From Oceanimonas aquatica (GTDB taxonomy: Bacteria > Pseudomonadota > Gammaproteobacteria > Enterobacterales > Aeromonadaceae): 64,000 bases of DNA. How positions within the stretch are numbered: the first letter of the stretch is position 1; the number at the start of each line of letters is the position of its first letter. Made by a program: the position numbers and the translations under genes. The notes under the pieces are model-generated. The model was given only the letters and a program-made list of their open reading frames with translations, was not told the DNA's origin and did not search any database. Below, in pieces: positions 1-64,000 of the stretch. The stretch covers positions 186,001 to 250,000 of the forward strand of contig NZ_JAVBHX010000006.1 in NCBI RefSeq assembly GCF_030732065.1. Reading direction: 5' to 3'.

Positions 1-21
1 ACAGGCATGGGCGTTCAATCA

Positions 22-49
22 TTTAACTTGGTAACAGGGCGACTATAAT
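22..49 (+). promoter_or_regulatory. candidate promoter of yejK
   Basis: A perfect -10 hexamer TATAAT lies at 44-49 and a -35-like TTTAAC at 22-27, 16 bases apart. The start would fall near 56, giving a leader of about 30 bases to the yejK ATG at 86. The assignment rests on consensus matching alone. Confidence 0.5.
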
Positions 50-85
50 ACCCCACCCTATTCGGCAACTCTATGGCAATCTGAC

Positions 86-1081
86 ATGAGCCTGGACATC
101 GAACACATCATAGTGCACTCCCTGTTTTTAAATGAGCAGGGGCAGACCGAGCTTGCCAAGCGCGACGACGAGCTGGCCACGGGCCCGGCGGTGACGCAGC
201 TGATGAGCGAGCTGCATCATATATACAACACCAAGGCCGGCAAGGTGTTTGGCTATTTCAGCGACGAGGACACCGGCTTTCGTGATCTGGTGCGGCGCAT
301 GGAAGATCAGAGCCTGGGCTTTGCGTCTTTTTCCCATCAGGCCGCCGAGCGGCTGCTGGGCGAGCTGAACCGGCTGGAGATGCAGGAAGAGGGTGTGTTG
401 CTGTGTGTGCGTTATCAGTGGCTGGGTGCCCGCTACCTGCTGATTGCCCTGCTCGACAATAAGGACAGCGTCACCGTCACCGAAAAGCTGGACGTCAGCC
501 GGGCCAGCTACCTGGATCTGGGGCGCATGCAGCTGGCGGCGCGGCTGGATCTCACCGAGCTGCAGACCCGGCCCGAGTCAAAGCGTTACTTCTCCTTTAT
601 CAAGGGCCGGGCCGGACGCAAGGTGTCGGACTTCTTTCTCAACTTTCTGTCCTGTGTCGAGGGCATGGATCCCAAGGTTCAGAGCCAGGGGCTGATGAAA
701 GCGGTGGACGAGTATTGCGAGGCCCGCCAGCTGAGCAAGGAAGAGCGGGAAGAAAGCAAGGCCACCATCAGCAAGTATTGCCGGGAGCAGCTGAAGGAAG
801 GGGAAGAGCTGGAATTGCGCGAGCTGTCGGCGGAGCTGGGCAGCGACGACGATCTCGACTTTTACCAGTTTGTCAGCGAGGAATATGAGCTGGAGGAGCG
901 TTTTCCGGTGGACCGCTCGTCACTCAAGGGGCTGACCAAGTACGTGGGCTCGGGGGGCGGCCTGACCATCAGCTTTGATCAAAAGCTGCTGGGCGAGCGC
1001 ATTGAATACGATCCGGCCACCGACACCCTCACCATCAAGGGCACGCCGCCCAACCTCAAGGCGCAATTGCAGAAAGGCTGA
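86..1081 (+). CDS. yejK: nucleoid-associated protein YejK/NdpA
   Basis: 331-residue protein of the NdpA/YejK family (E. coli YejK is about 335 residues), a conserved gammaproteobacterial protein that associates with the nucleoid; its molecular role is poorly known. The N-terminus (MSLDIEHIIVHSLF) and the segment LGFASFSHQAAERLLGELNR match my memory of the family, and the protein is full length and acidic. The ATG at 86 has only a weak Shine-Dalgarno sequence, but the start gives the usual family N-terminus and lies about 30 bases after a good -10 box. It is convergent with ahpF, with a large imperfect palindrome between the two stops. Confidence 0.92.
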   Translation: MSLDIEHIIVHSLFLNEQGQTELAKRDDELATGPAVTQLMSELHHIYNTKAGKVFGYFSDEDTGFRDLVRRMEDQSLGFASFSHQAAERLLGELNRLEMQEEGVLLCVRYQWLGARYLLIALLDNKDSVTVTEKLDVSRASYLDLGRMQLAARLDLTELQTRPESKRYFSFIKGRAGRKVSDFFLNFLSCVEGMDPKVQSQGLMKAVDEYCEARQLSKEEREESKATISKYCREQLKEGEELELRELSAELGSDDDLDFYQFVSEEYELEERFPVDRSSLKGLTKYVGSGGGLTISFDQKLLGERIEYDPATDTLTIKGTPPNLKAQLQKG

Positions 1082-1088
1082 AAAAATC

Positions 1089-1138
1089 GTGAGGAGTAAG
1101 GTGTGAGGAGCTTCATCGCCTCACGCCTCACCCCTCAC
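1089..1138. repeat. reiterated imperfect palindrome (GTGAGG type)
   Basis: Two 22-base arms (1089-1110 and 1117-1138) pair at 18 of 22 positions around a 6-base loop. Each arm is built from repeated words (GTGAGGAG / CCTCAC). It fills the gap between the convergent stops of yejK and ahpF and could act as a bidirectional terminator or RNA 3'-end protector. Structurally similar palindromes of different sequence lie at 13772-13823, 28171-28241 and 51033-51088. Confidence 0.75.
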
Positions 1139-1142
1139 GCTC

Positions 1143-2684
1143 TTACGAGCGAATTAGGTGATCAAAGGCCCCCAGTGCGGCGGTGGCGCCGGCACCCATG
1201 GAGATGATGATCTGCTTGTAGGGCACGGTAGTGGCATCGCCGGCGGCAAACACGCCGTCCAGGGAGGTGGCGCCTCGGGCATCGATGATCACCTCGCCAA
1301 AGCGGCTCAGCTCCACTTCCGAGCCTTTCAGGAACTCGGTATTGGGTACCAGGCCGATCTGCACGAAGATGCCGGCTACGTCCAGCCGCTTGCTCTCACC
1401 GCTGACCCTGTCGGTGTATTGCATGCCGGTGACCTTGCTGCCGTCACCCAGCACTTCGGTGGTCTGGGCATTCATGATGATGTCTATGTTGCCCATGGAA
1501 CGGGCCTTGCGCTGCAATACCTCGTCGGCCCGCAGGCTGTCGGCAAATTCCACCACGGTGACGTGCTCGACAATGCCCGCCAGATCGATGGCTGCTTCAA
1601 TGCCGGAGTTGCCACCGCCCACCACGGCCACCCGCTTGCCCTTGAAGAAGGGACCGTCACAGTGGGGGCAGTAGGCCACGCCTTTGTTGCGGTATTCAGC
1701 CTCGCCGGGCACGTTCAGCTCGCGCCAGCGGGCGCCGGTGGCCAGAATGACCGACTTGCTTTTAAGTACGGCGCCGCTTGCCAGCGGCACCTCAATCAGC
1801 TCGCGCTGCTGAATGCCGGCGGCACGCTGGTTGGTAACCAGCTCCACGTCATACTCTTTCACATGCTGCTCCAGGCTGGCCGCCAGTTTGGGGCCCTCGG
1901 TGTAGGGCACGGAAATAAAGTTTTCAATGCCCATGGTGTCCATCACCTGACCGCCAAAGCGCTCGGCCACCAGACCGGTGCGCACTCCCTTGCGGGCGGC
2001 GTAAATGGCGGCGGCGGCACCGGCGGGGCCACCGCCCACCACCAGCACGTCAAAGGGAGCCTGTTCATTCAGGGTGGCGGCCTGACGCTCGGCGGCGCCG
2101 GTGTCCAGCTTGCCGACGATTTCTTCAAGGCTCATGCGGCCCTGACCAAAATGCTCACCGTTCAGGTAAACGGCGGGTACCGCCATCACCTGGCGCTGGT
2201 TGACCTCGTCCTGGAACAGGGCGCCGTCAATCATCACATGGGTGATGTTGGGATTCAGGTGCGCCATCAGGTTAAGCGCCTGCACTACATCCGGGCAGTT
2301 CTGACAGGACAGGGAGATATAGGTTTCAAAATGGTACTCGCCTTCCAGGTTGCGGATCTGCTCCAGCAACGCCGGGTCGGCCTTGGACGGGTGTCCCCCC
2401 GCCTGCAGCAGGGCCAGTACCAGGGAAGTAAATTCATGACCCATGGGAATGCCGGCAAAGCTGACCCGCGGGGTCTGGCCGGCCGGGGCCACGCCCATGC
2501 TCGGTGTACGGCTGGCGCGGGTTTCCATGAGTTCAATCTTGCCGGACAGCTCACTGATTTCAGTGGCCAGCTCCAGCAATTCCTTTGATTTCGGGGTGTC
2601 ATCACCGGACACGCTGATCGCTATCGGCGAGACGATGTGCTGCAGATAGGTGTCCAGTTGCTTTTTAAGATTGGTATCTAACAT
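1143..2684 (-). CDS. ahpF: alkyl hydroperoxide reductase subunit F
   Basis: 513-residue flavoprotein that passes electrons from NADH to AhpC for reduction of peroxides. The N-terminal thioredoxin-fold module carries CQNC (C127, C130). The FAD-binding GGGPAG is at 217-222, the redox-active CPHC at 339-342, and a second dinucleotide-binding GGGNSG follows. The reading frame stays open upstream, but the ATG at 2684 gives the family N-terminus ([10 protein letters not shown]) and the expected length (E. coli 521), with a CAGGAC Shine-Dalgarno. It lies downstream of ahpC on the same strand, separated by an intrinsic terminator-like hairpin, so its expression is probably lower than that of ahpC. 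Confidence 0.97.
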
Positions 2685-2713
2685 GGGCGTGTCCTGTGCT
2701 GAATGTGATGTAC

Positions 2714-2762
2714 AAAAAAACCGGCCCGCCGACCGGATAAGAAAGTTATCGCCGCGGGCCGG
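2714..2762 (-). terminator. intrinsic terminator/attenuator between ahpC and ahpF
   Basis: Read on the minus strand, the perfect 9-base arms at 2754-2762 and 2721-2729 (CCGGCCCGC/GCGGGCCGG) are followed at once by seven T (2720-2714). This is a complete intrinsic terminator placed after ahpC and before ahpF. It probably allows partial read-through, so that AhpC is made in excess over AhpF. Confidence 0.8.
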
Positions 2763-2779
2763 GGAAGTGCGTTCAGGTC

Positions 2780-3346
2780 TTAAATTTTGCCGACCAGGTC
2801 CAGAGACGGGGCCAGAGTGGCTTCGCCTTCCTGCCATTTGGCGGGGCAGACTTCACCCGGGTGAGCGGCAACATACTGGGCTGCCTTGATCTTGCGTACC
2901 AGGTCGGCGGCGTCGCGGCCGATGCCTTCGGCGGTCACTTCAATGGCCTGGATGACGCCCTGCGGATCGATGATGAAAGTGGCGCGGTCGGCCAGGCCCT
3001 GACCTTCACGCATGACACCAAAGTTGTTGGTGATGGTGCCGGTCTGGTCGCCCACCATGTAGTACTGGATCTTGCCGATGGTCTCGGAGCTGTCGTGCCA
3101 GGCTTTGTGAGTGAAGTGGGTATCGGTGGATACGGAGAACACTTCCACGCCCATTTTCTGCAGCTCGTCGTAGTGGTCTGCCAGATCGCCCAGCTCGGTG
3201 GGGCAGACAAAGGTGAAGTCGGCCGGGTAGAAGAACACCACGGACCACTTGCCCTTGAGGTCGGCCTCGGTGACCTTGACGAAATCGCCCTGGAAGTAAG
3301 CGTCAGCGGTAAAGGGTTTGATTTCGGTATTGATGGAAACAGCCAT
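2780..3346 (-). CDS. ahpC: peroxiredoxin AhpC
   Basis: 188-residue typical 2-Cys peroxiredoxin that reduces hydrogen peroxide and organic hydroperoxides in the cytoplasm and is re-reduced by AhpF. The peroxidatic cysteine is C48 in FTFVCPTE and the resolving cysteine is C167 in GEVCPAKW. The length equals the family norm (187 in E. coli). The ATG at 3346 has a strong AAGGAG. A candidate OxyR site and a -35/-10 pair lie directly upstream, and ahpF follows on the same strand. Confidence 0.98.
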
Positions 3347-3397
3347 GAACAGCTCCTTTTTGTTTCTCTGTGTGTATGTGTGTTTCGAACGCTGCTC

Positions 3398-3426
3398 ATG
3401 TTAGGGAAAGCTCTTCGTTTGGTGAA
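3398..3426 (-). promoter_or_regulatory. candidate ahpC promoter
   Basis: On the minus strand, TTCACC (3426-3421) and TAACAT (3403-3398) are separated by 17 bases. The weak -35 abuts the candidate OxyR site, the usual layout for an OxyR-activated promoter. The leader to the ahpC ATG would be about 45 bases. Confidence 0.5.
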
Positions 3427-3463
3427 GTCATTCATTTCTATTGAATTGATTGCTTTTAACAAT
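3427..3463 (-). promoter_or_regulatory. candidate OxyR binding site upstream of ahpC
   Basis: Read on the minus strand, ATTGTTAAAAGCAAT (3463-3449) matches the OxyR half-operator ATAGnTnnnAnCTAT at 8 of 10 fixed positions. After exactly the 7-base spacer expected, ATAGAAATGAATGAC (3441-3427) matches at 6 of 10. The second half directly precedes the -35 of ahpC. OxyR control of ahpCF is established in several gammaproteobacteria; this particular site is inferred. Confidence 0.6.
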
Positions 3464-4196
3464 CGTTAAGGCGGCAAGCCCCCCGGCTACCTTTCCGGGA
3501 ATAATACTTTTTTATTTCTTCTGACAGGCCTTGTTCTGGGGCTTTTGCGGCACAGTTGCGCCTGCATGGCGGCTGGCGGCCGTTTTCGCCTTCGACACTA
3601 ACAAAACAACATCGGGGCCTTCCGGTGTGCCATCCGGATTATCCGTCGTGCTTTTTTTGCAGTCGCAAAAAAATATCGTGAAACGGGTGAAGGTCCCGGC
3701 ATAAGCGGGAGCAGGGCGATTAGGCCGGGAGGGAATATATTAAGCTTAAGGTTTTATTCAGCTCCAACCTTTTTTGGTTTTGTGTTTATTTATTACGTTT
3801 TTAAATTACTTTTTAAGGTTCTGGTGGTGTTCTTTAGAGGGAGTGGAAGTGGCTTTTATCAACGATTTAGAGCCAGTTATGCTTTAGTCTTAGGCCAGCC
3901 GGGTTATGTGATGTGTGTTGTGTTTTAGTTAAATTGGATCTTGATCGAACCTGTTTTTTTGCGCAACGTAATAGTCACACCGCAACGCAGAAGAAAGCGG
4001 CAACTGTTCGGTAAAACCTTTTTGCTGTAACAAGCCAGACAAACGGAAGCGAGCTGCAAAGCCGCAACATAAAAACAAAAATTGAAGAAGATGTACTGCC
4101 AAGCCAGCCGAACGGCGGTGTTGAACGCTGGTTTGACAGGGATGTGTAACTGTTTGAGACCCGATTGCTCAACAACAACAAGACAGGACTGGAACC
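3464..4196. other. long AT-rich non-coding region between ahpC and aceA
   Basis: No convincing reading frame is seen on either strand. From about 3720 to 3960 the sequence is clearly more AT-rich than its surroundings. Visible structures are a stem with arms at 3652-3660 and 3665-3673 (TTTTTTTGC/GCAAAAAAA), the palindrome TTAAGCTTAA (3740-3749), and TCCGG/CCGGA pairs near 3620-3638. It must hold the upstream sequence of the divergent ahpC and aceA genes; I could not fix an aceA promoter. A small RNA or a long regulated aceA leader is possible. Confidence 0.5.
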
Positions 4197-5795
4197 ATGC
4201 CATACGCCAACGAGATTGATACCCTGGCCACTCTGATTAAGCAGAACCCGACCTGGGGTGCCATTAAGCCCGAACACGCCGCCCGCATGCGGGTGCAGAA
4301 CCAATTCAAGACCGGCCTCGACATTGCCAAGTACACCGCCAAAATCATGCGTGAAGACATGGCCGCCTATGACGCGGATCCGGCGCAATACACTCAGTCT
4401 CTGGGCTGCTGGCACGGCTTTATCGGTCAACAGAAGCTGATTTCCATCAAGAAGCACTTCGGCAGCACCAAGCGCCGCTACCTCTATCTGTCCGGCTGGA
4501 TGGTAGCCGCCCTGCGCTCCGAGTTCGGCCCGCTGCCGGATCAGTCCATGCACGAGAAAACCTCTGTGCCTGCCCTGATTGAAGAGCTGTACACCTTCCT
4601 GCGTCAGGCCGACTCCTGGGAGCTGAACCACCTGTTCCGCGCTCTGGAAGATGCCCAGAACGCCGGTGACGCCGCCAAGGTGAAGGAAATCGAAGCCCAG
4701 ATCGACAACCACGAAACTCACATTGTGCCGATTGTTGCCGATATCGACGCCGGTTTTGGTAACGCCGAAGCCACCTATCTGCTGGCCAAGAAGATGATTG
4801 AAGCCGGTGCCTGCTGTATTCAGCTGGAAAACCAGGTATCCGACGAGAAGCAGTGTGGCCACCAGGATGGCAAGGTGACCGTGCCTCACGCCGACTTCCT
4901 GGCCAAGATCAACGCCGTGCGTCTGGCCTTCCTCGAACTGGGTGTGGACGACGGTGTCATCGTGGCCCGTACCGATTCCCTGGGTGCCGGCCTCACCAAG
5001 CAGATTGCCGTGACCAACGAGCCGGGCGACCTGGGTGACCAGTACAACAGCTTCATTGACGGCGACGTGATTGAAAGCGCCGACGACATCGCCAACGGCG
5101 ACGTGGTCATCAAGCAGAACGGCAAGCTGGTTCGTCCCAAGCGCCTGGCCTCCGGTCTGTTCCAGTTCAAGGCCGGCTCCGGTGAAGACCGCGTGGTAAT
5201 GGACTGTATTGCCAGCCTGCAAAACGGTGCCGACCTGCTGTGGATTGAAACCGAGAAGCCTCACATCGGCCAGATTAAAGGCATGGTTGACCGCATTCGC
5301 GCCGTAGTGCCCGATGCCAAGCTGGTGTATAACAACAGCCCGTCCTTCAACTGGACCCTGAACTTCCGTCAGCAGGTATTCGACGCCTGGGCTGCCGAAG
5401 GCAAGGATGTGTCCGCCTACGACCGCGACAAGCTGATGAGCGCCGACTACGACACCACCGAACTGGCCCAGCTGGCCGACGAGTGGACGGCCAACTTCCA
5501 GCGTGACGCCGCCCGTGAAGCCGGTATCTTCCACCACCTGATCACTCTACCGACCTATCACACCGCGGCCCTGTCCACCGACAACCTGGCCAAGGGTTAC
5601 TTCGGCGACGAAGGCATGCTGGCCTACGTGGCGGGTGTACAGCGCAAGGAAATCCGTCAGGGCATCGCCACCGTCAAGCACCAGGACATGGCCGGCTCCA
5701 ACATCGGTGACGACCACAAGGAATTCTTTGCCGGTGACGCCGCCCTCAAGGCCGGCGGTAAAGACAACACCATGGGTCAGTTCGAAAACATCTGA
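4197..5795 (+). CDS. aceA: isocitrate lyase (long, Pseudomonas-type)
   Basis: 532-residue isocitrate lyase that cleaves isocitrate to glyoxylate and succinate, the first step of the glyoxylate bypass used on acetate and fatty acids. It belongs to the roughly 530-residue subfamily known from Pseudomonas, not the 434-residue enteric form. The active-site signature reads KQCGH at 218-222 (KKCGH in the enteric enzyme; the Q is normal for this subfamily as I recall it). The metal-binding ADIDAGFGN is at 181-189. The ATG at 4197 follows AGGAC. No malate synthase gene is adjacent, so the bypass genes are split. An intrinsic terminator follows at 5843. Confidence 0.95.
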   Translation: MPYANEIDTLATLIKQNPTWGAIKPEHAARMRVQNQFKTGLDIAKYTAKIMREDMAAYDADPAQYTQSLGCWHGFIGQQKLISIKKHFGSTKRRYLYLSGWMVAALRSEFGPLPDQSMHEKTSVPALIEELYTFLRQADSWELNHLFRALEDAQNAGDAAKVKEIEAQIDNHETHIVPIVADIDAGFGNAEATYLLAKKMIEAGACCIQLENQVSDEKQCGHQDGKVTVPHADFLAKINAVRLAFLELGVDDGVIVARTDSLGAGLTKQIAVTNEPGDLGDQYNSFIDGDVIESADDIANGDVVIKQNGKLVRPKRLASGLFQFKAGSGEDRVVMDCIASLQNGADLLWIETEKPHIGQIKGMVDRIRAVVPDAKLVYNNSPSFNWTLNFRQQVFDAWAAEGKDVSAYDRDKLMSADYDTTELAQLADEWTANFQRDAAREAGIFHHLITLPTYHTAALSTDNLAKGYFGDEGMLAYVAGVQRKEIRQGIATVKHQDMAGSNIGDDHKEFFAGDAALKAGGKDNTMGQFENI

Positions 5796-5842
5796 GCCGG
5801 GTAACCGCACAACAACAATATTTCAAGGTCCATCTCGTTTTT

Positions 5843-5868
5843 GGCAGCCCTTTCGGGCTGCCTTTTTT
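5843..5868 (+). terminator. intrinsic terminator after aceA
   Basis: Perfect 8-base arms GGCAGCCC (5843-5850) and GGGCTGCC (5855-5862) surround TTTC and are followed by six T. Confidence 0.93.
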
Positions 5869-5939
5869 CGTTTTAAGCCCGGTCCGGGCCCCTCGACTAG
5901 ACTTAGCGACGAGGTTCCAGTCTGGACTGCGAGGGCGGC

Positions 5940-7124
5940 ATGACCAATCCCAACAACGCCACCATTACCATGGTGCACCGGGTCCGGTTCGTGGACGGCC
6001 ACGGCCTGACCATTCCCACCTTTCGGCTGCTGAAGGACGACGGCCATCTTTATGCCGATGCTACCGCGCCGGAGCTCGACAAAGACCGGGCGCTGGCCAT
6101 GTATCACAGCATGGTGGCCACCCGGCTGCTGGACGAGCGCATGCTGGCGGCCCAGCGCCAGGGGCGCATCAGCTTTTATCTGCAAAGCCTGGGGGAAGAA
6201 GCCCAGGCGGTGGCCAGTGCTGCGGCACTGGCGCCCCAGGACATGATCCTGGCCCAGTACCGGGAGCAGGGGGCCCTGTTGCACCGGGGCTTTACCCTGG
6301 ATCAATTCATGAACCAGCTGTTTTCCAACGCCGACGATCTCGGCAAGGGCCGGCAGATGCCGGTGCACTACGGCTGCCGTGAACTCAACTTCATGACCAT
6401 TTCTTCCCCCCTGGCCACACAAATTCCTCAGGCCACGGGCTTTGCCTACGGCCAGCGACTGGCGGACGAGCAGAGCATTACCCTGTGTTATTTCGGCGAA
6501 GGGGCGGCCTCGGAAGGAGACTTTCACGCTGGCCTCAACATGGCGGCGGTGCTGAAAACCCCGGTGATCTTCTTTTGCCGCAACAATGGTTACGCCATTT
6601 CCACGCCGGCCAGCGAGCAGTTTGTGGGGGATGGTATTGCCAGTCGTGCCGTGGGCTATGGCATTCGCACCCTGCGGGTGGACGGGGCCGACACCCTGGC
6701 GGTGTATGAGGCCACGCGCCAGGCCCGGGAGCTGATGCTGAAAGAGCCTCAGCCGGTGTTGATTGAAGCCATGTCCTACAGGCTGGGGGCACATTCGTCG
6801 TCGGATGATCCCAGCGGCTACCGTTCGCAGCAGGAAGAAGAGCGCTGGCGCAAGCGGGATCCCATCGGCCGCTACCGGCTGTGGCTGCAACATCAGGGCT
6901 GGCTCAACGAAGAGGACGACCGCCGCCAGACGGATGCACTGCGCCGGCAAATACTGGAGGCCATGAAGCTGGCCGAGCAGCGTCCCAGACCACCTTTGGA
7001 AAGCATTATCGAAGACGTGTATGCCAGTCCGCCGGCATACCTTGAACGTCAGCTCGAGCAACTGGAGCGGCAGACAACCGTCCACCCGGAACATTATTCC
7101 GTCGGTCAGGGAGGGGGACGGTGA
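5940..7124 (+). CDS. bkdA1: branched-chain 2-oxoacid dehydrogenase E1 alpha subunit
   Basis: 394-residue thiamine-diphosphate-dependent E1 alpha. With E1 beta it decarboxylates the 2-oxoacids from valine, leucine and isoleucine and acylates the lipoyl domain of E2. The ThDP motif runs from [13 protein letters not shown] (186-198) to the NN pair at 215-216. The segment 279-296 ([17 protein letters not shown]) matches the loop that carries the regulatory serine in mammalian BCKDH; three serines (286-288) precede DD. The ATG at 5940 follows GAGGG. The stop overlaps the start of the E1 beta gene by one base, so the two are translationally coupled. First gene of a four-gene operon. Confidence 0.93.
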
Positions 7125-8101
7125 TGAAGCAGATGAACCTGTTGCAGGCGGTCAATAACGCCCTGGATCTGGCCATGGAACAAGACAAGGGGGTGCTCTG
7201 TTTTGGTGAAGACGTAGGTCACTTTGGCGGTGTATTCCGGGCCACCAGTGGCCTGCAGGACAAATACGGCGAAGACCGCTGCTTTAATACTCCGCTGACC
7301 GAGCAGGGCATTGTCGGCTTTGCCAACGGCCTGGCGGCAAAGGGGCTGAAACCGGTGGCGGAAATTCAGTTCGCCGATTACATCTTTCCTGCCTTTGATC
7401 AGCTGGTGAACGAAACCGCCAAGTTTCGCTACCGCTCCGGCAACCAGTTCAATGTGGGCGGGCTGGTGGTACGCACGCCCTACGGTGGCGGCATTGCAGG
7501 CGGCCATTACCACAGTCAGTCGCCGGAAGCCTATTTTGTGCACACGCCCGGCCTGAGGGTGGTGGTGCCGCGCGGGCCGGTGCAGGCCAAGGGGCTCTTG
7601 CTGGCGGCCATCGTCTGCCCGGATCCGGTGATTTTTTTCGAGCCCAAGCGTCTGTACCGGGCGGCGGTGGCCGAAGTGGATGAGGGCTATTATCAGCTTC
7701 CCCTGGACCAGGCCGAGGTGCTGCAGGAAGGGGCCGACATCACCTTGCTGGCTTGGGGCGCCCAGATGGATTATTTGCTGAAGGCGGCGGAGCTGGCCGA
7801 AAAACAAGGCATTTCCTGCGAGGTGATCGATCTGCAGAGCCTGTTGCCCTGGGACGAAGACACAGTGGTGGCCTCCGTGCTCAAGACCGGGCGCTTGCTT
7901 ATCAGCCACGAGGCGCCGCTCACCGGTGGCGTGGGCGCGGAGATCGCCGCCACCGTACAGGCGCGCTGTTTTCTGTATCTGGAAAGCCCCATCGCCCGGG
8001 TGTGCGGGCTCGATACGCCCTTTCCGCTGGCACTGGAAAAGGAATATATGCCCGATCAGTACAAGATTCTGGACGCCATTCACGCCACGGTGAACTTTTA
8101 G
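7124..8101 (+). CDS. bkdA2: branched-chain 2-oxoacid dehydrogenase E1 beta subunit
   Basis: 325-residue transketolase-like E1 beta partner of the preceding gene. Family features seen are [20 protein letters not shown] near the N-terminus, [37 protein letters not shown], and the C-terminal transketolase domain with the usual [18 protein letters not shown] take the ATG at 7124, whose A is the last base of the E1 alpha stop, with AGGGAGGGGG six bases upstream; a GTG at 7121 would add one residue. Ends ten bases before the E2 gene. Confidence 0.93.
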
Positions 8102-8110
8102 GAGCACGGC

Positions 8111-9361
8111 ATGAAACAGGACTTTTTTCTGCCGGATATCGGCGAAGGCATAGTGGAATGCGAGCTGGTGGAGTGGCTGGTGGCCGAGGGCGACCGGGTG
8201 GAGGAAGATCAGGCCATTTGCGATGTGATGACCGACAAGGCCCTGGTGCAGATCCCGGCGGTGCATGCCGGCATTATTACTCGGTTGCACGTGAACAAGG
8301 GCGACATGGCGAAAGTCCATGCGCCCCTGTTTGAAATGGAGCTGGCGGGCGAGGGGAGTACCGGGGCTGAAGCGCAGCCGGAGCCGAAACCAGAACCGAA
8401 ACCGGAGCCGAAACCGGAGCCGCAAGCTGGGCCGGTGAACGAGCCTTTACCCGCGCCGGCAAACGCCCCCACGGCCCGTTCCGAGCCGGCCGCGATGGCC
8501 GGTAACCGGGCCGTGGCCAGTCCGGCGGTGCGAAGGCTGGCCCGGGAGCACAATGTGGATCTGACGCAAGTGCCCGGCTCCGGCGACAAGGGCCGGGTCT
8601 ACAAGGAAGATGTGGAAGCCTGGCTGCACGCTCAGGGCACAACAGGGGGGCAGGAAAGCTCAGTCTGGCGCGAGCCGGTCACCGGCGTGCGTGCCGCCAT
8701 GGCCCGGCACATGACCGCCAGCCTCTCCATTCCCCGCTTTACCTATTGCGAGGAGTTTTGCCTCGATGAATTACTCACCCTGAAAGCCCGGCTGGCGCCC
8801 GAGTTTGAACGGGAAGGGGTAAAACTGACCCTGTTGCCGTTTTTTATCAAGGCGCTGTCACTGGCGTTGTCGGACTATCCGCTGCTGGGCGCCCGGCTCG
8901 ACGACGACGGTCAGACCCTGGTGTATGAAGACGGCCACCATGTGGGGGTGGCGGTGGATACTCAGGCCGGCCTGCTGGTACCTGTGTTGCACCATTGCGA
9001 AGACAAGTCATTGCTGAACCTGGCGCGAGAGCTCAACCGTCTGTCCGAGGCGGCCCGGGCCGGGCGGCTGACGCAAAGCGAGTTGGCCGGTGCCACCATC
9101 AGCCTGTCCAATATTGGCGTGCTGGGGGGCACCGTATCCACGCCCATCGTTAACCCGCCCCAGCTGGCCATTGCCGCCCTTGGGCGGATGCAACGCTTGC
9201 CCCGCTTCGACGAGCAGGATGCGGTGGTGGCCCGGCATATCATGACGGTGTGCTGGTCGGCGGATCACCGGGTGGTGGATGGCGCCACCCTGGCCCGCTT
9301 TAACCGTTGCTGGCAGCAGTACCTGGAGCAGCCCGAACGCATGCTGGCCCGGCTGCATTAA
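8111..9361 (+). CDS. bkdB: branched-chain 2-oxoacid dehydrogenase E2 (dihydrolipoyl acyltransferase)
   Basis: 416-residue E2 that transfers the branched acyl group from lipoate to CoA and forms the core of the complex. Domains: one lipoyl domain (about 3-77; lipoylated K43 in MTDKALVQIP), a linker with a run of PEPK units (about 92-107), a peripheral subunit-binding domain (about 136-172, ASPAVRRLAREH...GDKGRVYKEDV) and the acyltransferase domain with the catalytic HRVVDG (H386, D390). No lipoamide dehydrogenase (E3) gene follows, so E3 must be supplied from elsewhere. A protein kinase gene starts 17 bases downstream. Confidence 0.94.
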   Translation: MKQDFFLPDIGEGIVECELVEWLVAEGDRVEEDQAICDVMTDKALVQIPAVHAGIITRLHVNKGDMAKVHAPLFEMELAGEGSTGAEAQPEPKPEPKPEPKPEPQAGPVNEPLPAPANAPTARSEPAAMAGNRAVASPAVRRLAREHNVDLTQVPGSGDKGRVYKEDVEAWLHAQGTTGGQESSVWREPVTGVRAAMARHMTASLSIPRFTYCEEFCLDELLTLKARLAPEFEREGVKLTLLPFFIKALSLALSDYPLLGARLDDDGQTLVYEDGHHVGVAVDTQAGLLVPVLHHCEDKSLLNLARELNRLSEAARAGRLTQSELAGATISLSNIGVLGGTVSTPIVNPPQLAIAALGRMQRLPRFDEQDAVVARHIMTVCWSADHRVVDGATLARFNRCWQQYLEQPERMLARLH

Positions 9362-9378
9362 CTGAAGCGGAGCCGGCC

Positions 9379-11202
9379 ATGGATGCCCTGGGCAACTTTT
9401 ATATTCCCGAAGAGCAGTCCATCTACCTGCTGAGCGCCAACGACGCGCAAAAGCTGAAAGACTGGATTGCCCTGTGCATCGCCGAGCTGGAAAAGCTGGG
9501 TTACCGGAACATCAGCCTGGCGGGCAAGGGGGTGTACGGTTTTACCTTTGCCGGCACCGGTACCCATGGCGAGCAGGTGGCATTCAAGTTTTCCCGTATC
9601 GACCTGCCCGAGGCCGTGCGCGAACGACTGGCCGACGAAGCCTATATGCTGTCCTGCGTGCAGCATCCGCTGGTGCCGAAGTACCTGGCCTACGCCCTGC
9701 GCGGTCGCCAGGGCGTGTTGCTGATGAGCCGGGCGCCAGGGGAAGATCTGGAACACTACAGCCTGCGCCGGGGCCGGCTGTCGGCCCGGGAAGTCATCGA
9801 CATTGCCGCCCAGCTGGCGGACATTTTGCAGGCATTGCGCCGGCATACTCGTGACGGCGAGCCCGCGCCCGTGGTGCATGGCGATATCAAGCCTTCAAAC
9901 ATCATGTATGACACGAGCACCGGCCGCATCAGCCTGGTGGACTGGGGCTCGTCGGTGTTTGCTCAGCTGGACGCCAAGGGCCACTGGGCCGGCGCTCAGG
10001 GGCTGGCGCTGCTGTCGGGGGATTTGCAGCAGTCCAATGCCCGCATGGGGGATGTGTATTTTATCGGCCCGGAGCAGCTCGCCGGGGCCTTGTCGAGCCC
10101 CCGTTTTGATGAGCAGGGCGTGGCTGGCACCCTTTACGCTCTGGCCTCGGGCCAGGCCTGCCGCTTTGGCCGCAAGGCCGTGCCCGCCACCAGCCTGGGG
10201 CTGCCAAAAGAGTTTGCCCTGTTGCTCGATGCCCTGCTCGACGACGATCCCGAGCGTCGCCGCCGGGCCGGGGACTATTGGCTGAACGCCATGCCCCGGC
10301 TCAGGCAACTGGTACTGCCCGAGCTGCCGCTGTTTGACGACAGTCCGCAACTGCCTGTGTGGCCAAGCATTGGCGGTCGCGACATCGACACAGTGGTGTA
10401 TTCCTCGCGCAAGTCGTTTCTGCGCGAGCGCAGCGAGCGGGAAGACATTCACCAGGTGGCCGACGCCCAGCTGGAGCGTTACTACAAGCAATACCTCGAA
10501 GGCATGGGCGAAACCGAAAAGGCCTTTGTGGCCGCGGTCAGCCGGCTGGGGCGCTACCCGGTAATGGGCGGACTGGCCATTCACTGGCATGAACAGGGTG
10601 TGGACATTGACTCCAGCCTTAATCTTTACGACCGGGCGTTGTTGCCGGCCTTTGGCGTGGCGGTCAACAACGTGGTAAGCCTGGCCCGGGCCATCACCAA
10701 AACCGGGGTGTTCAAGGCCTGTCTGTTCAATGCACGCAACACCCTGCACCTGAGCCGCTGTGACGCAACACAGCCCTTTGTGCCACCACCGGGCATGGCT
10801 ATTCCCTACCGGCTGGCGGACCGGCCCGACACCGGTGCCGATCGCCAGCCTCATTCCTATTTTGAGGATGGCCGGGATCCGGACGAACAACTGGTGTTGC
10901 CCGCCGCCATTATGGAGGTGATTGCCCGGCTTAACCCGATCCACCACACCGGCTGCATTATTTTTGAAGTCACGTCCGAACATCTCAAGCTGCACAGCTA
11001 TTACCGCTTGCTGGATGCTGCGGCCGAAGCGGAGTTTGCCGCCCTGCTGGCACAGATTGTCGAGCTCATTCCGTTAATCGACGATCAGGGCGTGGGCGGC
11101 TTTATGAAACTGCCCTGCAAGAATACCCGCTTTTTTACTCACCAGCCGGTGCGGCCCGACTGCTTTTATCCCGCCAACCCCCGGGCCTGGTTATCTCAGT
11201 AA
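9379..11202 (+). CDS. eukaryotic-type (Hanks) protein kinase with uncharacterised C-terminal domain
   Basis: 607 residues from the ATG at 9379 (the frame is open further upstream inside bkdB, but this start follows GAAGCGGAG and leaves a 17-base gap). Residues about 40-310 form a protein-kinase fold: glycine loop GKGVYGFTFAGTG (49-61), the lysine in VAFK (K70), a helix-C glutamate (E87), the catalytic loop HGDIKPSN (H167, D169, K171, N174), the metal-binding D188 in DWG (DFG in most kinases) and GPEQ (230-233) in place of APE. All key catalytic residues are present, so it should be active. No transmembrane segment is seen. Residues about 330-607 match nothing I recognise. Its place behind the BCKDH genes suggests, without proof, that it acts on that complex. 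Confidence 0.8.
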   Translation: MDALGNFYIPEEQSIYLLSANDAQKLKDWIALCIAELEKLGYRNISLAGKGVYGFTFAGTGTHGEQVAFKFSRIDLPEAVRERLADEAYMLSCVQHPLVPKYLAYALRGRQGVLLMSRAPGEDLEHYSLRRGRLSAREVIDIAAQLADILQALRRHTRDGEPAPVVHGDIKPSNIMYDTSTGRISLVDWGSSVFAQLDAKGHWAGAQGLALLSGDLQQSNARMGDVYFIGPEQLAGALSSPRFDEQGVAGTLYALASGQACRFGRKAVPATSLGLPKEFALLLDALLDDDPERRRRAGDYWLNAMPRLRQLVLPELPLFDDSPQLPVWPSIGGRDIDTVVYSSRKSFLRERSEREDIHQVADAQLERYYKQYLEGMGETEKAFVAAVSRLGRYPVMGGLAIHWHEQGVDIDSSLNLYDRALLPAFGVAVNNVVSLARAITKTGVFKACLFNARNTLHLSRCDATQPFVPPPGMAIPYRLADRPDTGADRQPHSYFEDGRDPDEQLVLPAAIMEVIARLNPIHHTGCIIFEVTSEHLKLHSYYRLLDAAAEAEFAALLAQIVELIPLIDDQGVGGFMKLPCKNTRFFTHQPVRPDCFYPANPRAWLSQ

Positions 11203-11420
11203 GCTTTGCTGGTGAGGGCTGGGCAAAGAATGCCGCTCGGCCGTACCCTCTGCGCCACTGCCGAAAATTGCTCCTGCATTTTCGGCATTCCCGCCATCCA
11301 TGGCGATCAGAGGCGCAGTGGAGCCCCCATGGGGCGCACTTGTGAGCCGGGACGAGGCGTTTTGCCCGACCGAACATCCAGTGAATGTTCGCAGCGGGCT
11401 AAAACGACGAGTGGCAGATA
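11203..11420. other. hairpin-rich non-coding segment between the kinase gene and acpH
   Basis: 218 bases between the convergent ends of the kinase gene and acpH, without a believable gene. It contains a perfect 10-base inverted repeat, TGCCGAAAAT (11259-11268) with ATTTTCGGCA (11278-11287), and a second one, CGAACAT (11371-11377) with ATGTTCG (11385-11391). Neither has a T-run, so these are not classical terminators. It resembles a dispersed intergenic repeat. Confidence 0.55.
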
Positions 11421-12029
11421 TTAACGGCGTGTCGGCCGAGTGGTTTCTTTGACCAACTCGGCTTCGTTCAGCACAAACTTTTCCAGCTCGGGGTAGAAGC
11501 CGAGAAAGGCGGTTTCCATATCGTGGTAGTACTGCTCCAGCAGGGAACGGCAGTAAGGCAGGGGCGTGGGGCACTTAAAGCGCCGGTCAATACGGGACAG
11601 CGCGGTGATAATGCCGTCGAATTCCCGGTAGTGCAGCAGCAGCCTGTTTTGCTTCATGCGGGACACCAGCAACACCATGGCCTCGGGCCAGTGCCGGTCG
11701 GGCTGCAATTCGGCATGGGCCTGTTGCACAAATGCCTCTAGGGGCTGAGCATGAAAACGTGGCCAGTGCCGGGCCAGAAAGTGATCGAACATCATGTCGG
11801 TGATAATGCCGCCAAAGCGGCGAAACGGCGAGGGCAGAGCGCGTACTCTGCCCGCGTGCAATGGATGGGCGTCGGTGAAGCTGTCGATGCGCCGGTGCAG
11901 CAGTATGCCGGTTTGCAGGGCCACCGGCAGGGCAGGATTCAACGCGCCCCGGGCATATTCCCCCAGCAGGGCGCCGGCCAGGCTGGTGTGGCTGAGGTCG
12001 GCCAGATGCAGGTGGGCCAGGTAATTCAT
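11421..12029 (-). CDS. acpH: acyl carrier protein phosphodiesterase
   Basis: 202-residue AcpH (YajB) family hydrolase that removes the 4'-phosphopantetheine arm from holo-ACP. MNYLAHLHLA at the N-terminus, HRRIDSFTDAHP and GGIITDMMFDHFLARHW in the middle are characteristic of this HD-like family; the conserved H and D residues are present. Length is usual (193 in E. coli). In E. coli acpH also lies divergently beside queA, which supports the call. Its ATG directly abuts the stop of the CBS-protein gene, so the two are probably translated from one message. Confidence 0.93.
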   Translation of the reverse strand: MNYLAHLHLADLSHTSLAGALLGEYARGALNPALPVALQTGILLHRRIDSFTDAHPLHAGRVRALPSPFRRFGGIITDMMFDHFLARHWPRFHAQPLEAFVQQAHAELQPDRHWPEAMVLLVSRMKQNRLLLHYREFDGIITALSRIDRRFKCPTPLPYCRSLLEQYYHDMETAFLGFYPELEKFVLNEAELVKETTRPTRR

Positions 12030-12542
12030 TCAGCTGGGCGAGTCATCGCGGTATTCAAAGCCCTCGGCCTCGGTTTGCAGTTCGTCCAGCTCGCTGGCGT
12101 CGAGGTCGTCATCCTGCTCGTTCAGCTGGTTGTCGAGCACTTCCAGCAGGTGAATGGCCACGGCCACAAAGTCGCTGTCGGTGACGATGCCCACCAGTTT
12201 GCCCTTGTCCACCACCGGCAGGCAGCCATATTTGTGCTTTTGCAGGTACAGCGCCGCCTCGCGAATGCCCGCATGGGGGCTGACGGTGGTGACCCCGGTG
12301 ATCATGATTTCAGTGAGAGTATGCTGTTGCAGAAACTGGCCATTGCGGCCCTGCTCCAGGCTGGACTCCTGGGCGGCCAGAATATCCCGCTGGCTGATCA
12401 GCCCTACCAGTTGTTCATGCTCCACCACCGGCAGGTGACGAATATGATGGCGCTGCATAAAGGTACGGGCGTCGGCCAGGGTGGCCGAAGGAGGCAGCCC
12501 CAGCACGCGGGATGACATGATCTCGGAAACGATGGCGGGCAT
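12030..12542 (-). CDS. tandem CBS-domain protein
   Basis: 170 residues with two CBS domains: about 5-60 (IMSSRVLGLPPSATLADARTF ... LPVVEHEQLVGLISQRDIL) and about 76-130 (MITGVTTVSPHAGIREAA ... LPVVDKGKLVGIVTDSDFV). The tail (about 135-170) is strongly acidic. Such stand-alone CBS pairs bind adenosine nucleotides; the partner is unknown. The ATG at 12542 has AGGAG. It is the upstream gene of a likely pair with acpH and is divergent from queA. In E. coli no CBS gene sits between acpH and queA, so it is an insertion relative to that order. Confidence 0.88.
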   Translation of the reverse strand: MPAIVSEIMSSRVLGLPPSATLADARTFMQRHHIRHLPVVEHEQLVGLISQRDILAAQESSLEQGRNGQFLQQHTLTEIMITGVTTVSPHAGIREAALYLQKHKYGCLPVVDKGKLVGIVTDSDFVAVAIHLLEVLDNQLNEQDDDLDASELDELQTEAEGFEYRDDSPS

Positions 12543-12670
12543 AGTGGTTCTCCTCTTTTTATATCAAGATAGCCCAACACCATGGGCCAGTAACCTGACC
12601 GGGATCACGCTCATTGCAAAGATTGCCCGGTTTCGGTGGCGGTGGGCCCTTGTTTCAACATCGAATTGCC

Positions 12671-12699
12671 TTGATCCCTCTGGGTGGCCTCACTAGACT
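12671..12699 (+). promoter_or_regulatory. candidate queA operon promoter
   Basis: TTGATC (12671-12676) and TAGACT (12694-12699) are 17 bases apart. The leader to the queA ATG at 12726 would be about 20 bases. Upstream of a conserved five-gene run. Confidence 0.55.
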
Positions 12700-12725
12700 A
12701 GCGCTCGTCTTATACAGAGGTGGTT

Positions 12726-15009
<2,284 letters not shown>

Positions 15010-15041
15010 CGGCTTTTAACCATAACGAGGAAACTGCAAGA

Positions 15042-15371
15042 ATGGATATTATCTCGAGTGCCTACGCCCAGGGTGGCGGCGCCGCCGGTGGCGGTATGGA
15101 AATGATCATCATGCTGGTGGTGTTTGGCCTGATTTTCTACTTCATGATTTTCCGCCCCCAGTCCAAGCGGGTCAAAGAGCACAAGAACCTGATGTCTTCC
15201 CTGAGCAAGGGCGACGAAGTGCTGACCAACGGTGGCCTGGTAGGCAAGATTGCCAAGATCTCCGCCGAAAACGACTACGTGGTACTGAGCCTGAGCGAGC
15301 AAAGCCAGGTGACCATCAAGAAGGACTTCATCACTGCCGTCCTGCCCAAGGGCTCCATTCAGTCCCTCTAA
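15042..15371 (+). CDS. yajC: Sec translocon accessory protein YajC
   Basis: 109-residue membrane protein that associates with SecDF at the Sec translocon. One membrane segment (about 20-40, MEMIIMLVVFGLIFYFMIF) is followed by FRPQSKRVKEHKNLMSSLSKGDEVLTNGG, the family signature, and a small cytoplasmic beta domain. Sits between tgt and secD as in E. coli. Start ATG 15042 with GAGGAAAC upstream. Confidence 0.97.
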   Translation: MDIISSAYAQGGGAAGGGMEMIIMLVVFGLIFYFMIFRPQSKRVKEHKNLMSSLSKGDEVLTNGGLVGKIAKISAENDYVVLSLSEQSQVTIKKDFITAVLPKGSIQSL

Positions 15372-15395
15372 TTCTTTCCTGTCGAGGAGCACAGC

Positions 15396-17249
15396 GTGTT
15401 GAATCGATATCCGCTGTGGAAATACTTGATGGTGGTCCTGGTGATCACCATCAGTTTTCTTTATGCAGCACCCAACCTGTTTGGTGAAGACCCGGCGCTT
15501 CAGGTGTCCGGCAGCCGCGGTACCCAGGTTTCTTCCGACATTCTGGTCAAGGCTCAGCAAAGCCTGACCCAGGCCGGCATCGACGTGAAAAGCGCCGCCC
15601 TGGAAAACGACCAGCTTCTTATTCGTTTCCGCAATACCGACGACCAGCTCAAGGGCAAGGATCTGGTTGCCGATGCGCTGGGGGATGATTACGTCACCGC
15701 CCTCAACCTGGCCCCCTCTACCCCCGCCTGGCTGGAAGCCATTGGTGCCGGCCCGCTCAAACTGGGCCTGGATCTGCGTGGCGGCGTGCATTTCCTGATG
15801 GAAGTGGACATGGACGAAGCCCTGAACCGAGTACAGGAGCAGACGGTACAGGACTTTCGGACCGAACTCCGCCAGGAGCGGCTGCGCTACTCCGGCGTAC
15901 TCAATCGCGATGGTGGCACCCTGGTGGTGTTCCGCGACGAAGACACCCGCGACAAGGCCATCAGCCATTTGCGTCAGCGTAATCCCGAGCTGGTGTTCAC
16001 CACTCGTGACAATGGCGACAGCTTTGGTCTGTTGGCGGTGATGAGCGAGCAGCGGCTGAAGGAAGTGAAGGAATACGCCCTGCAACAAAACATCACCATT
16101 ATTCGTAACCGGGTGAACGAGCTGGGTGTGGCCGAACCGCTGGTACAGCGCCAGGGTGCCGACCGCATCGTGGTGCAGCTGCCGGGCATTCAGGACACCG
16201 CCCGCGCCAAGGAAATCCTCGGGGCCACCGCCACCCTGGAATTTCGTCTGGTGGATGAGCGCGCCGATGCCGCCGCCGCGGCGGCGGGCAGAGTACCGCC
16301 CGGCTCCGAGCTGTTCTCCGATCGCGATGGCCGGGCCGTGGTGCTGCAAAAGCGGGTGATCCTCACCGGTGAGCACATCGTCGACGCCAACTCCGGCATG
16401 GACGAGTTCAGCCGGCCGCAGGTGAACATCAGCCTGGATGCCCCGGGTGGCAGCCGCATGGCCGACTTTACCAAGGACAACGTGGGCCGGGCCATGGCAA
16501 CGGTGTTCACCGAGTACAAGCCCGGAGACCAGCCCGGCAAGGATGGCAAGCCCAGCCTGCGCAAGGAGCAGGAAGTCATTAACGTGGCCACCATTCAGTC
16601 CCGGCTGGGCCGCAGCTTCCGCATCACCGGCATCGACTCCATGGCCGAAGCCCAGAACCTGGCGCTGCTGCTGCGGGCCGGTGCCCTGATTGCGCCCATT
16701 CAGATAGTGGAAGAGCGCACCATAGGTCCGAGCCTGGGGCAGCAGAATGTGGAAAACGGCCTGCTGGCCATGATCTACGGCCTGCTGGCGGTGGTGCTGT
16801 TCATGAGCATCTACTATCGCAAGTTTGGCCTGGTGGCCAACCTGGCATTGCTGGCCAACCTGGTGATCATCATCGGCGTCATGTCCATGGTGCCGGGAGC
16901 AACCATGACCCTACCAGGCATTGCCGGTATCGTGTTGACCATAGGTATGTCGGTGGATGCCAACGTGCTGATCTTCGAGCGTATTCGCGAGGAATTGCGG
17001 GATGGTCGCAGCATTCAGCAGGCCATTCACATGGGCTATGAAAAGGCCTTTGGCACCATTACCGATGCCAACATCACCACCTTTATTACCGCCATCATTC
17101 TGTTTGCGGTCGGCACCGGCCCCATCAAGGGCTTTGCCGTGACCCTGATGATCGGCATTCTGGCCTCCATGTTTACCGCCATTGTCGGTACCCGGGCCCT
17201 GGTCAACCTGCTCTGGGGCGGCAAGCGTCTCAAGAAGCTGTCGATATGA
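15396..17249 (+). CDS. secD: protein translocase subunit SecD
   Basis: 617-residue SecD, which with SecF uses the proton gradient to help complete export of proteins through SecYEG. An N-terminal membrane segment ([18 protein letters not shown]) is followed by a large periplasmic region including the [16 protein letters not shown] motif and by five C-terminal membrane segments that contain [17 protein letters not shown]. Translation starts at GTG 15396 behind [16 protein letters not shown] is the expected N-terminus and secD also has a GTG start in E. coli. Twelve bases before secF. Confidence 0.97.
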
Positions 17250-17261
17250 GGAGTTTGAGCG

Positions 17262-18206
17262 ATGTTTGAAATCCTCAAGACCAAAAAGGCACTGCCCTTT
17301 ATGCGCTTTTCAAAGGGCGCCACCGTGCTGTCGCTGGTGCTGATTGGCCTGTGCTTTTTCAGCCTGGCCACCCGCGGCCTGAACTGGGGCCTGGACTTTA
17401 CCGGCGGCACCGTGGTGGAAGTGGCCTTTGAGCAGGCGGTAGAGCTGGATGGCGTGCGTGCAAAGCTGGAAGAGGCCGGCCTGGATGGCGCCACCGTGCA
17501 GCACTTTGGCACCAGCCGTGATCTGCTGATCCGCATGCCGCCTCAGGAAGGCGCCAATGTGCAGCAGCAGGGCGATGCGGCCATTGCCGCCATGCAGCAG
17601 TTGTCGGCGAATGCCGAGATGAAGCGGCTGGAATTTGTCGGCCCGTCCATCGGCAAGGAGCTGGCCGAGCAGGGCGGTCTGGCCATTCTGGTGGCGCTGC
17701 TGTGTATTCTGCTGTACGTGGGCATGCGCTTTGAATGGCGGCTGGCGTCCGGTGCCGTGCTGTCGCTGGGCCACGACGTTATCATCACCCTGGGGGTGTT
17801 TTCCTGGCTGCAGATCGAGGTGGATCTGACCATAGTCGCGGCGCTGCTGACGGTGGTGGGTTACTCCCTCAACGACACCATAGTGGTGTTTGACCGGGTG
17901 CGGGAAAACTTTCGCCGGGTACGCGAGGCCACCACTTCCATGGTCTTTGACGAAGCCATTACCGACACCCTGAGCCGGACCCTGATCACCTCGGCCACCA
18001 CCCTGGTGGTAGTGGTGGCGCTGTTCATGAAGGGCGGCGCGCTGATCCACGGGTTTGCCACCGCCCTGCTGCTGGGCATTGGTTTCGGTACCTATTCCTC
18101 CATCTATATCGCCAGCGCCTGGGCCATGCTGCTCGGGGTCAAGCGGGAGCACATGCTGCCGCCGCCGGTGGAAAAGGAAGGAGCGGATCAGGAATCGCTG
18201 ATGTAA
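17262..18206 (+). CDS. secF: protein translocase subunit SecF
   Basis: 314-residue SecF partner of SecD. Features are the N-terminal membrane segment, the GLDFTGGTVVEVAFE motif at the start of the periplasmic domain, and the membrane segments with VGYSLNDTIVVFDRVREN. Length matches E. coli (323). ATG 17262 follows GAGGAG. Last gene of the queA-secF run; an intrinsic terminator with a UUCG loop begins 20 bases after the stop. Confidence 0.97.
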   Translation: MFEILKTKKALPFMRFSKGATVLSLVLIGLCFFSLATRGLNWGLDFTGGTVVEVAFEQAVELDGVRAKLEEAGLDGATVQHFGTSRDLLIRMPPQEGANVQQQGDAAIAAMQQLSANAEMKRLEFVGPSIGKELAEQGGLAILVALLCILLYVGMRFEWRLASGAVLSLGHDVIITLGVFSWLQIEVDLTIVAALLTVVGYSLNDTIVVFDRVRENFRRVREATTSMVFDEAITDTLSRTLITSATTLVVVVALFMKGGALIHGFATALLLGIGFGTYSSIYIASAWAMLLGVKREHMLPPPVEKEGADQESLM

Positions 18207-18225
18207 GTGCCAGTGTGCAAACACA

Positions 18226-18253
18226 AGGAGCCTTCGGGCTCCTTTTTCTTTTT
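18226..18253 (+). terminator. intrinsic terminator after secF
   Basis: AGGAGCC (18226-18232), loop TTCG, GGCTCCT (18237-18243), then a T-rich tail to 18253. Confidence 0.93.
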
Positions 18254-18287
18254 AAGCGCCTTTCTGGTGATTGATTGCATTTGCAGC

Positions 18288-18316
18288 ATGACAAACGTCG
18301 TGCAGCTGCATAACAT
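18288..18316 (+). promoter_or_regulatory. candidate nlpI promoter
   Basis: ATGACA (18288-18293) and TAACAT (18311-18316) are 17 bases apart, about 34 bases before the nlpI start. Confidence 0.5.
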
Positions 18317-18349
18317 GGGGTCATAGAACAAGACAAGTTCGGAGCCTTC

Positions 18350-19225
18350 TTGAAACACAGATTTTTGCTCGGTCCGCTGACCCTGCTGGGCATGATGCTG
18401 ACCGGTTGCAGTGCGCCCAAGGTACTGACGCCAACCCTGGTGTTGCCGGTACCGATGCAGGTTTCCTACCAGAGTGAACTGGGTATTGCCCGCCTGGGGC
18501 AGATGCTCAACGATCCCGGCCTCTCTCCGGAGCAACGTGCCGAGCTGTTTTTTCAGCGCGGTGTGGTGTTTGATCGGGTGGGTCTGCGGGCCATGGCCCG
18601 GCTCGACTTCAACCGGGCCCTGCGGGAGCAGCCGGACTTTGCCGATGCCTATAACCTGAACGGCGTTTACCTGACCCAGAATCAGGAATTTGACGAAGCC
18701 TACGAGTCCTTTGATTCGGCGCTGGAGCTGGCGCCGGGCTATGTATATGCCAACCTGAACCGGGGCATTGCCCTTTACTACGGCGGTCGGCCCGAGCTGG
18801 CGGCGCGGGATCTGAAAGTGTTTCTCGATGAAGAGCCCGACGATCCTTACCGCCTGCTGTGGTGGTACCTGGCGCTGGAGCGGGCCACCCCCGACACGGC
18901 GCTGGAGCACATGGCCGGGCACCGCGCTCAATATGGCAGCGAGGAATGGGCCTGGGATATCGTCGATGTTTACCTCGGCACCCTGACCCCGGCGGAATTG
19001 CTTAACCGTATATCCGAGCGTAGTCAGGACAACCAGGAGCTGGCCGAGATGTTATGCGAGGCCTATTTCTACCTGGCCAAGCTGGCTCAGCACCAGAACG
19101 AGCCGGAGCAGGCCGAGGTTTACCTCAAGCTGGCCCTGGCCACAAACATCTACGACTTTGTCGAGCACCGCTATGCCCTGCTGGAACTCGACCTGATGGG
19201 CCAGCAGGCCCGCCTGACCCGCTGA
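18350..19225 (+). CDS. nlpI: lipoprotein NlpI (TPR adaptor)
   Basis: 291-residue outer-membrane lipoprotein. In E. coli NlpI is an adaptor for murein endopeptidases and the protease Prc. The signal peptide ends in the lipobox LTGC with the lipidated cysteine at 20. TPR units follow (for example FFQRGVVFDRVGLRAMARLDFNRAL and AYNLNGVYLTQNQEFDEAYESFDSALEL), and LNRGIALYYGGRPELAARDL and NFVEHRYALLELDLMGQ match NlpI closely. Translation starts at TTG 18350, with GGAG six bases upstream; no ATG fits. It stands alone after secF, unlike E. coli where it lies near pnp. Confidence 0.94.
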   Translation: MKHRFLLGPLTLLGMMLTGCSAPKVLTPTLVLPVPMQVSYQSELGIARLGQMLNDPGLSPEQRAELFFQRGVVFDRVGLRAMARLDFNRALREQPDFADAYNLNGVYLTQNQEFDEAYESFDSALELAPGYVYANLNRGIALYYGGRPELAARDLKVFLDEEPDDPYRLLWWYLALERATPDTALEHMAGHRAQYGSEEWAWDIVDVYLGTLTPAELLNRISERSQDNQELAEMLCEAYFYLAKLAQHQNEPEQAEVYLKLALATNIYDFVEHRYALLELDLMGQQARLTR

Positions 19226-19248
19226 GGCCGAGAGCCGGCTCGCCTTGC

Positions 19249-20148
19249 TTATTCGCTGATTTCCATGGTTGCCGGTGACGGCAGCCACTCCATGCCCGGC
19301 AGCTGGTTCCAGTATCCGTTGCAATAGCGGGATTCAAGCGGCCAGCCATCCGGTTCGGCCGGTCCGGCAAAGCGTTCAATCCATGCCAGACACTCGGGGC
19401 TGTGGGCGCTGATGCGCACCGCATCCACCCAGCCTTGCATGCCGGCCACATCGTTGATCAGGTTGTAGCAATAGCCGGACTGGGTCTGAATGCCGTTCAG
19501 GTTGAACACCGGCTGACCTTCCTGCGTGTTGGCCAGGCGGCCGGCGGGATACTGAATGCACACCAGCTCGCATTCGTCCTTGGGCCGGTTTTCCGCCCGG
19601 GCGGTAAAGCAGCGCGCCGACCAGGCCAGGGGCAGGTGACCGTAGCCGAACACCTCCAGCTGAAAGTGGTCACGAATGCCGGCCGCGTCCGCCGCCTGAT
19701 GAATACGCCACAGCCAGTCCCGGGACAGCTCCACCGGCGGCACCCAGGTGGTCATGCCCTTGTCCAGTAACAGCTGCAGTGTGTCCAGGTTGTACACATT
19801 GAGCGCCGGCCCGGCCACAAAGGGCAGGCCCCGCTCGTGGGCCAGTTGCACCGCACCCAGATCGTTGGCTTCAATCTGCAGTTCACCCTGCTCACACAGT
19901 TTTTGAATGATTTGCAGCTCCGCCGGCGCCTGGATCAGTGTCAGGGTGGACAACACCACTTCCTTGCCGGCGGCGGCCAGCGCCTGGGCCAGTTCCAGCC
20001 AGTCGCCGGTTTTCAGCTCGCGGCGTTTGGGGCAGACGGTTTCGCCCAGGTAAATACGCCGGCAGGGCGTATCGAGGGCGGCCTGGTAGAAGTCCTCAAC
20101 CTGCTGGCGGGGCCAGAAAAACAGCAGGGGACCCAGATTAACGTGCAT
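19249..20148 (-). CDS. ubiV: oxygen-independent ubiquinone hydroxylase subunit UbiV (U32 family)
   Basis: 299-residue U32-family protein. UbiU and UbiV form an iron-sulfur heterodimer needed for the O2-independent hydroxylations of ubiquinone synthesis; they were earlier annotated as peptidases or YhbV. Seen: YLGETVCPKRRE, the FGYGHLPLAWSARCFTARA segment, and CELVCIQYPAGR, which carry the cysteines expected to bind a 4Fe-4S cluster. The ATG at 20148 has AGGAG that overlaps the ubiU stop, so the pair is translationally linked. Confidence 0.94.
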   Translation of the reverse strand: MHVNLGPLLFFWPRQQVEDFYQAALDTPCRRIYLGETVCPKRRELKTGDWLELAQALAAAGKEVVLSTLTLIQAPAELQIIQKLCEQGELQIEANDLGAVQLAHERGLPFVAGPALNVYNLDTLQLLLDKGMTTWVPPVELSRDWLWRIHQAADAAGIRDHFQLEVFGYGHLPLAWSARCFTARAENRPKDECELVCIQYPAGRLANTQEGQPVFNLNGIQTQSGYCYNLINDVAGMQGWVDAVRISAHSPECLAWIERFAGPAEPDGWPLESRYCNGYWNQLPGMEWLPSPATMEISE

Positions 20149-20157
20149 GCGCGGCTC

Positions 20158-21153
20158 CTATTGCCATTTGCGGTGGTAGGCACCCAGGGTGGTCTGGCTG
20201 CCTTCGGAGAGGGTGTCGAGCTGCTGTTGCCAGGCGGGCTCAATGCCATAAGCGCCGGGGCCATGCAGGCAGGCGTCCAGGGCTCGGCGCCAGACCTGAG
20301 TCACCTGACCCACATAGGCGGGGCTGCGTTGGCGGCCTTCGATTTTGACCGACTTCACCCCCAGCCGGGCCAGCTCGGGCAGCAAGCCCAGGGTGTTGAG
20401 GCTGGTGGGCTCTTCCAGGGTGTGATAGTGCTTGCCATCCACCTCAAAGCGGCCCTTGCACAGGGTGGGGTAGCCGGCCTGCTCATCCTCGGCAAAGCGG
20501 TCGATCAGCACGTTATTGAGGCGGGACTCTAGCCGGCCGCTTTTTTCTTCCCAGCGCACAAAGCGGGCCGGGGAGCAGGCGCCGACCGTGTTGGGACTTT
20601 CGCCGGTCAGGTAGGAAGACAGGTAGCAGCGCCCTTCGGCCATAATGCACAGGCTGCCAAAGGCGAATACCTCCAGTTCGACATCGGTGTCTCTGGCAAT
20701 CTGGCGCACCTGCTGAATGGACAGCACCCGCGGCAGCACCACCCGGCGCACGCCGAAGTTTTGCTGAAAAAAGCGAATGGCGGCCGCATTGGTGGCGCTG
20801 GCCTGCACCGACAGGTGCAGCTCAGCACCGGGATAGCGGCGGGCGGCGTAGGCCAGTATGGCGGTATCGGCAATGATCAGGGCATCGGCGCCGAGGCTCA
20901 TGGCCTGATCCACCGCTCCTTGCCAGACCTTTTCACGGCCCTGATGGGCAAAGGTGTTGATGGCCACATGCAGCTTGCGGTCGTGCCGGCGCAGGTAGTC
21001 GATACCCTGTTGCAGGCTGTGTGGCGTGAAATTCAGGCCGGCGAAATGACGGGCGTTGGTCTGATCCTTGAAGCCGATGTAAACCGCATCGGCACCCTGA
21101 TCGACCGCAGATTTCAGTGCCGGCAGACTGCCGGCGGGACAGAGCAATTCCAT
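20158..21153 (-). CDS. ubiU: oxygen-independent ubiquinone hydroxylase subunit UbiU (U32 family)
   Basis: 331-residue partner of UbiV. MELLCPAGSLPALKSAVDQGADAVYIGFKDQTNARHFAG is the U32 N-terminus; EVFAFGSLCIMAEGRCYLSSYLTGESPNTVGACSPAR carries the cluster cysteines, followed by RLNNVLIDRFAEDEQAGYPTLCKG. Length equals E. coli UbiU (331). Upstream gene of ubiU-ubiV and divergent from ubiT; the gap between them holds a candidate FNR site. Confidence 0.95.
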   Translation of the reverse strand: MELLCPAGSLPALKSAVDQGADAVYIGFKDQTNARHFAGLNFTPHSLQQGIDYLRRHDRKLHVAINTFAHQGREKVWQGAVDQAMSLGADALIIADTAILAYAARRYPGAELHLSVQASATNAAAIRFFQQNFGVRRVVLPRVLSIQQVRQIARDTDVELEVFAFGSLCIMAEGRCYLSSYLTGESPNTVGACSPARFVRWEEKSGRLESRLNNVLIDRFAEDEQAGYPTLCKGRFEVDGKHYHTLEEPTSLNTLGLLPELARLGVKSVKIEGRQRSPAYVGQVTQVWRRALDACLHGPGAYGIEPAWQQQLDTLSEGSQTTLGAYHRKWQ

Positions 21154-21183
21154 GATAATGGCTCCCCGGTACAGAAGACGGTC

Positions 21184-21225
21184 ACTCTAAAGGGGATGGC
21201 AACCGGGGAATTTGATTTGAAACAA
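21184..21225 (-). promoter_or_regulatory. candidate FNR site and ubiU promoter
   Basis: TTGAT-TTGA-AACAA at 21212-21225 matches the FNR consensus TTGAT-N4-ATCAA at 9 of 10 positions. On the minus strand TAGAGT (21189-21184) makes a -10 box. Taking its last base as -7 puts the start at 21177, which places the FNR site centre exactly at -41.5, the class II activator position. Anaerobic FNR control of ubiUV is established for E. coli; here it is inferred. Confidence 0.55.
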
Positions 21226-21302
21226 CTGCAGCCGATTTGATTTGGCGCAGGAACCGCAAGGTGGCGGCATGGTGAGATCAGGCCTTTTACAAGGGAGGCA
21301 TT

Positions 21303-21824
21303 ATGCTGCCGATCATTTGTCAACAGCTCAGCCAGCGGGGACCGGGCTGGCTCAGGATACCACTGGCGCGAGTGCCGGTGGCGCTGCAGGCACCACTGCT
21401 GGAGCCCGTGCTGCGTCGGGTGCTGGCCGAGCCGCTGCGCCAGGGCGAGCTGGGTTTTCTGCAGGGGCGACGGCTGCAGGTGTGGGTGCCGGATCTCGAT
21501 TACCGGCTGACCCTGACCCTGGCCGGTGACACCCTGAGGGTGCTGCCCGAACAGCAGGCCGATGTGGTGGTTCGGGCCGGGTTTAATGATTTGATCCGCC
21601 TCAGCAACCGGGATTGCGATCCCGATACCCTGTTTTTTCAGCGCCGGCTGCTGATCACCGGCGACACCGAGCTGGGGCTGGAGTGCAAAAACCTGCTCGA
21701 CCGGCTGGAGCCCGAGCAACAGCCGCTCTGGTTTCGTCGCTTGCTGGGGCTGATGGCAAGGGTGCTGCAGCAGGCCGGGCGCCGGCCCGGAGACGCGGGC
21801 AATGGCCGTAAGGATAAAACCTGA
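21303..21824 (+). CDS. ubiT: ubiquinone biosynthesis accessory factor UbiT (SCP2 domain)
   Basis: 173-residue protein with an SCP2 sterol-binding-like domain (about 40-135: [33 protein letters not shown] ... [47 protein letters not shown]). UbiT is required together with UbiU/UbiV for O2-independent ubiquinone synthesis and is thought to hold the lipid intermediates. ATG 21303 has GGGAGG. Divergent from ubiU-ubiV, the arrangement used in E. coli. Confidence 0.92.
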
Positions 21825-21883
21825 CCCCCTTAGATGACTGTGTTACCATCCTGCGCCTTAAGCGCAACGGAATTAAAGTCAAC

Positions 21884-22612
21884 ATGCTTGAGCAAGTACG
21901 CATCGTGCTGGTAAACACCTCCCATACCGGCAACATGGGCTCTGCCGCCCGGGCCATGAAAACCATGGGCCTGAGCGATCTGTGCCTGGTGGATCCGGCC
22001 AGCCCCCCCGACGGCCAGTCGGTGGCACTGGCGGCCGGCGCCAGTGACATTCTGGCCAATGCCCGCACCGTGCCGACCCTGGCCGAGGCGGTGGCCGATT
22101 GTGGCCTGGTGATCGGCACCAGCGCCCGTTCCCGCACCTGGTCCTGGCCCATGCTCAATGCCCGCGAAGCGGGAGAGAAGGCGATGGCGGAAGCACCCAG
22201 GCACAAGGTGGCGCTGGTATTCGGCCGGGAGCGCACCGGGCTCACCAACGAAGAGCTACAGCAGTGCCATTATCATGTGGCCATTCCCGCCAACCCCGAG
22301 TACAGCTCGCTCAATCTGGCGATGGCGGTGCAGACCCTCAGTTACGAAGTGCGCATGGCCTGGCTGGCCGGTACCCAGGAACAGCCGGTCGCGGAAGATT
22401 ACCCGCTGGCGTCGGATCTGGAACGGTTTTTTGAGCATCTGGAACAGACCCTGCTCGACACCGGCTTTATCATCAAGCCGCACCCGGGGCAGGTGATGAC
22501 CAAGCTGCGCCGGCTGTTTAACCGGGCCCGGCCGGAAGATCACGAGCTCAACATACTGCGTGGTATCCTCACCTCGGTGCAGCGTAGCATTGCGCAAAAA
22601 AACACGGAATAA
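21884..22612 (+). CDS. trmJ: tRNA (cytidine/uridine-2'-O-)-methyltransferase TrmJ
   Basis: 242-residue SPOUT methyltransferase that 2'-O-methylates position 32 of tRNA. Seen: [21 protein letters not shown] at the N-terminus, [16 protein letters not shown] and [24 protein letters not shown], which form the knotted AdoMet site. Length matches E. coli (246). It precedes iscR, as in E. coli, with an 83-base gap holding the IscR-type site. A weak promoter (CTGACC 21821-21826, TACCAT 21844-21849, 17 bases apart) lies upstream. Confidence 0.96.
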
Positions 22613-22633
22613 CCGACTGTTGCACTGGGTTAA

Positions 22634-22658
22634 ATACTTGACTGAAACACTCGGGTAT
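22634..22658 (+). promoter_or_regulatory. type 1 IscR binding site at the isc promoter
   Basis: The 25 bases fit the type 1 IscR consensus (ATASYYGACTRWWWYAGTCGGSTAT) at 24 positions; only one base, 22650, departs from it. The site includes the -35-like TTGACT (22638-22643), so bound 2Fe-2S IscR would block the promoter. It lies 38 bases before iscR. Confidence 0.85.
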
Positions 22659-22695
22659 GACACTCTGACGCCATGTTCGAAAACGGTTTGAATCC

Positions 22696-23193
22696 ATGAG
22701 ACTGACATCGAAAGGGCGTTATGCGGTTACTGCCATGCTGGACGTGGCGCTGCATGCCAACGAGGGTCCGGTATCCCTGGCCGACATCTCGGAGCGGCAG
22801 GGTATCTCCCTGTCCTATCTTGAACAGTTGTTCTCCCGCCTGCGCAAGCAGGGGCTGGTGAGCAGCGTACGCGGTCCGGGCGGCGGCTACCTGCTGGGAC
22901 AGGACGCCGGCGACATTTCCGTGGGCGCGGTGATCGCCGCCGTGGATGAGTCGGTGGATGCCACCAAGTGTCAGGGCAAGGGTGACTGCCATGGCGGCAA
23001 TCAGTGCCTGACCCACTCCCTGTGGTGTGCCCTGAGCGAGCGGATCAGCAATTTTCTCGACGCCATTACCCTGGCGGAGCTGGTCAGCCAGAACGAGGTC
23101 CGGCGCATATCTGGACAACAAGACAAACATCTGAGCATGCTGAACCTGGGAGAAAGCCAGGAACAGTCTGTGAGCGTTAAAGTTCAACTTTAA
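22696..23193 (+). CDS. iscR: iron-sulfur cluster regulator IscR
   Basis: 165-residue Rrf2-family regulator that senses 2Fe-2S status and represses the isc operon. The winged helix is N-terminal ([20 protein letters not shown] ... [30 protein letters not shown]). The cluster ligands are C92, C98, C104 and H107 (CQGKGDC ... CLTHSLW). Start ATG 22696. First gene of the isc operon. Confidence 0.97.
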
Positions 23194-23244
23194 AATGTCG
23201 ATGACAAGACTGCCGTACAGGGCAGCGTTGGAACGGAGAATATG

Positions 23245-24459
23245 ATGAAACTGCCCATTTATCTCGACTATGCGGCTACCTGCCCGGTAGACCCTCGCGT
23301 CGCCGAAAAAATGATGCAATACCTGACCCCGGACGGCTTTTTCGGTAACCCGGCTTCCCGCTCCCACCGTTTTGGCTGGCAGGCGGAAGAGGCGGTCGAT
23401 ATCGCCCGCAACCAGATTGCCGATCTGATCAACGCCGACCCGCGGGAAATCGTGTTCACCTCCGGTGCCACCGAGTCCGACAACCTGGCCATCAAGGGCA
23501 TTGCCCACTTCTATGGCAAGAAGGGCAAACACATCATCACGTCCAAGACCGAGCACAAGGCGGTACTGGATCCCTGCCGTCAGCTGGAGCGGGAAGGCTT
23601 TGAAGTGACCTATCTCGAGCCGCAGCCCAACGGTCTGTTCACTCTGGAACAAATCGAAGGCGCCCTGCGCGACGACACCATTCTGGTGAGCATCATGCAC
23701 GTCAACAACGAAACCGGCGTGATTCAGGATGTGAAAGCCATTGGTGAGCTGTGCCGCAGCCGCAAGATCATGTTCCACGTGGATGCCGCCCAGAGCGCCG
23801 GCAAGATTCCGGTGGACGTCAAAGATATGAACATCGACCTGCTGTCGCTGTCGGCCCACAAGATTTACGGCCCCAAGGGCATTGGCGCCCTGTATGTGTG
23901 CCGCAAGCCCCGAGTACGTCTGGAAGCCCAGATGCACGGTGGCGGTCACGAGCGCGGCATGCGCTCCGGCACCCTGGCCACCCACCAGATTGTGGGCATG
24001 GGCGAGGCCTTCCGCATTGCCAAGGAAGAAATGCAGGCCGAGGGCGAGCGTATTCGCACTCTGCGTGACCGCCTTTACAACGGCGTGAAAAACATTGAAG
24101 AAGTCTACGTTAACGGTGACCTGGAACAACGGGTGCCGGGCATTTTCAACATCAGCTTTGCCTATGTAGAAGGCGAGTCCCTGATGATGGCCCTGAAAGA
24201 TCTGGCGGTCTCCTCCGGCTCGGCCTGTACCTCCGCCAGCCTGGAGCCCTCCTACGTGCTGCGTGCCCTGGGCCTGAACGACGAACTGGCGCACAGCTCC
24301 ATTCGTTTCAGCATCGGCCGCTTCACCACCGAGGAAGAAGTGGACTACGCGATTCAGCTGGTGAACGAGGCCATTGGCCGCCTGCGGGAAATGTCTCCGT
24401 TGTGGGAGATGTTCAAGGATGGCGTGGACCTGGAAAAAGTTGAGTGGGTACACCATTAA
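23245..24459 (+). CDS. iscS: cysteine desulfurase IscS
   Basis: 404-residue PLP enzyme that takes sulfur from cysteine as a persulfide and passes it to IscU and other acceptors. The PLP lysine is in [12 protein letters not shown] and the active cysteine in [14 protein letters not shown]. Length is identical to E. coli (404). Two ATGs occur in a row (23242, 23245); the second gives the family start MKLPIYLDY and better spacing from GGAG. The early motif reads [11 protein letters not shown] where E. coli has DYSATTPVDPR, a harmless variant as far as I can tell. Confidence 0.98.
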
Positions 24460-24488
24460 GGTGTGACGGACTGCAGAGGAATTGAATC

Positions 24489-24875
24489 ATGGCTTACAGC
24501 GAAAAAGTAATCGATCACTACGAAAACCCCCGCAACGTTGGCGGTTTTGACAAGAATGACCCCGGTGTGGCCACCGGTATGGTGGGCGCGCCGGCCTGCG
24601 GCGACGTGATGAAGCTGCAACTGAAGATCAGCGAAGAAGGCATCATCGAGGATGCCAAGTTCAAGACCTACGGTTGTGGTTCGGCCATCGCCTCCAGCTC
24701 GCTGATCACCGAATGGGTGAAAGGCAAGAGCCTGGACGAAGCCGCCAGCATCAAGAACACCGACATTGCCGAAGAGCTGGCCCTGCCGCCGGTGAAGATC
24801 CACTGCTCCATTCTGGCGGAGGATGCCATCAAGGCGGCCATCGACGACTACAAGCAGAAAAAGAACCTGGCGTAA
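24489..24875 (+). CDS. iscU: iron-sulfur scaffold protein IscU
   Basis: 128-residue scaffold on which clusters are built. Ligands C37 and D39 (GAPACGDV), C63 (YGCGSA), H105 and C106 (KIHCS) are all present. The LPPVK motif at 99-103 is the HscA recognition site. Length as in E. coli (128). Start ATG 24489 with AGAGGAATTG upstream, 29 bases after iscS. Confidence 0.98.
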   Translation: MAYSEKVIDHYENPRNVGGFDKNDPGVATGMVGAPACGDVMKLQLKISEEGIIEDAKFKTYGCGSAIASSSLITEWVKGKSLDEAASIKNTDIAEELALPPVKIHCSILAEDAIKAAIDDYKQKKNLA

Positions 24876-24887
24876 GACGGAGACATT

Positions 24888-25211
24888 ATGGCGATCACCA
24901 TTACCGACGCGGCCGCCCAGCGGGTGCAGACCTTTATGAACAACAGGGGCAAGGGCATTGGCCTGCGGCTGGGCGTAAAAACCTCCGGCTGCTCCGGCCT
25001 GGCCTATGTGCTGGAGTTCGTGGATGAGCTGTCCGAGGGCGATCAGGTGTTCGAGCATGGCGAGGTCAAGGTGATCGTCGACAGCAAGAGCCTGGTTTAC
25101 CTGGATGGCACCGAGCTGGATTTCGTGAAGGAAGGCCTGAACGAAGGCTTCAGATTCAACAACCCCAATATCACCGGGGAGTGCGGTTGCGGCGAGAGCT
25201 TTAACGTTTAA
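24888..25211 (+). CDS. iscA: A-type iron-sulfur carrier IscA
   Basis: 107-residue carrier of iron or Fe-S clusters. The three conserved cysteines are in TSGCSGLAY and GECGCGESF. Length as in E. coli (107). Twelve bases after iscU and ten before hscB. Confidence 0.98.
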
Positions 25212-25221
25212 GGATAGCGGC

Positions 25222-25740
25222 ATGAACTACTTTGAGCTGTTTGACCTGCCCGCACAGTTCCAACTCGACGGCCAGGCCCTTTCCGAGGCCTATCGCCGGC
25301 TGCAGATGCAGTTCCATCCCGACAAATTCGCCTCCCGCCCCGAGCGGGAGCGTTTACAGGCGGTGCAACAGGCCGCCCGTATCAACGACGCTTTTTCCAC
25401 CCTCAAGGATCCCCTCGGCCGGGCCGAATATCTGCTGTCGCTGCAGGGCGTGGATATTCGCGGCGAGCAGCAGACCCTCAAGGATCCCATGTTCCTGATG
25501 CAGCAAATGGAATGGCGCGAGCAGCTGGAAGAGATTCCCGCCGCCAGCGACGTCTTTGCCGCCATCATGGCCTTTGAGCGCGAGCTGAAGCAGGCTTCCG
25601 GCGACTACTATGGCGAGCTGGAACAACAGCTCGACGCCGGTCACTGGAGTGAGGCCGCCGACACGGTGCGCAAGCTCAAATTCATGGTCAAGCTGCACGC
25701 CGAACTTGAACGCGTGGAAGACGCCCAGCAGGAATTCTGA
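25222..25740 (+). CDS. hscB: J-type co-chaperone HscB
   Basis: 172-residue co-chaperone that brings IscU to HscA and stimulates its ATPase. The N-terminal J domain ([13 protein letters not shown] ... [12 protein letters not shown]) carries HPD, and a C-terminal helical domain contacts IscU. Length close to E. coli (171). Five bases before hscA. Confidence 0.97.
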
Positions 25741-25745
25741 ATCTC

Positions 25746-27590
25746 ATGGCATTGTTACAAATTTCCGAGCCGGGCCAGAGCGCGGCTCCGCACGAGCACA
25801 AGTGGGCCGTTGGCATCGATCTTGGCACCACCAATTCCCTGGTGGCCGTGGTGCGCAGCGGCCTGGCCGACACCCTAGCCGACGATCAGGGCCGGGAACT
25901 GCTGCCGTCCGTGGTGCATTACACCCCGGAAGGGCTGCGGGTGGGCTTTGATGCCAAACACGAAGCCGAATTCGATCCGCAGAATACCATCGTCTCGGTC
26001 AAGCGCCTGCTGGGCAAGGCCCTGGCCGATGTGCCTCAAGGCAGACTGCCTTACGACTTTCGTGACACTCAGGACGGCATCATCGAGCTGAACACGCCTC
26101 AGGGCGCTGTCAATCCGGTGCAGGTCTCTGCCGAGATCCTGAAAACCCTGAGTGAGCGCGCCGAAACCGCCCTGGGCAATCCCCTGGAAGGGGCGGTGAT
26201 CACGGTTCCCGCCTATTTCGATGATGCCCAGCGCCAGGGCACCAAGGACGCGGCCAAACTGGCCGGCCTGAACGTGCTGCGCCTGCTCAACGAGCCCACC
26301 GCCGCCGCCATTGCCTACGGCCTGGACTCCGGCCAGGAAGGAGTGATTGCGGTGTACGATCTGGGCGGCGGTACCTTTGATATCTCCATTCTGCGCCTGC
26401 ACAAGGGCGTGTTTGAAGTGCTGGCCACCGGCGGCGACTCCTCTCTGGGCGGTGACGACTTCGATCACGCTCTTGGCGACTGGATTCAGGCCCAGGCTGG
26501 CGTCACCGAACTGACCCCGGCCCAGCAGCGCAACCTGCACGATGCCGCCACTGCTGCCAAAATTGCCCTGACCAGCAGCGACCTTGTCACCGTGAGCTGG
26601 GAAGGCTGGCAAGGGGAACTCAGCCGCGATCAGTTCAACAGCCTGATCCAGCCCTGGGTCAACAAGACCCTGATGGCCTGTCGCCGCGCCCTCAAGGATG
26701 CCGGTGTGGATCAGGACGAGGTACAGCAAGTGGTGATGGTCGGTGGCTCCACCCGGGTGCCGCTGGTGCGGGAGCGGGTAGGGGAGTTTTTTGCCCGCGA
26801 GCCGCTCACCAGCATTGACCCCGACAAGGTGGTGGCCATCGGTGCCAGCATTCAGGCGGACATTCTGATCGGCAACAAGCCCGACAGCGACATGCTGCTG
26901 CTGGACGTGATCCCGCTGTCGCTGGGTCTTGAAACCATGGGTGGGCTGGTGGAAAAGGTGATTCACCGCAACACCACCATTCCCGTGGCCAAGGCGCAGG
27001 AGTTCACCACCTTCAAGGACGGCCAGACCGCCATGGCCATTCACGTGGTGCAGGGCGAGCGCGAGCTGGTGGCCGACTGCCGCTCTCTGGCCCGCTTTGT
27101 GCTGACCGGCATTCCGCCCATGACCGCCGGCGCCGCCCATATTCGCGTGACCTTTCAGGTGGACGCCGACGGTCTGCTGTCGGTCAGTGCCATGGAAAAA
27201 TCCTCCGGCGTGCAGGCCAGCATTGAGGTCAAGCCCTCCTACGGCCTGAAGGAAGAAGACATTTCCACCATGCTGAAAGCCTCTTTTGAGCATGCTCAGG
27301 AAGACATTGCCGCGCGCATGCTGGCCGAGCAGCGGGTGGAAGCCGCCCGGGTGGTGGAGAACATCATCAGTGCCCTGCATGCCGACGGCGACGAGCTGCT
27401 CAGCGAGCAGGAAAAGGCCGAGGTGGTGGTCAGCCTGGAAGCGCTGCAACAGGCGGCTCAGGGCGAAGACCCGGAGGCTATCAAGCGCGCCATTGAACAG
27501 ACCGACAAACAAACCGCCGACTTTGCCGCCCGCCGAATGGATGCGTCCATTCGCAAGGCATTGGCCGGCCAACGAGTGGACAAGGTGTAA
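25746..27590 (+). CDS. hscA: Hsp70-type chaperone HscA
   Basis: 614-residue Hsp70 specialised for cluster release from IscU. Signatures: [12 protein letters not shown] near residue 24, [16 protein letters not shown] in the ATPase domain, [15 protein letters not shown], then the substrate-binding domain from [14 protein letters not shown]. Length as in E. coli (616). Tightly packed: 5 bases after hscB and 2 before fdx. Confidence 0.98.
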
Positions 27591-27592
27591 CC

Positions 27593-27931
27593 ATGCCTAA
27601 GATTGTATTTCTGCCCCATGCCGATCTGTGCCCCGAAGGCGCGGCCGTCGAGGCTCAAAATGGCGAAACCGTACTGGATGTGGCGCTGCGCAATGGGATC
27701 GACATTGAGCACGCCTGTGAAAAGTCCTGCGCCTGCACTACCTGCCACGTGATCGTGCGCGAAGGTTTTGACTCGCTGGAAGAAAGCACCGAGCTGGAAG
27801 ACGACATGCTCGACAAGGCCTGGGGTCTGGAGCCGGAGTCCCGTCTGGGTTGCCAGGCAAAAGTCGACGACGAAGACCTGGTGGTGGAAATCCCGCGATA
27901 TACTGTGAACATGGTGTCTGAAGGCCACTGA
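27593..27931 (+). CDS. fdx: isc-type 2Fe-2S ferredoxin
   Basis: 112-residue adrenodoxin-like ferredoxin, the electron donor of the isc pathway. Cluster ligands C42, C48 and C51 ([11 protein letters not shown]) and C87 (LGCQAK) are in place. Length as in E. coli (111). Confidence 0.98.
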
Positions 27932-27963
27932 TCACGGACAAGACCAAGGGAGAGGGGGAAAGC

Positions 27964-28164
27964 ATGAGCCTGAAATGGACCGACAGTCTGGACATTGCCC
28001 TGGCGCTGATGGAACAGCACCCTGAGGTGGATCCCAAAACCGTGCGCTTTACCGATCTGCACCAGTGGATCTGTGAGCTGGACGAGTTCGATGATGAGCC
28101 CGAGCACTCCAACGAGCGCATCCTCGAAGCGGTGATCCTCGCCTGGATGGACGAAGCCGACTGA
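27964..28164 (+). CDS. iscX: IscX (YfhJ)
   Basis: 66-residue acidic protein that binds IscS and iron and modulates the isc machinery. [35 protein letters not shown] and [25 protein letters not shown] are the family sequence, with the expected full length. GGGAGAGGGGG upstream of ATG 27964. Last gene of the isc run, followed by a palindrome and a terminator. Confidence 0.97.
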
Positions 28165-28170
28165 ACTGAA

Positions 28171-28241
28171 GCTTGAAGCCAGAAGCTGTAAGTGAGCTTC
28201 CAACCCAAGACTTCCAGCTTCCAGCTCACCACTTCTAGCTT
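28171..28241. repeat. reiterated imperfect palindrome (AGCTTGAAG type)
   Basis: Arms 28176-28198 and 28223-28241 pair through GTGAGCT/AGCTCAC, AGAAG/CTTCT and AAG/CTT with a four-base bulge. The sequence is made of repeated AAGCTT, GAAGC and CTTCCAGC words. It starts seven bases after the iscX stop and has the same build as the other three palindromes in the window. Confidence 0.65.
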
Positions 28242-28248
28242 TATTGAG

Positions 28249-28273
28249 AGCCACAGTGATACTGTGGCTTTTT
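28249..28273 (+). terminator. intrinsic terminator between iscX and pepB
   Basis: AGCCACAGT (28249-28257), loop GAT, ACTGTGGCT (28261-28269), then T to 28273. It should end most isc transcripts before pepB. Confidence 0.9.
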
Positions 28274-28317
28274 CCGTTTTGATAACCGAACTTATTTTGA
28301 GCAAACAAGGAGTCATG

Positions 28318-29616
28318 ATGTCCGCGACCATGAAGGTGATGCTGACCACGGATGCCGCCCCGGCCTGTTGGGGCGACAAGGCACTGCTCAGCTTTCAGAA
28401 TGACGAGGTGCGGGTGCACCTGGGTGAAAACGGTGAGCCGGCGCGCCGGGTGCAGCAGGCGGGGCGCAAGCTTGATGGCATGGGCATCAAGGACGTGGCG
28501 CTGGCTGGCGACGACTGGATCCTTGAACTGCGCTGGGCCTTTGCTCAGGGGTTTTACAACGCCAAGGGTGGCCAGCGGCTGGAATTCGGCGACATGAGCG
28601 CCGGGGAGCAGGCCGAGCTGGAGGCCCGCCGCACCGCGGTGAACTGGGTGCGGGAAATGATCAACGGTACCCCCGAAGATGTGTATCCGGCGTCGCTGGC
28701 CACCGAGGCCGGCAAGTTTATTCAGTCGCTGGCACCCGCGGCGGTGACCTACCGCATCTACAGCGGCGAGCAGCTCAAGGATCTGGGGCATATCGGCATT
28801 TACGAAGTGGGCCGGGGCAGTACCCGTCCGCCCACCCTGCTGGAGCTGGACTTCAACCCCACCGGCAATGCCGACGCCCCGGTGGCCGCTTGCCTGGTGG
28901 GCAAGGGCATTACCTTTGACTCCGGCGGCTACAGCATCAAGTCGTCCGACGGCATGTCGGTGATGAAGTCCGATATGGGCGGCGCCGCCACCGTTACCGG
29001 TGCCCTGGCGCTGGCCATTGGCCGTGGCCTGGCCAGCCGGGTGAAGCTGTTTTTGTGCTGCGCCGAAAACCTGGTGTCGGGTCACGCCTTCAAGCTGGGG
29101 GACATTCTCACCTACCGCAATGGCCTGAGTGTGGAGATCCTCAACACCGACGCCGAGGGTCGGCTGGTGCTGGCCGACGGCCTGCTGGCGGCGTCCGATA
29201 CCGGCGCGCCCTTTATTCTGGATGCGGCCACCCTCACCGGCGCCGCCAAAATGGCCCTGGGCCGGGACTATAACGCCGTGTTCAGCATGAATGACGAGCT
29301 GGCGCTGCAAACAGTACAGGCGGCGAAAGACGAAGGCGAAAAGGCCTGGCCGCTGCCCCTGGAGCCGTTCCACCAGAATTTGCTGCCGTCTGCCTTTGCT
29401 GACATGGCCAACGTGCACGCGGGTGAGGGCCAGGCCGGCGCTTCTACCGCGGCCGCTTTTTTATCCCGCTTTGTGCCCGACAACGGTCGGCAGTGGGTGC
29501 ACATGGACCTTTCCGGCTCTTACCAGAAGGTGCCCAGTGACCTCTGGGCCGCCGGTGGCAAGGGCCATGGCGTGCGCACCATTGCCGCCATGCTGGCGCG
29601 GGTGTGCGAGGGCTGA
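28318..29616 (+). CDS. pepB: leucyl aminopeptidase family peptidase B
   Basis: 432-residue M17 metallopeptidase that removes N-terminal residues from peptides. GKGITFDSGGYSIKSSDGMS and MKSDMGGAATVTGALA supply metal and catalytic residues, and NTDAEGRLVLADGL is the family signature. Length as in E. coli (427). The frame is open upstream through the terminator; two adjacent ATGs (28315, 28318) follow AAGGAG, and the second has better spacing. Placed after the isc operon as in E. coli, but with its own terminator in between. Confidence 0.95.
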   Translation: MSATMKVMLTTDAAPACWGDKALLSFQNDEVRVHLGENGEPARRVQQAGRKLDGMGIKDVALAGDDWILELRWAFAQGFYNAKGGQRLEFGDMSAGEQAELEARRTAVNWVREMINGTPEDVYPASLATEAGKFIQSLAPAAVTYRIYSGEQLKDLGHIGIYEVGRGSTRPPTLLELDFNPTGNADAPVAACLVGKGITFDSGGYSIKSSDGMSVMKSDMGGAATVTGALALAIGRGLASRVKLFLCCAENLVSGHAFKLGDILTYRNGLSVEILNTDAEGRLVLADGLLAASDTGAPFILDAATLTGAAKMALGRDYNAVFSMNDELALQTVQAAKDEGEKAWPLPLEPFHQNLLPSAFADMANVHAGEGQAGASTAAAFLSRFVPDNGRQWVHMDLSGSYQKVPSDLWAAGGKGHGVRTIAAMLARVCEG

Positions 29617-29648
29617 GCCGTTCCCCCAAGAAAATTACGTGCAGGCGG

Positions 29649-29677
29649 TGTTAACTCGCCGCCGCTTTACGTATAAT
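29649..29677 (+). promoter_or_regulatory. candidate ndk promoter
   Basis: TATAAT at 29672-29677 preceded by TGTTAA (29649-29654) at 17 bases. About 46 bases of leader to ndk. Confidence 0.5.
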
Positions 29678-29729
29678 CCGCGCGTTTTTACTGTCGAAAA
29701 CAGAACCTGTTGATTTAAAGGATACCCCT

Positions 29730-30161
29730 ATGGCTATCGAACGTACCTTTTCCATCGTCAAGCCCGACGCCGTTGCCAAGAACCTGATCGGTGCCATCTA
29801 CGGCCGTTTTGAGTCTGCCGGCCTGAAAATCGTTGCCTCCAAAATGGTTCACCTGAGCCGTGAGCAGGCCGAAGGTTTCTACGCCGAGCACAGCGAGCGT
29901 CCTTTCTTCAAGGCCCTGGTTGACTTCATGACTTCCGGTCCGGTGATGGTTCAGGTGCTGGAAGGTGAAAACGCCATTCTGCGCAACCGTGAAATCATGG
30001 GCGCCACCAACCCCGCCGACGCCCTGGCCGGCACTCTGCGCGCCGACTACGCCGACAGCATCGACGAAAACGCCGTTCACGGCTCCGATGCTCCCGAGTC
30101 TGCAGCCCGCGAAATCGCTTATTTCTTCAGCGACGAAGAAATTTGCCCGCGCACTCGTTAA
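29730..30161 (+). CDS. ndk: nucleoside diphosphate kinase
   Basis: 143-residue enzyme that moves the gamma-phosphate of ATP to other NDPs through a phosphohistidine. The active site reads [12 protein letters not shown] with the catalytic histidine. [15 protein letters not shown] is the usual N-terminus and the length equals E. coli Ndk (143). ATG 29730 follows AAAGGATA. Its own promoter and a strong terminator make it a single-gene unit; the order pepB, ndk, rlmN is as in E. coli apart from the inserted permease. Confidence 0.98.
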
Positions 30162-30180
30162 TCGCGAGTCGAACGGCATG

Positions 30181-30206
30181 AAAAAGGCGCTTCGGCGCCT
30201 TTTTTT
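30181..30206 (+). terminator. intrinsic terminator after ndk
   Basis: AAAAAGGCGC (30181-30190), loop TTCG, GCGCC with a run of seven T to 30206. Confidence 0.95.
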
Positions 30207-30242
30207 GTGCCCAGACGGCACGAATGACTGCCTGTTCTGTTA

Positions 30243-30322
30243 GTTATGTATACATTAAGTGTAAAAATTGTTTACATTGATTGCAACATAAAAGATGATA
30301 TTGCCGTGGTTATGGTATACAT
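30243..30322. promoter_or_regulatory. AT-rich control region of the NCS2 permease gene
   Basis: The gap between ndk and the permease is AT-rich and holds a direct repeat, GTTATGTATACAT (30243-30255) and GTTATGGTATACAT (30309-30322), 66 bases apart. Between them is the inverted repeat TGTAAA-N5-TTTACA (30260-30276), which resembles a TyrR box one base too short. These are candidate operators for a regulator I cannot name. Confidence 0.4.
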
Positions 30323-30347
30323 CGATTAACATTTTCAGGGAGTGATA

Positions 30348-31865
30348 ATGAATACAGAGTCACAAGTCAAGGCCGTTGGCCAGCGTCCGGAAGACGAAAA
30401 CCTCGGCCTGGGTGCCAACATCGCCTACGGTTTTCAGCATGTGCTGACCATGTACGGCGGCATCATTGCGGTACCGCTGATCGTGGGCCAGGCCGCCGGT
30501 CTGGCCTCGGCGGAGATCGGCATGCTGATCGCCGCGTCCCTGTTTGTGGGCGGGGCCGCCACCCTGCTGCAGACCCTGGGCATTCGCTTTTTTGGCTGCC
30601 AGCTGCCCCTGGTGCAGGGCGTGTCCTTTGCCAGCGTGGCCACCATAGTGGCCATTGTCACCTCCGGTGGTGGTCTGCCTTCGGTGTTTGGCGCCGTGAT
30701 CGGCGCGGCACTGATTGGCCTGCTGATCACGCCCATCTTTTCCAAAATCATCAAATTCTTTCCGCCGCTGGTGACCGGTGCGGTGATCACCACCATCGGC
30801 CTGACCCTGATGCCGGTCGCGGCCCGCTGGGCCATGGGCGGTAACAGCAAGGCCGAAGACTTCGGCAGCATGACCAACATCGGCCTGGCCGGTGCCACCC
30901 TGGCCGTGGTGCTGGTGCTGAGCAAGCTGGGCAATGCCGCCATCAGCCGGCTGTCCATTCTGCTGGCCATGGTGATCGGTACCCTGCTGGCCTGGTCAAT
31001 GGGCCTGGTGGATTTCTCCCGCGTGCTGGAAGGCCCGGTGTTTGCGTTTCCCACGCCGTTCCATTTCGGCATGCCGGTGTTTGAGCTGGCCGCCATTATC
31101 TCCATGCTGATCGTGGTGCTGGTGATCCTGGTGGAAACCTCCGCCGACATTCTGGCGGTGGGTGACATTATCGACACCAAGGTGGACTCCCGCCGTCTGG
31201 GTGACGGCCTGCGTGCCGACATGATCTCCAGCGCCATTGCGCCCATGTTCGGCTCCTTTACCCAGAGCGCCTTTGCCCAGAACGTGGGCCTGGTGGCGGT
31301 TACCGGCGTCAAGAGCCGTTATGTGGTGGCCGCGGCCGGCTGTATTCTGGTGACCCTGGGTCTGATGCCCATCATGGGCCGCGTGATCGCCACCGTGCCC
31401 ACTGCCGTACTGGGCGGCGCCGGCATCGTGCTGTTTGGCACCGTGGCCGCCAGCGGCATTCGTACCCTGGCCAAGGTGAACTACACCAACAACATGAACC
31501 TGATCATAGTGGCCACCTCCATCGGCTTTGGCATGCTGCCCATTGCAGCACCCAGCTTCTATCACCACTTTCCGGACTGGTTCGCCACCATCTTCCACTC
31601 CGGCATCAGCTCCACGGCCATTATGGCCATTGTGCTGAACCTGCTGTTTAACCACTTCAGCCTGGGCAATTCCGACAAGCAGTCGGTGTTTGCGGCCGGC
31701 ACAGAGCGCACCATTCGCCAGGAAGACATCGCCAGCCTGCAGGACGGTGACTACTTCGTGGACGGCAAGCTGTTCGACGCCGACGGCGTTGAAGTGGCCA
31801 TTGAGCCTGGCAAGAGTCGCCCCGCCAGGCAGCCGGCGCTGAAACCGGTGGCCCAGGGACACTGA
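30348..31865 (+). CDS. NCS2 family nucleobase:cation symporter (xanthine/uric acid type)
   Basis: 505-residue inner-membrane transporter with about 14 membrane segments. The NCS2 signature is QNVGLVAVTGVKSR near residue 310, and the early GFQHVLTMYGG and QLPLVQGVSFA segments carry conserved H and Q residues. The family imports purines or uracil with protons or sodium; the sequence looks closer to xanthine/urate permeases than to UraA, but substrate cannot be fixed by eye. I use ATG 30348, six bases after CAGGGAG, not the GTG at 30342. It separates ndk from rlmN, which are near neighbours in E. coli. Confidence 0.88.
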   Translation: MNTESQVKAVGQRPEDENLGLGANIAYGFQHVLTMYGGIIAVPLIVGQAAGLASAEIGMLIAASLFVGGAATLLQTLGIRFFGCQLPLVQGVSFASVATIVAIVTSGGGLPSVFGAVIGAALIGLLITPIFSKIIKFFPPLVTGAVITTIGLTLMPVAARWAMGGNSKAEDFGSMTNIGLAGATLAVVLVLSKLGNAAISRLSILLAMVIGTLLAWSMGLVDFSRVLEGPVFAFPTPFHFGMPVFELAAIISMLIVVLVILVETSADILAVGDIIDTKVDSRRLGDGLRADMISSAIAPMFGSFTQSAFAQNVGLVAVTGVKSRYVVAAAGCILVTLGLMPIMGRVIATVPTAVLGGAGIVLFGTVAASGIRTLAKVNYTNNMNLIIVATSIGFGMLPIAAPSFYHHFPDWFATIFHSGISSTAIMAIVLNLLFNHFSLGNSDKQSVFAAGTERTIRQEDIASLQDGDYFVDGKLFDADGVEVAIEPGKSRPARQPALKPVAQGH

Positions 31866-31886
31866 TCTCCCACGCCATCCCGTGTG

Positions 31887-31912
31887 AGGGCCGCCATTGA
31901 GCGGCCCTTTTT
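31887..31912 (+). terminator. intrinsic terminator after the NCS2 permease
   Basis: AGGGCCGC (31887-31894), loop CATTGA, GCGGCCCT (31901-31908), T-run to 31912. Confidence 0.93.
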
Positions 31913-31947
31913 AGTGGGTGGCGTATGGCGCCGGTCTCGGCTGCCAC

Positions 31948-31976
31948 TGGCAACCGACTGCTAAACTCTGTACAAT
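31948..31976 (+). promoter_or_regulatory. candidate rlmN operon promoter
   Basis: TACAAT at 31971-31976 with a weak TGGCAA (31948-31953) 17 bases upstream. It would give a leader of about 36 bases to rlmN. Confidence 0.4.
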
Positions 31977-32018
31977 TTCGCGCCCTGTGGGCTCTGGTCA
32001 TAACGCGTGAGGCAACCG

Positions 32019-33137
32019 ATGAGTGAAACCAAAATCAATCTGCTGGATCTGGATCGTGACGGCATGCGAGAACTCTTTCAGGAACTGGGAGAGAAACCTT
32101 TCCGTGCCGATCAGGTGATGAAGTGGATTTATCACTTTGGTTGCGACGACTTTGATCAGATGACCAACATCAACAAGGTGCTGCGGGCCAAGCTCAAGGA
32201 GCGAACCGAAATTCGTGCGCCCGAGATCAGTGTCGAGAAAAAATCCGCCGACGGCACCATCAAGTGGGCCATGCTGGTGGGCGGTCAGGAAGTGGAAACC
32301 GTGTACATTCCCGACGGCGACCGCGCCACCCTGTGCGTCTCGTCCCAGGTAGGCTGTGCCCTGGACTGCAAATTCTGCTCCACCGCCCAGCAGGGCTTTA
32401 ACCGCAACCTCAAGGTGTCCGAGATCATCGGTCAGGTCTGGCGCGCCGCCAGCCGTGTAGGCTTTGTGCGTGACTCGGGCCGTAAGCCCATTACCAATGT
32501 GGTAATGATGGGCATGGGTGAGCCGCTGCTTAACCTCAACAACGTGGTGCCGGCCATGCGGCTGATGCTGGAAGACTACGGCTTTGGCTTGTCCAAGCGC
32601 CGGGTGACCCTGTCCACCTCCGGTGTGGTGCCGGCGCTGGACAAGATGGCCGGTATGATCGATGTGGCCCTGGCGGTCTCCCTGCATGCGCCCAACGACA
32701 AGCTGCGCTCCGAGATCATGCCGATCAACGACAAGTACAATATTGCCGAGCTGATCGCCAGCATTCGTCGCTACCTGGCGGTGTCCAATGCCAACCACGG
32801 CAAGGTCACCATTGAGTATGTGCTGCTCGATCATGTGAATGATGACATGCAGCATGCCCACGAGCTGGCCGAGCTGCTCAAGGACTTGCCCTGCAAGATC
32901 AACCTGATCCCGTTCAATCCGTTTCCGGGCAACCCCTACGGCAAGCCCAGCAACAGCCGCATTGACCGCTTCAACAAGGTGCTGATGCAGTACGGTAATA
33001 CCGTGACCATTCGCAAGACCCGGGGGGACGACATCGACGCCGCCTGCGGTCAGCTGGTGGGCGATGTGATCGACAGAACCAAGCGCACCATGAAAAAACG
33101 GATGCAGGAACAAAATATATCCGTCACAATGGTTTAA
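32019..33137 (+). CDS. rlmN: dual-specificity 23S rRNA/tRNA adenine-C2 methyltransferase
   Basis: 372-residue radical-SAM enzyme that methylates A2503 of 23S rRNA and A37 of some tRNAs. The cluster motif CxxxCxxC is at C113, C117, C120 (CALDCKFC); the methyl-carrying cysteine is in DIDAACGQL near the C-terminus. The frame begins at GTG 32007, but ATG 32019 with GAGG upstream matches the family. Begins a run of eight same-strand genes to der. Confidence 0.97.
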
Positions 33138-33165
33138 CTTCAAAAACCACTGGCGGAAGAAGGGA

Positions 33166-33945
33166 ATGGCAAAGGCCGTTTTGGTGCCGGCATTGCTGCT
33201 GGCGAGTGCCCTGGCCGGCTGCGTGAGCGAAACCGTTCACCTGAGCCAGGGCCGGCAAACCGGGGAGGTGGTGTTCGAACCTTCTCAGGCGGCCCTGACC
33301 AGAATGAACCTGGGCCTGGAATACCTGCGCCGGGGCGACACCGGTCAGGCCAAGTTCAATCTGGAGCGGGCCCTGTCCCAGGATGTCGGCAACCCGGACA
33401 TTCACCTGGCGCTGGCGTACTTTTTTCAGACCGTCTCTGAGTATGACAAGGCGGAACAGCACTACCGCCAAATGTTGCGGCTCGACCCGCAGCATGGTGA
33501 CGGCCTGAACAACTACGGCGCTTTTCTGTGTGACCGGGAACGATTTGACGAAGCCGATGTCATGTTCAGGAAGGCCATTGCCGTGTTTGGCTATGCCAAG
33601 GTGGCAGATACCCTTGAAAACGCCGCTCTGTGTGCGCTGGACGGTGGCCGTGACGAGGCGGCACTGGATTATTTTCGCCGGGCGCTGGAATACAGTCCGG
33701 GCAAACCCCGGGCTCTGCTCGGCATGGCCGGGCTGGAGCTCGAGCGGGGCGACCCTGTGTTTGCCCAGCTTTACCTTGACCGTTACCGGCAACGGCATTC
33801 ACCCACGGCGCAGAGTTTATGGCTGACAGTGCGTACCGCCCGGGCACGGGGGCTGGGCTCACAGGCTCAACAGGCCGGTGCCGAGCTGGTACGCTTATTT
33901 CCGGATTCAGAACAGGCCGAGCGATTGCTGACCCATGACAATTAA
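33166..33945 (+). CDS. pilW: type IV pilus biogenesis lipoprotein PilW/PilF
   Basis: 259-residue outer-membrane lipoprotein with TPR repeats, the pilotin that places the PilQ secretin. The lipobox is LAGC with the lipid-bearing cysteine at 19. TPR units run from about 45 to 180 (NLGLEYLRRGDTGQAKFNLERAL, LALAYFFQTVSEYDKAEQHYRQML, NYGAFLCDRERFDEADVMFRKAI). The rlmN-pilF-rodZ order is typical of Pseudomonas, Vibrio and Aeromonas and absent from E. coli. Its end overlaps rodZ by 11 bases. Confidence 0.93.
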   Translation: MAKAVLVPALLLASALAGCVSETVHLSQGRQTGEVVFEPSQAALTRMNLGLEYLRRGDTGQAKFNLERALSQDVGNPDIHLALAYFFQTVSEYDKAEQHYRQMLRLDPQHGDGLNNYGAFLCDRERFDEADVMFRKAIAVFGYAKVADTLENAALCALDGGRDEAALDYFRRALEYSPGKPRALLGMAGLELERGDPVFAQLYLDRYRQRHSPTAQSLWLTVRTARARGLGSQAQQAGAELVRLFPDSEQAERLLTHDN

Positions 33946-34900
33946 CGAAGAGCAACCCCAACCCGGGGCCGAACCCGACGCCGCCAAGGCCGGCCCGGGC
34001 GACATGCTGCGCCAGGCGCGTGAAAGCAGGGGCTGGAGCCAGAACGAAGTGGCGCGCCGGCTCAACCTGCGTGTGGCGGTGATCGAGTCCATTGACGGTG
34101 ATCATTACAAGGCCGGCGTGGCCATGACTTTTCTGCGTGGTTACGTCAAGGCCTATGCCCGCCTGGTGGGGGCAAACGAGCAACAGGCGCTGGCGGCCTT
34201 TGACGGCATGGCCGGCATGGAGCAACTGCGCAGCGCCGGTCCGGCGCCCATGCAGAGCTTCTCCAAAAAGACCCGTCAGCAGGCCAGCGACAAGTGGCTG
34301 AAGCGCATCAGCTGGCTGGTGCTGCTGGGGCTGCTGACGTCCCTGGTATTCTGGTGGTGGCAAAACAGCGGTGTCGGCTACGTGACCGGAGATACGGCCA
34401 CCGAGCAAAGCCTGCCCGCCGAGCCGGCCCCGGCCGATGAGCCTGCACCGCGGGTGATGGCGCCTGAGATCACCACGCCGGACGTCGTCGTGCCGGGCGT
34501 TGCCACGCCCGCCGACGGTTCTCTGCCCGAGGCCGAGGCGCCGACGCCCGACACAGCCCCGGCCGAGGTCGCCGACATCGCGGTCACCGCCGGGGCGTCG
34601 GCCGAGCCGGCACAGGCCGAGCCGGTCATCGCGCCGCAACCGGAGCCTACCGCCGATCCCGAGCTGCTGGTGCTGGGCTTTACCGCCGACTGCTGGATAA
34701 AGATCACCGATGCCGAGGGCCGGGTGCTGTCGGAAGGGGTGAAAACCGCCGCCGACCGCCTTGAACTCAAGGGTCAGCCGCCGTTCCGGCTGGTGCTGGG
34801 CGCCCCCCAGGCCGCCAGTGTGGAATACCTGAACCGGGCGGTGGACTTGTCTTCCTTTCGCGCCGGCCGGGTGGCCCGCCTGACCGTTCCGCAATCCTGA
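33935..34900 (+). CDS. rodZ: cytoskeleton protein RodZ
   Basis: 321-residue bitopic membrane protein that links MreB to the cell-wall synthesis machinery. An N-terminal helix-turn-helix of the XRE type (about 22-82, MLRQARESRGWSQNEVARRLNLRVAVIESIDGD), one membrane span (125-143, ISWLVLLGLLTSLVFWWW), a long Pro/Ala/Glu-rich periplasmic linker (about 150-240) and a C-terminal beta domain (FTADCWIKITDAEGRVL). ATG 33935 lies inside the end of pilW. Confidence 0.95.
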   Translation: MTINEEQPQPGAEPDAAKAGPGDMLRQARESRGWSQNEVARRLNLRVAVIESIDGDHYKAGVAMTFLRGYVKAYARLVGANEQQALAAFDGMAGMEQLRSAGPAPMQSFSKKTRQQASDKWLKRISWLVLLGLLTSLVFWWWQNSGVGYVTGDTATEQSLPAEPAPADEPAPRVMAPEITTPDVVVPGVATPADGSLPEAEAPTPDTAPAEVADIAVTAGASAEPAQAEPVIAPQPEPTADPELLVLGFTADCWIKITDAEGRVLSEGVKTAADRLELKGQPPFRLVLGAPQAASVEYLNRAVDLSSFRAGRVARLTVPQS

Positions 34901-34921
34901 TGTAACGAACAAGAGCAAACC

Positions 34922-36040
34922 ATGTCCCAACACGAATCCCCCATTATTCGCCGCAAGTCCAAGCAAATTCGTGTCGGCTCCGTGCTGGTGGGCGGCGATG
35001 CCCCCATCAGCGTGCAGACCATGACCAACACCTCCACCACCGACGTGGAGGCTACCCTGGCCCAGATTCGGGCGGTGGAAAGAGCCGGCGCCGATATCGT
35101 ACGGGTGTCGGTGCCCACCATGGAGGCGGCGGAAGCCTTCAGGGCCATTCGTGCCGGCACCACCATGCCGCTGGTGGCCGACATTCATTTCGACTATCGC
35201 ATCGCCCTGCAGGTGGCCGAGTACGGCGCCGACTGTCTGCGCATCAATCCGGGCAACATCGGCCGGGAAGATCGCGTGCGCGCCGTGGTGGATTGCGCCC
35301 GGGACAAGGGCATTCCGATTCGTATCGGGGTCAACGGTGGTTCACTGGAAAAGGACCTGCAGGAAAAATACGGTGAGCCCACGCCGGCGGCGCTGGTGGA
35401 ATCGGCCCTGCGCCATGTGGATATTCTCGACCGGCTCAACTTCGATCAGTTCAAGGTCAGCGTCAAGGCGTCCGATGTGTTTCTGGCCGTCGGCGCCTAC
35501 CGGGAGCTGGCCCGCCAGATTGAGCAACCCCTGCATCTGGGCATTACCGAAGCCGGCGGTTTTCGCAGCGGCGCGGTGAAGTCATCCATCGGGTTGGGCA
35601 TGTTATTGGCCGAGGGCATCGGCGACACCCTGCGCATTTCCCTGGCCGCCGATCCGGTGGAAGAGGTCAAGGTCGGTTTCGACATTCTCAAGTCTCTGCG
35701 CATTCGCGCCCGGGGCATCAATTTTATCGCCTGTCCGTCCTGCTCCCGTCAGGAGTTTGATGTGATCGGTACCGTCAATGCGCTGGAAAACCGGCTGGAA
35801 GACATCATCACGCCCATGGATGTGTCCATTATCGGCTGTGTGGTCAACGGCCCGGGGGAGGCGCTGGTGTCCGATCTGGGTCTCGCCGGTGCCCAGCGCA
35901 AGAGCGCCTTCTACGATGGCGGCGAGCGGGTCGGCCGGCTCGACAATACCCAGCTGGTGGATGCCCTTGAAGCGCGCATTCGCGCCAAGGTCGCCATGAT
36001 GGATCCCGCCGCCCGCATTCCGGTGCAGGACAAGGACTGA
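34922..36040 (+). CDS. ispG: 4-hydroxy-3-methylbut-2-en-1-yl diphosphate synthase
   Basis: 372-residue IspG (GcpE), a 4Fe-4S enzyme that converts cyclic MEcPP to HMBPP in the MEP isoprenoid pathway. Cluster ligands are in [11 protein letters not shown] and [12 protein letters not shown]. Length equals E. coli (372). Start ATG 34922, 21 bases after rodZ. It depends on the isc system encoded earlier in the window. Confidence 0.98.
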
Positions 36041-36081
36041 GCCCGCTTTTTACCTTATCGATTCAGAACAGAGATTTTTTT

Positions 36082-37359
36082 GTGGCCAAACAAATTCAAG
36101 CAATTCGAGGAATGAACGACTGCCTGCCGGAGCAAACACCGGCTTGGCAACAGGCGGAAGCCGTGCTGCGCAATACCATGAGCGCCTACGGCTACAGCGA
36201 AATCCGCCTGCCCATCATGGAAGTGACCGGGCTGTTTCAGCGCGCCATCGGCGAAGTGACCGACGTGGTGGAAAAGGAAATGTACACCTTTGAGGATCGC
36301 AGCGGCGACAGCCTGACCCTGCGCCCCGAAGGCACCGCCGGCTGTGTGCGTGCCGGCATCGAACACGGCCTGCTGTACAACCAGGAGCGGCGCATGTGGT
36401 ACATGGGCCCCATGTTCCGCTACGAGCGTCCGCAAAAGGGCCGCTACCGCCAGTTTCACCAGTTCGGGGTGGAAGTGTTCGGCCTGAATGGTCCGGACAT
36501 CGATGCCGAGCTGATTATGCTGACTGCCCGCTTCTGGAAGGCCCTGGGCGTGACCGAGCACCTGACCCTTCAGCTCAACAGCCTGGGTCAGCCCGAAGAG
36601 CGGGCGCAATACCGCCAGGCGCTGGTGGACTTTCTGCAGCAGCATGAAGAGCGCCTCGATGAAGACTGCCGCCGGCGCATGCACACCAATCCGCTGCGGG
36701 TGCTCGACAGCAAGAACCCCGAGGTGCAGGCCCTGCTGGCCGATGCGCCTGTGCTGTCCGACTACTTCGGTGAAGACACTCAAGCTCACTTTGAGGGCCT
36801 GCAGTCGCTGCTGAGCGCCGCCGGCATCAAGTTTGAAATCAATCCGCGACTGGTGCGCGGCCTGGATTACTACAATCTCACCGTATTTGAATGGGTCACC
36901 GAGAGCCTGGGGGCTCAGGGCACCGTCTGTGGCGGTGGCCGTTACGATGGCCTGGTGGAGCAGCTGGGTGGCCAGGCCACGCCGGCGGTGGGCTTTGCCA
37001 TGGGCATGGAGCGGCTGGTGCTGCTGCTGGAAACCCTGAATCTGGTGCCGGAAGAGCCGGCTCTGGCCGATGTCTATGTGGCCATGATGGGTGACAGCAC
37101 CCGTACCGCCGGCTTTGCGCTGGCCGAACAACTGCGGGATGCACTGCCGGCGCTGCGCGTGATGAGCCATTGCGGCGGCGGCAACTTCAAAAAGCAACTC
37201 AAGCGGGCCGACAGAAGCGGCGCCGCCGTGGCGCTGATCCTCGGGGAAGACGAAATCGCCAACGGTCAGGTGACGGTGAAATACCTGCGTGGTCAGGGCG
37301 AGCAACAGACTCTGGCGCAAAGCGAGCTGGTCGCACTACTCAAGCAAAAGGGGATTTGA
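36082..37359 (+). CDS. hisS: histidyl-tRNA synthetase
   Basis: 425-residue class II synthetase. Motif 2 ([19 protein letters not shown]), the histidine-specific [16 protein letters not shown] and motif 3 ([15 protein letters not shown]) are present, and a C-terminal anticodon-binding domain follows. Length as in E. coli (424). Translation starts at GTG 36082 with only a weak AGAG upstream; the N-terminus ([16 protein letters not shown]) agrees with the family. One base before yfgM. Confidence 0.98.
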
Positions 37360-37360
37360 G

Positions 37361-37999
37361 TTGGATACTTACAGCACGGAAGACCAACAGATTGAAGCCA
37401 TCAAACGCTGGTGGCACGAATACGGCAAGGCCATCATTCTGGGATCGGCCATCGGCCTGGCCGGCCTGTTTGGCTGGCGCTATTACCAGACTCAGCAATT
37501 GGAAACTCAGGCGACCGGTGCCGAGGCCTTTGAACGGATCAGCCGGGAGCTGGCCACCCAGGGCAGCGAGGCCTTTGACAGCGCGGCCGCCTTTGTAAGT
37601 AATAACCAGGGCAACAGCTATGGTGAGCTGGCGGCGCTGCTGCTGGCGGCGGAAGCGGTCAAGGCCAACGATCTGGCACTGGCGCAACAGCAGCTGGAGC
37701 AGGCGCTGGCGGGCACCGACGACGCGGCCCTGGCCAATACCATTCGTCTGCGTCTGGCCCGGGTGCTGATCGCCACCGACGCCCTGGATGCCGCTCAGGG
37801 CCGGCTCGACGAGGTCACCGGCGACGCCTTTGCCGCTCAGAAGCACGAGATTCAGGGAGATCTGTTCCTGGCCCGGCAGCAGCCTGGCGAAGCCCGTGCC
37901 GCCTATGAGGCCGCACGTACCGCCGGCGGTGTGGGTGAAAACCCGGCGCTGACCCTGAAGCTGGACAACCTGGCCGCCCAGCCTGAGCAGGGAGAGTGA
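37361..37999 (+). CDS. yfgM: YfgM, ancillary SecYEG translocon subunit
   Basis: 212-residue membrane-anchored periplasmic protein with a TPR-like domain; in E. coli YfgM works with PpiD beside SecYEG and links to envelope stress. A short cytoplasmic part (DTYSTEDQQIEAIKRWWHEYG), one membrane span (about 24-43) and a periplasmic helical domain match E. coli YfgM. TTG at 37361 is the start: AAAAGGGG sits upstream, and the resulting N-terminus aligns with the family while the longer frame does not. Confidence 0.92.
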   Translation: MDTYSTEDQQIEAIKRWWHEYGKAIILGSAIGLAGLFGWRYYQTQQLETQATGAEAFERISRELATQGSEAFDSAAAFVSNNQGNSYGELAALLLAAEAVKANDLALAQQQLEQALAGTDDAALANTIRLRLARVLIATDALDAAQGRLDEVTGDAFAAQKHEIQGDLFLARQQPGEARAAYEAARTAGGVGENPALTLKLDNLAAQPEQGE

Positions 38000-38001
38000 T
38001 C

Positions 38002-39174
38002 ATGAGCAGACCGCTGACCTCATTGCTGCCCCTGGCGCTGGCCCTGGGACTGACCGCCTGCGCCAGCCAGTCGCCGGTGGCGCCGGCAAGCCCGCTGCCG
38101 AATATCGACAATGCCTTTGACACCGACACCCGCTGGGCCGATTCCGTGGGCAGCGGCGTGGGCGATTATTATTCCCGGCTGCGTCCGGTGGTGGACGGCG
38201 ACCGGCTGTTTGCCGCTTCACGGGATGGCGTGGTCAAGGCTTTTGATGCAGCCGGTGGCGACGAGCTGTGGGAAACCGAGCTGGATGAACTGGCCATCAA
38301 CGACAACCAGCGCAGCCCGCGCATTGCCGGCGGCCTGACCGCCGCCTACGGCAACCTCTATTTCGGCTCGGAAAACGGCGTGGTCTATGCCGTGTCCCAG
38401 GCCGACGGTACCCTGCTGTGGACGAGAAGCGTGCCCGGCGAAGTGCTGGCCGCGCCGGCGGTGGACGAAGGCAAGGTAGTGGTGCACACCAGCGCCGGCA
38501 ACCTGGTGGCGCTGGATGCCACTAATGGTGAGCAGCAATGGTTGTTGCGCAACGAGCAGCCCAGCCTGACCCTGCGTAGCATGGCCGCGCCCATTACCGC
38601 CGGCGGCGCCGTGCTCTATGGCCGCGCCGATGGCCGGCTGGGGATTGCCCTGCTGGCCAACGGTCAGCCGGTGCGCGACACCCGCATTGCCAGCCCCCGG
38701 GGCGCCACCGAGCTGGAGCGCATGGTGGATGTGGCCGCCAGGCCGGTGATCCTGGGCGATATTCTGTTCACGATCGCCTATAATGGCCAGCTCACCGCAC
38801 ACCAGCTGATTTCCGGTCAGCAGTTGTGGAAGCGCCAGTACCAGGGCTCGGAAGATCTGAGCACCGATGGCCGCCTGCTGTATATCACCGACAGCCGCAG
38901 CCACCTGTTTGCGGTGGATGCCCGCAGCGGCAGCGAAGCCTGGTCCAACACCGAGCTGGAAAACCGCCATCTGACCGCTCCGGTGGTGTTTGGCGATCAC
39001 CTGGTGGTGGGCGATGCCGACGGTTACCTGTACTGGCTGGATCGTGCCAACGGCGCCATTGTGGCCCTGGAGCGGGTAGACAGCTCGGGCCTGTATGCGG
39101 CCCCGGTAGTGGCCGGTGACACCCTTTATGTGCAAAGCCGTGACGGCGAGCTGGTGGCGATAGCCCGTCCCTGA
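38002..39174 (+). CDS. bamB: outer membrane assembly lipoprotein BamB
   Basis: 390-residue lipoprotein of the BAM complex that inserts beta-barrel proteins into the outer membrane. The lipobox is LTAC with C20. PQQ-like beta-propeller repeats run through the protein ([54 protein letters not shown]). The ATG at 38002 has GGAGAG five bases upstream, which overlaps the yfgM stop; GTG 37996 is in frame but lies in that Shine-Dalgarno. Confidence 0.97.
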
Positions 39175-39196
39175 GCGCGCCCCTCGGCGGCACCAT

Positions 39197-39236
39197 CGGC
39201 TCCTGATTCCAAGACTCAGGAGCCGTTATTGTTTTT
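39197..39236 (+). terminator. hairpin with T-rich tail between bamB and der
   Basis: Perfect 10-base arms CGGCTCCTGA (39197-39206) and TCAGGAGCCG (39216-39225), then TTATTGTTTTT. It may be a terminator or attenuator; der begins 15 bases later with GGAG inside the gap, so some read-through is likely. Confidence 0.7.
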
Positions 39237-39250
39237 CGGAGAATGTTTTT

Positions 39251-40753
39251 ATGATGCCAGTAGTGGCTCTGGTGGGCCGTCCCAACGTGGGCAAATCCAC
39301 CCTGTTTAACCGTCTGACCCGCACCCGCGACGCCCTGGTGGCGGACTTTCCCGGTCTGACCCGGGATCGCAAATATGGCCAGGCCCGGGTGGGCGAGCTG
39401 GAGTATATCGTGGTGGACACCGGCGGTATCGACGGCACCGAGGAAGGTATTGAGCTGAAAATGGCGGCCCAGTCGCTGGCGGCCATCGACGAGGCCGACG
39501 TGGTGCTGTTTATGGTGGATGCCCGTGCCGGCCTGACCTCTGCCGATGAGGCCATTGCCGCGCATTTGCGCCGGTGCCAGAAGAAAACCCTGCTGGTGGC
39601 CAACAAGACCGACGGCATCGATGCCGACTCGGCGGTGGGCGAGTTCTATCAGTTGGGGCTGGGGGATGTGTACCAGATTGCCGCCGCCCACGGTCGTGGC
39701 GTGCTGTCGTTGCTGGAAACCGCCCTGGCGCCCCAGCTTGAGGCGCTGGCCGGTGACGCCGACGCCGAAGACGGTGCCGACACCGACAGTGATGACGAGC
39801 ACGAGTTTGACGACGCCAGTCTGGAAGACGCCATGGCGGTGATCGACGAGCTGGTCGAGGAAGAGGCGGTGCCCTTTGAGGATGCCCCCATCAAGCTGGC
39901 CATTGTTGGTCGTCCCAACGTGGGCAAGTCGACCCTGACCAACCGCATTCTCGGCGAAGACAGAGTGGTGGTGTACGACATGCCCGGCACCACCCGGGAT
40001 TCGGTGTACATTCCCATGCAGCGGGACGAGCAGGACTACATTCTGATCGACACCGCCGGGGTGCGGCGCCGGGGCCGGGTGCATGAGGCGGTGGAGAAGT
40101 TCTCGGTGGTCAAGACCCTGCAGGCCATTGAGGATGCCAACGTGGTGCTGCTGGTGCTGGATGCCCGGGAAGGCATTTCCGATCAGGATCTCAGCCTGCT
40201 GGGGTTTGTGCTTAACGCCGGCCGCAGTATCGTGCTGGCGGTGAACAAGTGGGATGGCCTGAGTCAGGACGTGCGTGACGACATCAAGCGCGAGCTGGAC
40301 CGCCGACTGGGCTTTATCGACTTTGCCCGGCTGCACTTTATCTCGGCCCTGCACGGCAGCGGCGTGGGCAACCTGTTTGAGTCGGTGAAAGAAGCCTATG
40401 CCTCGGCCACCAAGCGCGTCAGTACCTCCATGCTGACCCGCATCATGCAGATGGCCCAGGACGATCACCAGCCGCCCCTGGTGCGTGGTCGCCGGGTCAA
40501 GCTCAAGTATGCCCATGCCGGGGGCTACAACCCGCCGCGCATCATTGTGCACGGTAACCAGGTGAAGGACTTGCCCGATTCCTACAAGCGTTACCTCATC
40601 AATTACTTCCGCCGCTCGTTGCAGGTGGTGGGTACGCCCATTCGGGTTGAATTCCAGGAAGGGGACAACCCCTACGCCGGTCTGAAGAACAAGCTGACCG
40701 CCAGCCAGCTGCGCAAGCGCAAGCGTCTGATGAAGCACATCAAGAAAAGATAA
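39251..40753 (+). CDS. der: GTPase Der (EngA)
   Basis: 500-residue essential GTPase for 50S ribosome assembly. Two tandem G domains each carry GRPNVGKST (about 9 and 218), DTAG/DTGG and NKTD/NKWD; a KH-like domain with [15 protein letters not shown] follows. The linker between the G domains (about 170-215) is strongly acidic ([20 protein letters not shown]). Length as in E. coli (490). ATG 39251 aligns with the family start. A terminator follows. Confidence 0.98.
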
Positions 40754-40767
40754 CCCCTTACCAAAAA

Positions 40768-40792
40768 ACGCCGGCTAAGCCGGCGTTTTTTT
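40768..40792 (+). terminator. intrinsic terminator after der
   Basis: ACGCCGGC (40768-40775), loop TAA, GCCGGCGT (40779-40786), run of T to 40792. Confidence 0.94.
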
Positions 40793-40882
40793 AGTCATTT
40801 GAGCCTCATGATTTTGCGCACTTCAACGCGGCCGCCTAGGCTTGATATGCATTCCCAACTATTGATTCCATGGAGGAAGCGT

Positions 40883-41323
40883 ATGTACAAGTCTCTGCTG
40901 GTAGCGGTAGACGGTTCAAAGCATGGTCGCAAGGCACTGGAGCTGGCCTGCCATCTGGCCAAGGTGGATAACGCCGAACTGCACGTGCTTCATGTGCCCG
41001 AGGTGCTGCCTCATGAAGCCACACTGATCTGGGGCATTGGCGCCGTGGCCATTGGTGATGAACTCAAGGAAATGGAAGCCCTCGGCAACCGTATTATGGC
41101 GGGGGCCGAAGCCGAGGCCAAAAAGCTGGGCGTGAACAGCATTCATACCCATGTGGAAAAGGGGGAACCGGCCCGGACCATTTTAAAGCAGGCCGAGGCT
41201 CTGGGGGTGGAAGTGATCGTGCTGGGTACGCGCGGGCTGGGGGATCTGGCCGGCCTGGTGATGGGCAGTGTGTCTCACAAGGTGGCCAACAACGCCAAGT
41301 GCGGCGTAATCACCATTCGCTGA
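40883..41323 (+). CDS. universal stress protein, ATP-binding UspA family
   Basis: 146 residues forming one Usp domain (MYKSLLVAVDGSKHGRKALELACHLAK). The C-terminal GTRGLGDLAGLVMGSVSHKV fits the G-2x-G-9x-G-S/T nucleotide-binding motif, so it should bind ATP, unlike E. coli UspA itself. The frame is open upstream, but ATG 40883 behind TGGAGGAAGC gives the usual start. It stands between the der terminator and a short hairpin (GCCTCAC 41336-41342, GTGAGGC 41347-41353). Confidence 0.93.
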   Translation: MYKSLLVAVDGSKHGRKALELACHLAKVDNAELHVLHVPEVLPHEATLIWGIGAVAIGDELKEMEALGNRIMAGAEAEAKKLGVNSIHTHVEKGEPARTILKQAEALGVEVIVLGTRGLGDLAGLVMGSVSHKVANNAKCGVITIR

Positions 41324-41354
41324 AGCCGGGGTAATGCCTCACGGTAGTGAGGCG

Positions 41355-41495
41355 TTACTCAAATCCGGCCTGGGTGAGAAAAAAAGTGGCGTTGCGGCGC
41401 ACTATCTTGCGGCGCAGATCCTGCATCATCAGTTTGCGGCGTGAGCCGCTGGCGAGTTTGTGGCTCTTCAGTAAATGGCGTTTTCTTCTTAACAT
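41355..41495 (-). CDS. candidate small basic protein (46 residues), unrecognised
   Basis: A short frame downstream of mltF on the same strand, too short for most gene finders. The protein begins MLRRKRHLLKSHKLASGSRR, continues KLMMQDLRRKIVRR and ends in NATFFLTQAGFE; the first 37 residues are very rich in K and R, the end is hydrophobic. Support: a GGAG seven bases before the ATG, a stop right at a GTGAGGC/GCCTCAC hairpin, and clean phase. An inverted repeat (TCCGGT 41503-41508, ACCGGA 41513-41518) covers the Shine-Dalgarno region and could gate translation. It could bind nucleic acid or ribosomes. I do not recognise a family. Confidence 0.5.
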   Translation of the reverse strand: MLRRKRHLLKSHKLASGSRRKLMMQDLRRKIVRRNATFFLTQAGFE

Positions 41496-41583
41496 GAGCT
41501 TCTCCGGTCATTACCGGACCGCTGGTCGCGGCCCTTCCTGTGTTGATATCAGCTAGTTGTAACGACGTAAAGTGACAGTGTTA

Positions 41584-42999
41584 TTAATATGTTGGATCTG
41601 TCGGCTGGGTCTCAAGCTGGGCGGTAGCGAGCCCCGTGTCGGTGCTGGGCTTGTACAGCCATTGCAGGCTCTGATAATACTGACGAATGTTGTTAACAAA
41701 CTTCTGGGCTTCCCGGCCTCGGGCATAGCCGTAGCGGGTTTTGTTGTGCCACCTGGGCTGATGCAGCAGCGGCAGGTTCTCTTTTACCTGGGCCCAGGCA
41801 TCCGGATCCTGGCCTCTGAGCCGGGTCAGGCGGCGGGCATCCAGCAGGTGACCCAGGCCAATGTTGTACGAGGCCAGGGCAAACCAGACCCGCTCGCCGT
41901 CGGGAATGCTGTCGGGCAGGCGTTCGATCAGACTGGCCAGGTAGCCGGCACCGCCGCGAATGCTCTGCTCGGGATCGAGCCGGTCGTCCACCCCCATCTG
42001 GCGGGCGGTGTCTTCGGTCAGCATCATCATGCCGCGCACCCCGGTATAGGACTGGGCGTCGGGCTCCCAGTGGGATTCCTGATAGCTCACCGCCGCCACC
42101 AGCCGCCAGTCCAGACCGCCGGCATGGCGCTCGAACAGCGGGCGGTACCGGGGCAGCAGATCTTCGGCCCGGCGCAAAAAGGTGCGGGTATCGACGTAAT
42201 CAAAATCCTGAATGTGACCAAAGTATTTTTCATTGAGCCGGGCCAGGGCGCCGCTCTCGCGTTGCGCGGCAAAGTAGCCGAGCATGGCCGCCAGCAGGCT
42301 GTCGTCATCGCGCCGGTCCATTACCCAGGACACCGGCTGTGAGCTGGGCAGGCTGAAGGCGGCGTCCACATTGGGGTAGTAGCGCTGGGTGCGGGCCAGC
42401 AGGGTGTCCTCCACCAGGGTGTAGTCGGTGCGGCCCTCGGCCACCTGACGCAGCAGATCTTCCGCGTCCGTGTCCTTGCGCGGCTCCCAGTTGAGGTCGG
42501 GCAGTTTTTGCGCCATGCGCTGCAGCCATTCGGCCTGGCTGGATCCCGCCAGCACCCGCAATTCGCCGTCCAGCTGTTGCAGATCCCGGGGGCGGGGCTC
42601 GCCCTTGCGGTACACCAGGGTCTGGGCCACTTCATAGAGGCTGGGGCCAAAGCGGTAGTGCTGCCGGCGCAGCGGTGTGTCGGTCAGGCCGGCGGCCAGC
42701 ATGTCTACCTGGCCGGCGTCGAGCAGGGCAAACAGCTCGTCCAGGTTATAGGCGGGCACCATGGTGAGCTCCACCCCCAGATAATCGGCAAAGCCTTGGG
42801 CCAGCTCGTAATCCAGCCCTTCCTGGCGGTCGTTGCGCAGAAAGTAGTAAAGCGGGTGGTAAAGGGTGCCGACCCTGAGTTCACCCCGGGTCTGAATATG
42901 GTGTTGCTGGGTGGTCACGGCGTTCGGGCTGTCGCAACCACTTAGGGAAAGCAGCCCCAGCAGCAGGGCCGTTGTGGCGAGCGTGCGCATGGTATGCAA
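41584..42999 (-). CDS. mltF: membrane-bound lytic murein transglycosylase F
   Basis: About 471-residue outer-membrane lipoprotein that cleaves glycan strands to anhydro-muropeptides. The lipobox is LSGC. An ABC-transporter-like solute-binding domain (about 35-255, GELRVGTLYHPLYYFL) precedes the lysozyme-like domain with the catalytic glutamate in SYQESHWEPDAQSYTGVRGMMMLT. Start choice: a TTG at 42999 is six bases after GAGGAG, while the ATG at 42990 is 15 bases from it; both give a good signal peptide. Divergent from purL as in E. coli. Confidence 0.94.
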   Translation of the reverse strand: MHTMRTLATTALLLGLLSLSGCDSPNAVTTQQHHIQTRGELRVGTLYHPLYYFLRNDRQEGLDYELAQGFADYLGVELTMVPAYNLDELFALLDAGQVDMLAAGLTDTPLRRQHYRFGPSLYEVAQTLVYRKGEPRPRDLQQLDGELRVLAGSSQAEWLQRMAQKLPDLNWEPRKDTDAEDLLRQVAEGRTDYTLVEDTLLARTQRYYPNVDAAFSLPSSQPVSWVMDRRDDDSLLAAMLGYFAAQRESGALARLNEKYFGHIQDFDYVDTRTFLRRAEDLLPRYRPLFERHAGGLDWRLVAAVSYQESHWEPDAQSYTGVRGMMMLTEDTARQMGVDDRLDPEQSIRGGAGYLASLIERLPDSIPDGERVWFALASYNIGLGHLLDARRLTRLRGQDPDAWAQVKENLPLLHQPRWHNKTRYGYARGREAQKFVNNIRQYYQSLQWLYKPSTDTGLATAQLETQPTDPTY

Positions 43000-43029
43000 T
43001 GACAACTCCTCATATGAAAACACCGGCAT

Positions 43030-43058
43030 TTTATAGCAAAAGCCGGCGCTTTAGTCAG
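43030..43058 (-). promoter_or_regulatory. candidate mltF promoter
   Basis: On the minus strand CTGACT (43058-43053) and TATAAA (43035-43030) are 17 bases apart, about 30 bases before the mltF start. Confidence 0.45.
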
Positions 43059-43111
43059 GTTATTGCCGATATTTGCGTCGCGAAACCAGCCATTGCTGCG
43101 GCAAATGGGCG

Positions 43112-43140
43112 TCGACAGGGCAGGGGCGTAAATCTATAAT
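43112..43140 (+). promoter_or_regulatory. candidate purL promoter
   Basis: TCGACA (43112-43117) and a perfect TATAAT (43135-43140) with 17-base spacing, giving a leader of about 45 bases. I found no convincing PurR operator here. Confidence 0.65.
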
Positions 43141-43191
43141 ACCGCCAGTTCGAGAACCCCCCATACACTCACGCTTTGAGAATTAGCCACT

Positions 43192-46100
43192 ATGGAAATA
43201 CTGAGAGGCTCACCGGCCTTATCCGGTTTCAGAACCCTGGCGATCATCCGTCGTGCCCGGGAGCAGGCGCTGCCGCTGTCCGCCATTGAAACCGAGTATG
43301 TGCACTTTGTCGCCCTGACCGCCGAGCTTGACGACAGCGGCCGGCAAACCCTGGCCCAGCTGCTCGACAGTCCCGCCGAAGGCATCACGCCTGCCGCCGG
43401 CAGCCGCCTGGTGCTGGTGACTCCCCGTCCCGGAACCCTTTCTCCCTGGTCGTCCAAGGCCACCGACATTGCCCGTAACTGTGGCCTGTCCCAGGTCAAG
43501 CGCATCGAGCGCGGCATTGTCTATTACCTCTCCTTTGAGCGTGAGCCGTCCGAGGCGGAGCTGGCGGCGGCGAGCCACCTGCTGCACGACCGCATGACCG
43601 AAACCGCCTTTGCCAGCCTGGCCGAGGCCGAGTGCCTGTTTACCGAGGCCGAGCCGGCGCCGCTGACCTCCGTCGACATTCTCGGCGGTGGCCGCGCGGC
43701 CCTGGCCGAGGCCAATGTGCGCATGGGCCTGGCGCTGGCCGATGACGAAATTGACTACCTGTTCGAGGGCTTCAGCAAGCTGGGCCGCAACCCCAACGAC
43801 ATTGAGCTCTACATGTTTGCCCAGGCCAACTCCGAGCACTGTCGTCACAAGATCTTCAACGCCGACTGGACCATCGACGGCATCGAGCAGCCCAAGTCGC
43901 TGTTCAAGATGATCAAGAACACCTTTGAGCAGGTGCCCGAGTACGTGCTCTCCGCCTATAAAGACAACGCCGCCGTCATGACCGGCTCGCCGGCGGGCCG
44001 CTTTTTCCCCAGCCCCGAGTCGGGTGAGTACCGCTATCATCAGGAAGACATTCATATTCTGATGAAGGTGGAAACCCACAACCACCCCACCGCCATTTCA
44101 CCCTACCCGGGCGCGGCCACCGGCTCCGGCGGCGAAATCCGTGACGAAGGCGCCACCGGCCGGGGCTCCAAGCCCAAGGCGGGCCTGGTGGGCTTCAGCG
44201 TGTCCAACCTGAAAATTCCCGGCTACGCGCGACCCTGGGAGCAGGACTTCGGCAAGCCCGAGCGTATCGTCAGCGCTCTCGACATCATGATCGACGGCCC
44301 TCTGGGCGGTGCCGCCTTCAACAACGAGTTCGGTCGTCCGGCGCTGCTCGGTTACTTCCGTACCTATGAAGAGCAGGTCTCCAGCTTTAACGGTGAGGAA
44401 GTGCGCGGCTACCACAAGCCCATCATGATCGCCGGCGGCCTCGGTAACATTCGTGGTGAGCACGTGGAAAAGGGCGAGATCCCGGTGGGTGCCAAGCTGG
44501 TGGTGCTGGGCGGTCCGGCCATGAACATCGGCCTGGGCGGCGGCGCCGCCTCGTCCATGGCCTCCGGTCAGTCCAGTGAAGATCTGGACTTCGCTTCGGT
44601 ACAGCGCGACAACCCGGAAATGGAACGTCGCTGTCAGGAAGTGATCGATCGCTGCTGGGCGATGGGCGACGACAACCCCATAGTGTTTATTCACGATGTG
44701 GGCGCCGGCGGCCTTTCCAACGCCATGCCCGAGCTGGTGAACGACGGCGACCGCGGCGGCCGCTTCTATCTGCGCGACATTCCCAACGACGAGCCGGGCA
44801 TGAGCCCGCTGCAGATCTGGTGTAACGAATCCCAGGAGCGCTACGTGCTGGCGGTGGCCGACGACCGGCTGGCCGAGTTCGAAGCCTTCTGTCGCCGGGA
44901 GCGGGCGCCTTATGCGGTGATCGGTGAAGCTACCGCCGAACGTCACCTCAGTCTGCACGATGAACATTTCGACAACCAGCCCATCGACATGCCGCTGGAG
45001 GTACTGCTGGGCAAGGCGCCCAAAATGCACCGCGACGTGGAAAGCAAACAGCATCAGAGCCCGGCGCTGGATCTGCACGGCATCAACCTGAAGGACGCCG
45101 CCGAGCGGGTGATGACCCTGCCCACCGTGGCCGACAAGGGCTTTTTGATCACCATTGGCGACCGCTCCGTCACCGGCCTGGTAGCCCGGGATCAGATGGT
45201 GGGTCCCTGGCAGGTGCCGGTGGCCGACTGTGCCGTGACCGCCGCCGCCTACGACACCTATGCCGGTGAGGCCATGTCCATGGGCGAGCGCGCGCCGGTG
45301 GCCCTGCTCGACTTTGCCGCTTCTGCCCGCCTGGCGGTGGCCGAGGCCATCACCAACATCGCCGCCACCGAAATCGGCGAACTGAACCGCATCAAGCTGT
45401 CCGCCAACTGGATGTCCGCCGCCGGCCACCCCGGTGAAGACGCCGGTCTGTACGACGCGGTCAAGGCCGTGGGCGAAGAGCTGTGCCCGGTGCTGGGCCT
45501 GACCATTCCGGTGGGCAAGGACTCCATGTCCATGAAGACCCGCTGGCAGCAGGATGGCGACGACCGCAGCGTCACCGCGCCGCTGTCGCTGGTGATCTCC
45601 GCCTTTGGTCGGGTCACCGACGTGCGTAGCACAGTTACTCCCTGGCTGCGTAGCGATCAGGGTGAGACCGACCTTATTCTGGTGGATCTGGGTAACGGCA
45701 AGAACCGTCTGGGCGCTTCCGCCCTGGCCCAGGTATACCGTCAGCTGGGTGACAAGCCCGCCGATCTGGATGATGCCGAGCAGCTCAAGGGCTTTTTCAA
45801 CGCCATGCAGGCGCTGGTGGCCGAGAAGAAATTGCTGGCCTACCACGACCGCGGCGACGGCGGTCTGTTCGTGACCCTGGCGGAAATGGCCTTTGCCGGC
45901 AACACCGGCCTGGACGTGGAGCTGGATCTGCTGGGTGGCGATCACCTGGCGGCGTTGTTCAGCGAAGAGCTGGGTGCCGTGCTGCAGGTACGCCGCGACG
46001 ACAAGGAAGCGGTGCTGACCTGCCTGGCCGGCCACGGCCTGGCCGCCTGCTCCCACGTGATTGGCGAACTCAACGACGACGATACCCTGCGCCTGCTGGC

Positions 46101-47079
46101 CGATGGCGAAGAGCTCTATGCCGAGTCCCGCACCGAGCTGCGCCGCTTGTGGTCCGAAACCAGCTACCGCATGCAGGCCCTGCGCGACAACCCCGAATGT
46201 GCCCGGGCCGAATTCGACGCCAAGCTGGAAGCCAATCCCGGTCTGTCTGCGTCCCTGACCTTTGATTCAAAGGAAGACATAGCCGCGCCCTTTATTGCCA
46301 AGGGCGTGCATCCCAAGATGGCGATTCTGCGCGAGCAGGGCGTCAACTCCCACATGGAAATGGCCGCCGCCTTTGACCGGGCCGGGTTCAGTGCCGTGGA
46401 CGTGCACATGAGCGATCTGCAAAGCGGTCGCCTGCGTCTGGACGAGTTTGCCGGCCTGGTGGCCTGTGGCGGCTTCTCCTACGGTGACGTGCTGGGTGCC
46501 GGCGGTGGCTGGGCCAAGAGCATTCTGTTCAACGAGGCCCTGCGCGCCCAGTTCGAGGCCTTCTTCCAGCGTGACGACAGCTTCGCCCTTGGCGTGTGCA
46601 ACGGGTGTCAGATGCTGTCGCAACTGCGGGATCTGATCCCGGGTGCGGCCCACTGGCCGGACTTTGTGCGCAACACCTCCGAGCGCTTTGAAGCCCGCTT
46701 CAGCCTGGTGGAAGTACAGGAGTCTCCCAGCCTGTTTCTGTCCGGCATGGCCGGCTCCCGCCTGCCCATCGCCGTGTCTCACGGTGAAGGCCGGGTGCAG
46801 CCCAAGCGCGCCGACATTGCCGCCCTCGAGGCCAGCGGTACCATCGCCCTGCGCTACGTCGACAACCACGGCCAGGCCACCGAGCGCTATCCGTTTAACC
46901 CCAACGGCTCCGCCAACGGCATTACCGGCCTGAGCAGCGAAGACGGCCGGGTCACCATCATGATGCCGCACCCGGAGCGGGTGTTCCGCACCGTGGCCAA
47001 CTCCTGGCACCCGGACAACTGGGGCGAGGACGGCGGCTGGATGCGCATGTTCCGCAATGCTCGCAAGCAAATCGGCTAA
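43192..47079 (+). CDS. purL: phosphoribosylformylglycinamidine synthase
   Basis: 1295-residue large-type PurL, the fourth step of purine synthesis, which converts FGAR to FGAM with ATP and glutamine. An N-terminal PurS-like domain, the AIRS-like synthetase domains ([53 protein letters not shown]) and a C-terminal class I glutaminase with the nucleophile in GVCNGCQML and the histidine in MMPHPERVF. Length as in E. coli (1295). Followed by a terminator. Confidence 0.98.
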
Positions 47080-47106
47080 GTTGCCATTTGCATCTCATAA
47101 TAAAAG

Positions 47107-47128
47107 GCCCGCAAAATGCGGGCTTTTT
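47107..47128 (+). terminator. intrinsic terminator after purL
   Basis: GCCCGCA (47107-47113), loop AAA, TGCGGGC (47117-47123), five T. Confidence 0.93.
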
Positions 47129-47227
47129 ATTTGCCGTTTGAGTCTATATGATGGTCGCGCTCAAAAATAAAACACGGGCCCGCTTTGCCAAAAAAGTGAG
47201 GTCATCTAATCAAACAAGAGCACGACG

Positions 47228-48988
47228 ATGGATCAAAATAACTGGTTACAACGGGCCGACGCCGCTGTGCCTGGAAGCACAATGGCGTACCGGCGCGCCC
47301 CGCCTGCCGACGCCCTGACTCTGGCCCGGCAAATCATGCAGGACACCCGCGAAGGCATTGTCATCATGGATGCCCGTGGCCGGGTGCTGGAGGTCAACCC
47401 GGCCTTTTGCCACCACTGCGAGCTGGCCGCCACCGAGCTGGAAGGCCGCCACATTACCCATGTCAGCAAGGGGCTGCACGACGGCCGCTATTACCGTCGT
47501 ATCTGGCAGCGGCTGCAGTTTCAGGAGCAGTGGGAAGGAGAGGTGGAGCAGGTGACGTGCCGGGGCGAAGTGGCCACCCACTGGCTGATGCTGCGGTTGA
47601 TTCGCAATGAAAATGGCCTGATCACCCATATTGTCGGCATTCTCGACAACATCAGCCGGCTGCGCCAGTCGGAAGAACGGCTCAGTTACCTGGCCCACCA
47701 CGACAGCCTCACCGGCACCGCCAACCGCGAGTTTCTGCTGAGCTGGTTTACCCGCATTCGCTTTGATCTGGCCGCCAACGAGCAGCTGGCGCTGCTGTTT
47801 ATCGATCTGGACCGGTTCAAGCCCATCAATGACGGCTTTGGTCACGGGGTGGGCGACCGGGTGCTCAAGGCCCTGGCCGAGCGTCTGCAGCAGATGGTGG
47901 ACGCCAACGAAATCGTGGCGCGCATCGGCGGCGACGAATTCGTGATGGTCTGGCGTGACATCGATCGGGAGCAAACTCTGTTTGACCGGGCCGGCCGGCT
48001 GCTGGAGCGGCTTGAAAGCCCGGTGCGGGTGGATCATCACGAGCTCAGCGTGGGCGCCAGTGTCGGCATCAGCCTTTATCCCCGCCACGGGCTGGAGATT
48101 GAAACTCTGCTGCGTTACGCCGACACCGCCATGTATGAAGCCAAGACTCGAAGCCGCTCGCACATTGCCCTGTTCGACAGCGACAGTTTTGCGCGACTGG
48201 AGCAGCGCAGCCGGCTGGCCCGGGACTTTCGCCAGGCGTTGGCCCGGCACCAGCTGTTTCTGGAATACCAGCCGCGCATGAACATCGACAGCGGCACCCT
48301 GCCGGCGGTGGAAGCCCTGTTGCGCTGGCGCCACCCCGAGCTCGGGCTGGTGGCGCCCGATGCCTTTTTGCCCGCGGCCCGGGATGCGGGCCTGCTGGGC
48401 AGGCTGGCGGAGTGGGTGTTTACCGAGGCGGCAAGCCAGCACGGCCGCTGGCGGCAACAGGGCTGGCATGGCCGCATCAGTCTGAACATGAGCGGCCTGG
48501 AGCCGGAGCTGGAGCAACAGCGCATTTTGCGGCTGCTCGACCTGCTGCGGGCGCAGGGTGCCAACCCGGCGGACTTTGAACTGGAGCTGCGCAGTGACTT
48601 TATCATGCGCCGCAGCGAGTCCCTGCAGCGGGTGCTTGCCGGCTTTCGCGCCGCCGGCATGGCGGTGTATCTCGACAACCTGGGCCACGGCCGGTTTCGG
48701 TTCGATATTCTGAAAGGGTTGCCGGTGGACGGCATCAAGCTGGACCGGGCCCTGCTGACCGAGCCGTTCGATACCTTTGACCAGTCGGTAATTCAGTCGC
48801 TGTTGCTGCTGGCGCAGACCCTGGGGCTGAATACCGTGGCCTGCGGTGTGGAGAACGCCGGCCAGCTGGCCTTTCTTCGAGAGTACGGCTGCCGGCAGAT
48901 CCAGGGGGAGCTGGTGGCCGGCCCCCTTGAGCCGGCCCGGGTGCCGGGCTTTACTCCAGCCCTTCCAGGGTCAGGCGTCCGGGGCTGA
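47228..48988 (+). CDS. PAS-GGDEF-EAL protein with degenerate EAL domain
   Basis: 586 residues, no membrane span. PAS domain about 32-145 (GIVIMDARGRVLEVNPAFCHH). GGDEF domain about 150-318 with an intact GGDEF at 234-238 and the metal-site DLDRFKPIND; the RxxD inhibitory site is absent (DANE at that place). EAL domain about 330-575: EAL is kept (362-364) and N420 is in place, but the DDFG motif reads DNLG (483-486), the usual TE pair is replaced (ELELRSD, 451-457) and EGVE reads CGVE. It is therefore likely a diguanylate cyclase whose EAL part binds or is silent. The 3' end overlaps the convergent DUF1439 gene by 38 bases. Confidence 0.9.
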   Translation: MDQNNWLQRADAAVPGSTMAYRRAPPADALTLARQIMQDTREGIVIMDARGRVLEVNPAFCHHCELAATELEGRHITHVSKGLHDGRYYRRIWQRLQFQEQWEGEVEQVTCRGEVATHWLMLRLIRNENGLITHIVGILDNISRLRQSEERLSYLAHHDSLTGTANREFLLSWFTRIRFDLAANEQLALLFIDLDRFKPINDGFGHGVGDRVLKALAERLQQMVDANEIVARIGGDEFVMVWRDIDREQTLFDRAGRLLERLESPVRVDHHELSVGASVGISLYPRHGLEIETLLRYADTAMYEAKTRSRSHIALFDSDSFARLEQRSRLARDFRQALARHQLFLEYQPRMNIDSGTLPAVEALLRWRHPELGLVAPDAFLPAARDAGLLGRLAEWVFTEAASQHGRWRQQGWHGRISLNMSGLEPELEQQRILRLLDLLRAQGANPADFELELRSDFIMRRSESLQRVLAGFRAAGMAVYLDNLGHGRFRFDILKGLPVDGIKLDRALLTEPFDTFDQSVIQSLLLLAQTLGLNTVACGVENAGQLAFLREYGCRQIQGELVAGPLEPARVPGFTPALPGSGVRG

Positions 48989-49496
48989 TGGTCAGGCTGA
49001 GGGGGCTGTCCTTCAGCCGTTGTTGCAGCGGATCCTGTTCGTTCAGCCGGTAGACCGGGTAGCGCGACAGGTAATCGGCCAGGCTCTGCAGCAGCAGCGG
49101 CAGCACAAAGCCGGCCTGGGGGCTGGCGTCGCTGTTGTTAAGGTGGTAACCGAGCAGCTCGAATTCGTCCAGGTAAAGGGCGCCCTGCTCGCTGTCAAAG
49201 CGGGGCCGGGCGCTGAAGTCGCCGCTGATGTCCCAGTCATGCTGCACGCCGCCCTGCTCCAGATTGATCCGGCCCCGTCCCGATACCCGCGCCTTGTCGG
49301 CTTCCTGCCGGCCCAGGGCGACCTGCACATCTTCTATGCGCACGCCGGCCTTGAGCCAGTCGCCCAGGCTGACCGGAAACTCCCGGCCCAGCTGAGTGGC
49401 CAGCTGGCGGTTGAGTTGCTGCTCGGTGAGGGTCAGGGTTTGTGCCGAAAGCGCCGTGCTTACTCCAAAAAGGAGGAAAAACAATATACTTTTCAT
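48951..49496 (-). CDS. DUF1439 (YceB-like) envelope protein
   Basis: 181 residues from ATG 49496. A signal peptide (MKSILFFLLFGVSTALSAQ) with a signal-peptidase I type ALSA end; the lipobox cysteine of E. coli YceB is missing, so this copy is periplasmic, not a lipoprotein. The body (LTEQQLNRQLATQLGREFPVSLGDWLKAGVRIEDVQVALG ... RGRINLEQ ... YLDEFELLGY) fits the DUF1439 family, beta-rich lipid-binding-like proteins of unknown function. The last 38 bases overlap the end of the GGDEF-EAL gene on the other strand. Divergent from cls with 73 bases between starts. Confidence 0.8.
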   Translation of the reverse strand: MKSILFFLLFGVSTALSAQTLTLTEQQLNRQLATQLGREFPVSLGDWLKAGVRIEDVQVALGRQEADKARVSGRGRINLEQGGVQHDWDISGDFSARPRFDSEQGALYLDEFELLGYHLNNSDASPQAGFVLPLLLQSLADYLSRYPVYRLNEQDPLQQRLKDSPLSLTISPGRLTLEGLE

Positions 49497-49569
49497 GGTC
49501 CTGTACTCATGATGCGAAGAGGCGTTTGCTACAGTCTGCCCCGTCCATTCCAAAAGGAGCAAGGCGTTT

Positions 49570-51027
49570 TTGAACGATTACATCTACACCGTTGCCGGCT
49601 GGCTGCTGTTTGCAGCCCACACCAGCCTGGTGGTGGGCGTGACTTTTCGCGTGATCATGAAGCGCCGGCCGGTGGGGGTATCCCTGGCCTGGCTGGCGCT
49701 GATCTTTGCCATTCCGGTGCTGGGGGCAGCCACCTATATCGTGTTTGGCGAGGTGCGCCTGGGGCGCAAGCGGGCCGAGCGGGCCCGGGCCATGTACCGG
49801 CCCCACGCCGACTGGATTAATGTGCTGGTGACCCGTTTTCCCGGCCAGCAGTTTGAGGTGAACGATCAGGTCCGGCCCATTTACGAGCTGGTCAGGGCCC
49901 GCTTTAACATGCCCATGCTGAGCGGTAACGGCATGACCCTGTTGCAGCAGCCCGTGAACATTCTCAGCTCGTTGCGCATGGACATCGAGCGGGCGCGCAG
50001 CTCCTGCTATCTGGAGTTCTATATCTGGCACGAAGGCGGCATGGCCGATGCCATCGCCCAGGCGCTGATGGCGGCGGCCCGGCGCGGGGTGGACTGCCGG
50101 CTGCTGCTGGACTCGGTGGGCAGTGCCGACTTTTTTCGCAGCCGCTGGCCGGCACGTATGAGCGAGGCCGGGGTCAAGGTGGTGGAAGTGTTGCCGGTGG
50201 GGGCCTTTCGCGTGCTGTTTGAGCGTCAGGATCTGCGCATGCACCGCAAACTGGTGGTGATCGACGACGACGTGGCCTACACCGGCTCCATGAACCTGGT
50301 GGATCCCGCCTGCTTCAAGCAGGACGCCGGCGTGGGCCAGTGGGTGGATATCATGTTGCGCATTCGCGGGCCCATCGTGCCCATTATCTGGTCGCTGTTT
50401 GTGTGGGACTGGGAAATGGAAACCGGCGAACGCTTGCTGGAGCAGCTGGAATACCATCCCATCAGTTGCCTGGATAATCAGCTCAGATTACAGCTGCTGC
50501 CCTCCGGTCCCTTTATGGGAGGCGATGCCATCAGCCAGAGCCTGCTCTGCGCCGTCTATCAGGCCCGGCGCCGGCTGGTGCTGGTAACCCCCTATTTCGT
50601 GCCCGATGATCCCCTGGTGGCGGCGCTGTGCTCCGCCGCCGACCGGGGGGTGGAAGTGCAGCTGGTGCTGCCGGCAAAAAACGACTCGCGCATGGTCAAC
50701 CATGCCTGCAACGCCTTTTTTGACGAGTTGCTGCACGCCGGCGTGGAAATTCATCTTTACGCCGCCGGGTTGCTGCACACCAAGTGCGTGCTGGTGGATC
50801 ACCAGTTCGGCCTGGTGGGCACGGTGAACCTGGACCGGCGCAGTTTTTGGCTGAACTTTGAAATGACCCTGCTGATAGATGATGGCCAGGCCATGGGCGA
50901 GTTGCTGCAACTGGCGGATGGCTATCTGGCCGATGCCAAGCCGCTGTCGTGGCTGGAGTGGCGCCAGCGGCCGCTGCGCAAGCGGCTGCTGGAGAACCTG
51001 TTTTATTTGCTCAGTCCGCTGCTTTAA
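49570..51027 (+). CDS. cls: cardiolipin synthase
   Basis: 485-residue phospholipase-D superfamily enzyme of the ClsA type that joins two phosphatidylglycerols into cardiolipin. Two N-terminal membrane spans (about 5-25 and 36-56, then GEVRLGRKRAERARAM) and two HKD motifs (HRKLVVIDDDVAYTGSMN; HTKCVLVDHQFGLVGTVNLDRRS). Translation starts at TTG 49570 behind AAAAGGAGCAAGG; MNDYIYTVAGWLLF aligns with ClsA. A palindrome separates it from convergent alaA. Confidence 0.93.
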   Translation: MNDYIYTVAGWLLFAAHTSLVVGVTFRVIMKRRPVGVSLAWLALIFAIPVLGAATYIVFGEVRLGRKRAERARAMYRPHADWINVLVTRFPGQQFEVNDQVRPIYELVRARFNMPMLSGNGMTLLQQPVNILSSLRMDIERARSSCYLEFYIWHEGGMADAIAQALMAAARRGVDCRLLLDSVGSADFFRSRWPARMSEAGVKVVEVLPVGAFRVLFERQDLRMHRKLVVIDDDVAYTGSMNLVDPACFKQDAGVGQWVDIMLRIRGPIVPIIWSLFVWDWEMETGERLLEQLEYHPISCLDNQLRLQLLPSGPFMGGDAISQSLLCAVYQARRRLVLVTPYFVPDDPLVAALCSAADRGVEVQLVLPAKNDSRMVNHACNAFFDELLHAGVEIHLYAAGLLHTKCVLVDHQFGLVGTVNLDRRSFWLNFEMTLLIDDGQAMGELLQLADGYLADAKPLSWLEWRQRPLRKRLLENLFYLLSPLL

Positions 51028-51032
51028 GAGCT

Positions 51033-51088
51033 GGGATTGGGGAATAGGGACTGGGGATTAGTAAGTCCCTAATCCCTGATCCCCAGTC
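51033..51088. repeat. reiterated imperfect palindrome (GAATAGGGACT type), second copy
   Basis: Built of GGGATT, GAATAGGG and TCCCTAAT words between the convergent stops of cls and alaA. Alternative stems include GACTGGGGA (51049-51057) with TCCCCAGTC (51080-51088) and GGGATTAG (51054-51061) with CTAATCCC (51069-51076). It shares GAATAGGGACT with the element at 13772-13823. Confidence 0.7.
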
Positions 51089-51094
51089 ACGGGC

Positions 51095-52309
51095 TTACTG
51101 CTGGTAATGCTTGAGGAAGCGGGCGATACGCTCGATGGCGTCGGAGATGTCATCGACTCTCGGCAGGGTCACCAGACGGAAATGATCCGGTTTCGGCCAG
51201 TTAAAGCCGGTGCCCTGCACGATCAGCATTTTTTCCTGCAACAGCAGGTCATACACCATTTTCTGATCGTCCTTGATGTTGTACACCTTGGGATCCAGCC
51301 GGGGGAACATGTAGATGGCGCCCTTGGGCTTGACGCAGCTGACGCCGGGAATCTCGTTGAGCAGCTCCCAGGCCCGATCGCGCTGGCGGCGCAGCCGACC
51401 GCCGGGCAGCACCAGCTCGTTGATGCTCTGATAGCCCCCCAGTGCCGCCTGAATACAGTGCTGCATGGGCACGTTGGCGCACAGCCGCATGGAGGAGAGC
51501 ATTTCCAGCCCTTCTATATAATCCCGGGCCTGGTGCTTGGGCCCGCTCAGCATCATCCAGCCCTGGCGAAAGCCGGCGGCACGGTAGCTTTTCGACAGGC
51601 CGTTGAAGGTGGCCACCAGCACGTCATCACACAGGGTACAGACAGAGTGGTGGGCGACGTCGTCGTAAAGAATTTTGTCGTAGATTTCGTCGGCGAAAAT
51701 AATCAGCTTGTTCTGACGGGCGATCTCGATCACCTCCAGCAAAAACTCGCTGCCATACACGGCGCCGGTGGGGTTGTTGGGGTTGATCAGCACAATACCC
51801 TTGGTGCGCGGGCTGATCTTGGCCTTGATGTCATCCAGATCCGGGTACCAGTCGGCCTGCTCGTCGCACATGTAGTGCACCGCCTTGCCGCCGGACAGGG
51901 TCACGGCGGCGGTCCACAGCGGATAGTCGGGGGCCGGCACCAGAATTTCGTCGCCGTTGTTCAGCAGCGCCTGCATGGCCATCACAATCAGCTCCGAGAC
52001 GCCGTTGCCGATGTAGATGTCGTCCAGATCCGTGGTGCGCAGTCCCTTTTGCTGGTAGTACTGCATTACCGCCTTGCGCGCCGAAAACAGGCCCTTGGAG
52101 TCGCAATAGCCCTGACTGGTGGGCAGATTGAGAATGGCGTCTTTCAGCAGCTCTTCCGGCGCATCAAAACCAAACGGCGCCGGGTTGCCGATATTGAGCT
52201 TGAGAATACGGTGTCCTTCGTCTTCAAGGCGGCGGGCTTCCTTGTGAACGGGTCCGCGAATGTCGTAACAGACGTTGTCCAGCTTGTGGGATTTATCTAC
52301 GGAATGCAT
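51095..52309 (-). CDS. alaA: alanine transaminase AlaA (YfbQ family)
   Basis: 404-residue class I PLP aminotransferase, mainly glutamate-pyruvate transaminase in E. coli. The PLP lysine lies in FNGLSKSYRAAGFRQGW near residue 240; VLINPNNPTGAVYG and FADEIYDKILYD are the substrate/PLP segments. Length close to E. coli (405). Read from ATG 52309; the 266-base region upstream has a 20-base near palindrome. Convergent with cls. Confidence 0.95.
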   Translation of the reverse strand: MHSVDKSHKLDNVCYDIRGPVHKEARRLEDEGHRILKLNIGNPAPFGFDAPEELLKDAILNLPTSQGYCDSKGLFSARKAVMQYYQQKGLRTTDLDDIYIGNGVSELIVMAMQALLNNGDEILVPAPDYPLWTAAVTLSGGKAVHYMCDEQADWYPDLDDIKAKISPRTKGIVLINPNNPTGAVYGSEFLLEVIEIARQNKLIIFADEIYDKILYDDVAHHSVCTLCDDVLVATFNGLSKSYRAAGFRQGWMMLSGPKHQARDYIEGLEMLSSMRLCANVPMQHCIQAALGGYQSINELVLPGGRLRRQRDRAWELLNEIPGVSCVKPKGAIYMFPRLDPKVYNIKDDQKMVYDLLLQEKMLIVQGTGFNWPKPDHFRLVTLPRVDDISDAIERIARFLKHYQQ

Positions 52310-52410
52310 GGGTGTTTACGGCCTCGGAATCATACGGCTGCCCGGCGGGAGCGAAAGCCGGCGAAAGCCGGTCCGGCCCCGGTTGCAACGGAAATCCGGT
52401 CCGCTGGCGG

Positions 52411-52430
52411 GCAGTACCTTAAGGTAGTGC
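52411..52430. promoter_or_regulatory. near-perfect 20-base palindrome upstream of alaA
   Basis: The core TACCTTAAGGTA (52415-52426) is a perfect palindrome within 20 bases that have a single mismatch pair. It lies about 100 bases before the alaA start, the right place for an operator. No regulator can be named from the sequence. The rest of 52310-52540 shows no gene. Confidence 0.45.
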
Positions 52431-52539
52431 CGTCCATGATGGAGCTTTGGCTGCCGAATGAAAAGAGGAAAAAGGGAAGCTTGGGCGAAAAAAATTCTGA
52501 AAACGGTGATTTTTCAGCAAGGTTGGCGTGAAAGGCACC

Positions 52540-52563
52540 AAAAAGGCGGCCATCAGGCCGCCT
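52540..52563 (-). terminator. intrinsic terminator after grxA
   Basis: Read on the minus strand: AGGCGGCC (52563-52556), loop TGAT, GGCCGCCT (52551-52544), then four T. It lies 12 bases after the grxA stop. Confidence 0.85.
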
Positions 52564-52575
52564 GGCAAAGCGCGA

Positions 52576-52839
52576 TTACTGGTACAGGCCCAGGTGCTCT
52601 TTGGCGTGGGCTTCAAACTCGGTGAAGCCGCCGATGTGCTGCTGATCGAGGAAAATTTGCGGCACGGTTTCCACCGGCTTGCCCACGGTCTTTTCCAGAT
52701 CGGCCTTGGAGATGCCCTCGGCGTGAATATCCACATAGCGGTATTTGAAATCGTCCCGCTCTGTGGTCAGTTGTTCCGCCAGATCCTTGGCGCGAACGCA
52801 GAAGGGGCAACCGGGACGACCAAAAATCACTGCAAACAT
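52576..52839 (-). CDS. grxA: glutaredoxin 1
   Basis: 87-residue glutaredoxin that reduces ribonucleotide reductase and mixed disulfides with glutathione. The active site is CPFC (C11, C14; CPYC in E. coli), followed by VRAKDLAEQL and the glutathione-site TVPQIFLDQQHIGGF. ATG 52839 with AGGAG gives the family length (85 in E. coli); the longer open frame is not supported. Confidence 0.96.
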   Translation of the reverse strand: MFAVIFGRPGCPFCVRAKDLAEQLTTERDDFKYRYVDIHAEGISKADLEKTVGKPVETVPQIFLDQQHIGGFTEFEAHAKEHLGLYQ

Positions 52840-52901
52840 GCTGTTCTCCTTTTTTGTTGACGGCGGCAGTATAGGGCACATTGAGGCCGCCGAGAAAATC
52901 G

Positions 52902-54341
52902 TTAATTGTTGGGTGATTGATTGGCGCTGACAATGGATGCCCGCTTGATCACCCCTTCCAGCCAGTCCCGTTCAAAGCGCCGGGCCGGCCATTCCAGCTC
53001 GCCTTCGGCCATGGCATCGGCCTGCTCCGGGCTCAGCGACAGGCCGTTTTGCAGCAGCACAAAGGCCTTGCGTTCACCGCTTTCGGTGTCGATAAAGCCG
53101 GCCAGGTTCTGCACATGGGCAATGGTGCCGGTCTTGGCGGTGACCTTGCCCTTGAGCGCCGGGCTCAGCACACTCTTGCGATAGCGCAGGGTGCCGCTTT
53201 CACCGCTGACCGGCAGCCGGGCCATCAGCCACCGGGCACGCGGGTCCCGGCTGATGGTGAGCAGTACCGCCATCAAATCTTTTGCCCGCAGCAGGTTATG
53301 GGCCGAGAGCCCGGAGCCGTCGGCCAGCCAGGACGGCCCCAGATCGATATTGGCCTTTTTTTCAAGAATCTCGCGCACGGCCTGAGTGCCGCTGCGAAAA
53401 CTGCCGGGCTGCTCAAAATGCATTGCCCCAAGAGTACGCAGCAGGCTGTCGGCATAAAGGTTGTCGGAGTGCACCAGAATGCGCTCGGCCAGGGAGGCAA
53501 AGGGCGGAGAGCGGTGACGGCCCAGCACCGGCCAGTCACTGGCGTCCAGGCGGCTGCCTTCAATGTGCCCCGAGAGCCGAATACCGGCCTGTTTCAGCGC
53601 CCATTGCGTGAGTTGCTCGCCCCAGGCGGTGACGTCCTGAATGGCAAAGCGCAGCGGCCAGGGATCCTTGCGCGGCCCGATGCAGCCGGTGAGGTGATAA
53701 TGATTGGGCGGGGTCATGTCCAGCTCAAGGGCGCAGAAGCGCTGCTCCCGCTCGGCCCGGTTGAGCACCTCCACCTCGGCGCTGACGGTGATCGGCTGAT
53801 GCGAGGGCACAGTAGCCCGGGCCGGGCTGCCGGAGCGGGCATAGAGAGCGCCCTGCACGCAGTTGCGATCCAGAATCAGCGCCGCCGCCGGCGCCGTGTA
53901 GCACACCCCCAGATCGTTCCAGGACCAGCCGTTGCCCCTGTCGTAGCCGTCAAAGTAGGCCTGGTTGAGCAGCACCCGGCCGCTGATCTGGCGAATGCCG
54001 CTGTGGCGCAACAGGCCGGCCAGCTGCTCCCGGGTAAAGCTTGGATCGCCGACAAAGTCGATCAGCAGGTCGCCATCCAGCCGGCCCTGATGCAGCTCGC
54101 CCCGGTAGCGCAGTCGAGTGATATAGCGCCAGTCCGGCCCCAGGGTCAGGGCGCCGGCGAGCACGGTGACCAGCTTCTGGGTGGAGGCGGGCTTCATCAG
54201 CAGTTCACTCTGATGGCTGAGCTCTACCTCTCCGCTGTCGGCATCGGCCAGCATCCAGGCGCTTTGTCCGTGTTGTGGCGGGGCCGAGGCCAGGGGGGCG
54301 ATGGCAAAGAGAACGGAAAAAAGGATCGCAAGCAGTTTCAT
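52902..54341 (-). CDS. dacB: D-alanyl-D-alanine carboxypeptidase/endopeptidase (PBP4)
   Basis: 479-residue class C low-mass penicillin-binding protein (S13 family) that trims and cleaves peptidoglycan cross-links in the periplasm. Signal peptide about 1-20; SxxK in PASTQK (S53, K56); the SxN element SDN in LVHSDNLYADSLL; KTG in AKTGTI. Length matches E. coli DacB (477). Its ATG lies 8 bases after the radD stop, so the two genes are probably one operon; in E. coli they are far apart. Confidence 0.95.
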   Translation of the reverse strand: MKLLAILFSVLFAIAPLASAPPQHGQSAWMLADADSGEVELSHQSELLMKPASTQKLVTVLAGALTLGPDWRYITRLRYRGELHQGRLDGDLLIDFVGDPSFTREQLAGLLRHSGIRQISGRVLLNQAYFDGYDRGNGWSWNDLGVCYTAPAAALILDRNCVQGALYARSGSPARATVPSHQPITVSAEVEVLNRAEREQRFCALELDMTPPNHYHLTGCIGPRKDPWPLRFAIQDVTAWGEQLTQWALKQAGIRLSGHIEGSRLDASDWPVLGRHRSPPFASLAERILVHSDNLYADSLLRTLGAMHFEQPGSFRSGTQAVREILEKKANIDLGPSWLADGSGLSAHNLLRAKDLMAVLLTISRDPRARWLMARLPVSGESGTLRYRKSVLSPALKGKVTAKTGTIAHVQNLAGFIDTESGERKAFVLLQNGLSLSPEQADAMAEGELEWPARRFERDWLEGVIKRASIVSANQSPNN

Positions 54342-54349
54342 GGGCTCTT

Positions 54350-56092
54350 CTATAAGGCATGGGCGGTACGAAACCGACCCTGATAATCAAAAATGGTTTC
54401 CCGTATTTGCCAGCCCCGCTTGTGGGCCCGGGCAATCACAAAGTCCGGGTGACGAAAACGACCGGCGGCGGCCAGCACCTGCTCCAGACCGGCAAAGTCG
54501 GGCTCGGTGCCCGGTGCCGGCCAGTGCTGACGCACGAATTCTCTGTAAAAGCGGCCCTTGGGGCCTTTTGTGTCGAAAGCATACCATTTTTGCAGCTCGG
54601 TGCCGTCTTCATCGTGGTAGGTGACTTTCAGCGCCGGGCCGTACTTGCCGCTGCCGCTTTCCAGGGTGAGACCGGCGCAGCGCAGCACCAGGGCATCCTT
54701 CAGCGCCAGGGCGTCCTTGAGTTTTTTATCGGGATCCACCAGTACTTTACCGCAGTCGTGGCACTGGCGGGCGGCGATGTCGTTTTCCGCCAGGCACTGG
54801 GGGCAGCTTTTAAAGCGAAAGCGGTAGCCGCATTCTTCCCGCTCGCCATCGTCGTCTTCAAACAGCCCCTGACAGCGGCGGCCAAAGTGCTCCAGCACGC
54901 GGCCCTCGTTGTCGGTCTTGCCCCAGAAGATATTGGCAAAGCCGCAGGCGGGACAGGGCACCTGCACCTGGGTGGTGTTGGGGTTGGGTCTGGGCTCGCC
55001 CACTTCCGGGGCGAAAATGTCCATGTTGTTGCCGGCGTAATCCAGCACTAGACAGTCGGTTTTACCTGGGCTCAGACGCAGGCCCCGGCCGATGACCTGT
55101 TGATACAGCGCCACCGACTGGGTGGGGCGTAAAATGGCAATCAAATCCACATGGGGGGCATCAAAGCCGGTGGTGAGCACCGCCACGTTCACCAGAAACT
55201 TCAGCTCCCGGGCCTTGAAACGGTTGATAATGGCGTCCCGTTCGGGGCCAGGGGTATCGCCGGTGACCAGGGCGGTTTCATCGGGGGGCAGCAGTCCGGC
55301 CACCTCGGTGGCGTGGCGCACGGTGGCGGCAAAGATCATCACGCCCTGGCGGTCTTCGGCGTAGTCCTTTATCTGCTCCACCACGTGAGGGGTGACCCTG
55401 GGCTGGCGGGCCAGCTCCCGCTCCAGCGCCTGCTCGGTAAACAGGCCCTGTTCATACAGCCGGGAAAAGTCGTAATGCACCACGGGGGCGTCCACCAGCT
55501 CCGGGGGGCACAGGTAACCCTGCTTGATCATCAGCCTGAGCGGCAGTTCAAACAGACAGTGCTCAAAAAAGCGCGGATTCCGGCTGCGCACCATGCCATG
55601 GTGATGGGTGCGGTAAATCCAGCCCAGCCCCAGCCGGTAGGGGGTGGCGGTCAGCCCCAGCACCTTGAGCGCCGGATTGCTTGTGCGCAAATGATTAATG
55701 ACCCGGGCATACTGGCTGTTGTCGTCGTCTGAAACCCGGTGGCATTCGTCGATGATCACCAGACTAAAGCCGCTGAAGGCATCCAGGTTGCGGGCCACCG
55801 ACTGTACCGAGCCGAACACCACCTGGCGGCTGCTTTCCCGGCGCTTGAGCCCGGCGGAGAAAATATCCGCTTCCACGCCGTAGGCCTGATATTTGGCGTG
55901 GTTCTGCTCCACCAGCTCGCGCACATGGGCCAGTACCAGCACTCGGCCCCGGGCGAGGCGCGCCAGTTCGGCGATCACCAGACTCTTGCCGGCGCCGGTG
56001 GGCAGCACCAGCACCCCCGGCTCGCTGTGGCGGCGAAAATAATCAAGAGTGCGGTCAACCGCCTCCTGCTGATAGGGACGTAACGTAAACAT
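54350..56092 (-). CDS. radD: DEAD/DEAH-type helicase RadD (YejH)
   Basis: 580-residue superfamily 2 ATPase involved in repair of double-strand breaks. Walker A PTGAGKS, DECH box ([12 protein letters not shown]), LTATPYRLG, motif [12 protein letters not shown] and C-terminal cysteine pairs ([27 protein letters not shown]) that should bind zinc. The open frame extends upstream, but the ATG at 56092 gives [16 protein letters not shown], the family start (E. coli 586 residues). Confidence 0.95.
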
Positions 56093-56477
56093 TGTTCTCA
56101 CTAAAGCTCGAAGCCCGCTTGGTCTGTAAGGCCGTGCACTATCGTCATTCAAAGAGTACAGCCTGCTTACTGACAGCCCCTATGTTGCTCGAAGCAGCAA
56201 TGGGGATTGCCGTAGCCGACCATAAAATGCCAAGGAAGGCATTTTCGAGCGTTACAGGGACGTACTTGTAGCGTGTCGGCGGAGTGCAACCGCACTGATG
56301 CTTCGCGCTGCGCACAAGCTTCAAGCTGCTCGTTGGCTGATATGTAACATGCTCTGGGCTCCGGCCTGCGCCGGAGTGACGCTCTCGGCTTCCGGCCTTA
56401 ATAAGGGGCCTCACATTTGCCCCGGAATAGGGTATCTTTAGTCCCTATCGTTTGTAATAACCGAGGCAACCATTTCT
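56093..56477. other. hairpin-rich non-coding region between radD and fabV
   Basis: 385 bases between divergent genes with no believable frame. Several stems: CCCCTATGTTGCT (56177-56189) with an imperfect partner at 56193-56205; AAAATGCC (56224-56231) with GGCATTTT (56238-56245); CTCCGGC (56359-56365) with GCCGGAG (56370-56376). The stretch resembles a dispersed intergenic repeat, like 11203-11420. It must also hold the radD and fabV promoters, which I could not place firmly. Confidence 0.55.
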
Positions 56478-57677
56478 ATGATCATCAAACCCAAGGTTCG
56501 TGGCTTTATCTGCACCACCACCCATCCGGTCGGCTGTGAGGCGAATGTACGTGAGCAGATCGCCTACGTCAAAGGCAAGGGTACCCTGGCGCAGGGGCCG
56601 AAGAAGGTGCTGGTGATCGGCGCATCCACCGGTTACGGCCTGGCATCCCGCATCAACGCCGCCTTTGGCAGCGGCGCCGCCACCATCGGCGTGTTCTTTG
56701 AAAAGCCAGGCACCGAGAAAAAGCCGGGTACCGCCGGCTGGTACAACGCCGCCGCCTTTGACAAGGCCGCCAAGGAAGAAGGCCTGTACGCCAAGAGCGT
56801 TAATGGCGACGCTTTCTCCAACGAGTGCCGCGAAAAGGTCATCGAACTGATCAAGCAGGATCTGGGCGAAATCGACCTGGTGGTCTACTCCCTGGCCTCG
56901 CCGGTACGCAAGCTGCCCGACTCCGGTGAGCTGGTGCGCTCCGCGCTCAAGCCCATTGGCGAGCCCTACAAGTCCACCGCCCTGGACACCAACAAGGATG
57001 TGCTGGTGGAAGCCGTGGTCGAGCCGGCCAACGAGCAGGAAATTGCCGATACCATTCAGGTCATGGGTGGCCAGGACTGGGAGCTGTGGATGAACGCCCT
57101 GGAAGACGCCGGTGTGCTGGCCGAGGGCGCCAAGTCCGTGGCCTATTCCTACATCGGCACCGATCTCACCTGGCCCATCTACTGGCACGGTACCCTGGGC
57201 AAGGCCAAGGAAGATCTGGACCGCGCCGCTCACGCCATTGACAGCAAGCTGAAAGCGCGCGGCGGTGACGCCCATGTGGCGGTACTGAAGTCGGTGGTGA
57301 CCCAGGCCTCTGCGGCCATTCCGGTGATGCCGCTGTATATTTCCATGGCCTTCAAGGTAATGAAGGAGCAGGGGATTCACGAAGGCTGCATCGAGCAAAT
57401 TCAGCGTCTGTTCCATGATCGCCTCTACAGCGGTCAGCCGGCGCCGGTGGATGAAGAAAACCGCCTGCGCCTGGACGACTGGGAACTGCGCGACGAAGTG
57501 CAGAACGCCTGTCGCGAGATTTGGAAGCAGGTGCAGGACGACAACATCTACCAGCTCACCGACTATCAGGGCTACAAGGACGAGTTCCTGCGTCTGTTCG
57601 GTTTCGGCCTGGACGGTGTGGACTACGATGCCGACGTGGACACCAAGGTCGACTTCGACGTGGTCGAGCTGGTTTAA
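56478..57677 (+). CDS. fabV: enoyl-ACP/trans-2-enoyl-CoA reductase FabV
   Basis: 399-residue NADH-dependent reductase that catalyses the last step of each fatty-acid elongation round. The Y-X8-K active site is Y235 and K244 in [23 protein letters not shown]; the dinucleotide site is [21 protein letters not shown] (45-65). FabV is the form common in Vibrio, Pseudomonas and Aeromonas and is known for triclosan insensitivity in other species. ATG 56478, terminator after the stop. Confidence 0.97.
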
Positions 57678-57702
57678 GCCGAGCCCTTGTTTCATGATGC
57701 TA

Positions 57703-57725
57703 AAGCCCCGTACGGGGCTTTTTTT
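57703..57725 (+). terminator. intrinsic terminator after fabV
   Basis: The palindrome AAGCCCCGTACGGGGCTT (57703-57720) runs into a stretch of seven T. Confidence 0.94.
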
Positions 57726-57830
57726 GTGCTCGCGCTCGACAATATCCGTCTCGGCGTGGCCGGCGGAGCATGGTCAGACGGGCTCGGGAGCGCTAGGGTT
57801 AATGACAACCTCAACGGCAGGAGACTCGCC

Positions 57831-58337
57831 ATGAACAAGCATACTCTGATCGCCTCTCTGCTGCTGGCCGGGCTGGCATTGCCGGCCCAGGCTCAGCCGC
57901 CCGAAGGCAAGGGCCCGGACCATGCGCACGGCCGGCACAAGGAGCAACAAGAGCAAAGGTGGCAGCGGGAAGCGGACCGGGACCGCAGTGACCGGCGGGA
58001 ATACCGGGAAGAGCGCCGCGACTACCGCCATGAGCAGGACCGCCGTTACGACCGGGATCTGCGGGTCGACGAGCGGCTGGTACGCCGGCTGTTTCGGGAG
58101 CACAGGGACTGGCTGGATTACGATGGCGGCCGGCGCAATCTGCCCCCCGGCATTGCTAAAAATCTGCGCCGGGGCAAGCCCTTGCCGCCGGGCATTGCCA
58201 AGCGCTTTGATCCCCGGCTGAGAGATCGTCTGCCCTACTACGAAGGGTACGAGTGGCGCCGGGTCGACAACAAGGCGGTGCTGGTGGATCTGGCCACCGA
58301 AAACGTACGTTACATTCTCGAAGACATTCTTGATTAA
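57831..58337 (+). CDS. RcnB/CigR-family envelope protein
   Basis: 168 residues. Signal peptide (MNKHTLIASLLLAGLALPAQA), then a very charged central part (about 30-90) rich in R, D and E that looks disordered or helical, then a C-terminal domain with a doubled motif, LPPGIAKNLRRGKP and LPPGIAKRF, and YEWRRVDNKAVLVDLATENVRYILEDIL. The doubled LPPGIAK is typical of CigR-like proteins, the wider fold of RcnB; in Salmonella CigR is an anti-virulence factor and RcnB affects nickel/cobalt export. Function here is unknown. ATG 57831 follows CAGGAGA. Convergent with the GGDEF gene, 14 bases apart. Confidence 0.82.
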   Translation: MNKHTLIASLLLAGLALPAQAQPPEGKGPDHAHGRHKEQQEQRWQREADRDRSDRREYREERRDYRHEQDRRYDRDLRVDERLVRRLFREHRDWLDYDGGRRNLPPGIAKNLRRGKPLPPGIAKRFDPRLRDRLPYYEGYEWRRVDNKAVLVDLATENVRYILEDILD

Positions 58338-58351
58338 GACGGCAGCGCCAT

Positions 58352-59311
58352 TCAGCCGGACAGGGCGCACACCTGGTTGCGTCCTTCCCGTTTGGCCCGG
58401 TACAGCGCCTTGTCCGCCTGCTCCAGCCAGTCCTGAGGCGAGGACAGCGCGGGGGCGAGCGGCGCGATGCCGAGGCTGATGGTATAACGCAGCGACTGGC
58501 CATGGGTTTCGACCCGGGCGTCGGCAACGGCCCGGCGCAACCGTTCACTGATCACACCGGCGCCTTCAAGGTCGGTCTGGGGCAATATCAGGCCGAACTC
58601 CTCTCCGCCGTAGCGACCCGCGATATCGGCATCACGCAAACAGCTCTGAATGACCCTGGCGGTATGGCGAATCACCTCGTCGCCCGCCGGGTGGCCGTGG
58701 GTGTCATTGATGCGCTTGAAGTGATCTATGTCCAGCATTACCAGGCTGCAGGGCTGGCGATAGCGGCGGTAACGGGCAAACTCGTTGTGCATCAGGCCTT
58801 CCCAGCTGCCCCGGTTGAGCAGGCCGGTGAGCCGGTCGGTTCGGCTCAGGCGCGACAACTGCTTGTTGGCCTGTTCCAGTGCCAGCTTGCTGGTGGCCAC
58901 ATCGGTCACGTCATACACCATCAGGCATACCCGGCGAATGCTGCCATCCGGATCCGCCAATGGGTGAATGGTGAGGTTCTGAAACATGTAGTCGTGGGTG
59001 CCGGTAATGGGCCGAGTGCTGCGAAAGCGAAACAGCCAGGGGCGTTGTTCCCAGCTGGTAAAGGTGCGGGTATTGAGGGTGACGACCGTATCCACCTTGC
59101 GCCGAAGCCATTGCTCGGGCAGCTCCGGAAACAGGCTGAACAGGTTCTGGTCGCGCACATGGGTGGAGCTCATGCCGCTGTGGTTTTCCATAAAGCCGTT
59201 CCACAGCTCGATGCGGTATTCGCCATCCAGCACCACCAGGCCGATATCGACCGACTCCAGCATGTCTACCAGCCAGTGAAAGTCGCGAGGGTGCTGCGCC
59301 GTCAGTGCCAT
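58352..59311 (-). CDS. PAS-GGDEF diguanylate cyclase
   Basis: 319 residues, soluble. PAS domain about 15-130 (WLVDMLESVDIGLVVLDGEYRIELWNGFMENHSGM), a short linker helix and a GGDEF domain about 150-315. The signature is GGEEF (235-239), preceded at the right distance by the inhibitory RxxD site (RDAD, 226-229), so it should be an active, product-inhibited cyclase. The start lies four bases after the stop of the response-regulator gene, indicating one operon and probable joint function. Confidence 0.92.
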   Translation of the reverse strand: MALTAQHPRDFHWLVDMLESVDIGLVVLDGEYRIELWNGFMENHSGMSSTHVRDQNLFSLFPELPEQWLRRKVDTVVTLNTRTFTSWEQRPWLFRFRSTRPITGTHDYMFQNLTIHPLADPDGSIRRVCLMVYDVTDVATSKLALEQANKQLSRLSRTDRLTGLLNRGSWEGLMHNEFARYRRYRQPCSLVMLDIDHFKRINDTHGHPAGDEVIRHTARVIQSCLRDADIAGRYGGEEFGLILPQTDLEGAGVISERLRRAVADARVETHGQSLRYTISLGIAPLAPALSSPQDWLEQADKALYRAKREGRNQVCALSG

Positions 59312-59315
59312 GGGG

Positions 59316-60317
59316 TTACTCCGTCAGGTAGGCGAGGTTTTGCTCCAGCCGGCTGACCGAGGCTTCGGTGAGCAGTACCAGCAGGTTGCAGTGGATCTGG
59401 TGTTGTTCCAGGGCGTAGGGGATTTCGATGCACAGCAGCTGCTCATGCTTGTTGCTGTGATGCTCCAGCAGGGCGGTAATGGGCTGATGCCGGCCCAGCA
59501 CGGTGGGCTGGCCCAGCCCCAGGCGCACATCGAGCTGATCCCCCAGGCCCTTGAGAAAGGCGCCGAACAGTATGCTCGACATGTCCATCAGTACCTCTAC
59601 ATCCGGCGCCGAAGTCTCGGACGGCATGTGATGCAGCAGCCGGGCCATTTCATCCATGCCGCTGTCGGAAAACAGCAGCAATGCCTCACCGGAAATGCCG
59701 GCGCCCACAAAGCCCTGGCACACCGCAGAAAAACCGCCGTCGTCGTCGGCGGCGGAAATGGCCATGCTGAGCTCGGTGCGGGCAATATGGGCCACGCGGG
59801 GCACCGGCTGGCGCACAAACACATCCAGCAGCCGGGCCAGCAGATCCGAGGCCCGGCCCATGGCGATGTTGGCCACTTCCTGCAGATAGTCGCGCAGCTC
59901 CAGCGAGGCATCGGGGGTGGAGGAAATAATGCTGCTGTGTTGCTCGCCCGGCTGGTACAGACCGTACTGGCGCAGCAGGGCCGTCAGTTCGCCGGTATCG
60001 ACCGGCTTGGCAATAAAGGCCATTGCACCCAGAGCCTGTACCCGTTCCCGGGCCTTGGGCTGAATATCGGCAGACACCACCAGGGTCAGTACTTCCATGC
60101 CTTCGCGGCGAATGGCCTCGAGCACGCCAAAGCCGTCGAGTTCCGGCATGTTCAGATCGAGAAACAACAGATCAAAGGATTGCTGGCGCAGCATGGCCAG
60201 CGCCTGCTGGCCATGCTCGGCGAAGTGCAGTTGCGTGTCCCAGTCCGTGGGCAGGGCGCGGGCCATTTGTTTACGGGCCACGACGGAGTCGTCGCAGATC
60301 AATACATGAGTGGTCAT
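59316..60317 (-). CDS. response regulator with CheC/CheX-type output domain
   Basis: 333 residues. N-terminal receiver domain (about 1-120) with D9, D10, phospho-acceptor D54 (LFLDLNMPELDG) and K104 (FIAKPVD). The rest (about 135-330) resembles CheC/CheX: EVANIAMGRASDLLARLL carries one ExxN phosphatase-type motif, while the second site (MDMSSILFGAFLKGL) has lost the asparagine. It may dephosphorylate a response regulator or pass the signal to the diguanylate cyclase encoded downstream. First gene of the pair; no histidine kinase is adjacent. Confidence 0.85.
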   Translation of the reverse strand: MTTHVLICDDSVVARKQMARALPTDWDTQLHFAEHGQQALAMLRQQSFDLLFLDLNMPELDGFGVLEAIRREGMEVLTLVVSADIQPKARERVQALGAMAFIAKPVDTGELTALLRQYGLYQPGEQHSSIISSTPDASLELRDYLQEVANIAMGRASDLLARLLDVFVRQPVPRVAHIARTELSMAISAADDDGGFSAVCQGFVGAGISGEALLLFSDSGMDEMARLLHHMPSETSAPDVEVLMDMSSILFGAFLKGLGDQLDVRLGLGQPTVLGRHQPITALLEHHSNKHEQLLCIEIPYALEQHQIHCNLLVLLTEASVSRLEQNLAYLTE

Positions 60318-60689
60318 GCCGAAGTAATGATGTCCTGGTGGCAGTCCCGTCCGTGGGACGCATAAAGGTTAATTTAACCACAGCGCCGGCCGCGGAAAAA
60401 GCGGGAAAAACGGGGCTGGTGCAAAAAACGCAACCTTGATAACGCCAGCACCGGCGGGGAGTGGCGTCACTGTTCATTGAAATGAGACGTGTTCTTTCTG
60501 TGCCGGTAGGCAGCCCGGTGAAAGGGCGCTATATTCTCGCTCCGGCTGAGGCAACACCGGGGGTGTTGACTCGGGCTTGGTTGTTTTCTAAGCAGCTGAA
60601 AACCAAGCCTTTCTATTGTGAATTTCACCGCGCCGCGCCATATTGAAAGACAGGGAGCGCCGCTCGCTGCAAGGGATGACAAGTTAACG
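60318..60689. other. non-coding region between the response regulator and sulP
   Basis: 372 bases between divergent genes. It holds GGTTAA-T-TTAACC (60367-60379), an exact inverted repeat 50 bases before the response-regulator start and a candidate operator, and CAACACC (60552-60558) with GGTGTTG (60562-60568). No gene is supported; a short frame (60461-60646) has no ribosome binding site or coding character. Confidence 0.5.
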
Positions 60690-62456
60690 ATGCGGGATTT
60701 TTTTACTTTGGCACGCTGGATGCCCGGCCTGGTGATTCTGCTGAGCTACCGGCGCAACTGGCTGGCGGCGGATGTGCGCGCCGGCCTGTCGGTGGCAGCG
60801 GTGGCGCTGCCGGTGGCCATTGCCTATGCCGAACTGGCGGGGGTAAGTGCGGTGGTGGGGCTGTATTCCTGCATACTGCCGATGATCGCCTATGCCCTGT
60901 TCGGCACCTCGCGCCAGCTGATTGTGGGCCCGGACGCGGCCACCTGCGCGGTGATTGCCGCCGTGGTCACGCCCCTGGCCGCCGGTGATCCCACCCGGCA
61001 CTGGCAGCTGGTGATGACCATGACCGCCATGACCGGTCTCTGGTGCCTGGTGGCCAGTTATTTTCGCCTGGGCGTACTGGCGGACTTTCTGTCCCGGCCC
61101 ATTCTGCTCGGCCTGCTCAACGGGGTGGCGATCACCATTATGGTGGGCCAGCTGTCGCGGATTGTCGGTTTTACCTTTGACGAATCACAGCTGATTGAGC
61201 GTCTGGCCGCCACGCCCGATTATCTGGCGCTGGTGCACTGGCCCACCCTGGGCGTGAGTGCCCTGACCTTTCTTCTGATGCTGCTGTGCCGGCGCTTTCG
61301 GCCGCTCTGGCCCAGCAGCCTGCTGGCGCTGGTGGTGGTGGCCAGCCTGTTGTGGCTGTGGGGACCGGATCAACCCGGCATTGAGGTGGTGGGCAGCCTG
61401 GCCGGAGGGTTGCCGGAATTTCAGGTGCCGGTGTTTCCGCCGGGGCTGATGCGTGAGCTGGTGATGCCGGCGCTCAACCTGGCCATGGTGAGCTTTGTGT
61501 CCATGATGCTCACCGCCCGCAGCTTTGCCGCCCGCAATGGTTACGACATTGACGCCGATCGGGAATTCCGAGCCCTTGGCGTGGCCAACCTGGCCTCGGC
61601 CATGTCCCAGGGCTTTGCCATCAGCGGGGCCGACTCCCGTACCGCCGTCAACGACGCCAACGGCGGCAAGAGTCAGATGGTGTCCATTGTGGCCGCCGGG
61701 GTGATCGCCCTGGTGACCTTTTTCCTGACCGCGCCCCTGCAGTACATTCCCTCGGCGGCCCTGGGGGTGGTGCTGGTAATGGCCTCCTGGTCGCTGATCA
61801 ACCTGCGCGGCCAGTGGGCGCTGCGCAAGTCGGACATGGCCGCTTTCTGGCTGGCTTGGATCACCTTTGTCAGTGTGCTGTTTATGGGGGTGATCCCCGG
61901 CATTACCCTGGCTGTGCTGCTGGGCCTGTTCCAGTTTTTGCGTAATGTGATGCGGCCTACCGATCAGCTGATGGGCATGAACGAGGAAGGGGTAGTGCAC
62001 ACCCTGGGGCGCAACGAAGAGGTCAAGGCCATTGCCGGCGTGCTGATCTACCGGTTCAACTCGCCGCTCACCTACTTTAACGCCTCCTATTTCAAGCGCC
62101 GGGTGCTGTCGTTGCTCGGCCACGAGCAGGCCCAGCCCAACTGCCTGATCATCGATGCCGTGTCCTGTTTTACCCATCAGGACATCAGTGTGATGAGCGT
62201 GGTGGGGGAGCTGCACAAGGAGCTGAAACGCCGGGGTATTCGTATGGTGATGGCGGGACGACGGGGCCAGGTGACCCACTGGTTGCAACAGTCGGGCATT
62301 CGCGTGGGCGAGGAAGGGGTGCTGGTGTACCCGGATCTCTACGAGGCGCTGCGCATGACCCGTTGTTACCTTAGCCCTTCAAAGCCGGACGAGAGCAAGG
62401 CTCAGGCGGACGGCGCAACACCTGAAACCGGTGATGTAACCAGGAGCGAGGCATGA
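60690..62456 (+). CDS. SulP family anion transporter with STAS domain
   Basis: 588-residue inner-membrane protein. An N-terminal transporter part with about 12 to 14 membrane segments (DVRAGLSVAAVALPVAIAYAELAGVSAVVGLYSCILP is the SulP signature) and a C-terminal STAS domain (about 445-565, AGVLIYRFNSPLTYFNASYFKRRVL). SulP proteins carry sulfate, bicarbonate or dicarboxylates with protons or sodium; the substrate cannot be read here. I use ATG 60690; a GTG at 60618 is in frame but has no Shine-Dalgarno. The stop overlaps the next gene by 4 bases (ATGA). Confidence 0.9.
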   Translation: MRDFFTLARWMPGLVILLSYRRNWLAADVRAGLSVAAVALPVAIAYAELAGVSAVVGLYSCILPMIAYALFGTSRQLIVGPDAATCAVIAAVVTPLAAGDPTRHWQLVMTMTAMTGLWCLVASYFRLGVLADFLSRPILLGLLNGVAITIMVGQLSRIVGFTFDESQLIERLAATPDYLALVHWPTLGVSALTFLLMLLCRRFRPLWPSSLLALVVVASLLWLWGPDQPGIEVVGSLAGGLPEFQVPVFPPGLMRELVMPALNLAMVSFVSMMLTARSFAARNGYDIDADREFRALGVANLASAMSQGFAISGADSRTAVNDANGGKSQMVSIVAAGVIALVTFFLTAPLQYIPSAALGVVLVMASWSLINLRGQWALRKSDMAAFWLAWITFVSVLFMGVIPGITLAVLLGLFQFLRNVMRPTDQLMGMNEEGVVHTLGRNEEVKAIAGVLIYRFNSPLTYFNASYFKRRVLSLLGHEQAQPNCLIIDAVSCFTHQDISVMSVVGELHKELKRRGIRMVMAGRRGQVTHWLQQSGIRVGEEGVLVYPDLYEALRMTRCYLSPSKPDESKAQADGATPETGDVTRSEA

Positions 62457-62914
62457 ACAGGGCACGCTGGTTGTTGTGGCTGCCGCCGCCCGCCGTGGCG
62501 GCATTGGTGGCGGGCCTGATGTGGCTGGTGGCCGGCTGGCTGCCCGGGCTGACCGTTTTCTGGCCACGCTGGCTGGCCTTGGGGCCCTTGCTTGCGGGTA
62601 TTGGCTTGATGGTGCTGGCGGCCCGGTCGCTGCAACAAGCTCATACTACGCTGCTGCCCTTTACTCCGGAGCGGGCCAGCCGGCTGGTCACTAACGGCGT
62701 GTTTGCCCGCTCGCGCAACCCCATTTATCTGGGCGATGCTCTCTGGCTGCTGGCCTGGGCGCTCTGGCTGCAAAGCTGGCCGGTCCTGTTGGGGCCTGTC
62801 CTGTTTGTGGCCTACATGAACCGGGTGCAGATAGCCGCCGAAGAGCGCGCCCTGACCCTGCGCTTTGGCAAAGCCTATACCGATTATTGTGAGCGGGTTC
62901 GGCGCTGGCTGTAA
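62453..62914 (+). CDS. isoprenylcysteine/phospholipid methyltransferase-like membrane protein
   Basis: 153 residues with three to four membrane segments and the C-terminal signature GVFARSRNPIYLGDALWLLAWALWL ... YMNRVQIAAEERALTLRFGKAYTDYCERVRRWL, which fits the ICMT/PEMT family (RNPxYxG plus EExxLxxxFGxxYxxY). The conserved AdoMet-site residues are present, so it should be an AdoMet-dependent membrane methyltransferase; the acceptor is unknown. It starts inside the end of the SulP gene (ATGA overlap), so the two are translationally coupled. Confidence 0.85.
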   Translation: MNRARWLLWLPPPAVAALVAGLMWLVAGWLPGLTVFWPRWLALGPLLAGIGLMVLAARSLQQAHTTLLPFTPERASRLVTNGVFARSRNPIYLGDALWLLAWALWLQSWPVLLGPVLFVAYMNRVQIAAEERALTLRFGKAYTDYCERVRRWL

Positions 62915-62971
62915 CGCCTTGTCTGTTAGCCCGTGCAGACGCGATGCTGACAGCTTGAAAGCGGCCAGCCC

Positions 62972-63000
62972 TTGCGAGGCGGGGGGCTGCGCCTTACACT
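62972..63000 (+). promoter_or_regulatory. candidate rluF promoter
   Basis: TTGCGA (62972-62977) and TACACT (62995-63000) are 17 bases apart, about 70 bases before the rluF start. Confidence 0.5.
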
Positions 63001-63075
63001 GGCGCGGTTTAGCCAGGCCTGCTCTTGTTCAGCCTTTGCCCGGCTGTGTTTAATAACCACCGGTAAGGAGCTGCC

Positions 63076-64000
63076 ATGACCGATACCCCTCTCGATACCC
63101 GCCTGAATAAATTTATCAGTGAAACCGGCATCTGTTCCCGCCGGGAAGCCGACCGGCTTATTGAGCAGGGGCTGGTGCGAGTGAACGGCGAGGTGGCCGG
63201 CATGGGCGTGCGAGTCAGCGACGCTGACGACATTACCGTGCGTGGCAAACCGCTGCGGGCCAAGCCCAAAGCCGTTTACCTGGTCTACAACAAGCCCGTT
63301 GGTATTACCTGCACCACCGACCGTGCCATTCCCGAGAACATTGTGGATGCGGTGAACTACCATGCCCGCATTTTTCCCATCGGCCGGCTCGACAAGCCGT
63401 CCTGCGGGCTGATTTTGCTGACCAACGACGGTGATATCGTCAACAAGATACTGCGCGCCGGCAATGCCCACGAGAAAGAGTATATCGTGTCCATGGACAA
63501 GCCCATTACCGATGATTTTGTGGCCAAAATGTCGGCGGGCGTGCCCATTCTCGATACCGTGACCAAGCCCTGCAAGGTGCGCAAAATTGGCCCCAGAACC
63601 ATTAATATCATTCTCACTCAGGGGCTGAACCGGCAGATAAGACGCATGGCAGAATACCTGGACTACCGGGTGACCAGTCTGAAGCGGGTGCGCATCATGA
63701 ACATTCAGCTCGGCAGTCTCAAGCCGGGTCAGTGGCGTTATGTCAGCGATGACGAGCTGGCGCTGATTAACCGCATGATCGCGGGCTCAAGCAAAACCGA
63801 GGAAGCCTCGGTGCTGGAGCAGCCCAGGGCGGCTCGTCAGGGGCCACGCAAGCCAGCTGCTCAGGGGCAGCGTCGTCCGGCCAGCAATGAACGGCATAAC
63901 GCGCCGCGGACCGGTCAGAAGCGGGGCGCTGCCCGTAATGAGCGCAGTGAAAGCCCCGGCGGTAACAAGCCAGGTGGCTCTCGTATCAAGCGCTGGAAAG
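63076..64000 (+). CDS. rluF: 23S rRNA pseudouridine synthase RluF (3' end missing)
   Basis: Open from ATG 63076 (AAGGAG six bases upstream) to the end of the window, 308 codons with no stop. An S4 RNA-binding domain (TRLNKFISETGICSRREADRLIEQGLVRVNGE) is followed by the RsuA/RluF catalytic domain with the nucleophilic aspartate in GRLDKPSCGLILLTNDGD and the GLNRQIRRMAEYLDYRV segment. RluF modifies U2604 of 23S rRNA. After about residue 238 comes a long disordered, R/P/Q/N-rich basic tail; E. coli RluF is 290 residues, so this copy is already longer and its end lies outside the window. Confidence 0.93.
   Translation, partial: MTDTPLDTRLNKFISETGICSRREADRLIEQGLVRVNGEVAGMGVRVSDADDITVRGKPLRAKPKAVYLVYNKPVGITCTTDRAIPENIVDAVNYHARIFPIGRLDKPSCGLILLTNDGDIVNKILRAGNAHEKEYIVSMDKPITDDFVAKMSAGVPILDTVTKPCKVRKIGPRTINIILTQGLNRQIRRMAEYLDYRVTSLKRVRIMNIQLGSLKPGQWRYVSDDELALINRMIAGSSKTEEASVLEQPRAARQGPRKPAAQGQRRPASNERHNAPRTGQKRGAARNERSESPGGNKPGGSRIKRWK

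What the first reader, a model, noticed from the sequence alone, without database searches (positions are those of the whole stretch)
5940..11202. A Hanks-type kinase closes the BCKDH operon, and E1 alpha keeps the mammalian phosphorylation loop
The E1alpha, E1beta and E2 genes are followed after 17 bases by a kinase gene whose catalytic residues (K70, E87, D169, N174, D188) are all present. E1 alpha residues 279-296 ([17 protein letters not shown]) closely match the loop whose serine is phosphorylated by the mammalian BCKDH kinase. That kinase is of the GHKL type, unrelated to the Hanks fold seen here. A bacterial complex controlled by an independently evolved kinase would be new to me. The loop is widely conserved in E1 alpha proteins for catalytic reasons, so its presence alone proves nothing.
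Basis: partly seen in the sequence, partly recalled or inferred. Interest (0 to 1): 0.75.

Follow-up and report, generated by a model that had tools for sequence, protein, structure and literature searches.

The report
Bacterial kinase tied to BCKDH complex
Some bacteria carry a human-like enzyme complex for breaking down branched-chain amino acids together with a protein kinase of a quite different type from the human one, and in the genomes sampled the kinase is found almost only where that complex is found, which suggests that control of this enzyme by phosphorylation may have evolved twice.

Summary
In detail: E1alpha, E1beta, E2 and a 607-aa Hanks-type kinase form one cluster (5940-11202), 17 bases between E2 and kinase; the catalytic residues are invariant in 67 aligned kinases. 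In 295 genomes of the order, 57 carry the kinase, 57 this human-like E1alpha, 56 both. In 101 near-complete genomes of family f7: 82 both, 10 E1alpha only, 9 neither, 0 kinase only. This holds where the loci are far apart (Shewanella family, f17). Both are missing together in part of four genera. The serine loop itself proves nothing; it is conserved in kinase-less enzymes. Leu282, four residues before the serine matching human site 1, is invariant in 117 E1alpha rows from kinase-bearing genomes and is the one near-invariant E1alpha column changed in both clear lineages that keep BCKDH without the kinase; statistically this is weak, and three doubtful kinase-less rows keep Leu. The C-terminal domain has no known fold. 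Most likely this is a dedicated BCKDH kinase acting on the E1alpha loop: link strong, substrate unproven. Ten searches of an open-paper library showed no report of it.

The parts
5940..7124 (+). BCKDH E1 alpha (mitochondrial-like type)
   Evidence: PF00676 E 4e-96; best solved relative 1dtw BCKDH E1alpha, 417 bits, against 225 bits for 1qs0 (that these are human and Pseudomonas is recalled)
6777..6827 (+). codons 280-296 of E1alpha: loop [17 protein letters not shown]; Leu282 = 6783-6785; S286 = 6795-6797 (human site 1); S296 = 6825-6827 (human site 2)
   Evidence: alignment to 1dtw and to chains with N, D or E at the site-1 serine; conservation
7121..8101 (+). BCKDH E1 beta
   Evidence: PF02779 and PF02780; nearest solved chain 1dtw BCKDH E1beta, 440 bits
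8111..9361 (+). BCKDH E2 (one lipoyl, one E3-binding, one catalytic domain)
   Evidence: PF00364, PF02817, PF00198
9379..11202 (+). Hanks-type Ser/Thr kinase with novel C-terminal domain; proposed BCKDH kinase
   Evidence: PF00069 E 9e-18; Foldseek best PknA E 6e-12; catalytic residues invariant in 67 aligned kinases, window included
10306..11199 (+). C-terminal domain, residues 310-607, two similar alpha/beta halves; conserved H492-S-Y-F-E-D-x-x-D-P-D-E503 motif
   Evidence: AlphaFold mean pLDDT 79, pTM 0.77; no PDB fold match at E<=0.001, no sequence match up to E 10, no Pfam; motif 67 of 67
5843..5870 (+). terminator-like hairpin and T run after isocitrate lyase, in front of the bkd cluster
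   Evidence: sequence; the scan as a whole is not above its shuffles

Best explanation
The gene at 9379-11202 encodes a cytoplasmic Hanks-type Ser/Thr kinase dedicated to a mitochondrial-like branched-chain 2-oxoacid dehydrogenase (BCKDH) made by the three genes in front of it. Most likely it phosphorylates the serine loop of E1alpha (S286, perhaps also S296) and thereby turns the complex down, as the unrelated GHKL kinase does in mitochondria. Its C-terminal domain would dock on the complex or sense a metabolite. Shown: the cluster, the intact catalytic site, the dependence of kinase presence on BCKDH presence in the genomes sampled, and similar inheritance. Inferred: E1alpha as substrate, the loop as site, inhibition as outcome, the role of the C-terminal domain. 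A counteracting phosphatase is unknown. My step-wise estimates: dedicated to BCKDH 0.9; active kinase 0.85; E1alpha loop as substrate 0.5; inhibitory 0.45.
For: Order, 295 genomes: both 56, kinase only 1 (G166, which has E1beta next to an E1alpha fragment at a contig edge), E1alpha only 1 (G230, 80% complete), neither 237. Family f7, 101 near-complete genomes: both 82, E1alpha only 10, neither 9, kinase only 0 (tallies; test, which ignores relatedness). Class sample of 369: the 5 genomes with tight E1alpha are the 5 with full-length kinase. Phylum sample of 219: 10 with tight E1alpha; the 4 not tested before all have the kinase. Both absent together in part of genera g1 (4 of 23), g402 (1 of 2), g382 (1 of 2) and g90 (1 of 3), whose other members have both; no E1beta at E<=1e-20 in those 7 either. 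Co-occurrence persists where unlinked (f6, f17). Linked also in f192, f196 and f208. Kinase and E1alpha of the window's genus each fall in one clade with Rheinheimera, Arsukibacterium and Alkalimonas (SH-aLRT 99-100, quick trees), while 52 genomes of the four other genera of its family lack the kinase save weak partial hits in 2. Catalytic residues invariant, 67 of 67. Leu282: L in 117 of 117 kinase-bearing rows, M in 8 of 8 and V in 1 of 1 of the rows of two clear kinase-less lineages; it is the only near-invariant E1alpha column (of 114) changed in either. It is A, V, M or K in 10 of 10 other bacterial E1alphas.
Against: No biochemical data. S286 is also conserved in kinase-less E1alphas (9 of 9 of the same clade, 9 of 10 others with Thr in one). 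Three further rows from genomes without a detected kinase (G768, G796, G821, set apart as doubtful) keep Leu282; G796 is 93% complete. The Leu282 coincidence is weak once all three subunits are counted: chance of at least one shared column about 0.065, and 0.15 such columns expected from the number of two-change columns. E1beta shows more lineage-specific changes than E1alpha in the kinase-less rows (3 and 4, none shared). Loop-wide enrichment of changes on kinase-less branches is marginal (p 0.013 for 276-306, 0.069 for 280-296), and other stretches score as well in the sliding scan (best at 189, p 0.006). No phosphatase among 10 neighbouring proteins from 8 loci. In f6 and f17 the kinase is unlinked. 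Ten near-complete f7 genomes show BCKDH without the kinase. Kinase without detected BCKDH in G792 (84% complete), G807 (85%) and the MAG G719, and as a contig-edge tail in G705. Genera g375, g393 and g397 are discordant, each through genomes that are incomplete or at the contamination limit.
Confidence: 0.55

Rival explanations
1. The kinase is dedicated to BCKDH physiology but its substrate is another protein: E1beta, E2 or its lipoyl domain, a transcription factor of branched-chain catabolism, or a neighbour such as the AAA ATPase or TesB.
For: Co-occurrence only ties it to the complex, not to the loop. E1beta shows changes specific to each kinase-less lineage. AAA ATPase, RlmJ, TesB or fRMsr sit beside it in several loci.
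Against: Neighbour genes vary from lineage to lineage and are not beside the kinase in the window. No E1beta or E2 near-invariant column changes in both kinase-less lineages, while E1alpha Leu282 does.
Confidence: 0.3
2. The kinase acts positively: it helps assembly or activity of the complex, or relieves an inhibitor, as PknG does through OdhI for 2-oxoglutarate dehydrogenase.
For: A precedent of a bacterial Ser/Thr kinase controlling a 2-oxoacid dehydrogenase exists (PMC9769921, abstract and outline read).
Against: No FHA-domain (OdhI/GarA-like) protein among the 10 flanking proteins scanned. Ten near-complete genomes show BCKDH without the kinase, so it is not strictly required there.
Confidence: 0.12
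3. The association is historical only: bkd and the kinase were neighbours in an ancestor and travelled together, without a functional link.
For: One ancestral cluster explains much of the linkage; the window's genus is placed alike in the E1alpha and kinase trees.
Against: In f6 (21 of 21) and f17 (7 of 7) the genes are unlinked, yet co-occur. Both are absent together in part of four genera, and no kinase-only genome was seen among 101 near-complete f7 genomes.
Confidence: 0.07

Closest known systems
Mammalian BCKDH kinase (BDK/BCKDK) acting on E1alpha
   Same: Target complex of the same type: E1alpha and E1beta of the window are nearest to 1dtw (human BCKDH, species recalled) among solved structures, and the loop keeps both serines that match human sites 1 and 2 (site numbers recalled).
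   Different: BDK is of the GHKL fold (recalled); [quoted passage not shown] The kinase here is Hanks-type with an unrelated C-terminal domain. BDK binds the E2 lipoyl domain, which brings E1 near (PMC10412597, passages read); docking here is unknown.
Corynebacterium PknG-OdhI control of 2-oxoglutarate dehydrogenase
   Same: A bacterial Ser/Thr kinase controls a 2-oxoacid dehydrogenase (PMC9769921, abstract and outline read).
   Different: PknG acts through the inhibitor OdhI and on 2-oxoglutarate dehydrogenase. Here no FHA protein was found among the flanks scanned, and the complex is BCKDH.
AceK isocitrate dehydrogenase kinase/phosphatase (recalled)
   Same: Kinase gene at the end of the operon of the pathway that it controls.
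   Different: AceK is bifunctional and acts on isocitrate dehydrogenase (recalled); it did not appear in the Pfam or NCBIfam hits of this kinase.
PknA/PknB-type bacterial Ser/Thr kinases
   Same: Catalytic domain: PknA is the best sequence and fold match among solved structures.
   Different: Most of those are membrane receptors (recalled); here no stretch typical of a membrane helix is seen (maximum 19-residue Kyte-Doolittle mean 1.53) and the C-terminal domain is different.

Membership tests
Hanks-type protein kinase | PF00069 domain over its curated cut-off | tested here: met
   65.1 bits against 31.7
Hanks-type protein kinase | Gly loop, VAIK Lys, alphaC Glu, HxD Asp, Asn, DFG Asp, APE-like Glu | tested here: met
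   G49, G51, G54, K70, E87, D169, N174 and D188 are 67 of 67; the catalytic loop is HGD (non-RD) and DFG is DWG; E232 61 of 67, Asp in 6
Hanks-type protein kinase | bilobal kinase fold | tested here: met
   Foldseek: PknA E 5.6e-12, TM 0.70 by target length; the activation segment is poorly modelled
Hanks-type protein kinase | phosphotransfer activity on protein | not testable with these tools
   needs biochemistry
BCKDK/PDK family of GHKL mitochondrial kinases | BCDHK_Adom3 and HATPase_c domains (names recalled) | tested here: not met
   Pfam scan of the kinase lists neither at E up to 0.1
BCKDH kinase by function | phosphorylates E1alpha loop serine and inhibits the complex | not testable with these tools
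   only genomic association and Leu282
BCKDH | E1alpha/E1beta/E2 set nearest to characterised BCKDH | tested here: met
   1dtw BCKDH E1alpha 417 bits and E1beta 440 bits, best of all solved chains. E2 alone does not decide: PDH E2 chains rank first to third (258.8, 257.7, 236.3 bits) and the BCKDH E2 chain 2ihw fourth (231.8). NCBIfam E1alpha models stay under their cut-offs. Enzyme activity is not tested.
PknG-OdhI module | FHA inhibitor protein next to the kinase | tested here: inconclusive
   10 flanking proteins from 8 loci scanned, none FHA, one without any family; a protein encoded elsewhere is not excluded

The most novel reading that the evidence does not exclude
A Hanks-type kinase evolved independently in Gammaproteobacteria to recognise the same E1alpha loop that the GHKL kinase BDK recognises in mitochondria, reading Leu at -4 of the site-1 serine, with a new docking or sensor domain. 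Control of BCKDH by loop phosphorylation would then have arisen twice, on closely related E1 enzymes.
Probability: 0.45. Interest if true: 0.85.

Novelty: new variant of a known kind. Interest (0 to 1): 0.72.

Why it matters
If true, bacteria control branched-chain amino acid breakdown by direct phosphorylation of E1, as animals do, but with a kinase of another fold: a clear case of convergent evolution of metabolic control on nearly the same substrate. It gives a function to a conserved kinase of unknown role in Shewanella, Rheinheimera, Oceanimonas and many relatives, some of which are easy to grow and to mutate, and it brings in a C-terminal domain with no known fold. Lineages that have BCKDH but no kinase offer a natural control.

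Tried and rejected
Serine conservation in the loop as evidence for phosphorylation: rejected. S286 is Ser in 117 of 117 kinase-bearing rows, in 9 of 9 kinase-less rows of the same clade and in 9 of 10 other bacterial E1alphas (Thr in one); S288, D289 and D290 are conserved in all of these.

A loop-wide signal of relaxed constraint without the kinase: only marginal, and not the best stretch of the protein. Site 2 (S296) as a marker: S in 99, T in 17 and E in 1 of 117 kinase-bearing rows, T in 8 and S in 1 of 9 kinase-less rows, while 10 of 10 other bacterial E1alphas have P, A or D; so S/T there marks the E1alpha clade, not the kinase.

A dedicated phosphatase next to the kinase: not among 10 neighbours from 8 loci; the rest of the genomes was not searched for one. 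A known fold for the C-terminal domain: none at E<=0.001 in Foldseek PDB, none by profile up to E 10. A shared regulatory site of E1alpha and unlinked kinases: only a quick look at upstream sequences, inconclusive.

Literature: ten searches ran; one search was for the PknG precedent, and one search used guessed Shewanella locus tags. None of the listings showed a report of a Hanks-type BCKDH kinase in bacteria; the listings were capped, and I read only titles and abstract starts there. Passages were read in PMC3219624, PMC1262709, PMC3223726 and PMC10412597; in PMC9007349 four terms were sought and none occurs; of PMC9769921 I saw the abstract and outline. Subscription journals and mutant-fitness databases are outside this library, so prior knowledge there is not excluded.

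Rows left out or set apart: the kinase-negative genomes G768 (85% complete), G796 (93% complete, 800 contigs, contamination 5) and G821 (80%) were kept apart as doubtful; G796 does count among the 10 E1alpha-only near-complete genomes of the tool's tally. The 117 kinase-bearing rows include a duplicate of the window's own E1alpha (L138). A1 holds 67 of the kinases fetched, not all of them. E1beta and E2 comparisons used 76 and 85 kinase-bearing rows.
Full report
What is there. The window (G000:C21:186001-250000 of a 3.45 Mb genome) carries E1alpha 5940-7124, E1beta 7121-8101, E2 8111-9361 and, 17 bases on, a kinase gene 9379-11202. A good hairpin with a T run follows the isocitrate lyase gene in front, and the next likely gene after the kinase runs the other way (open frame 11421-12029). 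The nearest named kinase is from Oceanimonas marisflavi (91%), so the window is probably from an Oceanimonas species (inference). They are invariant in 67 aligned kinases (window included), with a non-RD HGD catalytic loop, a DWG motif and a long poorly modelled activation segment. Pfam, sequence and fold searches place residues 43-260 with Hanks-type kinases, PknA first among solved structures. Residues 310-607 form a well-conserved alpha/beta domain that matches nothing in Pfam or the PDB at the thresholds used and holds a conserved acidic motif, H492 to E503.

What kind of BCKDH. E1alpha and E1beta are closer to the BCKDH subunits of 1dtw (417 and 440 bits) than to those of 1um9 (247, 350) or 1qs0 (225, 333); that these are human, Thermus and Pseudomonas proteins is recalled. 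The E2 core ranks PDH E2 chains first to third (258.8, 257.7 and 236.3 bits) and the BCKDH E2 chain 2ihw fourth (231.8). The alignment puts S286 on the serine that is N, D or E in the chains of 1x7y, 1x7z and 1x7x, which I take to be site-1 mutants, and S296 on the second serine (site names recalled).

Does the kinase belong to BCKDH? In 295 genomes of the order, 57 hold the kinase and 57 this type of E1alpha, 56 of them both. The one kinase-only genome (G166) has E1beta and an edge fragment of E1alpha; the one E1alpha-only genome (G230) is 80% complete. In a class sample of 369, the 5 with tight E1alpha are the 5 with full-length kinase, and the other E1alphas listed are at most 44% identical. 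In a phylum sample of 219, 10 had tight E1alpha, all of the window's class; 4 of these, in families f196 and f208, had not been tested before and all 4 have the kinase. In family f7, 108 genomes: both 84, kinase only 2 (84% and 85% complete), E1alpha only 12, neither 10. Among its 101 near-complete genomes the counts are 82, 0, 10 and 9 (Fisher p 4e-8, which ignores relatedness). Relatedness is handled better by contrasts inside genera: g1 (19 both, 4 neither), g402 (1 and 1), g382 (1 and 1) and g90 (2 and 1) lack both together in some members, and no E1beta at E<=1e-20 is found in those 7 genomes. The 4 genomes of g1 may be one event. Genera g375, g393 and g397 are discordant, each through genomes that are incomplete or at the contamination limit. 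Kinase without BCKDH was seen in G792, G807, the MAG G719 and, as a tail at a contig end, G705; G718 looked like a case but has an E1beta fragment at a contig edge.

Neighbourhood. E2 lies directly in front of the kinase in 19 of 19 g1 genomes with the kinase. Of 94 further kinase/E1alpha pairs (87 from f7, the rest from f21, f192, f196 and f208), 70 lie within 10 kb, 6 at 10-50 kb, 9 farther on the same contig and 9 on other contigs. In f6 21 of 21 and in f17 7 of 7 kinase-bearing genomes of the order sample have them far apart or on other contigs (places). f6 holds Shewanella: the E1alpha place of G235 (f6) is that of the genome of L116, Shewanella salipaludis. Three Alishewanella loci with 9 kb in front show the kinase at an fRMsr-proQ-prc type of place without bkd, but 5 of 5 Alishewanella genomes have the E1alpha elsewhere. 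The genes between E2 and kinase, or after the kinase, change (AAA ATPase, RlmJ, TesB, fRMsr, glyoxalase). So linkage alone would be a mixed result, but co-occurrence holds with and without linkage. In both trees the window's genus falls in one clade with Rheinheimera, Arsukibacterium and Alkalimonas (quick trees, with long-branch warnings for other rows), as expected if both genes moved or stayed together.

Is the E1alpha loop the target? The loop serines are conserved almost everywhere, also in kinase-less E1alphas, so they say nothing. Clear kinase-less E1alphas fall in two lineages: eight rows from three genera with genomes of 2.4-2.9 Mb, and L155. Among 114 near-invariant E1alpha columns of 117 kinase-bearing rows, one is changed in the eight-row clade and one in L155, and it is the same column: Leu282 (to Met; to Val), four residues before S286. 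Other bacterial E1alphas have A, V, M or K there (10 of 10); 1dtw has Ile. On the tree it is the only column with two or more changes that all lie on kinase-less branches. The cautions are real: three doubtful kinase-less rows keep Leu; 0.15 such columns are expected by chance; counting E1beta and E2 too, the chance of one shared column is 0.065; E1beta has its own unshared changes. I treat this as a hint that the kinase reads the loop, not as proof.

Mechanism proposed. Kinase docks on the complex (through its C-terminal domain, inferred), phosphorylates S286 and perhaps S296, the loop loses its catalytic shape, and flux from branched-chain 2-oxoacids to acyl-CoA falls (by analogy with the mitochondrial enzyme, recalled). 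That ten near-complete genomes show BCKDH without the kinase fits a regulator that can be dispensed with; that none of 101 shows the kinase without BCKDH fits a dedicated one. A phosphatase remains to be found.

Comparison and novelty. The mammalian kinase is of another fold; PknG acts on another complex and through an inhibitor protein (PMC9769921, abstract). A paper on transcriptional control in Shewanella places bkd under LiuR and TyrR, and the term 'protein kinase' does not occur in it (PMC3223726, passages). My literature searches showed no prior report, within the limits told under Tried and rejected. I rate it a new variant of a known kind: an analogous, not homologous, BCKDH kinase.

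Noticed in passing
window 5940-8101: E1alpha and E1beta are closer to the 1dtw (human, recalled) BCKDH than to the 1qs0 or 1um9 enzymes, and this type appeared in only a few families of the window's class in the samples searched; its origin (shared ancestry or transfer with the mitochondrial enzyme) is open.
   Followed up: partly
window 10306-11199: Kinase C-terminal domain without known fold, two similar alpha/beta halves and a conserved acidic motif HSYFED..DPDE; could be a docking, sensor or enzymatic domain.
   Followed up: partly
L061:7501-8985: An AAA ATPase gene sits between E2 and the kinase in a Rheinheimera locus (L061), and a similar gene in an Alkalimonas locus (L074:7416-8972).
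   Followed up: no
L113, L121, L124, L126 upstream of the kinase (about 8780-8870): Several Shewanella-named kinase genes have a TTGATATAGGTCAA-like palindrome upstream, resembling an FNR-type site (recalled); not tested.
   Followed up: no
L019 / L022 (G053): In one relative the kinase is broken into two overlapping frames (residues 4-453 and 450-603), while an E1alpha of normal length is found beside it.
   Followed up: no
G000:C20:195016-195880: Another PF00069 kinase of the window's genome appears in two pieces, one of them with stops in frame.
   Followed up: no
E1alpha residue 296, 117 kinase-bearing rows: One row has Glu at the position of human site 2, a possible fixed phosphate mimic.
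   Followed up: no
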